Source: Deltaproteobacteria bacterium
GTDB lineage: Bacteria > Desulfobacterota > Desulfomonilia > UBA1062
Assembly (NCBI GenBank): GCA_022703355.1
Contig: JAKLDU010000006.1
Location: forward strand, 1-47,607
Direction of reading: 5' to 3'
DNA: 47,607 bases
This document shows positions 1 through 47,607 of this stretch, in pieces. How positions within the stretch are numbered: position 1 is the first letter of the stretch; the number at the start of each line of letters is the position of its first letter. The position numbers and the translations under genes are program-made. Below the pieces are notes generated by a model. That model was not told the DNA's origin. It saw only the letters and a list, made by a program, of their open reading frames with translations, and did not search any database.

Positions 1-705
1 CGAGATCCCCCGGGCGTTCCTGATCCGGTCCGCGACGGCACGGGAGGCCGCCTCGTCCGGGATCTCCTTCGGGTCCACCACCCTGGCGGAGAACGCGTCG
101 CCGCCGGGCGTGAGGAGATCGGCGTCGATGGTCCAGTATTCCTGGGAGACGAATTTTTCTATTTCTTCCTGGCGCATGCAGATGAGACGCACCGCCACGG
201 ACTGCACCCTGCCGCCGGAGAGGCCGCGCTTCACGCGCTTCCACAGGAGCGGGCTCATGGTGTAGCCCACGATCCGGTCCATGACGCGCCGGGCCTTCTG
301 GGCTTCGTAGAGCGACCTGTTCAGCGGCAAAGGCTCCCTGATGGCCTGGTCGATGGCCTTCTTGGTGATCTCATGGAAGATGATCCTGCCCACGGCGTGG
401 TCGTCCTTCCTGAGCTCCTCGCTGATGTGCCAGGCGATGGCCTCCCCCTCGCGGTCAGGGTCCGATGCCAGGTAGACGCGCTCGGCCTCTTCGGCGAGCT
501 TCCGGAGCTTTTTCACCACGTCGCGCTTTTCGGGCTTCACCTTGTAGCTGGGCTCGAAGCCCGAATCGATGTCCACGCCGAGCACGCTCTTGGGGAGGTC
601 CTTGATGTGGCCCATGGTGGCCTGCACCTCGAAGTCCCTGCCGAGGTAGCGCTTGATGGTCTTCGCCTTGGTGGGCGATTCCACGATTACGAGTGATTTA
701 CCCAT
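1..705 (-). CDS. topA: DNA topoisomerase I, N-terminal 235 residues (runs off the window)
   Basis: Type IA topoisomerase that relaxes negatively supercoiled DNA by single-strand passage. Translation from the ATG at 705 gives the TOPRIM start MGKSLVIVESPTKAKTI, then YLASDPDREGEAIAWH with the acidic DxD metal-binding residues, and later FHEITKKAI and LSGGRVQSVAVRLI, all typical of TopA. The frame stays open to base 1, so the catalytic tyrosine and the C-terminal zinc ribbons lie outside the window. The start overlaps the end of dprA by 8 bases, so the two genes are probably co-transcribed; dprA-topA is a common bacterial gene order. Identification is secure; only the length is unknown. Confidence 0.96.
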   Translation of the reverse strand, partial: MGKSLVIVESPTKAKTIKRYLGRDFEVQATMGHIKDLPKSVLGVDIDSGFEPSYKVKPEKRDVVKKLRKLAEEAERVYLASDPDREGEAIAWHISEELRKDDHAVGRIIFHEITKKAIDQAIREPLPLNRSLYEAQKARRVMDRIVGYTMSPLLWKRVKRGLSGGRVQSVAVRLICMRQEEIEKFVSQEYWTIDADLLTPGGDAFSARVVDPKEIPDEAASRAVADRIRNARGIS

Positions 706-1792
706 TCGTGCTCCTTGCGGCGAATCTGCTTCCCTCGATCCGCCGTACCTTCCCCGTGAGCTCCAGCATGCTCACCCTCTTAGTAGTTTCAATGATGTCC
801 AGGTCAAGCTCCCTGGCAATGTCTTCGATGCTCAGGGGGCCGCCCTCGATGAGGTCCAGAATCCCGTCGGGTTCACGCCCCTCGTGCCCGTCGACGCGAA
901 GGGCGCTCTTCACCTGGGGGGCGATCTCCATGAGCACGTCGTCGGCATTCCTCACGAGGACCGCGCCCTGCCGGATGAGGTGGTGCGGGCCCAGGGAGCG
1001 CACGTTCGTCACCATGCCCGGCACCGCCATGAGGGTCCTGCCCTGCTCGCCGGCGAACCGGGCGGTGATGAGGGCGCCGGACTTCATGGCCGCCTCCACC
1101 ACCACGACCCCCGCCGACAGTCCGGAGATGATCCGGTTTCTCCGGGGAAAGTTGCCCGGGTCAGGGGGGGTGCCCGGGGGGTACTCAGTGACCACCGCTC
1201 CTCTCAGGGCGATCCTGTCTGCTAAAGCCGCGTTTTCCGGCGGGTAGGCCACGTCGATGCCCGTTCCGAGCACGGCGACGGTGTTCGTGCCCCCTTCGAG
1301 CGCCCCGGTGTGGACCGCCGTGTCGATGCCCCGCGCGAGGCCCGAGACCACCGTGATCCCCGCGGCGCTCATGGAGCGGGCCATGCTCATGGCCGTTTCC
1401 CTGCCATACCGGGAAGGGGACCTGGTGCCCACGATGGCCACCGCAGGCTCGATCTCCTCGAGGGAGCCCCTGAGGTACAGCACAAAGGGGGGATCGCCCG
1501 TTTCCCTGAGCAGCCCGGGAAACCCGGGGTCCGTGATCCCCACGGCGTGCGCTCCCGCCGCCTTCATGGCTGCCACGGCCTTTCTCACCCCCTCCGGCTC
1601 CGGGCCTCTGGACAGGCTGTTCACCTGGGCGGCGGTCAGGACCCCGGTCTCCCTCACCGCCTCCTTCGGCGCGGAGAGGAGAGCCTCGGGGCTCCCGAAG
1701 ATCTCGAGGAGCCTGACCACCCGGGAATGCCCGATGCCGGGGACGAGGTCGAGGGCGACCCACACTTCTGCACGGTCCATATCACCTTCCAT
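698..1792 (-). CDS. dprA: DNA-processing protein DprA (Smf family)
   Basis: DprA binds incoming single-stranded DNA during natural transformation and loads RecA. The 364-residue product has an N-terminal helix-hairpin-helix/SAM-like part (ALDLVPGIGHSRVVRLLE). The extended Rossmann fold follows, with AIVGTRSPSRYG, VSGLARGIDTAVHTGAL, VLGTGIDVAYPPEN and FPRRNRIISGLS. A C-terminal winged helix (DILDLIEGGPLSIEDIARE) completes the usual layout. The most upstream ATG is at 1792, but a second ATG at 1780 is preceded by GGAAGG at 4-base spacing and may be the real start. The gene runs into topA with an 8-base overlap. No competence genes are nearby, so a role in transformation in this organism is only inferred; many non-competent bacteria keep dprA. 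Confidence 0.95.
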   Translation of the reverse strand: MEGDMDRAEVWVALDLVPGIGHSRVVRLLEIFGSPEALLSAPKEAVRETGVLTAAQVNSLSRGPEPEGVRKAVAAMKAAGAHAVGITDPGFPGLLRETGDPPFVLYLRGSLEEIEPAVAIVGTRSPSRYGRETAMSMARSMSAAGITVVSGLARGIDTAVHTGALEGGTNTVAVLGTGIDVAYPPENAALADRIALRGAVVTEYPPGTPPDPGNFPRRNRIISGLSAGVVVVEAAMKSGALITARFAGEQGRTLMAVPGMVTNVRSLGPHHLIRQGAVLVRNADDVLMEIAPQVKSALRVDGHEGREPDGILDLIEGGPLSIEDIARELDLDIIETTKRVSMLELTGKVRRIEGSRFAARSTNG

Positions 1793-1950
1793 CTCTTCGA
1801 GTGTGGCACGCTATCGGAACAGGGAAGCTCATGTCAAGATGCATTCTTTCCCCGGAAGGATTCTTCCGGGGGCCCCCTCGCTTCTTGCCGGTGCCCCGGG
1901 AAATGATGTATATAAAAAATTCACCACATTAAATGTGCCTGGAGGTTCCC

Positions 1951-2472
1951 GTGGCCCGGATACCTTATTATGAACTGGATGAAAAAGACCAGGACAAGAT
2001 GGAGCTCGTCGGCAGGGCGCCCAAGCTGAACGTCATACGGATCATGGCGCACGCGGCCTACCCGGTCCTCAACGGGTTCGTGACCCTGGTGGCGGCCCTC
2101 CTGGCGGAGGGCAGGCTCGACCCCTTTCTGCGGGAGATGGCCATCATCAGGACCGGCCTGCTCTGCGGCTCGGAGTACGAGGTGTTCCAGCATCACAAGA
2201 TGGCCCGGAGGATGGGCATGCCCGAGGAAAAGATCCGGGCCCTTGCCGTGGGCTCGACGTCGCCGGTCTTCTCCGAGGTCGAGAAGCTGGTGCTGGGGTT
2301 CACCGAGGAGATGGTGACCCGCCGCAAGGCGAGCGAGGAAACTTTCAAGGCCCTGGCCGGGCACTTCTCCCCTGCCCGGATGGTGGAGCTCGCCATCGTC
2401 GTGGGGTGCTACGTCATGGTGAGCATGTTCCTCATGACCTTCGAGGTGGACATAGAGCAGAAGCACGGGTGA
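1951..2472 (+). CDS. Carboxymuconolactone decarboxylase family protein
   Basis: A 173-residue all-helical protein of the AhpD-like/CMD superfamily. The family signature EMAIIRTGLLCGSEYEVFQH lies near residues 62-81. The two redox cysteines (CxxC) of true AhpD are absent, so a peroxidase-partner role is unlikely and a decarboxylase-like or unknown role is more probable. The GTG at 1951 is chosen because GGAGG (1941-1945) sits 5 bases upstream. An in-frame ATG at 1933 would place that Shine-Dalgarno sequence inside the gene. The gene stands alone, convergent with the aquaporin gene across a strong hairpin. The substrate cannot be read from sequence. Confidence 0.85.
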   Translation: MARIPYYELDEKDQDKMELVGRAPKLNVIRIMAHAAYPVLNGFVTLVAALLAEGRLDPFLREMAIIRTGLLCGSEYEVFQHHKMARRMGMPEEKIRALAVGSTSPVFSEVEKLVLGFTEEMVTRRKASEETFKALAGHFSPARMVELAIVVGCYVMVSMFLMTFEVDIEQKHG

Positions 2473-2548
2473 TGCGGTTTCGTCGGGGCCGCGATCCGTG
2501 CCGGTCGGAACGCTGTGAAGGGGAAGGCGCCCGCGTGGGTCGACAGGG

Positions 2549-2593
2549 GGGAAGAATCCCTCGTGATCCCCGGACAGCGGGGGGATTCTTCCC
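2549..2593. terminator. Hairpin between convergent genes
   Basis: A perfect 12-bp inverted repeat (GGGAAGAATCCC at 2549-2560, GGGATTCTTCCC at 2582-2593) separates two convergent genes. There is no clear T-run on either side, so it is a probable but unproven bidirectional terminator or 3'-end stabiliser. The 21-base loop contains a second, competing C/G-rich pairing. Confidence 0.55.
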
Positions 2594-2630
2594 GGCACTT
2601 CCCGTGTCCCGGCCCCGGGCGCTCAGCATC

Positions 2631-3323
2631 CTATTCTGGTGATCGTCCGAGAAGTCGATAGGCAAGACCCCCCAGTATGCCCCCGACCACAGGGGCAAAC
2701 CAGAATAGCCAAAGCTGCTGGATTGCCCAGCCGCCGGCAAACAAGGCAACCCCGGTGCTCCGGGCTGGATTCACCGAGGTGTTGGTCACGGGAATGCTGA
2801 TGAGGTGGATGAGGGTGAGGCACAGGCCGATGGCTATGGGGGCAAAGCCCTTGGGGGCCCGCTCGTCGGTCGAGCCCATGATGACCATGAGGAACATGAA
2901 TGTCATGACGACTTCACAAACCAGGGCCGACGTGAACGAATAACCCCCGGGAGAGTGCTCGCCGTAGCCGTTGCTGGCAAAACCTGCCGAAACATCGAAA
3001 CCGGCGGCGCCACTTGCAATTGCGTACAGGACGCATGCCCCCGCAATCCCTCCCAGCACCTGAGCCAGGACATAGGGGACAAGGTCCTTTCCGGGGAACC
3101 GCCCGCCCGCGACCAGCCCGCAGGTGACCGCAGGGTTCAGATGGCAGCCCGAGATGTGACCCACGGCGAACGCCATGGTCAGCACCGTCAGCCCGAAAGC
3201 CAGGGCTACGCCGAGCAGTCCGATGCCGAGGTCCGGGAAAGCCGCGGCTATGACTGCGCTTCCACAACCACCGAGAACCAGCCAGAATGTTCCGAAAAAC
3301 TCAGCCCCAAGTCTTTGATACAT
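2631..3323 (-). CDS. aqpZ: Aquaporin Z-type water channel
   Basis: A 230-residue MIP-family channel with six membrane segments and both NPA boxes (HLNPAVT near residue 62 and SVNPARST near 187). The residues around the second box ([18 protein letters not shown]), together with F in ALAFGLTVL, match the narrow Phe/His/Thr/Arg selectivity filter of water-specific AqpZ and not a glycerol facilitator. AAAGGCGG precedes the ATG. It is divergent from the leader of the ior operon, with about 140 bases between its start and that promoter. No functional link to aromatic metabolism is apparent. Confidence 0.95.
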
Positions 3324-3463
3324 GCGGAACCGCCTTTCATTGAAGTATTCTACCGTTCAACACGGACCATGGTACTATCCACATAAATAGCGTTCAGCCG
3401 GCCCATGGCAAGAGAGCACGCTTCGCCGTGCAGGTGCGCATCTTCGGGGTAACGGGAAAAAGC

Positions 3464-3495
3464 TTGACAGCCCGGACGCTTCTGTAGAATATACT
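3464..3495 (+). promoter_or_regulatory. Predicted sigma-70 promoter of the ior leader
   Basis: TTGACA at 3464-3469 is a perfect -35 box. The -10 region TAGAATATACT (3485-3495) offers overlapping hexamers: TAGAAT with a 15-base spacer, GAATAT with 17, and TATACT with 20. Transcription would begin around 3497-3502, only a few bases before the leader ATG at 3504. Confidence 0.7.
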
Positions 3496-3503
3496 CTGTC
3501 ATT

Positions 3504-3572
3504 ATGACGCAGAGCGATCAGCTTACGGCCTATTACTTTTACTTTTATTATCGCAGGAGCTCGTGTCCATAG
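3504..3572 (+). CDS. Aromatic-rich attenuation leader peptide (22 aa)
   Basis: This short ORF begins with ATG at 3504 and ends with TAG at 3570-3572. Codons 10-16 (3531-3551) read Tyr-Tyr-Phe-Tyr-Phe-Tyr-Tyr (YYFYFYY), seven aromatic residues in a row, flanked by MTQSDQLTA and RRSSCP. Such runs of the regulated amino acid are the hallmark of attenuator leader peptides (compare the pheA and trp leaders). The ATG is the only possible start, because the frame is closed by TGA at 3465-3467. No Shine-Dalgarno sequence is visible and the predicted transcription start lies only a few bases upstream, so translation may be leaderless. The stop codon falls inside region 2 of the attenuator, as the mechanism requires. 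Confidence 0.88.
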   Translation: MTQSDQLTAYYFYFYYRRSSCP

Positions 3573-3629
3573 GCCTGGGGCGCTCACCGGACAGGAAAAA
3601 GGCCGTGGACAAAATCCATGGCCTTTTTT
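3527..3629 (+). promoter_or_regulatory. Translation-dependent Phe/Tyr transcription attenuator
   Basis: Three mutually exclusive pairings can be drawn. The 1:2 pairing is GGCCTAT (3527-3533) with ATAGGCC (3569-3575), 7 bp. The 2:3 antiterminator is TGTCCA (3564-3569) with TGGACA (3606-3611) plus GGCCT (3572-3576) with AGGCC (3600-3604), 11 bp around a 2x1 internal loop. The 3:4 terminator is 3596-3609 with 3615-3628. A ribosome stalled on the Tyr/Phe codons (3531-3551) covers region 1 and frees region 2 to pair with 3, giving read-through. A ribosome at the TAG (3570) covers region 2 and lets 3:4 form. Without translation, 1:2 forms and termination follows. The geometry matches the classical enteric attenuators. 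The downstream genes act on aryl 2-oxoacids, which supports the assignment. Confidence 0.88.
3596..3629 (+). terminator. Intrinsic terminator (3:4 hairpin) of the attenuator
   Basis: Stem 3596-3609 (AAAAAGGCCGTGGA) pairs with 3615-3628 (TCCATGGCCTTTTT): 14 bp with one G-U pair, a 5-base loop CAAAA and a run of six T (3624-3629). It lies 130 bases before iorA with no other gene between, so it can only act as a conditional terminator of that operon. A small hairpin GTGCCC-AAAA-GGGCAC (3666-3681) follows. Confidence 0.93.
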
Positions 3630-3759
3630 ATTATACGCAGGTTTTCAAGCCTGGTTGAACAGGCGGTGCCCAAAAGGGCACGTGCTGTCCGGGCGGATCC
3701 GGGCGAAAGCTGCCGGAGCAGGCCCGGGAACTCACACCGGTGGCCGGGGGGAATACGTG

Positions 3760-5487
3760 ATGAAGAAGATTCTGAGTGGGAACGAGGCGATTGCCCGGGG
3801 GGCTTACGAGGCGGGCGTGGGGTTCGCAGCCGCCTACCCCGGCACACCCTCGACGGAGGTCCTCGAGTGCATCGCTGCCGGATACCCCGGCATCCATGCC
3901 GAGTGGACACCCAATGAAAAGGTGGCCCTCGAGGTGGCCGCGGGCGCTTCTTACACGGGCGCGAGGGCCATGGCCGTCATGAAGCACGTGGGCGTGAACG
4001 TGGCCGCCGACCCCCTCATGACCCTGCCCTACACCCTCATCCGCGGCGGGATCGTGCTCGTGAGCGCCGACGACCCGGAGCTCTTCTCCTCGCAGAACGA
4101 GCAGGACAACCGGCACTATGCGCGCTTCGCCAAGATCCCCCTGCTGGAGCCCACCACCTCGCAGGAGGCGAAGGACTTCACGAAGGAGGCGTTTAAGATC
4201 TCAGAGCAGTTCGGGACGCCGGTGATGCTGCGCACCACCACGCGGATCTCCCACTCCATGGGCATCGTGGAAATGGGCGAGGTGGCCGGTCAGCCCGTCC
4301 CCTCCATCGAGAGGCACCCGGCGGAGTGGGTGATGCTGCCCGCCAACGCCCGGGTCCGCCACCCTCTCATCGAGAAGCGCCTGCTCGAGCTGAAGGAGTA
4401 TGCGAACAGCTCGCCCCTCAACTCGGTGGAGATGGGCGACGGGAAGATCGGGATCATCTCCGCGGGGGTCGCCTACCAGTATGCGAAGGAGGCCTTCCCC
4501 GGGGCGTCCTTCCTGAAGCTGGGCATGCCGTACCCCCTGCCCGACAGGCTCGTCAGGGAGTTCGCCTCGAAGGTCGACGAGCTCTGGGTCGTTGAAGAGC
4601 TCGACCCCTTCATGGAAGACCAGATCAGGGCCCTGGGCATCGCGTGCCGCGGCAAGGACAGGCTGCCCCTGTGCGGCGAGCTGAACCCCGACATCATCGG
4701 GACCGCCATCTCAGGCGCTGCCCCCGAGCCCTTCAGAAAGCCCGCCCTGCCGGGCAGGCCGCCGAGCATGTGCCCGGGCTGCCCGCACCGGAGCCTCCTG
4801 TGGGCGCTCCGCCGGAACAAGGCCTTCATCGCCGGCGACATCGGGTGCTACACCCTGGGCTTCCTCCCGCCGCTCTCCGCCATCGACACCTGCCTGTGCA
4901 TGGGCGCGGGCATCAACCACGCCCACGGCATGGCGACGGTCTTCGGGCCGGGCAGGGAAAAGATCGCCGCGGTCATCGGCGACTCCACGTTCTACCACTC
5001 GGGCATCACGGGGCTCACGAACCTCGCCTACAATAAAGGTGCGGCCCTCGTGGTGATCCTGGACAACTCCACCACGGCCATGACCGGGGCACAGGACCAC
5101 CCGGGCACGGGCGTCACCATCGGCGGCGAACAGACGATCAGGCTCGACCTCGAAAAGCTCGTGAAGGCCCTGGGCATCGAGTGGGTAAAGACCGTGGACC
5201 CCTACGACGTGAAGAAGACGAGGAAGACCATCAAGGCGGCCCTGGCCCACGACGGCCCCTCGGTCATCATCTCGAAGGCCCCCTGCGTGCTCCTGAGATC
5301 GAAAAAGGTCCCGGGTGAGCCCCTGTGCGTCGACCCCGAGAAGTGCATCGGCTGCAAGGTGTGCATCGGCCTCGGGTGCCCGGCCATCGAGTTCAGGGAC
5401 GAGAAGTCCTCCATCAACAGCTCGTGCGTGGGCTGCGGCGTGTGCGGGGAGCTGTGCGCCCAGGGCGCCATCGGAGGTGGCAAATGA
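3760..5487 (+). CDS. iorA: Indolepyruvate:ferredoxin oxidoreductase, alpha subunit
   Basis: IorA with IorB interconverts aryl 2-oxoacids (indolepyruvate, phenylpyruvate, 4-hydroxyphenylpyruvate) plus CoA and the arylacetyl-CoA plus CO2, using ferredoxin. The 575-residue product has an N-terminal pyrimidine-binding domain (AAAYPGTPSTEVLE). The thiamine diphosphate domain follows, with MCPGCPHRS near residue 337, GDIGCYTLGF, and GDSTFYHSGITGL with ILDNSTTAMTG. A C-terminal 2[4Fe-4S] ferredoxin domain has CIGCKVCIGLGCP near 529 and CVGCGVCGELC near 556. The ATG at 3760 is chosen for the GGGGGGAA upstream and the family-typical start MKKILSGNEAIARGAYEAG; the reading frame extends upstream to 3655 without support. 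The 3' end overlaps iorB by 4 bases (ATGA). Transcription is expected to depend on the Tyr/Phe attenuator. Confidence 0.96.
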   Translation: MKKILSGNEAIARGAYEAGVGFAAAYPGTPSTEVLECIAAGYPGIHAEWTPNEKVALEVAAGASYTGARAMAVMKHVGVNVAADPLMTLPYTLIRGGIVLVSADDPELFSSQNEQDNRHYARFAKIPLLEPTTSQEAKDFTKEAFKISEQFGTPVMLRTTTRISHSMGIVEMGEVAGQPVPSIERHPAEWVMLPANARVRHPLIEKRLLELKEYANSSPLNSVEMGDGKIGIISAGVAYQYAKEAFPGASFLKLGMPYPLPDRLVREFASKVDELWVVEELDPFMEDQIRALGIACRGKDRLPLCGELNPDIIGTAISGAAPEPFRKPALPGRPPSMCPGCPHRSLLWALRRNKAFIAGDIGCYTLGFLPPLSAIDTCLCMGAGINHAHGMATVFGPGREKIAAVIGDSTFYHSGITGLTNLAYNKGAALVVILDNSTTAMTGAQDHPGTGVTIGGEQTIRLDLEKLVKALGIEWVKTVDPYDVKKTRKTIKAALAHDGPSVIISKAPCVLLRSKKVPGEPLCVDPEKCIGCKVCIGLGCPAIEFRDEKSSINSSCVGCGVCGELCAQGAIGGGK

Positions 5488-6044
5488 ACGTGCTCATGAC
5501 AGGCGTGGGCGGGCAGGGCATCATCCTCGCCTCGGACATGCTCTCCGACGTGATGATGCGCGCCGGCTTCGACGTGAAGAAATCGGAGATCCACGGCATG
5601 GCCCAGCGCGGGGGCAGCGTGATGTCCCACGTGCGGTACGGCAGGCACGTGTCCTCGCCCCTCATCCCCTTGGGCGCCTGCGACGTCCTGCTCTCCTTCG
5701 AGGAGCTCGAGGCGGCCCGTTACGTCCAGTACCTGAAAAAGGGCGCCACCGTGATCATCAACCGCTACCGGCTCGCCCCCCCCTCGGTCATCTCGGGCGG
5801 GGAGCCCTACCCGGACATCCTGCCCGTGCTCCGGGAAAAGACGGACACCATCGTGATGGTGGACGGCACGAAGATCGCTGAAGATATGGGCAATCCGAAG
5901 GGGGTCAACACCATCCTGCTGGGCAGGCTCTCGACCTTCCTCGAGGCCGACGAGTCCCTCTGGATAGAGGCCATGAATTCCATGCTCAAGGAAAAGATCC
6001 GCACAGCCAACATCGAGGGCTTCAGGCGGGGGAGACACGCATAA
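5484..6044 (+). CDS. iorB: Indolepyruvate:ferredoxin oxidoreductase, beta subunit
   Basis: The 186-residue gamma-type subunit of the 2-oxoacid:ferredoxin oxidoreductase family, partner of IorA. It starts MNVLMTGVGGQGIILASD with the glycine-rich GVGGQG signature, followed by SEIHGMAQRGGSVMSHVR, both diagnostic of IorB/PorG-type subunits that bind CoA. The ATG overlaps the iorA stop (ATGA) and is preceded by GGAGG (5473-5477) at 6-base spacing, so translation is coupled. The stop is followed 27 bases later by the ligase gene. Length is close to the family norm of about 190 residues. Confidence 0.95.
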   Translation: MNVLMTGVGGQGIILASDMLSDVMMRAGFDVKKSEIHGMAQRGGSVMSHVRYGRHVSSPLIPLGACDVLLSFEELEAARYVQYLKKGATVIINRYRLAPPSVISGGEPYPDILPVLREKTDTIVMVDGTKIAEDMGNPKGVNTILLGRLSTFLEADESLWIEAMNSMLKEKIRTANIEGFRRGRHA

Positions 6045-6071
6045 GAGGCGCAGCCTAAGGGAGGTTAATCC

Positions 6072-7373
6072 ATGATCTATAACGAGGAGTTCGAAACACT
6101 GCCCCGGGAGGCCGTCGAGGCCCTGCAGCTCAAGAGGCTCCAGCAGGTGGTGAGCAGGGTCTACCACACCGTGGGGTTCTACAAGAAGGCCTTCGACAAC
6201 GCCGGGGTGGCCCCCGAGGACGTCAGGAGTTTAGACGACCTCAAGCGCCTGCCCTTCACCGTCAAGCAGGACCTGCGGGACAACTACCCCTTCGGGCTCT
6301 TCAGCGTGCCCATGACCAGCATCGTGCGCCTGCACGCCTCGTCGGGCACCACGGGAAAGCCCACGGTGGTGGGCTACACGAAGCGCGACGTGGACACCTG
6401 GGCGACCCTCATGGCCCGCTCGTTCGCGGCCGCCGGCCTCACCAGGAACGACATCATCCACAACTCCTACGGCTACGGCCTCTTCACCGGGGGCCTGGGC
6501 GCCCACTACGGCGCGGAGAAGCTCGGTGCGAGCGTCATCCCCATGTCCGGCGGGTCCACGAAAAAACAGATCATGCTCCTGCAGGACTTCGGGCCCACGG
6601 CCATCTGCTGCACGCCCTCGTACCTGCTCTTCCTGGCCGAGGCGGGCAAGGAGATGGGCGTCGACATGAAGGCGCTCAAGCTCAGGGTGGGCATCCTGGG
6701 CGCCGAGCCCTGGAGCGAGCGGATGCGCGCCCAGATCGAAAAGGAGCTCGACATCACGGCGCTCAACATCTACGGCCTGTCCGAGGTCATGGGCCCGGGC
6801 GTCGCCATGGAGTGCATCGAGGGCAGGAACGGGCTGCACATCTACGAGGACCACTTCATCGCGGAGATCATCGACCCCAAGACGGGCGAGGTCCTGCCCT
6901 ACGGCGAGACCGGCGAGCTCGTGTTCACCACCATCACCAAGGAGGCCTTCCCCCTCATCAGGTACCGGACGAAGGACATCACCCGGCTTATGCCCGAGGT
7001 GTGCACGTGCGGCAGGACCTTCGTCCGCATGGAGCGCGTGTCTGGCAGGAGCGACGACATGCTCATCATCAGGGGCGTCAACGTGTTCCCCTCCCAGATC
7101 GAGAGCGTCATCATGGAGATCGAAGGGCTCGAGCCGCACTACCAGCTCATCGTGGACCGGGAAGGGTCGCTCGACACCCTGGAGATCCAGGTCGAGGTGA
7201 GCGAGCGAGTCTTCTCCGACGAGATCCGCGGCCTGCAGAGCCTCGAGAAGCGCATCAAAAAAGACGTCAAGGACTATCTCGGCGTCACGGCGAAGGTGAA
7301 GCTCGTGGAGCCCAAGTCCCTGCAGAGGTTCGAGGGCAAGGCGCAGCGGGTTGTGGACAAGAGGAATATCTAG
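6072..7373 (+). CDS. paaK: Phenylacetate-CoA ligase family protein
   Basis: AMP-forming aryl-CoA ligase of 433 residues, the PaaK length. Adenylating-enzyme motifs are in order: the P-loop [14 protein letters not shown] near residue 91, [15 protein letters not shown] near 236, [10 protein letters not shown] near 297, and [20 protein letters not shown] near 327. An ACT-like C-terminal lobe (LQIEVSERVF-type region) completes the fold. GGAGG stands 8 bases before the ATG. PaaK activates phenylacetate, 4-hydroxyphenylacetate or indoleacetate with ATP. Beside IorAB it could work in two directions: supplying arylacetyl-CoA for reductive carboxylation (favoured here because of the leader attenuator), or, run in reverse, conserving ATP from arylacetyl-CoA. 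Exact aryl specificity is not readable from sequence. Confidence 0.92.
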
Positions 7374-7383
7374 GAGGTTTCCC

Positions 7384-7815
7384 ATGAAGGCGGAACAGAT
7401 CTCGATCTTTCTGGAAAACAAGCCCGGCGGCCTCTCCAGCGTCACCGGGGCGCTCAAGGACGCGGGGATCAACATCCGGGCCCTGTCGCTGGCAGACACC
7501 TCGGACTTCGGCATCCTGAGGCTCATCGTGGACAACGTGGCCAGGGCCAAGGAGGTCCTGAACGCGGCGGGGTTCGCCGTGGGCAAGACCCACGTGGTGG
7601 CCGTGGAAGTCCCGGACAGGCCGGGCGGGCTCCACAGCATCCTCGAGCTGCTCACGGGCAGCGGCATCAACGTGGAGTACATGTACGCCTTCGTGGAGCG
7701 CAGCGGCGAGAACGCGGTCATCATCTTCCGGTTCGACTCCACAGACCAGGCCATCGACGTGCTCCTGAAGGCGGGCTTCACCGTGCTGCCCGGGGAGAAG
7801 GTGTACGGGCTCTAG
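7384..7815 (+). CDS. Tandem ACT-domain protein
   Basis: A 143-residue protein made of two ACT domains (residues 1-70: [19 protein letters not shown]; 71-143: [19 protein letters not shown]). ACT domains bind amino acids or related ligands at a glycine-containing loop and usually regulate metabolism. The start at 7384 follows TAGGAGG, which overlaps the ligase stop codon (7371-7373), so the gene is translationally linked to it. Its paralogue lies at the other end of the operon on the opposite strand. Such proteins often neighbour iorAB-paaK. Sensing of Phe, Tyr or an aryl acid is a reasonable inference but unproven. Confidence 0.88.
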
Positions 7816-7817
7816 CC

Positions 7818-8252
7818 ATGGGGCTCGACCTCGACCAGGGCAGGGAGATGGCCCGCATCGTCGCGCAGCCCTTCAGGGACACGGAGGGAAAGGAGGCGGC
7901 GCTGCCGGTGGTCGCCCGGATATTCCTCGTGGCGGGCATCGTGGCGTGCCTGGCGGGCATTGTCCTCACCATCCTCACCGGGGGATTTCTCCCCCTGGGG
8001 CTGGGCATCGGGAGCCTCGTGCCGGGCGTCGCCCTGTACGTGCTCTTCGGGGCGCTGGCAGAGGTCATCGTGCTGCTCAAGCGGATCGCGGGTCTGCCGT
8101 GCCGGGGGACCATCTCCGGCATGACCGAGGGCACCATATCGGTCTGCTCCGAGTGCGGGAGCATGGTCTACCCCGACAACGTCAAGTGCCCCTCGTGCAA
8201 TGCCGACTTCGCACCCGTCGGCCGGGCAGGGGAGGGCGAGGGGAAAAGTTAG
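7818..8252 (+). CDS. Small membrane protein with C-terminal zinc ribbon
   Basis: Not recognised as a named family. The 144-residue product has a charged N-terminus, two predicted membrane segments (about residues 32-55, VARIFLVAGIVACLAGIVL; and 58-85), and a cytosolic tail with a four-cysteine zinc ribbon (CSECGSMVY...CPSCNADF, near residues 109-128). It begins 2 bases after the ACT gene stop with no clear Shine-Dalgarno sequence, so it is probably translated by coupling; ATG 7848 is an alternative start. Position in the ior operon suggests a role tied to aryl-acid metabolism or transport, but no function can be assigned. Confidence 0.7.
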   Translation: MGLDLDQGREMARIVAQPFRDTEGKEAALPVVARIFLVAGIVACLAGIVLTILTGGFLPLGLGIGSLVPGVALYVLFGALAEVIVLLKRIAGLPCRGTISGMTEGTISVCSECGSMVYPDNVKCPSCNADFAPVGRAGEGEGKS

Positions 8253-8368
8253 GGGAAAGCGCCTCAATCCGGGGGACGGGCGGGCTCTTGCCATGCTCCC
8301 GGGAGGCGAAGCGGATTGCAATTAGAAGCAGAATTCACTGAAAAAGGAAGCGCACAAGAGGAGGGTTC

Positions 8369-9421
8369 ATGAAAAAATTAGGAGCAAGTCTTATCTGTTG
8401 TCTCGTTGCCCTGACGCTCTGCGTGTCGTGCGGCAGGAAGTCCGAGGAAGGGGCGGCCACCGGGGGCGAAGCCGCGAAGGCGAACGTGGTGGAGCTCACG
8501 TACAGCATCTTCTTCCCGCCCACCCACGCCCAGTGCAAGGCTGCCCAGGACTGGGCCGCCGAGATCGAGAAGCGCACGAACGGCGCGGTGAAGATCAACG
8601 TGTTCCCCGGCGGGACGCTCACGAGCGCCAACGACTGCTACGACGGCGTGGTGAAGGGGATCTCGGACCTCGGGATGTCCTGCTTCGCCTACACCAGGGG
8701 AAGGTTCCCGGTCATGGAGGCCCTCGACCTGCCGCTGGGGTACCCCAACGGGACGGCGGCCACGAAGATCGCCAACGAGTTCTACAGTGAGGTGAAGCCC
8801 AGGGAGCTCGACGACGTGCATGTGCTCTACATCCACGCCCACGGGCCGGGCCTGCTGCACACCAAGAAGCCCGTGAGCACCCTCAAGGACCTCAAGGCCA
8901 TGAAGATCCGCTCCACGGGCCTGAGCGCCAAGCTCGTCGAGGCACTGGGCGGCGTGCCCGTGGCCATGCCCCAGCCCGGCACCTACGAGGCGCTCCAGAA
9001 GGGCGTGGTGGACGGCACCTTCGCCCCCATGGAGACCATGAAGGGCTGGAAGCAGGGCGAGGTGGTGAAGTCCACCACGGACTGCAAGAACATCGGCTAC
9101 ACCACGGCCATGTTCGTGGTCATGAACAAGGCAAAGTGGGACTCGCTGCCCGAGGACGTCAAGAAGGTGTTCGCCGACGTGAGCGCCGAGTACGTCGCCA
9201 TCCAGGGCAAGGTCTGGGACGACGCCGACGCCGAGGGGCTGACCTTCGTCAGGAGTCTCGGCAACACCGTGGTGAGCCTGCCCGAAGCCGAGGCGGCCAC
9301 ATGGAAGGCCGCCGTGAAGCCCGTCATCGACGACTACGTCAAGGCGGCGAAGGCAAAGGGCCTCGAGGGTGACAAGTACGTCGCCTCCCTGGAGGAAAAG
9401 ATCGCAAAGTCCGGCAAATAG
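8369..9421 (+). CDS. dctP: TRAP transporter substrate-binding lipoprotein DctP
   Basis: Extracytoplasmic solute receptor of a tripartite ATP-independent periplasmic transporter. The 350-residue product has a lipoprotein signal (LTLCVSC lipobox, cysteine near residue 21) and the DctP fold: [40 protein letters not shown], and [10 protein letters not shown] with the conserved arginine that clamps a carboxylate ligand. GAGGAGG precedes the ATG. A 116-base gap separates it from the previous gene, so an additional internal promoter is possible, but no convincing boxes were seen. The ligand is unknown; an aryl carboxylate such as phenylacetate would suit the operon. Confidence 0.93.
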
Positions 9422-9442
9422 CCAATCAAGACATGGATGGGC

Positions 9443-9478
9443 GGGCCGGCCTCCGGCAGTGAGAGCGGGGGCCGGCCC
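9443..9478 (+). repeat. Intercistronic hairpin between dctP and dctQ
   Basis: GGGCCGGCC (9443-9451) pairs with GGCCGGCCC (9470-9478), a 9-bp G/C stem with an 18-base loop and no T-run. Structures like this after solute-receptor genes often stabilise the upstream mRNA, so that the receptor is made in excess over the membrane subunits. That role is inferred here. Confidence 0.5.
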
Positions 9479-9499
9479 CGGTGTCCAGAGGAGTCTCAC

Positions 9500-9994
9500 A
9501 TGATTTCCTTTCTGCGCATAGAGAAGTTCGTCAATGCCCTGGCGGAAAAGGTGAACCTGATCGCCGCCTTCGCGGTGGCCTTCATCATGCTTCTCACCGT
9601 GGGGGACGTGGCCGGCCGGCTTTTCGGCAGCCCCATCCCGGGGACCTTCGAGCTCGTGGGGTTCGTGGGCTCGGCGATCATCTCGTTCTCGCTGCCGTAC
9701 ACCTCGATCCAGAACGGGCACATCTCCGTGGACATCCTCATGGCGAAGATGCCCCGGCTGGTGAGGGTGGTCGTGTACGCGGTCAACGCCCTCGTCTCCC
9801 TGGCCCTCTTCGGGGTCGTCACGTGGCAGAGCGCGGTCTATGCCCACGGCCTGAGGCTTTCCGGTGAGGTCTCCCCCACGCTCCAGATGCCGGTGTACCC
9901 GTTCATCTACGGCGTGGCGGTGGGGTGCGGCATGCTCTGCGTGGTGCTGTTCGTGGAGTTCCTGCGTCAGTTCAAGGGGGCTGAGATAGAATGA
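9500..9994 (+). CDS. dctQ: TRAP transporter small membrane subunit DctQ
   Basis: A 164-residue protein with four predicted membrane helices, the size and topology of DctQ subunits that join the receptor to the large permease. A typical feature is the stretch AFIMLLTVGDVAGRLFGSPI near residue 30, followed by GTFELVGFVGS. The ATG at 9500 is chosen because AGAGGAG lies 6 bases upstream; the open frame begins earlier (9437) without a ribosome site. Its TGA overlaps the dctM ATG (ATGA at 9991-9994), so the two membrane subunits are translationally coupled. Confidence 0.92.
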   Translation: MISFLRIEKFVNALAEKVNLIAAFAVAFIMLLTVGDVAGRLFGSPIPGTFELVGFVGSAIISFSLPYTSIQNGHISVDILMAKMPRLVRVVVYAVNALVSLALFGVVTWQSAVYAHGLRLSGEVSPTLQMPVYPFIYGVAVGCGMLCVVLFVEFLRQFKGAEIE

Positions 9995-11292
9995 GTCCAA
10001 CAATAATCGGCATCATCGGGCTTCTGGCGCTGGTCGTCCTGATCTTCAGCAGGATTCCCGTGGGCTTCGTCATGGCCCTCATCGGCTTCGTCGGGTTCAG
10101 CGCCATCGTTTCCGTGGACTCGGCACTGAGCCTCATGGCCAAGGACTTCTTCGCGGTGTTCTCGTCCTACAATCTCACGGTGATCCCGCTCTTCGTGCTC
10201 ATGGGGCAGATCGCCTTCCACGCGGGCATCTCGTCGCGGCTCTTCGACACGGCGTACAAGTTCATCGGCCACCTGCCCGGGGGGCTCGCCATCGCCACGG
10301 TGGGAGCGTGCGCGGCCTTTGCCGCCATCTGCGGGTCCACGAACGCCACGGCGGCCACCATGGCGGCGGCGACCCTGCCCGAGATGAAGCGCTACAACTA
10401 CAAGCCCGAGCTGGCCACCGGCGTGGTGGCGGCGGGCGGAAGCCTGGGCATCCTCATCCCGCCCAGCGTCATCTTCATCGTGTACGGGATCCTCACCGAG
10501 CAGTCCATCGGCAAGCTGTTCATCTCGGGCATCCTGCCCGGCATCATCCTGACCATATTCTTCATCGCCGCCATCCTCATCTGGGTGACGCTGAGGCCCG
10601 AGCTCGGACCCAAGGGGCCGAAGAGCTCCTGGAAGGAAAGGGTCGCGTCCCTGCCCGGCACGCTCGAGATCCTGGTCATCTTCGTGTTCGTCATGGGCGG
10701 GCTCTTCATGGGGCTCTTCACCCCCACGGAGGCGGGGGGTATGGGCGCCTTCGCCACCCTCCTGGTGGCCGTCGCCAAGCGCAACATCGACTGGAAGGGG
10801 TTCGTGCAGGCCCTCGAGGAAACCACGAGGATATCCTGCATGATCATGGTCATCGTGGCGGGCGCCACGGTGTTCGGGCACTTTCTCGCCGTGTCGCGCA
10901 TCCCCTACGACATCGCGGGCTGGATCTCGTCGTTCAACCTGCCGCCCTGGGCCATCATGAGCTTCATCATCCTGATCTACCTCATCGGCGGGTGCTTCAT
11001 CGACTCCCTGGCGCTCATCATGCTCACCATCCCCATCTTCTACCCCGTGGTGCTGCACTACGGGTTCGACCCCATCTGGTTCGGGGTGATCATCGTGCTC
11101 GTCACCCAGATGGGCGTCATCACGCCACCGGTGGGGGTGAACGTCTACGTGGTGGGAGGCGTGGCCAGGGACGTGCCCCTGCACGTCATCTTCAAGGGCG
11201 CCCTGCCCCTGCTCCTGGCCATGATCCTCCTGACCTTCCTCCTCATCCCCTTCCCGCAGATCGCGACTTTCCTGCCGAGCCTCGTCAAATAG
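9991..11292 (+). CDS. dctM: TRAP transporter large permease subunit DctM
   Basis: The 433-residue DctM permease carries out ion-driven carboxylate import. It is hydrophobic throughout, with about 12 membrane segments. Family motifs include RIPVGFVMALIGFVGF, GSTNATAATMAAATLPEMKR, ATGVVAAGGSLGILIPPSV, GCFIDSLALIMLTIPIFYPV and QMGVITPPVGVNVYVV. The ATG overlaps the dctQ stop by 4 bases. A bidirectional terminator 22 bases after the stop ends the operon. With dctP and dctQ it forms a complete transporter. Confidence 0.95.
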   Translation: MSPTIIGIIGLLALVVLIFSRIPVGFVMALIGFVGFSAIVSVDSALSLMAKDFFAVFSSYNLTVIPLFVLMGQIAFHAGISSRLFDTAYKFIGHLPGGLAIATVGACAAFAAICGSTNATAATMAAATLPEMKRYNYKPELATGVVAAGGSLGILIPPSVIFIVYGILTEQSIGKLFISGILPGIILTIFFIAAILIWVTLRPELGPKGPKSSWKERVASLPGTLEILVIFVFVMGGLFMGLFTPTEAGGMGAFATLLVAVAKRNIDWKGFVQALEETTRISCMIMVIVAGATVFGHFLAVSRIPYDIAGWISSFNLPPWAIMSFIILIYLIGGCFIDSLALIMLTIPIFYPVVLHYGFDPIWFGVIIVLVTQMGVITPPVGVNVYVVGGVARDVPLHVIFKGALPLLLAMILLTFLLIPFPQIATFLPSLVK

Positions 11293-11313
11293 GGAAGGGT
11301 TCGAGGGAAAAAG

Positions 11314-11344
11314 AAAAGCCCTGTGGATGCCACAGGGCTTTTTT
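11314..11344. terminator. Bidirectional intrinsic terminator
   Basis: AAAAGCCCTGTGG (11314-11326), a 3-base loop and CCACAGGGCTTTT (11330-11342) form a perfect 13-bp stem. T-tracts flank it on both strands (six T after the + arm; an A-rich stretch before the left arm). It ends the ior-dct operon and also the opposing ACT gene. Confidence 0.95.
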
Positions 11345-11370
11345 CTGTCCGGCAACCGGGGCCGAAAAGA

Positions 11371-11826
11371 TCAGTACTTCATGTAGTGGAACGGCTCGAT
11401 GGTGGCCAGGGCTTCGGCGCTCAACGTCTTGAACTTGTGCTCCTTGAGGATTCTCTGGGTTTTCTCGAGCTCGGACACGTGCACCACGAACACGGCGGTC
11501 TTGCTGCTCTCGAGCACGAACCCGTAGGCGTTCTCGATGTTGATGCCTTCGGCGCCCAAAAGCTGGGCGAGCTTGTCCATGCCGCCTGGCCTGTCCTCGA
11601 TGAGCACGGCGATGATCTCCTTGAGGCTCGCCTCGATGCCTTCCTTTGCCAGCGCCTTCTGGGCGAGCCTGGGGTCGTCGACGAGGATGTTGAAGAACCC
11701 CCGCTCCCCGAAGGAGGAGATGGTGATGGCCCGGACGTTGATTTTTTCCCTGGTGAGGACGCCGGAGACCTTTGCCAGTTTGCCCGGGGTGTTGTCCACG
11801 GGAACCGTGAGCTGATATGCGATCAT
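11371..11826 (-). CDS. Tandem ACT-domain protein (second copy)
   Basis: A 151-residue protein with two ACT domains: residues 1-70 (QLTVPVDNTPGKLAKVSGVL) and 71-151 (IIAVLIEDRPGGMDKLAQLL). It shares architecture with the product at 7384-7815, including the D-x-PG ligand-loop motif in both halves, so the two are probably distant paralogues. AAGGAAGGTG precedes the ATG. It is transcribed towards the ior-dct operon and shares its terminator. It may sense an amino acid or aryl acid. No enzymatic domain is fused to it, so a regulatory partner must be supplied in trans. Confidence 0.88.
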   Translation of the reverse strand: MIAYQLTVPVDNTPGKLAKVSGVLTREKINVRAITISSFGERGFFNILVDDPRLAQKALAKEGIEASLKEIIAVLIEDRPGGMDKLAQLLGAEGINIENAYGFVLESSKTAVFVVHVSELEKTQRILKEHKFKTLSAEALATIEPFHYMKY

Positions 11827-12204
11827 GGCACACCTTCCTTCACAGAATTTTCAGATGGTCCAAACCGGCCGCGCGGCCGTGGTTCATATCAGTATTTCAC
11901 TATGCATGCAGGGCGGAAGTCAAGGCGATTCTCGCCCTGTCCCCGGAGCGGGCAGCCCAGCACCCAAGGGCGGATGCAGCATACTACCTCAAATGCTGTC
12001 CCCCGGCAATTCAAGAATGATCCTCAGGCCGTGCGGAAAGGGGTGCGCCGCCGCCTAGGTTCCGCGTGTCTCACTGCCGGGAAGACACCTTCTTGCGCCG
12101 TGTAGAATCGGCCCGGTGAGAACGTTCCGCGGGCATCCGAGGCATTGACATTCCTTCCGATACTGGGATAGATTCTTCACTCGTGAATCACCAAGGAGGA
12201 CAGG
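11827..12204. promoter_or_regulatory. Divergent intergenic region with the ileS promoter
   Basis: This 378-base gap holds no convincing gene. On the + strand TTGACA (12145-12150) and TAGATT (12169-12174) with an 18-base spacer form a good sigma-70 promoter for ileS, about 30 bases before its ATG. A GC palindrome, CGGCCGCGCGGCCG, lies near 11869 in the leader of the minus-strand ACT gene. I found no T-box specifier, antiterminator or leader peptide before ileS. Confidence 0.6.
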
Positions 12205-14997
12205 ATGGATTACAAGCACACGCTGTGTCTGCCCCGGACGGACTTCCCCATGAAGGCATCCCTGGCTGTCAGGGAGCCGGAACTGCTCAAGCGGTGGGAG
12301 GAAGGGGACATCTACGGGAGGATCATGGACAGGTCCAGGGGGCGCGAGAAGTTCATACTCCATGACGGACCGCCCTATGCCAACGGCCATATTCACCTGG
12401 GCACAGCCCTGAACAAGATACTGAAGGACATCATCGTCAAATCGCTCTTCATGATGGGCTACGACACCTTCTACCGCCCGGGCTGGGACTGCCACGGGCT
12501 GCCCATCGAGCACCAGGTGGAGATCGAGGTGGGCAGGGATGCGGCGGCCACGATGTCCAAGGCGGAGATCCGCAGGCGCTGCAGGGAGTACGCGTACAGG
12601 TTCCTCGACATCCAGCGGGACGAGTTCAAGCGCCTGGGCGGTTTTGGCGTGTGGAACGACCCCTACGTCACCATGGACTATGGCTACGAGGCCACCATCG
12701 TGCGCGAGCTGGGCAAGTTCATCGGCAGCGGCGCCATCTACAAGGCCCGCAAACCCGTCTACTGGTGCGCCACCTGCAAGACCGCCCTGGCCGAGGCCGA
12801 GGTGGAGTACAACGAGCAGGCCACCCCCGCCATCTTCGTGCGGTTCAGGATGATCTCCGACATATCGGAAAAGGTGCCCGAGCTCAAGGATGTCCGGGAC
12901 GACACCTCCATGGTGATCTGGACCACCACGCCCTGGACCATCCCCGCGAACCTCGCCATCGCGCTCCATCCGGACCTCGAGTACTCGGCGGTGAAAACGG
13001 GAGAGTACGGCGTGCTCGTTCTGGCCACGGACCTCGTGGAGGACGTCATGAAGGCCATCGGGGTGAGCGGGTTCAGCACCCTGGCCAGGTTCAAGGGAAG
13101 CCTGCTCGAAGGGCTGAAGGCAAAGCACCCGCTCTACGACCGCGAGTCGCTCCTCATCCTCGCCCCCTTCGTCACCCTCGAGGCTGGATCCGGGCTCGTC
13201 CACATCGCCCCGGGCCACGGCGAGGAGGACTACGAGATCGGCAAGGTCTACGGGCTCGAGGTCTACGCCCCCGTGGACAACGAGGGCAGGTTCACCAAGG
13301 AGGTCGAAGAGTTCGCGGGCCAGTACGTGTTCGACGCCAACGAGGGCGTCAACAACGCCCTCAAGAGGGTTGGCGCCCTGCTCGACGTCTCCACCTACGG
13401 CCACTCCTACCCCTACTGCTGGCGCTGCAAGAACCCCATCATCTTCCGCTCCACGAGCCAGTGGTTCATCTCCATGGACAAGACGGGCCTCAGGCAGAAG
13501 GCCCTCGACGAGATCAACCGGGTGAAGTGGATACCCTCCTGGGGCAGGGACCGGATCTACAACATGGTGGAGAACCGCCCCGACTGGTGCATCTCGCGCC
13601 AGAGGGCGTGGGGGGTCCCCATCCCGGTGTTCGTGTGCAAGAGCTGCGGCGAGATCCTCATGACGGAGGAGATCGCCGACCACGTGGGGGACATCTTCGA
13701 GAAGGAAGGGTCGGACGCCTGGTTCACCCACACCGCATCCGAGCTCCTGCCCCCGGGCACGACCTGCCCCGCATGCTCGTCAGCCGAGCTTGCGAAGGAG
13801 GAAGACATCGTGGACGTGTGGTTCGACTCCGGCGTGAGCTACGCCGCCGTCTGCGAGAAGGACCAGCGCCTCGACATGCCCGTGGAGATGTACCTCGAAG
13901 GCTCGGACCAGCACCGCGGGTGGTTCCACTCCACCCTGCTCACCTCCGTGGGCACCCGGGGCACCGCCCCCTACAAGAGCGTGCTCACCCATGGGTTCGT
14001 GGTGGACGGCGAGGGCCGGAAGATGTCCAAGTCCCTGGGCAACACCATCTCCCCCCAGGAGATCATCTCCGCGTACGGCGCCGAGATCCTCAGGCTCTGG
14101 ACGAGCGCGCAGGACTACAAGAACGACATCAGGATCTCGGGCGAGATCGTGAGCCGCCTGGTGGAGACCTACCGGAGGATCAGGAACACCGCCCGGTTCA
14201 TGCTGGGCAATCTCCACGACTTCGACCCGGACAAGGACCTGGTTCCCTACGACAACATGGCCGAGCTCGACCGCTATGCGCTCCACGTCACGGCGAAGCT
14301 GGTGGAGAAGGTGCGCAGGGCGTACCTGGAGTACGAGTTCTACGCCATCTACCAGCAGGTGCACAACTTCTGCGTGGTGGACATGAGCGCCTTCTACCTC
14401 GACATCCTCAAGGACCGGCTGTACGTGTACAAGAGGGACTCCCTGGCCCGGAGGTCGGCCCAGAGCGCGATCTTCCGGATCGTCATGGACCTGACCAGGC
14501 TCCTCGCGCCGGTGCTTGCCTTCACGGCGGAAGAGATCTGGGACCACATGCCCAAGTTCCTGGGCAAGGAGGAGAGCGTGCACCTGTCGACGATGCCCGA
14601 GGTGGACGCCTCTGTGGTGGACGATGGGCTCGCCGCCCGGTGGGAGCGCATCATCGCCCTGCGGCAGGAGGTCTCCAAAGAGACGGAGGCCGCCCGCAGG
14701 GACAAGGTCATCGGCCATCCCCTCGACGCGAAGATCACCCTGTCCGCCCAAGGGCCCACGTACGACTTTCTCGAGGCCGTGGCCCCCTCGCTGGAGGACA
14801 TCTTCATCTGCTCGGGTGTGAGCGTGGAACAGGGCGACGGTACGGCGGGCGGGAGTGAAGACTTCCCCCTGATGCGCATCGGCGTTTCGAAAGCGCCGGG
14901 GGGCAAGTGCCCCAGGTGCTGGCATTACCGGGAGGACATCGGGAAGAACCCCGGGTTCCCGGAGGTGTGCGGCCGCTGCGCCGAACAGCTCGGGTAG
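12205..14997 (+). CDS. ileS: Isoleucyl-tRNA synthetase
   Basis: Class I aminoacyl-tRNA synthetase charging tRNA-Ile, 930 residues (typical bacterial IleRS length). Signatures: the HIGH-type box PYANGHIHLGTALNKILKD near residue 58, the Rossmann fold with the CP1 editing domain (TTTPWTIPANLAIALHP), GRKMSKSLGN (KMSKS) near residue 606, the anticodon-binding helical domain, and a C-terminal zinc finger CPRCWHYREDIG...CGRCAEQLG. AAGGAGG lies 7 bases before the ATG. It stands directly upstream of lspA, the order seen in many proteobacteria. Confidence 0.98.
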   Translation: MDYKHTLCLPRTDFPMKASLAVREPELLKRWEEGDIYGRIMDRSRGREKFILHDGPPYANGHIHLGTALNKILKDIIVKSLFMMGYDTFYRPGWDCHGLPIEHQVEIEVGRDAAATMSKAEIRRRCREYAYRFLDIQRDEFKRLGGFGVWNDPYVTMDYGYEATIVRELGKFIGSGAIYKARKPVYWCATCKTALAEAEVEYNEQATPAIFVRFRMISDISEKVPELKDVRDDTSMVIWTTTPWTIPANLAIALHPDLEYSAVKTGEYGVLVLATDLVEDVMKAIGVSGFSTLARFKGSLLEGLKAKHPLYDRESLLILAPFVTLEAGSGLVHIAPGHGEEDYEIGKVYGLEVYAPVDNEGRFTKEVEEFAGQYVFDANEGVNNALKRVGALLDVSTYGHSYPYCWRCKNPIIFRSTSQWFISMDKTGLRQKALDEINRVKWIPSWGRDRIYNMVENRPDWCISRQRAWGVPIPVFVCKSCGEILMTEEIADHVGDIFEKEGSDAWFTHTASELLPPGTTCPACSSAELAKEEDIVDVWFDSGVSYAAVCEKDQRLDMPVEMYLEGSDQHRGWFHSTLLTSVGTRGTAPYKSVLTHGFVVDGEGRKMSKSLGNTISPQEIISAYGAEILRLWTSAQDYKNDIRISGEIVSRLVETYRRIRNTARFMLGNLHDFDPDKDLVPYDNMAELDRYALHVTAKLVEKVRRAYLEYEFYAIYQQVHNFCVVDMSAFYLDILKDRLYVYKRDSLARRSAQSAIFRIVMDLTRLLAPVLAFTAEEIWDHMPKFLGKEESVHLSTMPEVDASVVDDGLAARWERIIALRQEVSKETEAARRDKVIGHPLDAKITLSAQGPTYDFLEAVAPSLEDIFICSGVSVEQGDGTAGGSEDFPLMRIGVSKAPGGKCPRCWHYREDIGKNPGFPEVCGRCAEQLG

Positions 14998-15146
14998 TAG
15001 GGTCTCGGGGTGCAGGGCCCGGCGATCCCCGCTCGTCAAGGGAGAGGGCGGGGATTCATCGTATATCAGGGGGGTGCGCGGGGTTTCCCCCTGAAAGAGC
15101 GGCGCGGGAGCGGACATAAGCCCGGTCGGATCGAAGGGGTGCTCAG

Positions 15147-15758
15147 GTGTGGGGCAGGCGGGAAGGTAAGCACACGGAAAAGTACAAGGACTGGGAAAGC
15201 GAAGAGCCCCTCGAGGAAGAGGGCGAAGGGGAGCTTCACCGCGAGATCGTCGAAGAGCCCCGGGGGCGCAGGAAGGCACCGCTCCTTGCCTGGGCGCTGT
15301 TCCTCGTCCTCCCCTGCTTTGCCGCCGACCAGATCTCCAAGTCGGTTATCGTGCGGCAGATCGAGCTGGGCACTGGCTTCACCGTGATCCCCGGCTTCTT
15401 CGACATCCTCCACGTGCGCAACACCGGGGCGGCCTTCGGCATGCTCCAGGGCATACCCGAGCCCGTCCGCACCTGGTTCTTCCTGGGCATCACGGTGGCG
15501 GCATTCATCGCCATGTTCGTGGTCTTTTTCCGGGCGCAGGAGAAGTCCTGGCTGCTCAAGCTGGTCTTCGGCCTGATCATCGCCGGGGCGCTGGGAAACC
15601 TCACCGACCGGTTCGTCTATGGCGAGGTGGTGGATTTTCTGAGCGTCTATATCGGGAAGTACCGCTGGCCGACCTTCAACCTGGCGGACACCTACATAAC
15701 CCTGGGCATGCTCGGGCTCCTCTTCCACATCTTCACGGTGCCCGGGGAAGAGGGGTAG
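15147..15758 (+). CDS. lspA: Prolipoprotein signal peptidase (signal peptidase II)
   Basis: Inner-membrane aspartyl protease that cleaves the signal peptide of lipid-modified prolipoproteins. The catalytic aspartates are in GNLTDRFVYGEVVDFL and FNLADTYITLG, and RNTGAAFGML is conserved; four membrane helices are predicted. At 203 residues it is about 40 longer than usual: a charged, Glu-rich cytosolic N-terminus of about 45 residues precedes the first helix. The only plausible start is GTG 15147, with AGGGG about 9 bases upstream. It follows ileS by about 150 bases. Substrates in this window would include the lipoproteins at 8369, 17246, 18521 and 23591-25459. Confidence 0.94.
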   Translation: MWGRREGKHTEKYKDWESEEPLEEEGEGELHREIVEEPRGRRKAPLLAWALFLVLPCFAADQISKSVIVRQIELGTGFTVIPGFFDILHVRNTGAAFGMLQGIPEPVRTWFFLGITVAAFIAMFVVFFRAQEKSWLLKLVFGLIIAGALGNLTDRFVYGEVVDFLSVYIGKYRWPTFNLADTYITLGMLGLLFHIFTVPGEEG

Positions 15759-15762
15759 GCTC

Positions 15763-17115
15763 TCAGGCGGCGACGTCCCACTCTTCGGGTCTGGCGAGCG
15801 CCGCGACGTCCACGAGGATGACCATCTGGTCCTGCGCATCCTTGTAGACGCCCTCGATGAAATCCGTGGTGATCTTCGCCGAAAATACCGGGGTCTTCTG
15901 GACCCTGGCCGGGTCTATGACGAGGACGTCCGCCACGTTGTCCACCACGAGGCCCATGACCCGTTCCTCGACGCGAACGATGAGGAAAACCGTGAGGGGG
16001 TTGTATTCCCGCGGGGCGAGCCTGAATTTCAGCCGGAGGTCCATGACGGGCACGAGTTCGCCCCGGAGGTTGATGACACCCTTGATGAAGGAGGGCACAT
16101 TGGGCAGAAGGCTGATGTCCTGGCAGCCGATGATCTCTTCGATGGCCTGGATTGGCACGGCATAGGTTTCGCTCTCGAGCGAGAAGGTGATGAAAGAGGT
16201 GCTGTCCTCTTCCCTGTCGCCGCCGCCTTCGTCTTCCTCTTTCTTCACGCGGGTGTTGTCTTTCATGACGGTGGGCCGGTCCTCTTTCGCTGTCCTGAGC
16301 GGCTCCGCATGCCCTGCGTCTTCACGGCGGACGCTCCCCTGTGCCCTGGGGGCAGGCGCCGCTTCCCTGCCGCCCGCGGATTCCGTTTCCGGTGCTTTCC
16401 GGGGCTCCACCTCCGGTTTGCCCTGCTCATCGGAACCCCGCCCGGCGGCGGTGATCTGGATAAAGGACTCCTGGCCTATCCCTAAGGCCGCGGGGATCAT
16501 GTCCCCTTCCATGATGGTGGAAAAGAGGATGGAGCACGCCCCCTTGTCCTTTCTGCACGAACCGAGCACCTCGCCGAGGTTCCCGAGGCCCTTCACGAAG
16601 CCGGAAAGCTCTGCTTCGCCGAGGGGCAGGGTGATGAGGAACACCTGGCTCGTGGCGAGCTTCCGGTCCAGCACCTGCCGGTCGACGCCGAAGGGGGCCA
16701 GGGGATTCTCCGCCGCTTCCGGGGCTTTGCCGGTTCCGTCGATGATGGCCTGGAGTGCCCTGGTGTGCCCCGAGATGTCCATGCCGTTGCTCGAGGTGAC
16801 GTCCTCGAACATGGTTTTGAGCATGTCCGCGGCCAGGAGGAGGGGGTTGGCCACCGCGCTCGACGGGAGGATCTTGCCCGAGCGGATGAGGTTCAGGACA
16901 TCCTCGAGCTTGTGAGCCAGGTCGCCGATATTGGCGAGATCGAGAAACTTCGCGGAGCCCTTGATGGAGTGGGCTGCCCGGAAGACCCGGTTGATGACTT
17001 CAGGGTCCACGTTTTCCCGGTCCGCTTCGATCTTGATGAGGTCTTCCTCGATGTCCGCGATGTGCTCTCTCGATTCGGTCACGAATTCTTCGATGAGATC
17101 GTCAAAGTCACCCAC
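15763..17115 (-). CDS. Hpt-CheW hybrid protein
   Basis: A 450-residue protein. Residues 1-110 form a histidine phosphotransfer (Hpt/P1) domain with phospho-acceptor His49 in FRAAHSIKGSAKFLD. Residues about 150-240 form an alpha/beta segment resembling the P2-like domains of CheA. A charged low-complexity linker follows (about 240-300). Residues 300-445 are a CheW domain (YAVPIQAIEEIIG, IKGVINLRGELVPVMDLR). The dimerisation and ATPase domains of CheA are missing, so it cannot autophosphorylate. It may couple chemoreceptors or a CheA to a phosphorelay, or act as a phosphate sink. The GTG start at 17115 is supported by AGAGGAG 6 bases upstream. No other chemotaxis genes are in the window. Confidence 0.85.
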   Translation of the reverse strand: MGDFDDLIEEFVTESREHIADIEEDLIKIEADRENVDPEVINRVFRAAHSIKGSAKFLDLANIGDLAHKLEDVLNLIRSGKILPSSAVANPLLLAADMLKTMFEDVTSSNGMDISGHTRALQAIIDGTGKAPEAAENPLAPFGVDRQVLDRKLATSQVFLITLPLGEAELSGFVKGLGNLGEVLGSCRKDKGACSILFSTIMEGDMIPAALGIGQESFIQITAAGRGSDEQGKPEVEPRKAPETESAGGREAAPAPRAQGSVRREDAGHAEPLRTAKEDRPTVMKDNTRVKKEEDEGGGDREEDSTSFITFSLESETYAVPIQAIEEIIGCQDISLLPNVPSFIKGVINLRGELVPVMDLRLKFRLAPREYNPLTVFLIVRVEERVMGLVVDNVADVLVIDPARVQKTPVFSAKITTDFIEGVYKDAQDQMVILVDVAALARPEEWDVAA

Positions 17116-17185
17116 GTAAGGCTCCTCTCGTGAATATAATCTTACGATTACATCGGCAGGGGGCCGGGGCCGACTTTAAACCTTG

Positions 17186-17215
17186 TTGACAGTAAAGCGC
17201 GAATGCAGGTATAAA
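17186..17215 (+). promoter_or_regulatory. Predicted sigma-70 promoter
   Basis: TTGACA (17186-17191) and TATAAA (17210-17215) are separated by 18 bases, with about 30 bases to the GTG at 17246. It should drive the small lipoprotein gene and the following hisH. Confidence 0.75.
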
Positions 17216-17245
17216 TCGACCTAAATTCAATCCGGGAGGCCTTTT

Positions 17246-17671
17246 GTGCAGAAGACGAGGATCTGTCTGCTTGTTCTGTTTGCCCTTACCCTTCTTGCCC
17301 TGGCGGGATGCGGCCACCATAGCGATATGGGGGGATCCGGGGTCCCGATCCAGCTCGAGGTCTCCACGGAAAACATCCAGGAGAGGGTAGGCCTGTCCGG
17401 GTTCATTTTCGGGATTTTCCTGCTGCTGAACGCCTATTTCCTCGTTGTTTCAAGCTGTGTCGCCCTGATCGTCAGGGAGGGGACCTTCAAGAAGATATCG
17501 GACACCATCCGGACGGTCTCCCAGATGATGAACCCTTCCCAGGGCGAGGACGGGGGGTTCCTCAAGTTTCTCGGCCTCCTCTCCAGCGCCGAGACGAGGT
17601 TCCAGCTCGGGACCCTCGGCCTGATCGTGGGGCTCGTGCTCGCTTACCTGGGCGCGTGGATCGCCACCTGA
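17246..17671 (+). CDS. Small membrane-anchored lipoprotein of unknown function
   Basis: No family recognised. The 141-residue product has a lipoprotein signal peptide (LALAGCG lipobox, cysteine near residue 22), followed by two further hydrophobic segments (about residues 50-75, GFIFGIFLLLNAYFLVVSS; and 118-140, LGTLGLIVGLVLAYLGAWI). Having a lipobox and two membrane helices is unusual, and it leaves open whether the N-terminus is cleaved. The GTG start has GGAGG 6 bases upstream. hisH begins 6 bases after the stop, so the two are probably co-transcribed, though nothing in the sequence links their functions. Confidence 0.75.
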   Translation: MQKTRICLLVLFALTLLALAGCGHHSDMGGSGVPIQLEVSTENIQERVGLSGFIFGIFLLLNAYFLVVSSCVALIVREGTFKKISDTIRTVSQMMNPSQGEDGGFLKFLGLLSSAETRFQLGTLGLIVGLVLAYLGAWIAT

Positions 17672-17677
17672 TCACCA

Positions 17678-18289
17678 GTGATCGCCATCATCGATTACCG
17701 TGCCGGGAACCTGCGCTCCGTGGCGCGCGCCCTGCAGTACCTCGGCCTCGAATGCGCCATCACCGGCGATGCCCGGGAGATCCTCGGTGCTGAGCGGGTG
17801 ATCTTCCCCGGTGTCGGGGCGGCGGGGAAGGCCATGGAAACGCTCGCCTCCCTGGGCCTCGACAGGATCATCCACACCGTGGTGGAACAGGGCACCCCTT
17901 TCCTGGGGATCTGCCTGGGAACCCAGATCATCCTGGAGGAAAGCGAGGAGGACGGCGCCCGCTGCCTGGGGATCATACCCGGCAAGGCCAGGAGGTTTTC
18001 CGGGACGGGGCTGAAGATCCCGCACATGGGGTGGAACACCCTCCAGAGCTGTCGTTCCCACCCCGTCTTCGAGGGCGTGGACCCGTCCGCCCAGTTCTAC
18101 TTCGTCCACTCCTTCTACCCCGACCCGGCAGGCGAAGGGTTTGCCGTGGCCCGGACGTCCTACGGCATCGAGTTCGCCTCGGTCATCGCCCGGGGCAGCG
18201 TGGTCGCCACGCAGTTCCACCCGGAAAAAAGCGGGGGGCCGGGACTTGCCCTGCTCAGGAATTTCTCCCGCTGGAACGGGACCTGCTGA
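17678..18289 (+). CDS. hisH: Imidazole glycerol phosphate synthase, glutaminase subunit HisH
   Basis: Class I glutamine amidotransferase that supplies ammonia to HisF in histidine biosynthesis. The 203-residue product has the nucleophile in PFLGICLGTQIILEES (cysteine near residue 79), the catalytic His-Glu in TQFHPEKSG near residue 181, and the family start IDYRAGNLRSVARALQ. The start is GTG at 17678 with a weak ribosome site, suggesting coupling to the lipoprotein gene 6 bases upstream. No hisF or other his gene is present here, so this is an orphan locus, or possibly a second HisH working with another cyclase. Confidence 0.9.
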   Translation: MIAIIDYRAGNLRSVARALQYLGLECAITGDAREILGAERVIFPGVGAAGKAMETLASLGLDRIIHTVVEQGTPFLGICLGTQIILEESEEDGARCLGIIPGKARRFSGTGLKIPHMGWNTLQSCRSHPVFEGVDPSAQFYFVHSFYPDPAGEGFAVARTSYGIEFASVIARGSVVATQFHPEKSGGPGLALLRNFSRWNGTC

Positions 18290-18435
18290 GGGGCAACCGG
18301 TCGCCAGCCCGACCGCTTCTCGAGAGCCAGCCCCACTCGACGGGGTTGAAATGGTAAACATCGTTACTCTTTACAGGAAAACATTTTCCAAAGCTCCCTT
18401 GTATTTCCCGCGCCCGTGTATAAATATACTTTGAT

Positions 18436-18464
18436 TTTACAAGCTTTGCTTTTGCATATATATT
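18436..18464 (+). promoter_or_regulatory. Predicted sigma-70 promoter
   Basis: TTTACA (18436-18441), a 17-base spacer and TATATT (18459-18464) lie in an AT-rich stretch about 57 bases before the RCC1-repeat gene. Confidence 0.65.
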
Positions 18465-18520
18465 GCATTGTAACAAAGGGGAGAACTGCATTCACTTTTC
18501 CCATCTAAAGTACGAGGAAG

Positions 18521-19723
18521 ATGATGCGATTGAGGAAACGGTTTGCAGCACTGACGCTTCTCATGCTTGTCCTGGGCATTGCGGCGGGGTGCAACTGGCC
18601 CTGGAAAGACGATGACCATGACAGCCGGAAGGCGGAACCGGAGGAGGTGCCGGTCTGGGCGACGGTAAGCTCCGGGGGCGCCCACGTTGCTGCCGTGAAA
18701 AGCAACGGCACGCTTTGGGTCTGGGGCGCGAACGCCAAGGGTCAGCTCGGCCTTGGCACCTGGGTGAACAAGAACGCTCCCGTGCAGGTGGACTCGAACA
18801 AGTGGGAAGCAGCGGCTGCCGGCGACCTGCACACGTTTGCCGTCATGGAAGTGAAGGGCCCTGTATACTCCTGGGGGTACGGTTTTGACGGCCAGCTTGC
18901 AAACCCGCCTCTCTGGGACTACAGCAACAACACGCCCATCATGGTTACCGCGATAAACGACTGGGCCTCCGTGAGCGCTGGCGGCTGCCGTACGGCCGTT
19001 CTCAAGGACGATGGCACACTGTGGGCATGCGGAGTGATAAGAGACAAGAGTGACAGCATATTCCACAATGATCCCGTTCGCTATCCACGCATGGGCCTGA
19101 ATCAGATCGGCACCGAGGACACCTGGACCGCTGTTCACGCGGGGTACACCAGTTACCTGGCGCTCAAGTCCGACGGCACGCTCTGGGCATGGGGAGACAA
19201 CGACTGCGGGCAGCTCGGGGACGGCTTCACCGTTGACCAGGAGTCACCCGTGGAAGTGGGGAGTGCTTCCGACTGGTCCAGAGAGTTCAGCGCCGGAGGA
19301 AACCATGGCGTCGCCATCAAGGCGGATGGATCCCTGTGGGCGTGGGGGCTCAACGACTACGGGCAGCTCGGGGACGGAACGCAGACGAACAGGCTGCAGC
19401 CGGTCCTTATCGATGACGCGCATATATGGAAAAGCGTCAGCGCAGGGCTGTATCACACCCTTGCCATCAGGGAGGACGGTACGCTCTGGGCCTGGGGCTG
19501 CAACACCAACGGCCAGCTTGGCAACGGCACGAACACGTCGAGCGCCGTGCCCGTGCAGGTCGGCACGGCGGCGGACTGGGTCACGGTGAGCGCCGGCTGG
19601 TATTTCAGCGCGGGGATCAGGTCGGGCGGAAGCCTGTGGGCCTGGGGCGACAATTATTACGGCCAGCTCGGGGACGGCACGAACACGTCGAGCACGGTTC
19701 CCGTTCAGGTCGGCGGCGAGTGA
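18521..19723 (+). CDS. RCC1-repeat lipoprotein
   Basis: A 400-residue secreted lipoprotein: signal peptide with lipobox GIAAGC (cysteine near residue 24), a short acidic linker, then about seven RCC1-type repeats of about 50 residues. Each repeat carries forms of HxxAxKxDGTLWAWGxNxxGQLG and GDGTNTSSTVPVQVG, predicting a seven-bladed beta-propeller. Such bacterial proteins are cell-surface or periplasmic; ligands are unknown. ATG 18521 is followed at once by ATG 18524; GAGGAAG serves either. It ends 2 bases from the convergent pcm gene with no terminator between them. Highly similar repeat units (for example at 19490-19570 and 19630-19710) make it prone to recombination. Confidence 0.88.
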   Translation: MMRLRKRFAALTLLMLVLGIAAGCNWPWKDDDHDSRKAEPEEVPVWATVSSGGAHVAAVKSNGTLWVWGANAKGQLGLGTWVNKNAPVQVDSNKWEAAAAGDLHTFAVMEVKGPVYSWGYGFDGQLANPPLWDYSNNTPIMVTAINDWASVSAGGCRTAVLKDDGTLWACGVIRDKSDSIFHNDPVRYPRMGLNQIGTEDTWTAVHAGYTSYLALKSDGTLWAWGDNDCGQLGDGFTVDQESPVEVGSASDWSREFSAGGNHGVAIKADGSLWAWGLNDYGQLGDGTQTNRLQPVLIDDAHIWKSVSAGLYHTLAIREDGTLWAWGCNTNGQLGNGTNTSSAVPVQVGTAADWVTVSAGWYFSAGIRSGGSLWAWGDNYYGQLGDGTNTSSTVPVQVGGE

Positions 19724-19725
19724 GG

Positions 19726-20367
19726 TCAGCCCTCCCACCCGTTCTTGCCGATGAGCTTGACGAACCTGCACCCCCCAAGTGATTCTTCCTTTATGCCCTC
19801 TTTCGTTTTCGTGATGCGCTTGAGTTCCTGGAGGGTTTCGCTGCCCACGGGGATGATGAGCCTGCCGTTTACCGCCAGCTGGGACACGAGTATCCCGGGG
19901 ACGTGGGGTGCCCCCGCGGTGACCACGATGCCGTCGTAGGGGCCCTCCTTTGAGAGACCCTGGGAGCCGTCCCCGAGGCGGACGTGGACGTTGTAGTACC
20001 CCAGCTCGTCGAGGGTCTTCCGCGCCCGGGAAGCGAGTGCGCTGATCCTCTCCACGGAGTAGACCACCCTGCAGAGCCGCGAAAGGATGGCCGCCTGGTA
20101 GCCCGAGCCCGTGCCGATCTCGAGGATTTTGTCTTCCGGTTCGGGCCGAAGAGACTGCGTCATGAGGGCGACCATGTAGGGCTGCGAGATGGTCTGGCCG
20201 TATCCGATGGAGAGGGGGTAGTCTTCGTGGGCCTTGTATTTGAGGTATTCCTCGACGAACTTGTGCCTGGGCACCTCGAGAAAGGCCGCCAGGACCCGGG
20301 GGTCGTCGATGCCCCGGGCCTCGAGCTGCTCCTTCACCATGTGCCGGCGTGCGATGAGCGGGTCCAC
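19726..20367 (-). CDS. pcm: Protein-L-isoaspartate O-methyltransferase
   Basis: SAM-dependent repair enzyme that methylates isoaspartyl residues in aged proteins. The 213-residue product shows the PCMT start (MVKEQLEARGIDDPRVLAAF), VPRHKFV, the substrate-contacting GYGQTISQPYMVALM, the SAM-binding motif ILEIGTGSGYQAAILS near residue 81, and IVVTAGAPHVP. The start is GTG 20367 with AAGGAAGGTG upstream. It is divergent from the GalT-like gene. Confidence 0.95.
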   Translation of the reverse strand: MDPLIARRHMVKEQLEARGIDDPRVLAAFLEVPRHKFVEEYLKYKAHEDYPLSIGYGQTISQPYMVALMTQSLRPEPEDKILEIGTGSGYQAAILSRLCRVVYSVERISALASRARKTLDELGYYNVHVRLGDGSQGLSKEGPYDGIVVTAGAPHVPGILVSQLAVNGRLIIPVGSETLQELKRITKTKEGIKEESLGGCRFVKLIGKNGWEG

Positions 20368-20594
20368 GTCACCTTCCTTTCACGCTCTCCTTATACAGGC
20401 TCGAAGCCGTCTTATCAAGCAGGCCGAACCGGGGGGAGGAAGGCGGCAGGGCGTGATGACCTTGACCCACCGGGGCTCATATAGTATGGAATCCCTGAAG
20501 GGCTGAACGTATCGTGCTGCCCATGAACGGCCCGGGGTATGGGAACGCTCACGTGAATGCCGGCGCTCCATCGGCTGATGTCAAGGTGCTGCGG

Positions 20595-21620
20595 ATGGAA
20601 TTTGTCAAGGTTCTGAAAACATCGAAATTTCTGGATCCTGCCCAGGGGTTTTCAGCGACGGAGCGGTATTCCGAGGTGCGGGTGGACCCGCTCACCGGCA
20701 GAACGAGCCGGATCCTGGATTTCCCCGTGAAAGAGGTGCTCCGGGCGGACGTATCCCGTCAGGTGGAGCTGTCCCGGGGGCTCTGTCCGTTCTGCCCCGG
20801 GGTGGTGGAGGCCGTCACCCCCAAGTTCCACCCGGACCTGGTGAGCAGGGAGCGGTATTCCCGGGGCGAAGCGCTCTGCGTGCCCAACGTCTTCCCGTAC
20901 GACGAAAACGGCGCCGTGTGCATCATCTGCAGGGAGCACTACCTGCCCCTGCGGTCCTTCACCCCCCGCATTTTGGAGGACGCCCTGTCCTGCTGCTTCG
21001 AATATCTCGAAGACGTCGTGATCAGGCAGCCCGAAATGGTCTTTCAGTCCGTGAACTGGAACTACATGCCCCTTGCCGGGGGTTCGATCATCCACCCCCA
21101 TCTCCAGATAACGGCCTCGAGCTCTTCGACGAACTATTACGCCCACGTCGTGCCCTGCCTTGCACGGTATCGTGAGGAAACGGGCAGGGATTTCTGGGCC
21201 GACCTGAGGGACGAGGAGCAAAAGAACGCCGAGCGCTGCATCTCCGCGGCGGAGGGCGTCACCTGGCTGGCGGCCTTCGCCCCGCTCGGGGTCTTCGACG
21301 TCATGGGCATCCTCCACGAGGCGCTCAGGCCGGGGGACGTCACGGGCCAGACCCTGCGGGAGCTCGTGCAGGGGATCCTCAACGTGCTGGAATACATCGA
21401 TTCCCTCAACATGGGCTCACTGAACATGTCGCTGTATTTCCTGGGGGGGAACCCGTTGTTCGTGCCTCACATCAGGATCTGTCCGCGGGTGAGCATCCCA
21501 CCGCTGGACACCAGCCAGGTCAACTATATGAAGATGCTGCACGATGAGTCGTTGACCACGCTGAAACCAGAGGATATATGTAAGGACTTGCAAGCATTCT
21601 GGCATGGTCGAGGTGCTTGA
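20595..21620 (+). CDS. GalT-like HIT-superfamily nucleotidyltransferase
   Basis: A 341-residue protein related to galactose-1-phosphate uridylyltransferase. It has a zinc-site CPFC (GLCPFCPGVVE), and the HIT-type active site HPHLQ in GGSIIHPHLQITASS with the nucleophilic second histidine. Length and fold match GalT, but the sequence differs from canonical GalT and no Leloir-pathway genes are nearby, so the sugar substrate is uncertain. ATG 20595 is preferred: AAGGTG lies 6 bases upstream and the product then opens MEFVKVLKTSKFLDP. An upstream in-frame GTG at 20514 would add 27 unlikely residues. The barrel gene starts 25 bases downstream. Confidence 0.8.
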   Translation: MEFVKVLKTSKFLDPAQGFSATERYSEVRVDPLTGRTSRILDFPVKEVLRADVSRQVELSRGLCPFCPGVVEAVTPKFHPDLVSRERYSRGEALCVPNVFPYDENGAVCIICREHYLPLRSFTPRILEDALSCCFEYLEDVVIRQPEMVFQSVNWNYMPLAGGSIIHPHLQITASSSSTNYYAHVVPCLARYREETGRDFWADLRDEEQKNAERCISAAEGVTWLAAFAPLGVFDVMGILHEALRPGDVTGQTLRELVQGILNVLEYIDSLNMGSLNMSLYFLGGNPLFVPHIRICPRVSIPPLDTSQVNYMKMLHDESLTTLKPEDICKDLQAFWHGRGA

Positions 21621-21644
21621 GAATTTTATCGGGGAGGTTGTACG

Positions 21645-22427
21645 ATGAAGAAGATGCTGCTGTTCGCGGTTGGGATCCTTGTGTTCTGGTGTCTGCCCGC
21701 AAGCGCCGCCGACGGGCCCGGGGTGATCTGGGCCGGCGGCGGGCTCAGGCTGGCCGACGAGTCGGCGCCCGCTTACCTGGCAGACGCCTTCGTTTCCCTG
21801 GGGCAGATGGACAACCTGTATGTCTTCGCCAACCCCACGTTCCTCATAAAAAGGAGCGAGGCGGGGCTTGACTTGGGCGTGGGGGCGCGGCTGCCGGTGC
21901 TCGGGGGGCAGGCTTTAGCCGGGTACAACATCTTCCTGGATTACACCACGGACAACAGCCACAAGCGCCTGGGCGCCGGGGCGGAGTTCTTCCACCGGAA
22001 CTTCTCCGGCCACCTCAACCTCTATCTCCCCTTTTCGGACGAGCACGACGGGGAGACGGCCATTCCCGGTATCGACCTGTCCTTCGGCATCCCGGTGCCC
22101 AATGCCCCCTTCGTGGTCGTGTGGCCCGGCGCCTACTACTACAAGGGGGACGACCGGAGCGACATGAAGGGCATGAGCCTGATGGTGGAGGTAAAGCCGG
22201 TGCGGGCGGTGTCGGTCTTTTTCGGGGGCAGGAACGACGCCATCGAGTCGGGCAGGAACGACCGGGGCGAGATCTTCGCCAAGGTGGAGGTCACCATCCC
22301 CATGAAGCGTCTGGGCGAGGACCTCTTCAGCTTCGACAAGGGTCAGTACCCCGTCAACGTCAATACCCTGCTCGACCACCGGGTCGTGCGCGAGCCGTTC
22401 ATCACCTACGAGCAGGGCGGGAGATAG
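21645..22427 (+). CDS. Inverse-autotransporter-type beta-barrel, stand-alone
   Basis: A 260-residue exported protein: Sec signal peptide cleaved near ASAADG (residue 22), then alternating beta-strand sequence. The segment LAGYNIFLDYTTDNSHKRLG followed by AGAEFFHRNFSGHLNLYLPF resembles the barrel of intimin/invasin-type inverse autotransporters. In those proteins the barrel is followed by Ig-like passenger domains; here the product ends soon after the barrel (EPFITYEQGGR), with no passenger in any frame downstream. GGGGAGG precedes the ATG. Outer-membrane location is likely, with function unknown. It sits 25 bases after the GalT-like gene and may be co-transcribed with it. Confidence 0.72.
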   Translation: MKKMLLFAVGILVFWCLPASAADGPGVIWAGGGLRLADESAPAYLADAFVSLGQMDNLYVFANPTFLIKRSEAGLDLGVGARLPVLGGQALAGYNIFLDYTTDNSHKRLGAGAEFFHRNFSGHLNLYLPFSDEHDGETAIPGIDLSFGIPVPNAPFVVVWPGAYYYKGDDRSDMKGMSLMVEVKPVRAVSVFFGGRNDAIESGRNDRGEIFAKVEVTIPMKRLGEDLFSFDKGQYPVNVNTLLDHRVVREPFITYEQGGR

Positions 22428-22437
22428 CATCATCCTC

Positions 22438-22467
22438 TTGACTTCGGGGTGAATTCTCCTCTATAGA
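22438..22467 (+). promoter_or_regulatory. Predicted promoter of tRNA-Pro
   Basis: TTGACT (22438-22443) and TATAGA (22462-22467) with an 18-base spacer lie 12 bases before the mature tRNA 5' end. Confidence 0.7.
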
Positions 22468-22479
22468 GTACGACGGTAA

Positions 22480-22556
22480 CGGGAAGTGGCTCAGTCTGGT
22501 AGAGCACAGCGTTCGGGACGCTGGGGCCCCGGGTTCAAATCCCGGCTTCCCGACCA
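22480..22556 (+). tRNA. tRNA-Pro (anticodon CGG)
   Basis: A complete cloverleaf of 77 nt including an encoded CCA. The acceptor stem is CGGGAAG/CTTCCCG, the D-stem GCTC/GAGC, the anticodon stem CAGCG/CGCTG with loop TTCGGGA (anticodon CGG at 22514-22516, reading CCG), and the T-stem CCGGG/CCCGG with TTCAAAT. It matches bacterial proline tRNAs closely. Confidence 0.98.
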
Positions 22557-22601
22557 ACTCTTCTGCCCTGAAGAAATCGGCTCGCAAAGCTTATCGATAA
22601 A

Positions 22602-22635
22602 AAAGAGGCGGGGTCTTGTGCGACCCCGCCTCTTT
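22602..22635 (-). terminator. Strong intrinsic terminator
   Basis: AAAGAGGCGGGGTC (22602-22615) and GACCCCGCCTCTTT (22622-22635) form a perfect 14-bp stem with a 6-base loop. The A-run before the left arm becomes a T-run on the minus strand, so it mainly ends the PEP-CTERM gene. It may also stop the tRNA transcript. Confidence 0.92.
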
Positions 22636-22661
22636 GGTACAGTCAACTATCTGGTGTTGTT

Positions 22662-23234
22662 TTACTTTCTGACCTTTCTACCAAACCCTGCCAGTCCAAG
22701 GAGTCCGGATCCAAGAAGCAGCAGCGTCGCCGGTTCCGGCACGGGGGCCCCGCCATTGATCTCGCCGACGTGGCTGATCCGGTCAATGCCGATTATCTCC
22801 CGGATGCCAAGGTCCGCAAGGTTGACGACCCCCCAGTCCAGCTCGGAGATGTTCTCGTACAGGTAGTGGCTGCTGACAGTGCCCAAGTTTATCTCCGTCA
22901 AGTTTCCCGTTCCAATCTTGATGTAGAAGAACTCAGGCCGGACTGTTTTGAAATCTATCGCGTAGGTGTTGGCCTGATTCGTGAGGGACCAGAACGCCAT
23001 GCTCGAGTTATACGAGTTCATGGTAATGACGTCGTCGGCATCGATCTTGCGAAGGCTCAGAAGGGTGTTCTTGACCCAATCGAGCTCCGTCCCGTCTCCG
23101 CTGTTGGCCAGCCGGGCGGATGCTATTCTCGTATCCACACTTCCGACTTCGATGTCCCCGCCCTGGATGGTGAGAGACCAAGCCGGGCTTACCAGCAAGC
23201 ACAGGAGAATTATTGCGAATAATGTCTTTTTCAT
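22662..23234 (-). CDS. PEP-CTERM sorting-domain protein
   Basis: A 190-residue exported protein. It has a signal peptide (MKKTLFAIILLCLLVSPAWS), a mature body without recognised domains, and the C-terminal sorting signal VPEPATLLLLGSGLLGLAG followed by a basic tail (RKVRK). This tripartite tail directs processing by an exosortase (EpsH family) and is tied to exopolysaccharide or biofilm matrix. No exosortase gene is in this window. The ATG at 23234 is preferred over the upstream frame extension because GGAGG lies 9 bases upstream and the signal peptide then begins correctly. A sigma-54-type promoter lies about 36 bases upstream. Lower GC than neighbouring housekeeping genes. Confidence 0.92.
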   Translation of the reverse strand: MKKTLFAIILLCLLVSPAWSLTIQGGDIEVGSVDTRIASARLANSGDGTELDWVKNTLLSLRKIDADDVITMNSYNSSMAFWSLTNQANTYAIDFKTVRPEFFYIKIGTGNLTEINLGTVSSHYLYENISELDWGVVNLADLGIREIIGIDRISHVGEINGGAPVPEPATLLLLGSGLLGLAGFGRKVRK

Positions 23235-23269
23235 GAACTTTCCTCCAAAACTGAAGTTGTTGTATACTA

Positions 23270-23285
23270 TGCAAAGTGTGAGCCA
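23270..23285 (-). promoter_or_regulatory. Predicted sigma-54 promoter of the PEP-CTERM gene
   Basis: On the minus strand TGGCTC-N5-TTGCA matches the -24/-12 consensus TGGCAC-N5-TTGCA at 10 of 11 fixed positions with the exact GG-to-GC spacing. The predicted start near 23259 gives a 25-base leader holding the GGAGG site. PEP-CTERM genes in several bacteria are under RpoN control through PrsK/PrsR, which agrees. Confidence 0.72.
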
Positions 23286-23506
23286 ATTGATTGACGATGG
23301 CAATAGATATAATGATATCGAATGATTAATAGCGTCCTGGCAAAGAATGGAAGTTCGCCGGGGGTCGACGTGTAAAATAAACCGACGCTATACGGGTTCT
23401 GCCGAGGGACAGGAACGACTCATTCATAATATATTGAACATATTCAAATCATTGTGGACCGTCGAAGAAATTGTCGGGTATTTTGACAAATTACGATGTA
23501 GAATCG

Positions 23507-23549
23507 GGGGTCCCAGTCATGAACGGGACAACGCCATGCCTGGGACCCC
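23507..23549 (-). terminator. Hairpin downstream of the delta-60 repeat gene
   Basis: GGGGTCCCAG (23507-23516) pairs with CTGGGACCCC (23540-23549), a 10-bp stem with a 23-base loop, about 40 bases after the stop of the minus-strand gene. There is no T-run, so termination is plausible but uncertain. The rest of 23304-23590 shows no gene. Confidence 0.45.
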
Positions 23550-23590
23550 GGTATCAGGATCTCAAGATTTCTCTGATTAAATACAATGCC

Positions 23591-25459
23591 CTACTCGTAG
23601 CGGACCAGGGCGAAGTCGTCGTCCACCACATCATTTGACGATCCAGCCACGACGATCTTCCCATCGTTCTGGATAACCATGGCATAGGCGCTGTCAATAT
23701 AGGCCCCCGGCCTTACCTGCGTGGTGACGATTCCGGACGCGGACGGACCGAAGCCCATATCCAGGGAGCCGCTTGCAAGATAGCGAACCAAGGCAAAGTC
23801 ATAGTGGGTAAGAGCATCATAGGCAGACCCGGCTGCCACGATCATTCCATCTTCCTGGATGCTGAGCGCATTTGCGGCATCCTCTGCACCGGACCCAACG
23901 TCCGTTACCGCTATTCCGACCGTGTTGAAGCTTGTATCCAGGGTCCCGTCCGTGTTGTAGCGGGCCACGGCAAAGTCCCGCGAACTTCCATCCCCCAGAT
24001 ATCCGCCGTACCCCGCCGCAACTATCCTGCCGTCATCCTGGATGCGCAGCGCCTTTACAACGTCCTCTCTCCCGGACCCTGATCCCACCGGTGTCGTGAC
24101 TATCCCGGGCACTGCTGCTCCCCCGTTCGCGTCGAAGCTTTCGTCCAGCGACCCGCCGGCGTTGTATCGGACCAGGGCAAAGGCCGCGTTGACCCCGTCG
24201 TATGAATAGCCGGCAGCGACTATTTTGCCGTCTGCCTGCAGTCCCATGGCAAATGCCACATCGACAGTCCCGGGGCCTGCCTGCGTAATGACTTTCCCAT
24301 CTCCGTCAAAATCTGAATCGAGAGTGCCGTCCGGATTGTATCTGGCCAGGGCGAAACTGGTGTCGCTTCCGCTGGTGGAGGACCCCGCCACAACGATTTT
24401 TCCGTCGCCCTGAATGGCCATGGCGTAGGCATAGTCAGACCCTGTGCCAATGGGTGTGATGACGACCCCGTTGTGATCAGGGCCGAACGTTGCATCCGGT
24501 TTTCCATCCGGTTCTCCGTCCGACTCATATCGGGCTACTGCAAAGTATGCCTTGCTCCCAACGTATGCATATCCGGCAGCCACGATCTTGCCGTCCGCCT
24601 GGATTCCCAGGGCCTGGAACCCGCTGTTGATGGAGCTGATGCGCGTCCTGACGACGCCGCCTTCGCCGAAACCGGTGTCCGGGGAACCATCGGTGTTGTA
24701 GCGGACCACTATCGATTCCGTGACGCCGTCGGTGCCCTCCGATATACCGGCTGCAACGATCTTTCCATCGGTCTGGACAGCCAGGGAATTGATCCCGTCA
24801 ATGTAGCCCGGACTCGGGTCGGTGAAGACGATCCCGTTTACACCAAAGGCCTCGTCCAGGATCCCTGTGCTCGTGGGGAGCCATTTTGCATAAAGCGTGG
24901 CGTTTGCGCTTCCCATGGTGAAGGTCAGGCCCGGAGTGTAAGTGATTCCCGAGCCGTCCGTATTCGCGCTCCACCCGGCAAACACACACCCCGTCTTCTT
25001 CAGGTTCTCCGTGTTGCCCTGTATCGTCACCGTGGCGCCCGCTTCGTAGTTCGTGGTGTCTGCGGGAGGGCTTCCCGTGGTGCTGTCGTTCCCGTCATAG
25101 GTCACCGTGTACGTGGGATTTGCCGTCCATTTCGCATAGAGGGTGACGGCCACGCTCCCCATGGTGAAGGTCTGCCCCTGCGTGTAGCTGGTCCCCGAAC
25201 CGGCGGCAGTGGAGCTCCAGCCGGTGAAGGAATAGCCATCCCTTGCCAGACCCCCGGGATTGCCGAGCACGGTCACCGTGCTTCCCTGCGCGTAGCCGTG
25301 GCTGTCGACAGGCACGGTCCCGTCTTCGGCGCCGTTCGCGTTGTAGGTTACCTCGTAGGTGGGAGCGCTTCCGCCGCCGCCTCCTCCCCCGCCGCAGGCA
25401 GGCAGCAGGAGTGAGCAGAGGAGCATCATCAGCGATACAAGTTTCAGCGTGTTATTCAT
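23591..25459 (-). CDS. Delta-60/InlB-type repeat surface lipoprotein
   Basis: A 622-residue lipoprotein: signal peptide with lipobox LLLPACGG (cysteine near residue 22), and an eight-glycine stretch directly after it. Two Listeria-Bacteroides (InlB B-repeat type) modules follow (VTYNANGAEDGTVPVD, FTGWSSTAAGSGTSYTQG and ATLYAKW). Then come about seven delta-60 repeats of 50-65 residues, each with forms of LxxQxDGKIVAAGYSYDG and FALVRYNxDGSLDxxFG. Delta-60 repeats probably form a beta-propeller. The start is placed at ATG 25459; ATG 25474 and TTG 25489 are in frame upstream but lack better ribosome sites. Predicted surface or periplasmic adhesin-like protein, ligand unknown. Confidence 0.85.
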   Translation of the reverse strand: MNNTLKLVSLMMLLCSLLLPACGGGGGGGGSAPTYEVTYNANGAEDGTVPVDSHGYAQGSTVTVLGNPGGLARDGYSFTGWSSTAAGSGTSYTQGQTFTMGSVAVTLYAKWTANPTYTVTYDGNDSTTGSPPADTTNYEAGATVTIQGNTENLKKTGCVFAGWSANTDGSGITYTPGLTFTMGSANATLYAKWLPTSTGILDEAFGVNGIVFTDPSPGYIDGINSLAVQTDGKIVAAGISEGTDGVTESIVVRYNTDGSPDTGFGEGGVVRTRISSINSGFQALGIQADGKIVAAGYAYVGSKAYFAVARYESDGEPDGKPDATFGPDHNGVVITPIGTGSDYAYAMAIQGDGKIVVAGSSTSGSDTSFALARYNPDGTLDSDFDGDGKVITQAGPGTVDVAFAMGLQADGKIVAAGYSYDGVNAAFALVRYNAGGSLDESFDANGGAAVPGIVTTPVGSGSGREDVVKALRIQDDGRIVAAGYGGYLGDGSSRDFAVARYNTDGTLDTSFNTVGIAVTDVGSGAEDAANALSIQEDGMIVAAGSAYDALTHYDFALVRYLASGSLDMGFGPSASGIVTTQVRPGAYIDSAYAMVIQNDGKIVVAGSSNDVVDDDFALVRYE

Positions 25460-26182
25460 CTCATACCCCGTCATTTTATTCTGGTGCAAATGCTAGTCTC
25501 CAAATTCTCCGGGGCCTCGTGCCCCGGGGCCTTTCCGAAAGTCCGTCTTCAGCCTTAAAAGAAGCGCTGTGTCCTGGAATCATGGTCTCTTGAGCCTCAA
25601 TCGCCGTAATTCCTTCGCGCGTGAATGATCCTGTTCCCTATCGGCAAAAACGAAAAACAATATCACCGTTCGAGAGCAAATCATGGCGGGCAAGGAAACC
25701 TGTCTCTCACCAGAAGCAGGCTTTTTCAGCACAGCCCGCATGCAAATCAATCGAAGTGTACCAATAAGAATCGGGAAATGACAAAAACATCAGCTTTGTA
25801 TCCTCAATAATGGAAAGCGGCCCACTCGTCAATGTATGAGTGTTCGGGAGTCATGCCGAAACATTTGTATCAGGGAGGATGAAGAGGTTATGAATGCCCT
25901 GTTTGAAGTTTTCAGGGTCATGTCAAAACATTTGTGTCAGGAAGGATGAAGGGGGTATGGATGCCAGTTTTCAGGTATGCTTTGTTTCCTCGCGGCTTTG
26001 TTGCTATAATGCCCTGAAACGGTGGAGTTCGCGGGCGTGCTTGTCGCCGTGGGGCACCTGAAGGGGGGCGAGCCGGCGAAGAATGCCGCCCGCACGGGGA
26101 GAAGTTTTTCGACTGCTGCCGGGCGTGCGGCGCTCGCGGCAGCCGGTGTCTGAAATCTTGCGAAGTGCATGAGGGAGGTGCC
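25460..26182. other. Gene-free, lower-GC intergenic stretch
   Basis: About 720 bases without a credible gene. It contains a hairpin CCGGGGC-CTCGT-GCCCCGG (25509-25527), an AT-richer central part (about 25610-25830) and a tandem 68-base repeat (25851-25978). The composition differs from both flanks, and may mark an old insertion or deletion. No transposase fragment was recognised. Confidence 0.6.
25851..25978. repeat. Imperfect tandem direct repeat, 68-base unit
   Basis: Copy 1 (from 25851) and copy 2 (from 25919) share TCATG(C/T)C(G/A)AAACATTTGT then TCAGG(G/A)AGGATGAAG, and the later blocks GGTTATGAATGCC / GGGTATGGATGCC and GTTTTCAGG. Two divergent units lie head to tail. Their role is unknown; remnants of mobile-element ends or a protein-binding array are both possible. 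Confidence 0.7.
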
Positions 26183-27739
26183 ATGGCTGACAAGAATTAC
26201 GTGATTGCACTGGACTCGGGCACGCAGAGCGTGAGGGCAGTGCTCTTTGACCGCGCGGGGGGCGTTGTCGCCCTAGCCCAGGCCCCCCACGAGCCCTACT
26301 TCTCGGTCAACCCGGGCTGGGCGGAGCAGAGCCCGGACGATTACTGGTCGAAGCTCTGCCGGGTGACGAACGAGCTCATGAAGAAGGTCACCGTCGACCT
26401 CCGGGAGATCGCGGGCATCGGCATCACGACCCAGCGGGGGACTTTCGTGCCCGTGGACCGGCAGGGCACTGCCCTCAGGCCCGCCATCATCTGGCTGGAC
26501 GAGCGCATCAACGAGAACCCGCCCCCGCTTTCCATGGCTGCCCGTGCGGTCTTTGCCATTGCCGGGCAGTCCTCCGCCATCGAGTACGTGAGGAAGCATT
26601 CGAAGTTCCTCTGGGTCAAGAACAACGAGCCCGGGGTGTACGCAAAGGCCTACAAGTTCATGCAGATCTCCGGGTGGTTCGTGCAGAGGCTCACCGGGGA
26701 GTTCAAGGACTCCGTGGGCATGGTCACGGGGCTGTGGCCCTTGGACTACAAAAAGCTCGAGTGGCACGCCCTCAGGCTCGCACACAACGCCTTCGGCCTG
26801 GAGCCGGAGCACATGGTGGACCTCTTTCCCCCCGACACCGTGCTCGGGCGGGTGACGGCAGCCGCCTCGGCCGAAACCGGCCTTCCCGCGGGTTTGCCCG
26901 TGGTGGTGGGCGCGGGCGACAAGCAGTCCGAGGTCTTAGGCGCGGGGGCCATCGAGCCGGGCATCGGCGTGATCTCCTACGGCACCGCGACCTGCATGGA
27001 GATCTTCACGAGAAAATACCTCAACGACAGGGCCCTGCGGTTCTTCACCTGGCCCGCCGCCCTGCCGGGCACCTGGGACATCGAGCTCTTCATCCACCGG
27101 GGCTTCTGGATGGTGACCTGGTTCAAGGAGGAGTTCGGCCACCGCGAGGGCATCGAGGCGGAGAAGCGGGGGATCGCCCCCGAGGCGGTCTTCGACGAGC
27201 GGGTGAGGGACATCCCGCCCGGCTCCATGGGGCTCATGCTCCAGCCGTACTGGTCGCCCATGGTCTCCAACAAGTACGCCAAGGGCTCCATCATCGGGTT
27301 CGGCGACGTGCACACCCGGGCCCACATCTACCGCGCCATCCTCGAAGGACTCGGCTACGAGCTTCGCCGGCTTTACGAGATCTACCAGGCCAGGACCGGG
27401 GTGACCCTCAAGGAGCTTCGGGTGGGCGGCGGAGGGTCGAAGAGCGACGTGGCCGTGCAGATCGCCGCGGATATCTTCAACCTCCCCGCGGCCCGGATGG
27501 CGACGCACGAGATCTGCGGCCTGGGCGCGGCCATCGATGCGGCCGTGGGCACGGGGATGTTTTCCTCCTTCGACGAGGCCGTGGCCTCCATGGTAAAAAA
27601 GGGAAGAGTCTTCGAGCCAAACCCCGCGAGCCACCGGGTGTACGAGGACCTCTACCAGGGGGCGTACCTCAAGACGTACGGCGCACTGGAGCCGCTCTAC
27701 AAAAAGATCGCGGCGGCCACGGGATATCCGCCGGAATAG
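26183..27739 (+). CDS. FGGY-family carbohydrate kinase
   Basis: ATP-dependent sugar or polyol kinase of 518 residues with the two-lobed actin-like fold. The N-terminal phosphate loop is VIALDSGTQSVRAVLFD; GIGITTQRGTFVPVD and PAIIWLDERI are family motifs with the substrate-facing Asp. The C-terminal adenosine motif is LRVGGGGSKSDVAVQIAAD near residue 418, with GLGAAIDAAVGTG. The ATG at 26183 follows GAGGGAGG; a GTG at 26165 is in frame but is not preferred. The substrate (xylulose, glycerol or another) cannot be told from sequence, and no sugar transporter or isomerase lies nearby. It follows the gene-free repeat region and ends at a G/C hairpin. Confidence 0.9.
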   Translation: MADKNYVIALDSGTQSVRAVLFDRAGGVVALAQAPHEPYFSVNPGWAEQSPDDYWSKLCRVTNELMKKVTVDLREIAGIGITTQRGTFVPVDRQGTALRPAIIWLDERINENPPPLSMAARAVFAIAGQSSAIEYVRKHSKFLWVKNNEPGVYAKAYKFMQISGWFVQRLTGEFKDSVGMVTGLWPLDYKKLEWHALRLAHNAFGLEPEHMVDLFPPDTVLGRVTAAASAETGLPAGLPVVVGAGDKQSEVLGAGAIEPGIGVISYGTATCMEIFTRKYLNDRALRFFTWPAALPGTWDIELFIHRGFWMVTWFKEEFGHREGIEAEKRGIAPEAVFDERVRDIPPGSMGLMLQPYWSPMVSNKYAKGSIIGFGDVHTRAHIYRAILEGLGYELRRLYEIYQARTGVTLKELRVGGGGSKSDVAVQIAADIFNLPAARMATHEICGLGAAIDAAVGTGMFSSFDEAVASMVKKGRVFEPNPASHRVYEDLYQGAYLKTYGALEPLYKKIAAATGYPPE

Positions 27740-27756
27740 GGGGGGCGTTGCCCCCC
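27740..27756. terminator. Hairpin between convergent genes
   Basis: GGGGGGC (27740-27746), loop GTT, GCCCCCC (27750-27756) just after the kinase stop and 6 bases before the stop of the opposing stress-protein gene. No T-run; a probable shared 3'-end structure. Confidence 0.5.
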
Positions 27757-27762
27757 TGTCGT

Positions 27763-28155
27763 TCAGACGATGATCACGGGGCAGTCGGCGTTGAGGATCA
27801 GGAACTGCGCCACCGAACCGAGGATGAGCTTGTCGACCCTCGTGGTTTTCTCCGCGCCGATGATGATCTGGTCCACCGCGTGCTCCTGGGCGAAATTGAT
27901 CACGTCGTGGCCTGCGTAGTTGCCCCTCATGAGGAGATGGGTGTCGCAGGGGATCTTTTCCCTTTCCAGGGAGCTCTTCAGGAACTGAAGATCCTGCTCC
28001 ATCTCCGTGATCCTCTTGCGCTGCGTCTCGCTGCCCCTGGAGAGGGAGCACACCACGTCGACCCGAGCACGGAAAGCCTTCACGTGCTTCTTGACCTTGC
28101 CCAGAATATCCTTGGCATACTCGCTTCCATCGTAATACATGAGTATCTTTTTCAT
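27763..28155 (-). CDS. Universal stress protein family (UspA-like)
   Basis: A 130-residue single-domain Usp with start MKKILMYYDGSEYAKDIL and the ATP-binding signature IIIGAEKTTRVDKLILGS near residues 97-114 (G-x2-x-G...G-S pattern), ending in ADCPVIIV. Length and motifs suit the nucleotide-binding subclass. AAAGGAG precedes the ATG. It lies 49 bases after the RsbRD-like gene in the same direction, so the two may form a stress-related operon. Confidence 0.9.
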   Translation of the reverse strand: MKKILMYYDGSEYAKDILGKVKKHVKAFRARVDVVCSLSRGSETQRKRITEMEQDLQFLKSSLEREKIPCDTHLLMRGNYAGHDVINFAQEHAVDQIIIGAEKTTRVDKLILGSVAQFLILNADCPVIIV

Positions 28156-28204
28156 GGATCGCTCCTTTCTCCTCGGTCTTTGATCGGCAGCCGGCCCATC
28201 CCCA

Positions 28205-28720
28205 CTAACTGCACTGCCCGGCCATTGCCGGCGCCCTTCCGGGGAGGTCTTTTCCCCTCCGGTGCTTCACCGCGATGAGCGCCTGCTCGTTCTGGTAGCC
28301 GGCGATGGTGGACTGGATGATCCGGTCGAAGAACAGGTTCAGGTAATAGTTGACCTCCACGAACTCGATGAGGGAGATCCTGCTCCCGGGCACGATCTGG
28401 TCCCTGAATATCTTCCAGATCTCCCGCTTGATGAGCAGGAACACCAGGGTGGTTTCTTCCAGGGGAATTCCTTCCTGGCACCGGTCCGCCCCGAGGTTCG
28501 AGTAGCTGGCGAACAGCGTGCTTTCCGGCTGGCCCTTCGCGAGCCAGATCCCGAGCCTGGTTTGCATGTCCTCCACCACCCGGAAGATCCTCGCCTGGGC
28601 GACGTCGTCCGACACGTCCAGGTAGTGCCAGGTGTCCGATCGCAGGCGGATCGCCTCCAGAATGCCCCTCGTTATTTCCTCCGCATTCCCGCCGATGATT
28701 TCCCTGACCTGTGCGTACAT
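28205..28720 (-). CDS. Helical sensor-like protein resembling RsbRD N-terminal domains
   Basis: A 171-residue, mostly helical protein. The region RCQEGIPLEETTLVFLLIKR near residue 95 and the overall helix pattern resemble the N-terminal domain of RsbR/RsbRD-type stressosome or histidine-kinase-associated proteins; this assignment is by eye and moderate. No catalytic domain follows. ATG 28720 is chosen because GAGGAG lies 6 bases upstream; an in-frame TTG at 28792 has no ribosome site. TGTCC-N8-GGACA (about 28742-28759) lies just upstream and may be an operator. It precedes a universal stress protein gene by 49 bases, consistent with a stress or signalling role. Confidence 0.6.
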   Translation of the reverse strand: MYAQVREIIGGNAEEITRGILEAIRLRSDTWHYLDVSDDVAQARIFRVVEDMQTRLGIWLAKGQPESTLFASYSNLGADRCQEGIPLEETTLVFLLIKREIWKIFRDQIVPGSRISLIEFVEVNYYLNLFFDRIIQSTIAGYQNEQALIAVKHRRGKDLPGRAPAMAGQCS

Positions 28721-28783
28721 GCGCTGCTCCTCGAGGCTCCTGTCCAACCTCTGTCCGGAATATAGGACAATCAAGAAAAAATG

Positions 28784-29047
28784 TATGCCCAACGCCGTCT
28801 CATATTCGCGTGAATCTTTCCCTTACCTCCTGTAGGCGGCCCGCTTACAGTTCTTTTTCGGTCGGCGGCCCCTGCGCGAAGGCCCGGTGAAACGGGAAGC
28901 TGAAGCCGGCAAGACCGGGCATGCCCGAGTTGTTCATCCGAGGTGCGGCGGGTCCCCCGAGGGGGCCGTCCCGGGAGTCGATGTAAGGGAAACACCGACA
29001 GGGGGTAAGATAATATCATGCAGCAATATCAGACTCCGTTGGGCATA
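28784..29047. repeat. Inverted repeat, about 50-base arms
   Basis: Left arm 28784-28835 (read on the minus strand) and right arm 28998-29047 (plus strand) align over about 50 bases: ACAGG(A/G)GGTAAG near the outer part and CGTTGGGCATAC at the end. Both arms, in the same frame, could encode TGGK-x5-N-x-R-x-RWAY. The 160 bases between show no recognised gene. The region 28721-29194 otherwise contains only promoters. Origin unknown. Confidence 0.65.
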
Positions 29048-29194
29048 CAAATCCGATCTTTTGACGTACATTTCCTGTGTTTTCAGAGAAGAGGAAATAT
29101 CTCCGGGGAGGGCGCTCAAGCCCCTTTCCCGCCGATGCGGAAATTGGGCACACCGAACGTGCTTGGTTATAAAAAAAGGGCGAAGGAGAATCAT

Positions 29195-31174
29195 ATGGCT
29201 GATACCAACGATCAAGATTTCTATAACAAGGTTTTTCCGGTTCCGGAAAGGGTAAGGGAAAAGTCGTACATCAAGAGCAGGGCAGAGTATGACAAGATGT
29301 ACAAGGAATCCATCGACAACCCCGACGCTTTCTGGGCGAAGCAGGCCATGTCCAGGCTGACCTGGTTCAAGCCCTTCGACAAGAACAAGGTTTCCGACTG
29401 GTCGTTCGATGCGAAGGACCTCCACGTGAAGTGGTTCGAGGGCGGCAAGATCAACGCCAGCTACAACTGCCTCGACCGTCACCTCGAGACCAGGAAGAAC
29501 AAGGCCGCCATCATCTTCGAGGGCAACGACCCCAACGACTGGAAGGTCTACACCTATTGGGACCTGTACCGCGAAGTGAACAAGTTCGCCAACGTGCTCA
29601 AGGACCTGGGCATCAAGAAGGGCGACGTGGTCACCCTCTACCTTCCCATGATCCCCGAGCTGGTCATCACCATGCTCGCCTGCGCCCGCATCGGCGCCAT
29701 CCACGCCATCGTGTTCGGCGGCTTCTCCGCCGAGGCGTTGAGGGACAGGGTCAACGACTGCAACTCGACCCTGCTCGTCACCTGCGACGGCACCTACCGC
29801 GGCGCCAAGGCTGTCCCGCAGAAGGACAACGCCGACAAGGCCTGCGACCAGTGCCCCTCCATCAAGACCCAGATCGTGGTCAAGCGCACCGGCACTGCAG
29901 TCCAGATGAAAGATGGACGCGACGTCTGGTACGACGACCTCATGGCAAAGGCGGCACGCTACTGCAAGCCCGAGGAGATGGACGCCGAAGACCCGCTGTT
30001 CATCCTCTACACCTCCGGCTCCACCGGAAAGCCCAAGGGAGCCATGCACACCACCGCAGGGTACCTCCTGTACGCATCCATGACCCAGCAGCTGGCCTTC
30101 GACGTGCGTGACGAAGACGTCTACTGGTGCACCGCCGACCTCGGGTGGGTCACCGGCCACAGCTATGTTGCCTACGGGCCCCTCACCAACGGGCACACGA
30201 GCATCGTGTTCGAAGGCGTGCCCAGCTATCCGGGCTTCGACCGCTTCTGGGCGGTTGTGGAAAAATACAACGTCAACAACTTCTACACCGCACCCACCGC
30301 CATCCGGGCAGTGGCCAAGGAAGGCGACAAGTGGGTGGAGATGCACGACATATCCTCGCTGAGGGTGCTGGGCTCCGTGGGCGAACCGCTGAACCCGGAA
30401 GCCTGGTGGTGGTATTACAACAAGGTGGGCGGCGGCAGGTGCACCATCGCCGACACCTGGTGGCAGACCGAAACCGGCGGCCACATGATTCTGCCCCTGC
30501 CCGGCGCCATCGACATCAAGCCGGCCAAGGCCATGGTCCCCTTCTTCGGCGTGGTTCCGGCCCTCATGGACGAGGAAGGCAAGGAGATCGTGGGACCCGG
30601 CAAGGGTTCGCTCTGCATCAAGAAGTCCTGGCCCGGCATGCTGCGCGGGATCTACAAGAACCCCGACCTGTTCAGGGACAACTATTTCTCGCAGTTCCCG
30701 GGATACTACTTCTCCGGTGACGGCGCCGAGCGCGATGCCGACGGCGATTACAAGATCACGGGCCGCGTGGACGACGTCATCAACGTGTCCGGGCACAGGA
30801 TGGGCACTGCCGAGGTCGAGGCAGCCCTCACCCTGCACCCGTCCGTGGCAGAGTCCGCGGTGGTCGGGTTCCCGCACGAGATCAAAGGCCAGGGCATCTA
30901 CGCGTACGTGACGCTGAACACCGGCGTGGAGAAGTCAGACGCCCTGAAGAAGGACCTCATCGCCCTGGTGCGCAAGGAGATCGGCCCCATCGCGACCCCC
31001 GACATCATCCAGTGGGCGGACGGGCTCCCCAAGACCAGGTCAGGCAAGATCATGCGCCGCGTGCTCAGGAAGGTTGCCGCCCACGACTTCACCGACCTCG
31101 GTGACGTCTCCACCATGGCGGACTCCAGCGTGGTCGACGATCTCATCAGCGAGAGAAAGAATATCGGCAAATAG
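29195..31174 (+). CDS. acs: Acetyl-CoA synthetase (AMP-forming)
   Basis: Converts acetate, ATP and CoA to acetyl-CoA, AMP and PPi, or the reverse in some syntrophs. The 659-residue product shows the Acs N-terminus (AEYDKMYKESIDNPDAFWAK), the P-loop YTSGSTGKPKGAMHT near residue 275, WWQTETGGHM near 424, YYFSGDGAERDADGDY with ITGRVDDVINVSGHRMGTAE, and PKTRSGKIMRRVLRK. The catalytic Lys618 in that last motif is the residue controlled by Pat-type acetylation. ATG 29195 has AAGGAGA upstream; the frame is open from 29018 without support. TTGGGC (29144-29149) and TTATAA (29167-29172), spacer 17, form a candidate promoter. A GNAT-fusion gene lies next door, convergent. Confidence 0.96.
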   Translation: MADTNDQDFYNKVFPVPERVREKSYIKSRAEYDKMYKESIDNPDAFWAKQAMSRLTWFKPFDKNKVSDWSFDAKDLHVKWFEGGKINASYNCLDRHLETRKNKAAIIFEGNDPNDWKVYTYWDLYREVNKFANVLKDLGIKKGDVVTLYLPMIPELVITMLACARIGAIHAIVFGGFSAEALRDRVNDCNSTLLVTCDGTYRGAKAVPQKDNADKACDQCPSIKTQIVVKRTGTAVQMKDGRDVWYDDLMAKAARYCKPEEMDAEDPLFILYTSGSTGKPKGAMHTTAGYLLYASMTQQLAFDVRDEDVYWCTADLGWVTGHSYVAYGPLTNGHTSIVFEGVPSYPGFDRFWAVVEKYNVNNFYTAPTAIRAVAKEGDKWVEMHDISSLRVLGSVGEPLNPEAWWWYYNKVGGGRCTIADTWWQTETGGHMILPLPGAIDIKPAKAMVPFFGVVPALMDEEGKEIVGPGKGSLCIKKSWPGMLRGIYKNPDLFRDNYFSQFPGYYFSGDGAERDADGDYKITGRVDDVINVSGHRMGTAEVEAALTLHPSVAESAVVGFPHEIKGQGIYAYVTLNTGVEKSDALKKDLIALVRKEIGPIATPDIIQWADGLPKTRSGKIMRRVLRKVAAHDFTDLGDVSTMADSSVVDDLISERKNIGK

Positions 31175-31220
31175 CTCCATATCTCTCATAACCATAAACT
31201 CAGCCATGTAGTGTTTCACG

Positions 31221-31265
31221 GTGGGAGAAGGAGGGCTGGAATCGGTCCGGACCTCCTTCTCCCAC
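31221..31265 (+). terminator. Terminator hairpin after acs
   Basis: GTGGGAGAAGGAGG (31221-31234) and CCTCCTTCTCCCAC (31252-31265) form a perfect 14-bp stem with a 17-base loop, followed by AGATATTTTCC. It lies 46 bases after the acs stop. The remaining bases to 31554 show no gene. Confidence 0.75.
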
Positions 31266-31554
31266 AGATATTTTCCAGCCTTTCCCCGTTGCCCGCCCGA
31301 CGAATCAGAAGTCCGATCACCGGTACGCAGGGGGGGCGGTCTAAAAAAAAGAGGGGAATCCCTCCACGGGTCCCCCAATGCTTGGTTAAAGGGCGTAACG
31401 GCAATCCATCCCCGGCGGGGATATAACAGGAGATGGGTAAAAACCTTTTGTTCCCTGCAGGTTCCTCTCCCAGGAATTGCCTTTGTCAGTGGTGCGTGCC
31501 CTGCTTCGCCCCTCGTGAATGCCTGCTGCCGGTTTTCCGGATGAGCCCGTGTGA

Positions 31555-34257
31555 TCAGAGCTTCAAGGACAGGGAGAACATGTTCCCGGTCTTGTTTTCC
31601 ACCGTGAAGTCACAGCGTTTGAGGATCTTGATCATGGCGTGATTGTCCCTGACCGTCTCCGTAACCACGCTCCTGACCCCCCACTGCCTGGCAAGGCCGA
31701 TGCTCATCCTGGAAAGCTGGTGGCCCAGCGTCTTCTTCTGCCAGGGATCCGACACGATCACGGCATACTCCGCCTCGTGGTTGTGGTTGAGGGATATCTT
31801 GACGAGCCGGGCGATGCCGACGGCCTTCCTGCGGCCTCCGTCGTTCATCTCGGCAACGATGGCGAACTCCTCTTCCGGGTCGATGTCGCAGTAGCGCTTC
31901 GCCCTTTCAGGGGTCGGGCTGAACGGCGACAGGAAACGCAGCCACAGGGACTCCTTCGAGCACCCGTTCACGAACTCGGTCCACAGCTCGATGTCCTCGA
32001 CCCTCAAGAGGCGGAACTTCACGGGCTTGCCGTCGATGGTGAAGCCCCTGTCCGACAGGCTGCCGTCGAGGATCTTCAGCATCTTCCTCCTTCGGCGCTG
32101 GCCGGCGCGGTACATCTCGCCCAGCACCTCCGCGGCCATCTCCGAGGTGGAGTACACGGGGATGCCCGCCTGCTCCATCTGGATGACGTCGGTGATCATG
32201 AACTCCTTGCACGCCACGCAGCAGACGATGGGCTTGTCCTTGTAGTCGATGCCCTTGAGGGTGTCCACGAAGGAGCCCAGCTTCTCGCCCTGGATGACGA
32301 CGATGATGCTGTGCACGTCGGTGCTCACGGTGCCGATCTCGATGATGCTCTTGAGCTGCTCCGGCGTCATGGTGAACGAGCAGTCCACCGGGTTCTGGAG
32401 GTTCAGGTACCCGGGCAGGTGAGTCGCGAGCCGGTCTTTCAGGTACTGTTCGAGGACGCTGAGCCTCAGGCCGTTCAGGTAGAGCATGTCCGTGGCCGCG
32501 ACGCCCAGGGAACCCGTGTAGGTGACGACGAGAACCCCCGGCCCCTTGGGGAGAGGCTGCTTGGAGAACCCCCGCATGAGGGCGAAGAGGTGCTCGTTGT
32601 CCCGGGCGCGGATGATGCCGCTCTGGCGGAAGGCGGCGTTGTTGATCTCGTCGTTTCCCGCCAGCGATGCCGTGTGCGAGGACACCGCCTGCTTGCCCGC
32701 CTCGGTGCGGCCGGTCTTGAGCACGATGATGGGCTTGCGGTGGGAGATCCGGCTCGCCACGTCGATGAAGCGCTTGCCGCTGGTGACGTCCTCCATGTAC
32801 ATGGCGATGACGTCGATGTGCTCGTCGCTCCCCATGTACTCGAGGATGTCCGTCTCACTGATGTCCATCTTGTTCCCGATGGTGGCGACGATGCCGAAGT
32901 CGAGGACGTTCCTCAAGCCCGCAAGGATGCCCGCGGCGTACACGCCCGCCTGGGCGATGAGGCCCACGTTGCCCTTGCCGAGCTTCTCGAGCAGGCCGAT
33001 GGACTGGACCATGTCGTGGTGCGTGTTGATGACCCCTGAGCAGTTGGGCCCGAGGATCCGGCACCCCCGCTTCTTCACGATCACCCTGATGCCCGCCTGG
33101 GCCTTTTTGCCCTCGTCGCCGATCTCGGCGAAGCCTGCCGTCTCCACAACCTGGTATTTGACCCCCTTGGCGCAGCACTCCTCGATGGCCATGGGCACGG
33201 TTTCCGCAGGCACGATGATGATGGCGGCATCCACCGGGCCTTCCACGTCGAGGACCGACTTGTAGGCCTTCACGCCGAGGATGGAGTCCTTCTTTTTGTT
33301 GATGGGGTAGAGGCTGCCCTTGAACCCGTGGTTGAGCAGGTTCTGGAACACGTTGTAGCCGAGCTTGCCCGGGGAGTCCGATGCGCCCAGCACTGCGATG
33401 CTCTGCGGGTAGAAGAGCGCGCGCAGGTCGGAGCCCGGCCGGGTTTGGGCAGCGGGCCTTTTCCGGAGCGTGCCGTCCACGAATATCCGTGCATCCACCG
33501 CAAGGCACCCTGAGGGGTACACGAATACGGGGTTCAGGTCCAGCTCCCTGATCTGTGGGTGCCTGGTCACCAGCTGGGAGATCTTGAGCAGGACGGACCT
33601 GAGCTCGTCGATATCCCCGGCCTTGCCGCGGTAGCCCTTGAGGAGCCTGCTGCCCTTGATCTCGTCGATCATCTCGGCGGCGTCGTCCCCGGTGATGGGG
33701 AGCACCCTGAAGGTGACGTCCTTGAGCACCTCCACGAAGACGCCGCCCAGGCCGAACATGAGCACCGGCCCAAAGCTGGGGTCCCGCGTCACGCCGATGA
33801 TCGCCTCGATGCCCTGTTCGGCCATCTTCTGCACGGACACGCCCACGACGAGGCGTTCTTTGAACGACTCGACGATGTCGTTGAAAGCCTTGATCAGCGC
33901 CCGCTCATTTCTCAGGTTGAGCTTGACGCCGCCACCGTCGGTCTTGTGGATGACTTCCGGGGAAACGATCTTCAGGGCCACCGGGTATCCGATGGCCTTG
34001 CCGATCAGCACGGCCTGTTCGGCCGACGTGGCGATCCTCCCACCCGTGGTCTTTATGCCGATGTTTTCAAGGATCTCCTTGCACTCGTGCTCCATGAGGA
34101 AGCTTCGGTCCTCCTTGAGCGCCCGGTCGATGATGTTGTCCGTGTCCTCCCGCAGGATACCCTCAAAGTCCATGGAGAAGAACGCGCCTGAGCCCTCCCC
34201 CGTTCTCACCCCCTTGATTTTACTTGAGGGTTCGATCAGGATACCGCTTTCACTCAT
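31555..34257 (-). CDS. ADP-forming acyl-CoA synthetase fused to GNAT acetyltransferase (Pat-like)
   Basis: A 900-residue multidomain protein. Residues about 40-260: ATP-grasp (beta) domain (GYPVALKIVSPEVIHKTDGG). Residues about 278-720: CoA-binding Rossmann and ligase domains (IAVLGASDSPGKLGYNVFQN, RILGPNCSGVINT). His528 in AVSSHTASLAGND matches the phospho-histidine of ADP-forming acetyl-CoA synthetases. Residues about 745-900: GNAT domain (AEYAVIVSDPWQKKTLGHQL). Enteric Pat, which acetylates Acs, has the ligase parts in the order alpha then beta; here the ATP-grasp comes first. The retained histidine suggests the ligase may be active. Acs regulation is a natural role given acs next door. 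AAGGAGG precedes the ATG. A roughly 70-base element upstream is shared with the CoA-transferase gene. Confidence 0.9.
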   Translation of the reverse strand: MSESGILIEPSSKIKGVRTGEGSGAFFSMDFEGILREDTDNIIDRALKEDRSFLMEHECKEILENIGIKTTGGRIATSAEQAVLIGKAIGYPVALKIVSPEVIHKTDGGGVKLNLRNERALIKAFNDIVESFKERLVVGVSVQKMAEQGIEAIIGVTRDPSFGPVLMFGLGGVFVEVLKDVTFRVLPITGDDAAEMIDEIKGSRLLKGYRGKAGDIDELRSVLLKISQLVTRHPQIRELDLNPVFVYPSGCLAVDARIFVDGTLRKRPAAQTRPGSDLRALFYPQSIAVLGASDSPGKLGYNVFQNLLNHGFKGSLYPINKKKDSILGVKAYKSVLDVEGPVDAAIIIVPAETVPMAIEECCAKGVKYQVVETAGFAEIGDEGKKAQAGIRVIVKKRGCRILGPNCSGVINTHHDMVQSIGLLEKLGKGNVGLIAQAGVYAAGILAGLRNVLDFGIVATIGNKMDISETDILEYMGSDEHIDVIAMYMEDVTSGKRFIDVASRISHRKPIIVLKTGRTEAGKQAVSSHTASLAGNDEINNAAFRQSGIIRARDNEHLFALMRGFSKQPLPKGPGVLVVTYTGSLGVAATDMLYLNGLRLSVLEQYLKDRLATHLPGYLNLQNPVDCSFTMTPEQLKSIIEIGTVSTDVHSIIVVIQGEKLGSFVDTLKGIDYKDKPIVCCVACKEFMITDVIQMEQAGIPVYSTSEMAAEVLGEMYRAGQRRRRKMLKILDGSLSDRGFTIDGKPVKFRLLRVEDIELWTEFVNGCSKESLWLRFLSPFSPTPERAKRYCDIDPEEEFAIVAEMNDGGRRKAVGIARLVKISLNHNHEAEYAVIVSDPWQKKTLGHQLSRMSIGLARQWGVRSVVTETVRDNHAMIKILKRCDFTVENKTGNMFSLSLKL

Positions 34258-34335
34258 GAAACCACCTCCTTTTCAGTCCAGGGTGTCGGGATTCAAAAAC
34301 TTGGATTTTCTCCTGCACTACCACGGCGGGAAAAT

Positions 34336-34406
34336 GCCCGGTATCAGGCAAGACCTCTATTTTCTGTCAAAGGACATTGTGACCCTGACGGAGAATTACC
34401 GACAAA
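34336..34406 (-). promoter_or_regulatory. Shared upstream element, copy A
   Basis: About 70 bases, 79 bases before the synthetase/GNAT gene, similar to 40703-40773. Best-conserved block on the minus strand: AGAGGTCTTGCC then ATACCGGGC, with GACAG just upstream. TTGACA occurs at its outer side (minus strand, near 34368) and may be a -35 box. Probably a common promoter/operator; not a known motif to me. Confidence 0.55.
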
Positions 34407-34479
34407 AAAGGGCCCGGAACCCTTTTCAGTCAGAGAGATCGGGCTGGAAGGGCGGAGAAATGTCCTGTATCCCGGACGC

Positions 34480-35115
34480 TCACAGATCGAGGAGGCGGTT
34501 GTTCATGGCGTAAAAGGTCAGCTCCGCGTTTTTTTTCATGCCCATCTTTTCCATGACGCGGATCCGGTACGTGCTCACGGTCTTGACGCTCAGGCACAGC
34601 TCGACGGCGATCTCGCCCACGGATTTCCCCCGGGCGAGCATCATCATGACCTGGTACTCGCGGTTCGAAAGCTTCTCATGGGGCATCCGCCCGGCCTTGC
34701 TGTCCAGCTCCACGGCCAGCTTCTCCGCCAGCGAGGCGGTGACGTACTTGCCTCCCCGGGCCACCTTCCTGACCGCGCCGATGAGCTCCTGGGCGGCGCT
34801 TGCCTTGGTGAGGTAGCCGGCGGCCCCGGCCCTGAGGGCCCGCACCGCGTACTGCTCCTCGGGGTGCATGCTCAGGATGAGCACCGGGAACTTGGGCCTG
34901 AGGGTCAGGATGTCCTCGAGGATCTCGAGGCCGCTGCGCCCGGGCATGGAGATGTCCAGCAGGACCATGTCGCAGGTGCCCTTGAGCACCTTGTCCAGCG
35001 TCTCATGCCCGTTTTCGGCCTCGTCCTCCACCACGATGTCGTCGAGCCCGGCCAGGATCTGCTTGACCCCTTCCCGGACAACCGTGTGGTCGTCAGCAAC
35101 AAGGATCCGTATCAT
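34480..35115 (-). CDS. NarL/FixJ-family response regulator
   Basis: A 211-residue two-domain regulator. The receiver domain (residues 1-120) has acidic residues DD at 8-9, phospho-acceptor Asp54 in CDMVLLDISMPG and the conserved Lys in GYLTKASAAQEL. The LuxR-type helix-turn-helix is near residues 145-205 (LSNREYQVMMMLARGKSVGE, VKTVSTYRIRVMEKMGM). Its ATG overlaps the kinase stop (ATGA at 35112-35115), so kinase and regulator are translated together and form a pair. Targets are unknown; the neighbouring acyl-CoA and cytochrome genes are candidates by position only. Confidence 0.94.
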   Translation of the reverse strand: MIRILVADDHTVVREGVKQILAGLDDIVVEDEAENGHETLDKVLKGTCDMVLLDISMPGRSGLEILEDILTLRPKFPVLILSMHPEEQYAVRALRAGAAGYLTKASAAQELIGAVRKVARGGKYVTASLAEKLAVELDSKAGRMPHEKLSNREYQVMMMLARGKSVGEIAVELCLSVKTVSTYRIRVMEKMGMKKNAELTFYAMNNRLLDL

Positions 35116-36260
35116 CGTGGAGCACCCTCCCCGGGAGTGGGGATCTGGATGGTGACCGTGGTCCCCCGCCCGCGTTTCCCCGTAATGTGCATGCTGCCGT
35201 TCCAGAGATTGACCCGCTCGCGGATCCCCATGATCCCGAAGGACCTGGGGCTGCTGACCTGTTTGCGGGTTATGCCTTTGCCGTTGTCCGCGATCTCGAG
35301 ACGCAGCTCGTGGTCCTCCTGCACGAGGCGGGCCCGGACTGCCGTGGCCCCGGAATGCCTCGCCACGTTGGTGAGCGTCTCCTGGAAAACGCGGAAGAGC
35401 GTGGTCGCCAGGTCCTTGTCGATGGTGCTGTCCACGCAGTTCAAGTCCACGTCGCACACGATGCCCGACCTTTCCTGGAACTCCTGGGCCTGCCACTCGA
35501 TGGCCGCGGTCAGGCCCAGATCGTCCAGGAGGATGGGCCTGAGCTCCGTGATGATCCGGTGGACGCTGTCGATGGTGGCGTTCACGAGGGTTTCCATCCT
35601 GCGAATCTTGTCCATGAACCGGGTGTGCCCCTCGGGGAGCTGGATTCCCAGCCACGAAACGTCCATCTGGAGGGCCGTGAGCGACTGTCCCAGCTCGTCG
35701 TGGATCTCCCGGGCGATGCGGGTGCTTTCCTTTTCGCGGGCCGACTGCAGGTAGGCGGAGAGGTTCCTGAGCTGCTCCCGGGAGCGCTTGAGCTCCTCTT
35801 CGGCCTGTCTCTTTTCCGTGATGTCCTCGTAGGTGACGACGATGCGCTTTTCCTTGAGCTTGTCCCCGATGCGCGCGGCGCGCATCCGGCAGAGGATGTC
35901 TTTCCCGTCCTTGCGCTTGCAGTAGAACTCGTTCACGAAGGTGCGCTGGTCCTTGAGGGTCGAGTAGAAGTAGTGGGCGATCTCCTCGGACTCGTTCCTG
36001 CTGCGGTAGAAAATGGTGACGTTCTTGCCGATGAGCTCCTCCCGGCTCCAGCCGAAGGTGTCCTTGACGGCGTTGTTCGCGAAGATGATCCGGCGGTGGT
36101 GGAGGCCCACGATGGCCTGGGGGATGGCATCGAGGATGGAAGACTCGAGGGCGGCCATCTCGAGGACGCGCTCGGCGGTTTCCTTCTGCTCCATGAGGTT
36201 CATGAAATCGTCGAGGACGCCCCTGTTCTCGCCAAGCATAACGGGTTCTTTCATTTTCAT
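35112..36260 (-). CDS. PAS-domain sensor histidine kinase (NarX/DegS type)
   Basis: A 382-residue soluble kinase. The PAS domain lies at residues about 38-150 (SILDAIPQAIVGLHHRRIIF, FGWSREELIGKNVTIFYRS), with a PAC motif ending ITEKRQAEEELKRSREQL. The HisKA_3 dimerisation domain has phospho-acceptor His in IAREIHDELGQSLTALQMD near residue 187. The HATPase domain has FRVFQETLTNVARHSGA, LEIADNGKGI and FGIMGIRERV. No membrane segment is visible, so it senses a cytoplasmic signal, perhaps redox or a small molecule through PAS. The start ATG 36260 has a weak ribosome site; ATG 36254 is a close alternative. It feeds the overlapping response regulator. Confidence 0.93.
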   Translation of the reverse strand: MKMKEPVMLGENRGVLDDFMNLMEQKETAERVLEMAALESSILDAIPQAIVGLHHRRIIFANNAVKDTFGWSREELIGKNVTIFYRSRNESEEIAHYFYSTLKDQRTFVNEFYCKRKDGKDILCRMRAARIGDKLKEKRIVVTYEDITEKRQAEEELKRSREQLRNLSAYLQSAREKESTRIAREIHDELGQSLTALQMDVSWLGIQLPEGHTRFMDKIRRMETLVNATIDSVHRIITELRPILLDDLGLTAAIEWQAQEFQERSGIVCDVDLNCVDSTIDKDLATTLFRVFQETLTNVARHSGATAVRARLVQEDHELRLEIADNGKGITRKQVSSPRSFGIMGIRERVNLWNGSMHITGKRGRGTTVTIQIPTPGEGAPR

Positions 36261-36676
36261 CTTTTGCGCCAGCCGTCCCCGGCCATTTCGGGAAGGATCG
36301 CGTCAAGGAAAGCAGATCCCCTTCCCCAAGCCTTTCGTCTTGAAAAGTATAGGCCAAAGGCGCTTTCCGGTCAAGGGAGAACGGTGCGGATGGCACGGCA
36401 AGTTCGAGATATCCGGGAAGAAATTCATTGCCCCGGGGCGCAGGTGAGGTATGTCGATCTTTCCCGGTGACGGGATCTCCATTTGCGGTTATAGTCATTC
36501 TTGTCCGGACGTGCGGGGGCACTGCGTTTGCGTGTGGCATCCCCCGTTGTTCCGAGCAACTGCGGCCGTTCTTGTCTGGACATGCGGGGAGGCCCCGCAC
36601 GGCGCAAGGCGGTGGGGTCCGGCGGCTGTGAACGCCGGACAGAAACGAGAAGACGAGGCGCACAGGTGGTGACGGT
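36261..36676. repeat. Divergent intergenic region with a 21-base direct repeat
   Basis: No gene is supported in these 416 bases. The motif TTCTTGTC(C/T)GGAC(G/A)TGCGGGG occurs at 36498-36518 and 36569-36589 (19 of 21 identical, 71 bases apart, same orientation). The position between the kinase gene and resB makes binding sites for a regulator plausible. No clear -35/-10 pair was found for resB. Confidence 0.6.
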
Positions 36677-37765
36677 TTGCTGAAAACACTTTCTTCCCTC
36701 AAACTCACGGTGGCAGTGCTCTTTACCATATCCCTGCTCTGTCTGGTGGGCACCATATTCCCCCAGGGGGGCCATGTGCACGGCTGGGCCGCGCGGATAC
36801 CCCGCCTGATCAGCCCGTATGACATCTTCCACTCGGTCTGGTTCCTGGGGGCCGGACTCCTCTTGTGCGTCAATCTGACGCTCTGCATGAGGAAAAGGCT
36901 GAGCCTGAAGCGCAGGGGCCTGATCATGCTCCTCCTGCACGGCAGCATCGTGCTGATCATCGCGGGCTATGCCGTTGGCTTCGCCGGCCTGGACGGCTAC
37001 CTGGAGATTCCCCAGGGGTCGAGCGTGTCCCAGGCGGTTCTGAAGAACGGGGCCCCCTTCGACCTCGGATTCACCGTCCGGTGCGACCGCTTCACCATGG
37101 AGCTCTACGAGAACGGCATGCCCAAGGAGTTCGTGTCGGACCTCTCCTTCCTGCGGGGAGGACGGGTCGACGGCCAGGCACAGCTCAGGGTCAATCACCC
37201 GGCCCGCTTCTCGGGCATCAGCCTGTACCAGGAAAGCTACCGGCAGTCCGCCTGGGCCGACATGACCCTGTCAGACGGGAAGAGGCTCATGAAGTTCAAG
37301 GCAGAGCAGGGCGAGGTCATCCCCCTGCCTTCCCCGGGCATCCAGATCAGGGTTGAGAAGGTCTGGAGCGACCTCATGGGGGCGGGACCCGCCGTGAAGC
37401 TCCTCATCGAGGGGCCGGACGGGGGGAGCTACCTGTGGGTGTTCAGGGATATCGACACCATCAGGGCCCGGATGCCCGACCTTTTCGAAAAGATGCCCGC
37501 CTTCGACCCCTCGAGCTTCCGGCCCTATACGTTCTCACTGCGCAGGCTGGAGTCTTCGTACGCCACCGGCATCGGGGTCAAGCGCGACCCCGGGGCGCCC
37601 CTGGTGGCTGTCGGGGGTGTGCTCTTCCTGGTGAGCCTCCTGCTGTTGTTCCTGGCGCCCGGGGCCGGCTTCGTCCCCGGATCGGGCAGCGGGACCGCAC
37701 CCGGAGAATCCCGCGGGGAAAAGGACCCTGCCCCGGATGCGCAGGGCGAAGGGGGCAGGGCATGA
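36677..37765 (+). CDS. resB: Cytochrome c biogenesis protein ResB (Ccs1)
   Basis: Component of System II cytochrome c maturation, acting with CcsA to keep apocytochrome cysteines reduced and deliver heme outside the inner membrane. The 362-residue product has three N-terminal membrane helices (LTVAVLFTISLLCLVGTIFP; LGAGLLLCVNLTLC; IMLLLHGSIVLIIAGYAVGF), a large periplasmic domain (LRVNHPARFSGISLYQESY is typical), and a fourth helix near 310-330. A Gly/Pro-rich cytosolic tail follows. The TTG start at 36677 has AGGTGG 7 bases upstream and gives the expected N-terminus. It overlaps ccsA by 4 bases. Confidence 0.93.
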   Translation: MLKTLSSLKLTVAVLFTISLLCLVGTIFPQGGHVHGWAARIPRLISPYDIFHSVWFLGAGLLLCVNLTLCMRKRLSLKRRGLIMLLLHGSIVLIIAGYAVGFAGLDGYLEIPQGSSVSQAVLKNGAPFDLGFTVRCDRFTMELYENGMPKEFVSDLSFLRGGRVDGQAQLRVNHPARFSGISLYQESYRQSAWADMTLSDGKRLMKFKAEQGEVIPLPSPGIQIRVEKVWSDLMGAGPAVKLLIEGPDGGSYLWVFRDIDTIRARMPDLFEKMPAFDPSSFRPYTFSLRRLESSYATGIGVKRDPGAPLVAVGGVLFLVSLLLLFLAPGAGFVPGSGSGTAPGESRGEKDPAPDAQGEGGRA

Positions 37766-38565
37766 GCAGCGGGACCGTTATCGGCGTCGTCACCTTCGTT
37801 TACCTCGGGGCCTTCTTCCTGTCCATCGTGGGCCTGGTGTCGGGGAAGAAGGAGATGGGCCGGCTCGTCTTCTGGACAGCCGTGGCGGGTTTTGCGGCTC
37901 ATGCAGCCGGCATCTTCATGCGGTGGCACGAATCCTATGCCCTGGGCATCGGGCATGTGCCCCTGTCGAACTTCTACGAGTCTCTCGTGTTCTTTTCCTG
38001 GTCCACGGTGCTTCTCACCCTTGTGGGCGTGAGGGGGCAGGTCAGGGACGTGGTCATGGCCTTCATCCTGCCCGCCGCCGCCCTCATGCTCGGGTACGCG
38101 TCCTTTTCACCCGGCGTGGAAAATGCCATCCAGCCGCTCATCCCCGCTCTCAAAAGCAACTGGCTCGCCATCCACGTCATCACGTGCTTTCTGGGCTATG
38201 CTGCCTTCTTCGTGGCGTCGGTCTTCGGGATTGTCCTGCTCCGGGGGGGTGGCGACCCGTCCCGGGGGGACCCGGCCGCACTCATGTTCTCCCGCTGCGT
38301 GATGATCGGGTTCATCTTTTTTACCGTGGGCATTCTCACCGGCTCCGTGTGGGCCCAGATGGCCTGGGGTCGATACTGGGGCTGGGACCCCAAGGAGACC
38401 TGGGCGCTCATCACCTGGCTCATCTATGCCGCCGTGATCCACGAGAGGATCAAGGGGGGCAGGGTGACGAAGAGGGTTGCGCTCTTCTCCCTCATCGGGC
38501 TCCTGAGCGTCCTGTTCACGTACTTCGGGGTGAACTACCTCCCGGGCCTCCACAGCTATCTCTGA
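37762..38565 (+). CDS. ccsA: Cytochrome c assembly protein CcsA
   Basis: Heme-handling integral membrane protein of System II. The 267-residue product has about eight helices, the tryptophan-rich heme-binding motif WGRYWGWDPKETWALITW near residue 208, and conserved histidines (for example WLAIHVITCFLGY and VIHERIKGG). The ATG overlaps the resB stop (ATGA at 37762-37765). With ResB it makes a complete System II pair, implying that the organism makes c-type cytochromes. No apocytochrome or thioredoxin-like ResA gene is adjacent. Confidence 0.94.
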   Translation: MSSGTVIGVVTFVYLGAFFLSIVGLVSGKKEMGRLVFWTAVAGFAAHAAGIFMRWHESYALGIGHVPLSNFYESLVFFSWSTVLLTLVGVRGQVRDVVMAFILPAAALMLGYASFSPGVENAIQPLIPALKSNWLAIHVITCFLGYAAFFVASVFGIVLLRGGGDPSRGDPAALMFSRCVMIGFIFFTVGILTGSVWAQMAWGRYWGWDPKETWALITWLIYAAVIHERIKGGRVTKRVALFSLIGLLSVLFTYFGVNYLPGLHSYL

Positions 38566-38616
38566 GAGGGCGCCCCCATGAACGGATGAGGGCGGGGAGC
38601 CCGTGATGCCATCGCT

Positions 38617-39174
38617 TCACGCCAGCGGCAGGGACATGGTGAACATGTTCCCGTTCCGCTCTTCCACCCGGAACCGGCATCTCTTCAATATCCTGATCAT
38701 GGCGCGGTTCTCCATCATGGTTTCCGAAAAGACGGCATTCACCCCCCACTGCTTCACCAGGCCCACGCTCATCTCGGAGAGCGTGTAGCCCAGGGTCTTC
38801 CTCTGCCAGGGATCGGAGACGATCATCGCGAACTCCGCTTTTCTGCCGCACGACAGCTTTATGAGGCGGGCAATCCCGAGGGCCTTCCTGCAGCCCTCTT
38901 CGGTTGTCTCCGCCACGATGGCCAGCTCGCGCTCCGGGTCGAGGTCGCAGAACCGCCGCGCCCTTTCGGGGGTGGCCCTGAAGGGGACCATGAACCTGGA
39001 CCAGAGAGACTCCCGGGAGCACCCGTTCACGAAATCGATCCACAGGTCCAAGTCGTCTCTTCTCAGGAGCCTGAATTGTATCTGCCTGTTTTCAATGGCA
39101 AACGACCTGCCGGACAGGCAGCTGTCAAACATTCCCCACAGGGTGTCCCGGCGGTTTCGTTCAAGGCACTGCAT
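38617..39174 (-). CDS. GNAT acetyltransferase, paralogue of the Pat-like C-terminal domain
   Basis: A 185-residue stand-alone GNAT. By eye more than half of its positions match the last 155 residues of the 31555-34257 fusion: FVNGCS(K/R)ESLW, TPERA(K/R)(R)(Y/F)CD(I/L)DPE, IVSDPWQ(K/R)KTLG and MI(K/R)ILKRC. The acetyl-CoA pyrophosphate loop is around DPWQRKTLGYTLSEM. It begins 32 bases after the CoA-transferase stop on the same strand, so it is likely in that operon. It may acetylate the transferase, Acs or other CoA enzymes; this is inference. The ribosome site is weak (GAGAA); Met15 is an alternative start. Confidence 0.88.
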   Translation of the reverse strand: MQCLERNRRDTLWGMFDSCLSGRSFAIENRQIQFRLLRRDDLDLWIDFVNGCSRESLWSRFMVPFRATPERARRFCDLDPERELAIVAETTEEGCRKALGIARLIKLSCGRKAEFAMIVSDPWQRKTLGYTLSEMSVGLVKQWGVNAVFSETMMENRAMIRILKRCRFRVEERNGNMFTMSLPLA

Positions 39175-39206
39175 TTCTCAGGGCTCTCCCTTTCTCCCTT
39201 CCCGCA

Positions 39207-40556
39207 TCAGATCCACCGGTGCTTTTTTGCCAGAAACGTGAGCTCGTCCCTGAACTGCGGATGTGCCACCGAGATCAGCTTTTTCGCCCTGACGCTCAAG
39301 GAGTCGAAGGAGATGTCCACGACCCCGTATTCCGTGACGACATACTCGACCTCGTTCCGCGACGTCGTCACCACCGTGCCTTCGGGGAGGGTCGGGAGGA
39401 TTTTCGATCTCAGGCTGCCGTCCTTGTCCGTGTAGGTCGAGGCCAGCGCGAGGATCCTCTTGCCGCCTTTCGACATCTTCGCGCCCTGGTTGAAGTTCAC
39501 CTGTCCGCCCGTGCCGCTGTACTGCTTCACGCCGATGGATTCGGACGCCGCCTGCCCGGTGAGGTCGAACATCAGGGTGTTGTTGATGGAGATGAAGTTG
39601 TCGTTCTTCGCGATGTTCTCCGGCCTGTTCACCCAGTGCACTTCCTTGAACTCGAAGATCTCGTTCCTGTCGATGTCTGCGTAGAACTGCTTCGTGCCGA
39701 CGGCAAACGCGGTGATGATCTTGCCCGGGTAGAAGTTCTTTTTCGCGCAGGTCAGCACCCCGTGCTTCACGAGCTCCGTGACCGACGGGGTGATGACCTC
39801 CGAGTGCATCCCCAGGTCCTTCTTGCCGTAGAGCATGTGCCCGATGGCGTTCCCCAGGCCGCCGAAGCCCAGCTGGATGGTCGATCCGTCGGGGATCATG
39901 TCCACGATGTGCCGGGCCATCCGCTCCTCGACATCCGTGATGGGGATCTCGGGGAGCTCGAAGATGGGGTTGTCGTTCTCGATGAAGTAGTCGATCTCGG
40001 AGACGTGCACCTTGAAGTCCTCGCCCGGGCACCACGGGAGGTGGCTGTTTATCTCGCATATCACGACGTCGGCGGGCTCGAGGCACTCCTTCCTCGGGAG
40101 GAAGGAGCCGAAGCAGGATTTGTTCACGTATCCGTCCTTGTCCGGGGGCGTGGCGGAAAAGGCGACCTTGTTCGGGGCGACCTTGAGCGCCACGTTTCCC
40201 AGGTCGGAGAAGCTGTGCGGTTTGTACGACCCGACGCCCCACTCCATGCAGATCCTCTCGAGGGGGCCCACGAACATCGTCTCGATGGTGAAGCTGTCCC
40301 GGGCCTCGTACTTCATGTAGTCGTAGAGGTCCATGGCGAACCCCTGGAAGATGGTCACGTTCGAGAGCTCACCGGCCCGCGCGCCCAGCGCGGTGGAAAA
40401 GCCTTTGGGAATGTTCACCCCGCCCCCGGTGAAGACCCTGTCGTTCGAGTTGATGAGTCCCGCAGCCTCCCGGGCCGATATGAGCTTTGACCTGTAGTCG
40501 TTCCCCCATGTTCCTGCCTGTTCATCGCGCCTTCTCTGCTGTGCCCCTCTGCCCAT
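39207..40556 (-). CDS. Acetyl-CoA hydrolase/transferase family CoA-transferase
   Basis: A 449-residue enzyme of the AbfT/butyryl-CoA:acetate CoA-transferase family (family I-like, catalytic Glu forming a thioester). It has an N-terminal domain with GGGVNIPKGFSTAL and a C-terminal domain with IQLGFGGLGNAIGHML, LGMHSEVITPSVTELV (putative catalytic Glu), YSGTGGQVNFNQGA and VVTEYGVVDI. It probably moves CoA between acetyl-CoA and another short acyl acid such as 4-hydroxybutyrate, butyrate or propionate; the substrate is not readable. ATG 40556 is chosen for GGGGGAG just upstream. A GNAT gene follows. The upstream region contains copy B of the shared element. Confidence 0.9.
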   Translation of the reverse strand: MGRGAQQRRRDEQAGTWGNDYRSKLISAREAAGLINSNDRVFTGGGVNIPKGFSTALGARAGELSNVTIFQGFAMDLYDYMKYEARDSFTIETMFVGPLERICMEWGVGSYKPHSFSDLGNVALKVAPNKVAFSATPPDKDGYVNKSCFGSFLPRKECLEPADVVICEINSHLPWCPGEDFKVHVSEIDYFIENDNPIFELPEIPITDVEERMARHIVDMIPDGSTIQLGFGGLGNAIGHMLYGKKDLGMHSEVITPSVTELVKHGVLTCAKKNFYPGKIITAFAVGTKQFYADIDRNEIFEFKEVHWVNRPENIAKNDNFISINNTLMFDLTGQAASESIGVKQYSGTGGQVNFNQGAKMSKGGKRILALASTYTDKDGSLRSKILPTLPEGTVVTTSRNEVEYVVTEYGVVDISFDSLSVRAKKLISVAHPQFRDELTFLAKKHRWI

Positions 40557-41006
40557 GTGACTCCCCCGTGTTTGTAGATACCCATGATGAACGTACGCCG
40601 AGCGTTCGCTTTTCGCGGGTCTTTTGTATTTTTCGCACTCCTGGAACCGCGTGCAGCCCTGGTGCCGGATTGATGCGTGGATCAGTAGCACGACTCAGGA
40701 GAGCCCGGTATAGGGCAAGACCTCTTTTCCCTGTCCTCGAACATTTTGAAACTGTCGGTCCGAAGCTGACAAAGCGGGGTCGCCGCCCCTCCGAACGGCC
40801 TGCCGGGGCCGGTCGAGACCGGGTGGCCGACCCGAGGGAGGCAGCCACCTGCCGGCAGGCGTTCCCGGTTCCGCCGACGAAGTGGGGTGCTGCCGGGGCG
40901 CTGAACGGTCCCGGGTGCACCTTGAACAGGCGGGAGGTTGTCCTGCAGGGCGTGCACCCGAAGGGGGAGCGGTTGACGGTGAGCGAAGCCCCTTCGAGGG
41001 GAGGGC
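40557..41006. promoter_or_regulatory. Promoter region of the CoA-transferase operon
   Basis: 450 bases without a gene. Element copy B (40703-40773) lies about 147 bases before the CoA-transferase ATG, and a GAACG-N9-CGTTC inverted repeat (about 40589-40607) lies closer to it. The part from 40780 to 41006 is GC-rich, with no recognised feature apart from being downstream of mntP. Confidence 0.5.
40703..40773 (-). promoter_or_regulatory. Shared upstream element, copy B
   Basis: Matches 34336-34406 over about 70 bases with small gaps. GCCCGGTAT-N2-GGCAAGACCTCT on the plus strand is nearly identical in both, and ACATT(T/G)TGA and GACAAA are shared further on. Both copies lie upstream of, and in the same orientation to, acyl-CoA genes linked to GNAT domains. 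Confidence 0.55.
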
Positions 41007-41564
41007 TCAGGCAAGGTGGCTCAGGAGGATTTTCAATCCGATGCCCATGAGGATGACGCCCCCCAGAACCTCCACGCGCTTGCCCAGGGCGCGGCCGGTT
41101 CGCCTGCCCAGGAGCACGCCGGCAAAGGACAGGGAGAAGGTCACCACCCCGATGAGAGACGCCGCCGCTATGATGTCGACCTTCAGCAGGGACAGGCTCA
41201 GACCCACTGCAAGGGCGTCGATGCTCGTGGCGATGGAGAGCATGACGAGGGTGGGCAGGTCCTCGGTGTTCATCTTTCCCTCGTCGCCGTCCTTGAAAAG
41301 GGACTCGTAGATCATCCGGGCCCCCACGAAGAGGAGCAGGCCGAAGGCGATCCAGTGGTCGAACGAGGCGATGAGCGAGCGGATGGTCAACCCCGCGAAA
41401 TACCCGATGACGGGCATCAGCGCCTGGAATCCCCCGAAGAAGAGGGCGATGCGCAGGGCGCTCCTCCATCGGAGCCGGTCCATGCACAGCCCGCTCGATA
41501 TGGACACGGCGAAGGCGTCCATGGAAAGTCCCACCGCGATGAGGAAGATCGTCGTAAGCTCCAT
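41007..41564 (-). CDS. mntP: Manganese efflux pump MntP
   Basis: A 185-residue membrane protein with six predicted helices in two homologous halves. The paired aspartate motifs GLSMDAFAVSISSG (helix 1) and IATSIDALAVGLSLSL (helix 4) are the metal-transport signature of MntP. The ATG at 41564 (GGAGAAC upstream) gives the canonical start; the frame extends to 41660 without support. I looked for a yybP-ykoY manganese riboswitch upstream and could not recognise one, so its regulation is unclear. Confidence 0.93.
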   Translation of the reverse strand: MELTTIFLIAVGLSMDAFAVSISSGLCMDRLRWRSALRIALFFGGFQALMPVIGYFAGLTIRSLIASFDHWIAFGLLLFVGARMIYESLFKDGDEGKMNTEDLPTLVMLSIATSIDALAVGLSLSLLKVDIIAAASLIGVVTFSLSFAGVLLGRRTGRALGKRVEVLGGVILMGIGLKILLSHLA

Positions 41565-41833
41565 GTTCTCCGGTCCGCATGAGGTGAGCTCCGGGCTCGA
41601 TCCGTCCCGGAATCCGCGGGCATGTCCCTTTTCATGCGCTGTTTTCCCTGACATTGGCACAGGAGGATCGCCGTTGTCAAACGGCAGGAGCCCTTCGGGG
41701 TCGGGATCCTGAGGGGGTCAGAAAGACCGAGAATTTGTGAGGAAGGGCAAAAAATAATTAGCTGCAAAGGGGAATATTCGGGATTATCTCGGTTAATGCG
41801 GGGGGAGGTGGAAGGGAAAATGGATTTTCGAGG

Positions 41834-41891
41834 TTGAAAAAATCCCTGAATGTGAGTATCGGTGTTAGCACTCATTCAGGTTGAGTGCTAA
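41834..41891 (+). promoter_or_regulatory. groESL promoter with CIRCE operator
   Basis: TTGAAA (41834-41839) and TATCGG (41857-41862), spacer 17, form a promoter overlapping the HrcA operator. The CIRCE element TTAGCACTC-N9-GAGTGCTAA is perfect at 41865-41891. Repression by HrcA, released on heat shock, is expected. Confidence 0.95.
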
Positions 41892-41914
41892 CAAACTCGG
41901 TAAAGGAGGAAAGA

Positions 41915-42202
41915 ATGAAAATCAGACCATTGCAGGATCGCGTGCTGGTCAAGAGGATCGAAGAGGAAGAGAAGACCAAGGGGGGCATCATTATCCCCGA
42001 CACGGCGAAGGAAAAGCCCCAGATGGGGCAGGTGATGGCTGTCGGCGGCGGGAAGAAGACCGAAGACGGCAAGGTTGTGCCCCTGGACGTGAAGAAGGGG
42101 AACAAGGTGCTCTTTTCCAAGTATGCGGGAACCGAGGTCAAGGTCGAAGGCGAAGAGCTGCTCATCATGAGAGAAGACGATATTCTCGGTATTATCGAAT
42201 AA
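41915..42202 (+). CDS. groES: Co-chaperonin GroES
   Basis: A 95-residue Hsp10 that caps the GroEL chamber. The start [20 protein letters not shown], the mobile loop [19 protein letters not shown], and the end [16 protein letters not shown] are canonical. AAAGGAGGA lies just before ATG 41915. It is preceded by the CIRCE operator and followed 14 bases later by groEL in the standard heat-shock operon. Confidence 0.98.
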
Positions 42203-42216
42203 ATCAGGAGGAAGAC

Positions 42217-43854
42217 ATGGCCGGCAAAGAAATCATTTACAGTCAGGAGGCGCGCGCACGGGTGCTCAATGGTGTGGACAAGCTGGCGAACGCCGTGAAG
42301 GCGACGCTGGGTCCCAAGGGGAGGAACGCCATTCTCGACAAGATGTTCGGCGCGCCGACCGTCACCAAGGACGGTGTTTCCGTGGCGAAGGAGATCGAGC
42401 TCAAGGACAAGTTCGAAAATATGGGTGCGCAGATGGTCAAAGAGGTTGCCTCGAAAACGTCCGACGTGGCGGGCGACGGAACCACCACGGCCACGGTGCT
42501 GGCCCAGGCCATCTACCGCGAAGGACTCAAGTACCTGGCCGGCGGCATGAATGCCATGGACCTCAAGCGCGGCATCGACAAGGCCACCGTAAAGGTCGTC
42601 GATGAGCTCAAGAAGATGAGCAAGTCCGTTGAGGACAAGAAAGAGATCCAGCAGGTCGGGACCATCTCCGCCAACGGCGACACCGAGGTGGGCGAGATGA
42701 TCGCCGACGCCATGGACAAGGTGGGCAAAGAGGGCGTCATCACCGTGGAAGAGGCAAAGGGCATGGAAACGACGCTGGAGCTTGTCGAAGGCATGCAGTT
42801 CGACCGCGGCTACCTCTCCCCCTACTTCGTCACCGACGCGGAGCGGATGGAAGCCGTCATGGAAGATCCGTACATCCTTATCTACGACAAGAAGATCAGC
42901 AACATGCGGGACATCATCCCCGTGCTCGAGCAGATTGCCAAAGAGGGCAGGGCGATGGTCATCATCTCCGAGGACGTTGAGGGCGAGGCCCTTGCCACCC
43001 TCGTGGTGAACAAGCTCAGGGGCACGCTCAAGTGCTCGGCCGTGAAGGCCCCGGGCTTCGGCGACCGCCGCAAGGCCATGCTCGAGGACATCGCGATCCT
43101 CACCGGCGGTCAGGTCATCTCCGAGGACATGGGCAGGAAGCTCGACTCGGTCACGGTGGTCGACCTCGGCACGGCCAAGCGGGTCATCATCGACAAGGAC
43201 AACACCACCATTGTCGAGGGCGCAGGCTCCAGCAAGGACATCCAGGGCAGGATCGCCCAGATCAAGGCCCAGATCGAAGAGTCCACATCGGACTACGACC
43301 GCGAAAAGCTCCAGGAAAGGCTTGCCAAGCTTGCCGGCGGCGTTGCCGTCATCAAGGTCGGGGCGGCCACCGAGCCGGAGATGAAAGAAAAGAAGGCCCG
43401 GGTCGAAGACGCCCTGCACGCAACCCGTGCCGCGGTCGAGGAAGGCTTCCTGGCAGGTGGCGGCGTTGCGCTGCTCCGCTGCATCAAGAAGCTCGACGAG
43501 CTCGAGGTCGACGGCGACCAGATCTTCGGCGTGAAGATCATCCAGAAGTCGCTTGAAGAGCCCATCCGCCAGATCGCGGTGAACGCCGGCCTCGAGGGCG
43601 GCATCGTCGTGGAGAAGGTCAAGGGCCTCAAGGGCAACGAGGGCTTCAACGCCGACAGGGAAGAGTACGAAGACATGCTCAAGGCCGGCATCATCGACCC
43701 CACCAAGGTGGCCAGGTCGGCCCTTCAGAACGCCGCATCCGTGGCGGGCCTGCTGCTCACCACCGAGGTCATGGTGGCGGAGATCCCCGAAGAGAAGCCG
43801 GCGGGAGGAATGCCCGGAGGCGGCATGCCCCCGGACATGGGCGGCATGATGTAA
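42217..43854 (+). CDS. groEL: Chaperonin GroEL
   Basis: A 545-residue Hsp60 ATP-dependent folding chamber. Start [23 protein letters not shown]-binding segments [10 protein letters not shown] and [17 protein letters not shown]; apical-domain [15 protein letters not shown]; and [14 protein letters not shown]. The C-terminus ends in the GGM-rich tail ([13 protein letters not shown]). CAGGAGG precedes the ATG. Single copy in the window, co-transcribed with groES and ended by a strong hairpin. Confidence 0.99.
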
Positions 43855-43879
43855 AGCACGTCCCCAGGGGTATGAATGA

Positions 43880-43911
43880 GAAAGGGCCGGATGGGAACAT
43901 CCGGCCCTTTC
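43880..43911. terminator. Intrinsic terminator after groEL
   Basis: GAAAGGGCCGGATG (43880-43893), loop GGAA and CATCCGGCCCTTTC (43898-43911): a perfect 14-bp stem 25 bases after groEL. It probably also serves the opposing TetR gene. Confidence 0.88.
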
Positions 43912-43937
43912 TAACGTCTTGGTGAAGAGGGAGGCGG

Positions 43938-44597
43938 TCAGCTCGTCGCCGCCTGCTCCGCGAGGGGCACCCTGACCACGTTCTTGCCCAGGAGATCGAA
44001 AATGTCTTGGATGAGGTCTTTCTTCCGGATGGTGCCCTTGTGGTTGTGCAGCACGATGACGCTCCTTAAGATGAGCTCGTTGAGCACGCCGGCGAGGATG
44101 TAGGGGTGCACGTCCACGACGAGGTCCTCTTCCTGGGCCTGCCGTATCATCTCCACGAGCTGGGACTCGATCTCTTTGTAGTCGTGGATGTTCTTGAGGG
44201 TGTAATGTGATATGTGCCGCTTTTTCTTGATCTCGTTCGTTTCATACTCGGACATGAAGATGTTCAGCAGCTGGGAGTGCTCAATGTAGAGGTCGAGGAG
44301 CTGCAGGACGAGCTTCCGGAGCTTGTCGAGGGGAGAGGACCTGTCTTCGGAAATCTCGCTGAACACGGACGTTATGTCGGCGAGGATGCCCGAGATCAGG
44401 GCCGCGAAGATGTCTTCCCTGTTCTTGAAGTGGTTGTAGATGGTTCTGCGGTCGAACCCGGAGTGCTCGGCGATGTCTTCCATGGTGGTGCCGTAGAAGC
44501 CTTTCCTGTGGAACAGCTCCCGGGCGGACCGGAGGATGATGGTCTTGTTCCGAAGGATCTGCCTTTTCCGTCTCACTTTTTTCTGCATGCCCGGCAT
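43938..44597 (-). CDS. TetR/AcrR-family transcriptional regulator
   Basis: A 219-residue regulator with an N-terminal helix-turn-helix (LFHRKGFYGTTMEDIAEHSG and FDRRTIYNHFKNREDIFAAL, residues about 28-72, with the Y-x-HF recognition motif). A helical ligand-binding domain follows. A very basic N-terminus (MQKKVRRKRQILRNK) precedes the HTH. GAGGAAG lies before the ATG; Met4 is possible too. It is divergent from yacG and convergent with groEL. The effector and targets are unknown. Confidence 0.9.
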   Translation of the reverse strand: MPGMQKKVRRKRQILRNKTIILRSARELFHRKGFYGTTMEDIAEHSGFDRRTIYNHFKNREDIFAALISGILADITSVFSEISEDRSSPLDKLRKLVLQLLDLYIEHSQLLNIFMSEYETNEIKKKRHISHYTLKNIHDYKEIESQLVEMIRQAQEEDLVVDVHPYILAGVLNELILRSVIVLHNHKGTIRKKDLIQDIFDLLGKNVVRVPLAEQAATS

Positions 44598-44709
44598 CTT
44601 CCTCTGTGGTGTTTGATATTTTCAAACCATTGTTCTTCTCCTTTAGTCAATAGAAATTTTTCAGGAGATAAAATCGCGGATATTTCACAGCGTGGGGTAT
44701 TCCCTTGAA

Positions 44710-44738
44710 TTGACATTATCTGAAGTGTGCTATATACC
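44710..44738 (+). promoter_or_regulatory. Predicted sigma-70 promoter of yacG-pcnB
   Basis: TTGACA (44710-44715), a 17-base spacer and TATACC (44733-44738). The implied leader to the yacG ATG is about 105 bases, with no recognised structure. Confidence 0.72.
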
Positions 44739-44850
44739 CTGGTGAGACGAAAGAATGCCCTGTGTGCAAACGCAGCGCAGAGGATACGGTGCAGTCGCGC
44801 CCTTTAAGCGCGTGGAACGGAAGTGTTCTCGCCAGAGGATCATAAGAGAC

Positions 44851-45045
44851 ATGGACCAGAACAGAACGAGGATAATCCCTTGCCCCGCCTGCGGGAAGAT
44901 GACCCAGTACGGGAAGAACCCCTACCGGCCCTTCTGCTCGCGTGCGTGCAAGGGCGTTGATTTCATCCGCTGGACAGACGGGGAGTACAGGATAGCGAAA
45001 GATGACCAAGACGAAGACAGCAGCGCCATGCGGGAAAGAGAGTAG
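44851..45045 (+). CDS. yacG: DNA gyrase inhibitor YacG (zinc-binding)
   Basis: A 64-residue zinc-finger protein with the YacG signature CPACGKMTQYGKNPYRPFCS followed by RACK, giving the C-x2-C...C-x3-C site, and then VDFIRWTDGEYRI. YacG family proteins bind gyrase B and block DNA binding. ATG 44851 is chosen because it gives the usual family length; an in-frame ATG at 44755 would add 32 residues of non-conserved sequence. The 3' end overlaps pcnB by 44 bases, so translation is probably coupled. Confidence 0.88.
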   Translation: MDQNRTRIIPCPACGKMTQYGKNPYRPFCSRACKGVDFIRWTDGEYRIAKDDQDEDSSAMRERE

Positions 45046-46369
45046 GGAGCCCGTCGTCCTCAGCAGGGCTGAGCACGCCATCTCCCGCAGGGATGTCGAT
45101 CCGGACGCCCTGAAGGTGCTTTACAGGCTCTACCGGAACGGCTTTACGGCCTACATGGTGGGCGGTGCGGTGAGAGACCTGCTCGTGGGGAGGACGCCCA
45201 AGGATTTTGACGTGGTCACCGACGCCCACCCGGGGCAGGTCAAAAAGCTTTTCTCCAACTGCATGCTCATCGGCCGGCGGTTCAGGCTCGCCCACATCAG
45301 GTTCAGGGGCGGCAAGGTCATCGAGGTGGCGACCTTCAGGAAGGAACCCGAGCCCGAGATGGAACCGGAGCACGAGGCTCGCGACCCCGGGGAGCCCGAG
45401 GACCTGGAGGCGCAGGGCCAGGCGAAGCATGCCCGCACGGACAACAACTCCTTCGGCACACCCTGCGAGGACGCGTTCCGCAGAGACCTCACCATCAACG
45501 CCCTGTTCTACGACATCTCGAACTTTTCCATCATCGACTACGTGGGCGGCCTGGAAGACATTGACCAGAAGAGGGTCTGCGTCATCGGCAACCCCCATGA
45601 GCGCTACATCGAAGACCCGGTGAGGATGTGGCGGGTCCTCAGGCATGCGGCCCGCCTGGGCTTCACCATCGAAGGGGAGACCGCCCGCGCCATCAGGCTG
45701 GACCGCGACCTCCTGTGCTCCTGCTCCGGGGCGCGGCTCTTCGAGGAGCTGAACAAGGACCTGTCGTCGGGACATGTCGGCCCGGTATTTCAGGCCCTGT
45801 ACGACTACGGCCTGCTCACCGTCCTCTTCGGGAAGGTCGGCCGGGCGCTGCAGGAAACCCCCGGGACATGGGAAGCCCTGCGCAGGAACCTCGACGTCGC
45901 GGATGCCCGCGTCAGGGCCGGGCTGCCCTTCCCGTCGGAGATCGTGCTCTCCCTCCTGTTCTGGCCCTGGGCAGAAAAGGTGCTGAGCGCGGGTGCAGGC
46001 GAGGGCAGGGATGTGCACGATGCCCTTCACGACGAACTCCAGGAGGCTGGCCTCATCGTCACCATACCAAAGGTCATGAAGGCGAGCATCGTTCAGACCG
46101 TCACCATCGTGGAGCGCATGTTCATCGCCATGGAAACGGGCAGGATGAGATGGTCCCTCAGGAAGAGGTCTCATTACCGTGACGCCTCCTTCGTCTTCCC
46201 CCTGCTGTTCAGCGGCGAGCTTTCCGAAAGCCCCGACCCCTTCGGCGGCATGTTCCGCGAGGCGCACCCCTCATCCTCGGGCCCCTGGAACAAGAAGAGG
46301 TCCAGGTGGCGGGGGCGTCGCAGGAGGACGGGCCGCGGGACGGGAACCGGGCAAACCCCTTCCGCCTGA
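45002..46369 (+). CDS. pcnB: Poly(A) polymerase / CCA-type nucleotidyltransferase (PcnB-like)
   Basis: A 455-residue class II nucleotidyltransferase. The catalytic motif is YMVGGAVRDLLVGRTPKDFD (metal-binding Asp pair in DFDVVTDA) near residues 51-74, with EDAFRRDLTINALFYD, the neck motif YIEDPVRMWRVLRHAARLGF, and a highly basic C-terminal tail (KKRSRWRGRRRRTGRG). The long body with FTIEGETA and the basic RNA-binding tail resemble PcnB poly(A) polymerase more than CCA-adding enzymes, but the two are hard to tell apart by eye. The start overlaps yacG by 44 bases. Confidence 0.85.
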   Translation: MTKTKTAAPCGKESREPVVLSRAEHAISRRDVDPDALKVLYRLYRNGFTAYMVGGAVRDLLVGRTPKDFDVVTDAHPGQVKKLFSNCMLIGRRFRLAHIRFRGGKVIEVATFRKEPEPEMEPEHEARDPGEPEDLEAQGQAKHARTDNNSFGTPCEDAFRRDLTINALFYDISNFSIIDYVGGLEDIDQKRVCVIGNPHERYIEDPVRMWRVLRHAARLGFTIEGETARAIRLDRDLLCSCSGARLFEELNKDLSSGHVGPVFQALYDYGLLTVLFGKVGRALQETPGTWEALRRNLDVADARVRAGLPFPSEIVLSLLFWPWAEKVLSAGAGEGRDVHDALHDELQEAGLIVTIPKVMKASIVQTVTIVERMFIAMETGRMRWSLRKRSHYRDASFVFPLLFSGELSESPDPFGGMFREAHPSSSGPWNKKRSRWRGRRRRTGRGTGTGQTPSA

Positions 46370-46722
46370 AGCGAAAAGCAGGGTTCTGTCGGGGGAAAGC
46401 CACCATGGCGCGCCCACCCCGCTTCTCGATCCCCGGGCGGGCGCCGGTGCCTGGTTCGGGCGCGGCGATGGGAGACGTGAGGCCGTATCTTCTGCACGGG
46501 TCGTAAATGGCGGAGACAGGCCTGGCGCACGGGGGGTACCCGTCAGGGTGGAAATAAATCCCGCAGGTGGCAGTGATTCGACCTATTGCATATTCTACAC
46601 AGGCATAAGGTGAAACGGTCCCGGTGGCCTCTTGTAATATCATGAAATAAGGCATACTTTGAGCATGCCCTCATTGGCATGATAGATGCATCCATTAAGA
46701 AAGCATTAAGAAAGGGTGCGAT
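46370..46722. promoter_or_regulatory. Intergenic region with a sigma-54-like site
   Basis: 353 bases with no supported gene. TGGCAT-N5-ATGCA at 46675-46690 has the exact GG-to-GC spacing of a sigma-54 promoter (9 of 11 consensus positions) and would start transcription near 46701, about 22 bases before the small ORF. No terminator is obvious after pcnB. Confidence 0.45.
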
Positions 46723-46947
46723 ATGAGCAGAAAAGGGAATCTTGATATCATATTGAAGAACATGGACACGGAGAGAGCTACCAAAGTGCTCGCGAAATCC
46801 CTGTATAAAGAGCTTGTGACCAACGGCTTTACGAACAAGGACATCATAAACTTCTCCAGGGAGATTCTGGACCACATGTCTTCCGAAATGAGGAAGCAGG
46901 CTGATTCAGAGGCTTCGGGAAGAAAAGACCGCCTGTTAATCGGTTAG
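46723..46947 (+). CDS. Small protein of unknown function (74 aa)
   Basis: Not recognised. The 74-residue product is charged and predicted helical (LDIILKNMDTERATKVLAKS, FTNKDIINFSREILDHMSSE), with no signal peptide or cysteines. AAAGGG precedes the ATG at 6-base spacing. Its codons and lower GC differ from the neighbours. The 3' end overlaps the convergent cmk gene by 12 bases. A sigma-54-like site upstream suggests regulated expression. Confidence 0.65.
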   Translation: MSRKGNLDIILKNMDTERATKVLAKSLYKELVTNGFTNKDIINFSREILDHMSSEMRKQADSEASGRKDRLLIG

Positions 46948-47598
46948 GTTCTCGCCTATCTTTTCCATGACCTTGTCTGTGACACCTCGGATATCGAGGT
47001 GTGTCGTATCGACCACAACGGCGTGTTGCGGGATGACCAGCGGCGCCTCGCCCCGCGTCGCATCGCGCCTGTCGCGCTCTTCCTGGTCCTTCAGCACCTG
47101 TTCGTAAGAGGCCTTCGACCCTTTCAGAAGAAGCTCTTCGTACCTGCGCCTGGCCCTTTCATCCGGGGAGGCGTCTAGGTAGAACTTGAGATCCGCGTCC
47201 GGGAACACCACCGACCCCGTGTCCCTGCCTTCGGCCACCAGCGAGCTTTTCTCCCTGAACGAGCGCTGCAGGGCCAGGAGGGCCTCTCTCACTGGGGCAT
47301 GCACCGCGATCCGGGAGGAAAGCGCGCTGATGCGCGGGGTGCGGATCCTCAAGGTGACGTTCTCGCCATTGACGAAGACCCCTTCCGGCGTCAGCTCGAT
47401 GGCGGCGTTCTTCACCACCGAGGCCGAGCTTTCGCCGTCCTCGATGTCCCCTCCCGCGTCGTCCACGGCCAGGGCCGCGGCCCTGTAGAGCGCACCCGTG
47501 TCGAGGTAGACGAACCCGAGCCGTGAGGCCACCTCCCGCGCCACCGTGGACTTCCCGGTGCCCGCCGGGCCGTCGATGGTTATGACGGAGTGTCTCAT
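46936..47598 (-). CDS. cmk: Cytidylate kinase
   Basis: Phosphorylates CMP and dCMP to the diphosphates with ATP. The 220-residue product has the Walker A motif ITIDGPAGTGKSTVAREVA near residue 6, YLDTGALYRAAAL, the CMP-binding LVAEGRDTGSVVFPDADLKF near residue 124, and a lid segment DERARRRYEEL. The ATG at 47598 is 9 bases from the window edge, so its ribosome site and upstream neighbour cannot be judged. Confidence 0.96.
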   Translation of the reverse strand: MRHSVITIDGPAGTGKSTVAREVASRLGFVYLDTGALYRAAALAVDDAGGDIEDGESSASVVKNAAIELTPEGVFVNGENVTLRIRTPRISALSSRIAVHAPVREALLALQRSFREKSSLVAEGRDTGSVVFPDADLKFYLDASPDERARRRYEELLLKGSKASYEQVLKDQEERDRRDATRGEAPLVIPQHAVVVDTTHLDIRGVTDKVMEKIGENLTD

Positions 47599-47607
47599 GC
47601 CAGGGAT

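Follow-up and report, generated by a model that had tools for sequence, protein, structure and literature searches.

An operon for an indolepyruvate:ferredoxin oxidoreductase (IOR) in the window, i.e., the whole stretch of 47,607 nucleotides analysed here, is preceded by a leader that very probably acts as a ribosome-mediated attenuator of the trp/phe type, by which iorAB-paaK-ACT, perhaps with the adjoining TRAP transporter genes, would be induced upon shortage of phenylalanine or tyrosine and would serve biosynthesis. Taking into account the leader, its control codons, three helices, their conservation, and an element common with DAHP synthase genes, sequence comparison argues that the attenuator is real, and in all likelihood it works as a preliminary description of this DNA had proposed. 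Translation of the leader, ribosome stalling, the response to Phe and Tyr, the direction of the enzyme, and the extent of the transcript are predicted from these features.

The genes downstream of the leader are located on the + strand and begin with iorA for the alpha subunit (3760-5487; TIGR03336, 740.8 bits at a cut-off of 650.9) and iorB for the beta subunit (5484-6044; NF005322, 234.5 bits at a cut-off of 237). A paaK-type AMP-forming arylacetate--CoA ligase (6072-7373; TIGR02155, 644.6 bits at a cut-off of 646.3; PF14535 and PF00501) and a protein with a pair of ACT domains of the amino-acid-binding type (7384-7815; PF19571, 97.6 bits) follow; the latter is found after paaK in relatives as well, where the gene order iorA-iorB-paaK-ACT is kept. 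A small protein with a possible zinc ribbon (7818-8252) and the TRAP transporter genes at 8369-11292, comprising dctP (8369-9421), dctQ (about 9497-9994), and dctM (9991-11292), perhaps belong to the same transcript, and dctP also follows in 10 other loci. A simple scan of the + strand between 5400 and 12500 has revealed no terminator-like site, and a single transcript from iorA into the TRAP genes is possible. The operon may end at a hairpin at 11314-11342, which has been reported for the - strand and is nearly symmetric. This hairpin separates dctM from a second ACT-type protein (11371-11826, - strand) that is convergent with the operon. For Desulfococcus multivorans, the import of phenylalanine or phenylacetate has been proposed for a TRAP system that is encoded next to phenylacetate genes (PMC5109826).

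Upstream of iorA, a leader ORF of 22 codons, MTQSDQLTAYYFYFYYRRSSCP, extends on the + strand from the ATG at 3504 to the TAG at 3570-3572 and is supported by orthologous leaders. It carries seven consecutive control codons for Tyr and Phe (TAT TAC TTT TAC TTT TAT TAT, 3531-3551), which are under codon constraint and form the cluster of codons for the regulated amino acids that such a leader should have, and it is the sole short ORF with at least five aromatic residues in eight within the whole window on both strands. When the 436-nt region upstream was shuffled 1000 times with its dinucleotides preserved, no short ORF reached the seven aromatic residues in eight of the leader, the maximum being six in a single case. 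A perfect -35 element, TTGACA (3464-3469), and a -10-like element, GAATAT (3487-3492), are found further upstream on the + strand with a spacing of 17 nt; both had been absent from the preliminary description. The leader ATG is located 11 nt past the end of the -10-like element, from which transcription would be expected to start at about 3498-3500, and no Shine-Dalgarno motif precedes the ORF at 3504-3572. In all 17 leaders compared, TTGACA is perfect and stands 17-19 nt ahead of a -10-like hexamer, with the ATG following 5-11 nt past the latter, and a Shine-Dalgarno-like motif is absent in 14 of them. Based on this short distance and the frequent absence of the motif, translation of the leader probably takes place on an mRNA that is almost leaderless.

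The leader ORF overlaps three mutually exclusive pairings. Region 1 (GGCCTAT, 3527-3533), which overlaps the first control codon, pairs with ATAGGCC at 3569-3575, whereas region 2 (GTCCATAGGCCT, 3565-3576), which contains the leader stop, can alternatively pair with region 3 (AGGCCGTGGAC, 3600-3610), leaving one bulged A and adding a T3564-A3611 pair. Region 3 takes part either in this antiterminator 2:3 or in the terminator 3:4, and region 4 with its T tract (3615-3629), as seen from folding and covariation, completes an intrinsic terminator at 3596-3629, whose stem is perfect except for one G-U and which ends in a T run between the leader and the first structural gene. The 22-codon ORF with its seven Tyr/Phe codons, the three exclusive pairings, and the positions of region 1 over the first aromatic codon and of region 2 over the stop had all been claimed in the preliminary description, and each has been recovered here, with the aromatic run never matched by shuffled sequences. 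The leader folds with -46.2 kcal/mol, whereas its shuffles average -34.6 (z -3.26), and only 1 of 200 shuffles folds better. When the full leader is folded thermodynamically, 3:4 is favored in almost every case, and the switch is not displayed by such a fold. Therefore, transcripts ended before region 4 were folded, which mimics transcription, and the ribosome was represented by a blocked footprint. For a ribosome halted on the second of the aromatic codons, 8-10 bp of 2:3 have been predicted for 17 of 17 leaders, and with the ribosome at the stop codon 2:3 has been absent from all 17, both outcomes being fold predictions and not kinetics. Masked folding, as the preliminary description had suggested, thus gives the expected switch, and in these models ribosome position selects the fold, with region 1 at the control codons and the stop in or next to region 2. 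For untranslated leaders ended before region 4, the predictions were mixed, since the GGCC cores cross-pair.

According to the proposed mechanism, transcription would begin just upstream of 3504, and a ribosome would immediately take up the leader peptide. Under a shortage of charged tRNA-Tyr or tRNA-Phe, the ribosome would stall on codons 10-16 and mask region 1, the emerging region 3 would pair with region 2, and the terminator would be blocked, allowing iorA-iorB-paaK-ACT, perhaps with the TRAP transporter genes, to be transcribed. When both charged tRNAs are plentiful, the ribosome would reach the stop inside region 2, 3:4 would form, and transcription would end at about 3630. An untranslated leader would form 1:2 and 3:4, which would make off the default state. 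Regarding the enzymes, arylacetates would be taken up by the TRAP transporter, activated with CoA by PaaK, reductively carboxylated by IorAB to phenylpyruvate or hydroxyphenylpyruvate, and transaminated to Phe and Tyr.

IorA orthologs were taken from 24 genomes of the same order and from named genomes, and 19 distinct iorA orthologs had enough upstream DNA for comparison. Of these, 17 have a leader rich in aromatic residues whose last two residues are Cys-Pro, Arg-Pro or Ser-Pro; its stop codon is located in region 2, and the same terminator follows. The leaders have diverged widely, as in MLPNTLELLGFYFFIFRGMKVRP, MMKNTATQAYYYCFYFRKGGCP, MERETPRTCGYGYYYSRLYRCACP, and MKESILDFVAIYFNYYFGYYDPCP; upstream of the two others, L017 and L021, the element is missing, and in a twentieth ortholog (L007) regions 2-4 are visible before the contig ends. 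Between close relatives, the aromatic codons are mostly identical, synonymous, or swapped for another aromatic, whereas at non-aromatic codons the residue has mostly changed. Pairing in the ortholog alignment amounts to 97.9% for 3:4 (3 double-changed pairs), 94.1% for 2:3 (2 such pairs), and 80.2% for 1:2 (4 such pairs), and slid controls give a lower percentage of pairing and a lower covariation score than the three helices. In the window and in L004, for example, the second base of region 2 has changed from C to U together with a change from G to A of its partner in region 3. The mutually exclusive pairings 1:2, 2:3, and 3:4 are thus conserved between species by sequence comparison, with a weak 1:2 helix in 4 of the 17 (L012, L018-L020), and the alignment of relatives, likewise suggested in the preliminary description, has returned diverged aromatic leaders with covarying pairings in 17 of 19. 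Upstream of iorA paralogs of 38-42% identity in the same genomes, the search has yielded nothing beyond short ORFs that are scattered and poor in aromatic codons. The same holds for iorA genes of 50-60% identity outside the order, where the element is missing; many of these loci still have iorB-paaK-ACT.

A covariance model built from the iorA leaders (R1) was searched through the order, and many of its second-tier matches are located upstream of DAHP synthase genes, which ties the element to aromatic amino acid supply. A clear leader, e.g., MTTTSATRYYGYYFWFTRGEPPVG, precedes all 18 full-length close DAHP synthase orthologs (L151-L168, with 71% identity or more to that in G010), and L142 is a nineteenth such locus; these leaders are of a Phe/Tyr/Trp type with the pattern YYFWF ... 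PPVG before the stop. Among the 17 of them that were aligned, the 3:4 and 2:3 helices hardly vary, and consequently covariation says little there. Of the aroF leaders, 17 of 19 contain Trp codons, compared to 2 of 17 iorA leaders (Fisher p 5e-6, only indicative as the sequences are related), which fits a DAHP synthase feeding all three aromatics and a salvage route feeding Phe and Tyr. In the sister order of the class, differently worded aromatic leaders have been found before DAHP synthase (L184-L186, L188, L189), and none upstream of the iorA genes of that order. In G000, a contig end splits the DAHP synthase gene and leaves its leader region outside the contig. Near the DAHP synthase locus L162, a Cobalamin riboswitch has been detected at 969-1144 on the - strand (83.5 bits).

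The element is outside every Rfam family. The best Rfam leader family on the leader region is Thr_leader with 23.2 bits at a gathering cut-off of 55, a T-box covariance model gives no match there even at E up to 5, and neither Rfam leader families nor T-box have matched at gathering score in 15 related loci. E. coli pheL-pheA and trpL-trp share with the present leader the short ORF with control codons, three exclusive pairings, and an intrinsic terminator, but they control a chorismate branch and not a ferredoxin-dependent salvage operon for aryl acids; mixed Tyr and Phe codons, a probably near-leaderless leader, and the lack of a Rfam leader family at gathering score further set the present system apart. 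In Corynebacterium glutamicum, the aroR leader with Phe-Tyr-Phe codons controls the aroF DAHP synthase operon (Neshat et al., 2014, via PMC11802643), to which the DAHP synthase leaders of the order studied are a counterpart in a different phylum, where the same kind of leader also precedes iorAB-paaK. In Sinorhizobium meliloti rnTrpL/peTrpL (PMC7298713), the attenuator RNA likewise starts with a leaderless leader ORF; this system has Trp codons and trpE in place of the Tyr/Phe codons and iorA considered here, and trans action has been demonstrated for it. The preliminary description had recognized the mechanism from enteric operons and not from an iorA operon; indeed, no paper joining attenuation, leader peptide, and indolepyruvate ferredoxin oxidoreductase was found in the open-access literature, although a precedent in a subscription journal is conceivable. 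The mechanism is known, and its target, the iorAB operon, appears to be new as far as the open-access literature searched shows.

The gene content of the operon is compatible with a salvage to Phe and Tyr, for which the direction of IorAB is predicted. To our knowledge, no attenuator has been reported for the IOR of Methanococcus maripaludis. This archaeal enzyme resembles the proposed one in its use for making aromatic amino acids from aryl acids (Porat et al., 2004, via PMC4162585), and the formation of Phe from phenylacetate is possible in rumen bacteria (PMC7356843). Whether a bacterial IOR beside an arylacetate--CoA ligase makes or degrades amino acids is unsettled, as raised for Bacteroides in 2026, where an adjoining AMP-forming ligase has been argued to favor the biosynthetic direction (PMC13285125). 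The predicted Phe/Tyr switch of the starvation type would provide independent regulatory evidence for the making direction, and would extend ribosome-mediated attenuation to a salvage route of uncultured anaerobes that is based on reduced ferredoxin and CO2. Prephenate dehydratase and prephenate dehydrogenase are additionally encoded by most genomes of the order, so that the iorAB operon is usually a second route. In G007 (99% complete), the aro operon contains a chorismate mutase domain, an aminotransferase, tyrA, and aroA, and has lost, from its chorismate mutase gene (L266, about 2603-2972, minus strand), the prephenate dehydratase domain that is found in G006; the iorA operon of G007 retains the attenuator. 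This combination seems to support the biosynthetic direction, with a different dehydratase elsewhere in the genome being possible. The absence of pheA/tyrA from G000, a genome only 80% complete, and from G004, where the gene would fall past the contig end, was left out as evidence. The iorA ortholog, prephenate dehydratase, and prephenate dehydrogenase are all missing from G015, G018, and G019 (91-93% complete), which are possibly Phe/Tyr auxotrophs.

The opposite reading, in which the leader would sense an excess of Phe/Tyr like TnaC and turn on a degradative operon whose IorAB oxidises arylpyruvates to arylacetyl-CoA, is improbable, even though Desulfococcus multivorans on phenylpyruvate or phenylacetate forms an IorAB and a TRAP system (PMC5109826), and IOR of Bacteroides thetaiotaomicron has been linked to the conversion of Phe to phenylacetate (as cited in PMC13285125). 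Runs of control codons, exclusive 1:2, 2:3, and 3:4 pairings, and a stop in region 2 constitute a starvation-sensing layout, the same type of element is present upstream of DAHP synthase and other biosynthetic genes, and an AMP-forming ligase would spend ATP in a degradative role rather than save it.

We regard it as quite improbable that the attenuator is real and its leader RNA or peptide acts mainly in trans, as in Sinorhizobium meliloti. Leaders diverge freely except at aromatic codons and pairing segments, different genes have different leaders, and such a role would add to attenuation rather than replace it; nevertheless, the product of termination would be a small, near-leaderless RNA that spans about 130 nt and carries a conserved ORF, for which rnTrpL/peTrpL (PMC7298713) is a precedent. 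The T-rich control codons, and a repeated GGCC core that permits several segments to cross-pair, could also suggest a T-rich stretch read by chance as an ORF beside an ordinary terminator; with no match to the leader in 1000 shuffles, this has next to no likelihood, and a chance origin is refuted by the conservation with covariation in 17 genomes.

For attenuation as the preferred reading, the occurrence of related elements beyond the order was followed with R1 in 297 Desulfobacterota genomes, and the 40 best-placed fetched matches outside the order were read singly. Leaders with at least five aromatic residues in eight have been found for 31 of these 40, mostly preceding a PLP aminotransferase, shikimate kinase, ADTH synthase, or DAHP synthase, the downstream genes being identified by checking examples and for the rest by eye; iorA follows none of the 40. 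The leaders before PLP aminotransferases show the pattern FYFYFR.LHPGI.LL before the stop (within L226-L265), and in one match besides the 31, L247, a WWW leader precedes an anthranilate synthase-like gene (trpE). Aromatic leaders are also located before a metallo-beta-lactamase-fold hydrolase (L232, L234, L260). A few matches, e.g., L237, L257, and L265, have turned out to be false as aromatic leaders on reading. With R1, many aromatic attenuators that lack annotation have thus come to light in the phylum. We consider it rather probable that the Desulfobacterota possess a set of related aromatic attenuators, undescribed so far and spread across the phylum, by which the de novo route (DAHP synthase, ADTH synthase, shikimate kinase, aminotransferase, trpE) would be tuned as well as, within a single order, the reductive-carboxylation salvage by IorAB-PaaK, with leader codons matched to the products (Phe/Tyr/Trp vs. 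Phe/Tyr) and the direction of iorAB-paaK-ACT fixed as biosynthetic. Upstream of the pheA-tyrA operon no strong leader has been found. A Tyr-rich leader, MTTHACIRAYRYGYYYREGRCP (L138, 1492-1560, reverse complement), and a poly-Phe leader, MMRIVSLTNSSSFFFFFD (L190, 615-671), each with a stop and a terminator, precede Liv-type ABC substrate-binding proteins and possibly represent attenuated aromatic uptake.
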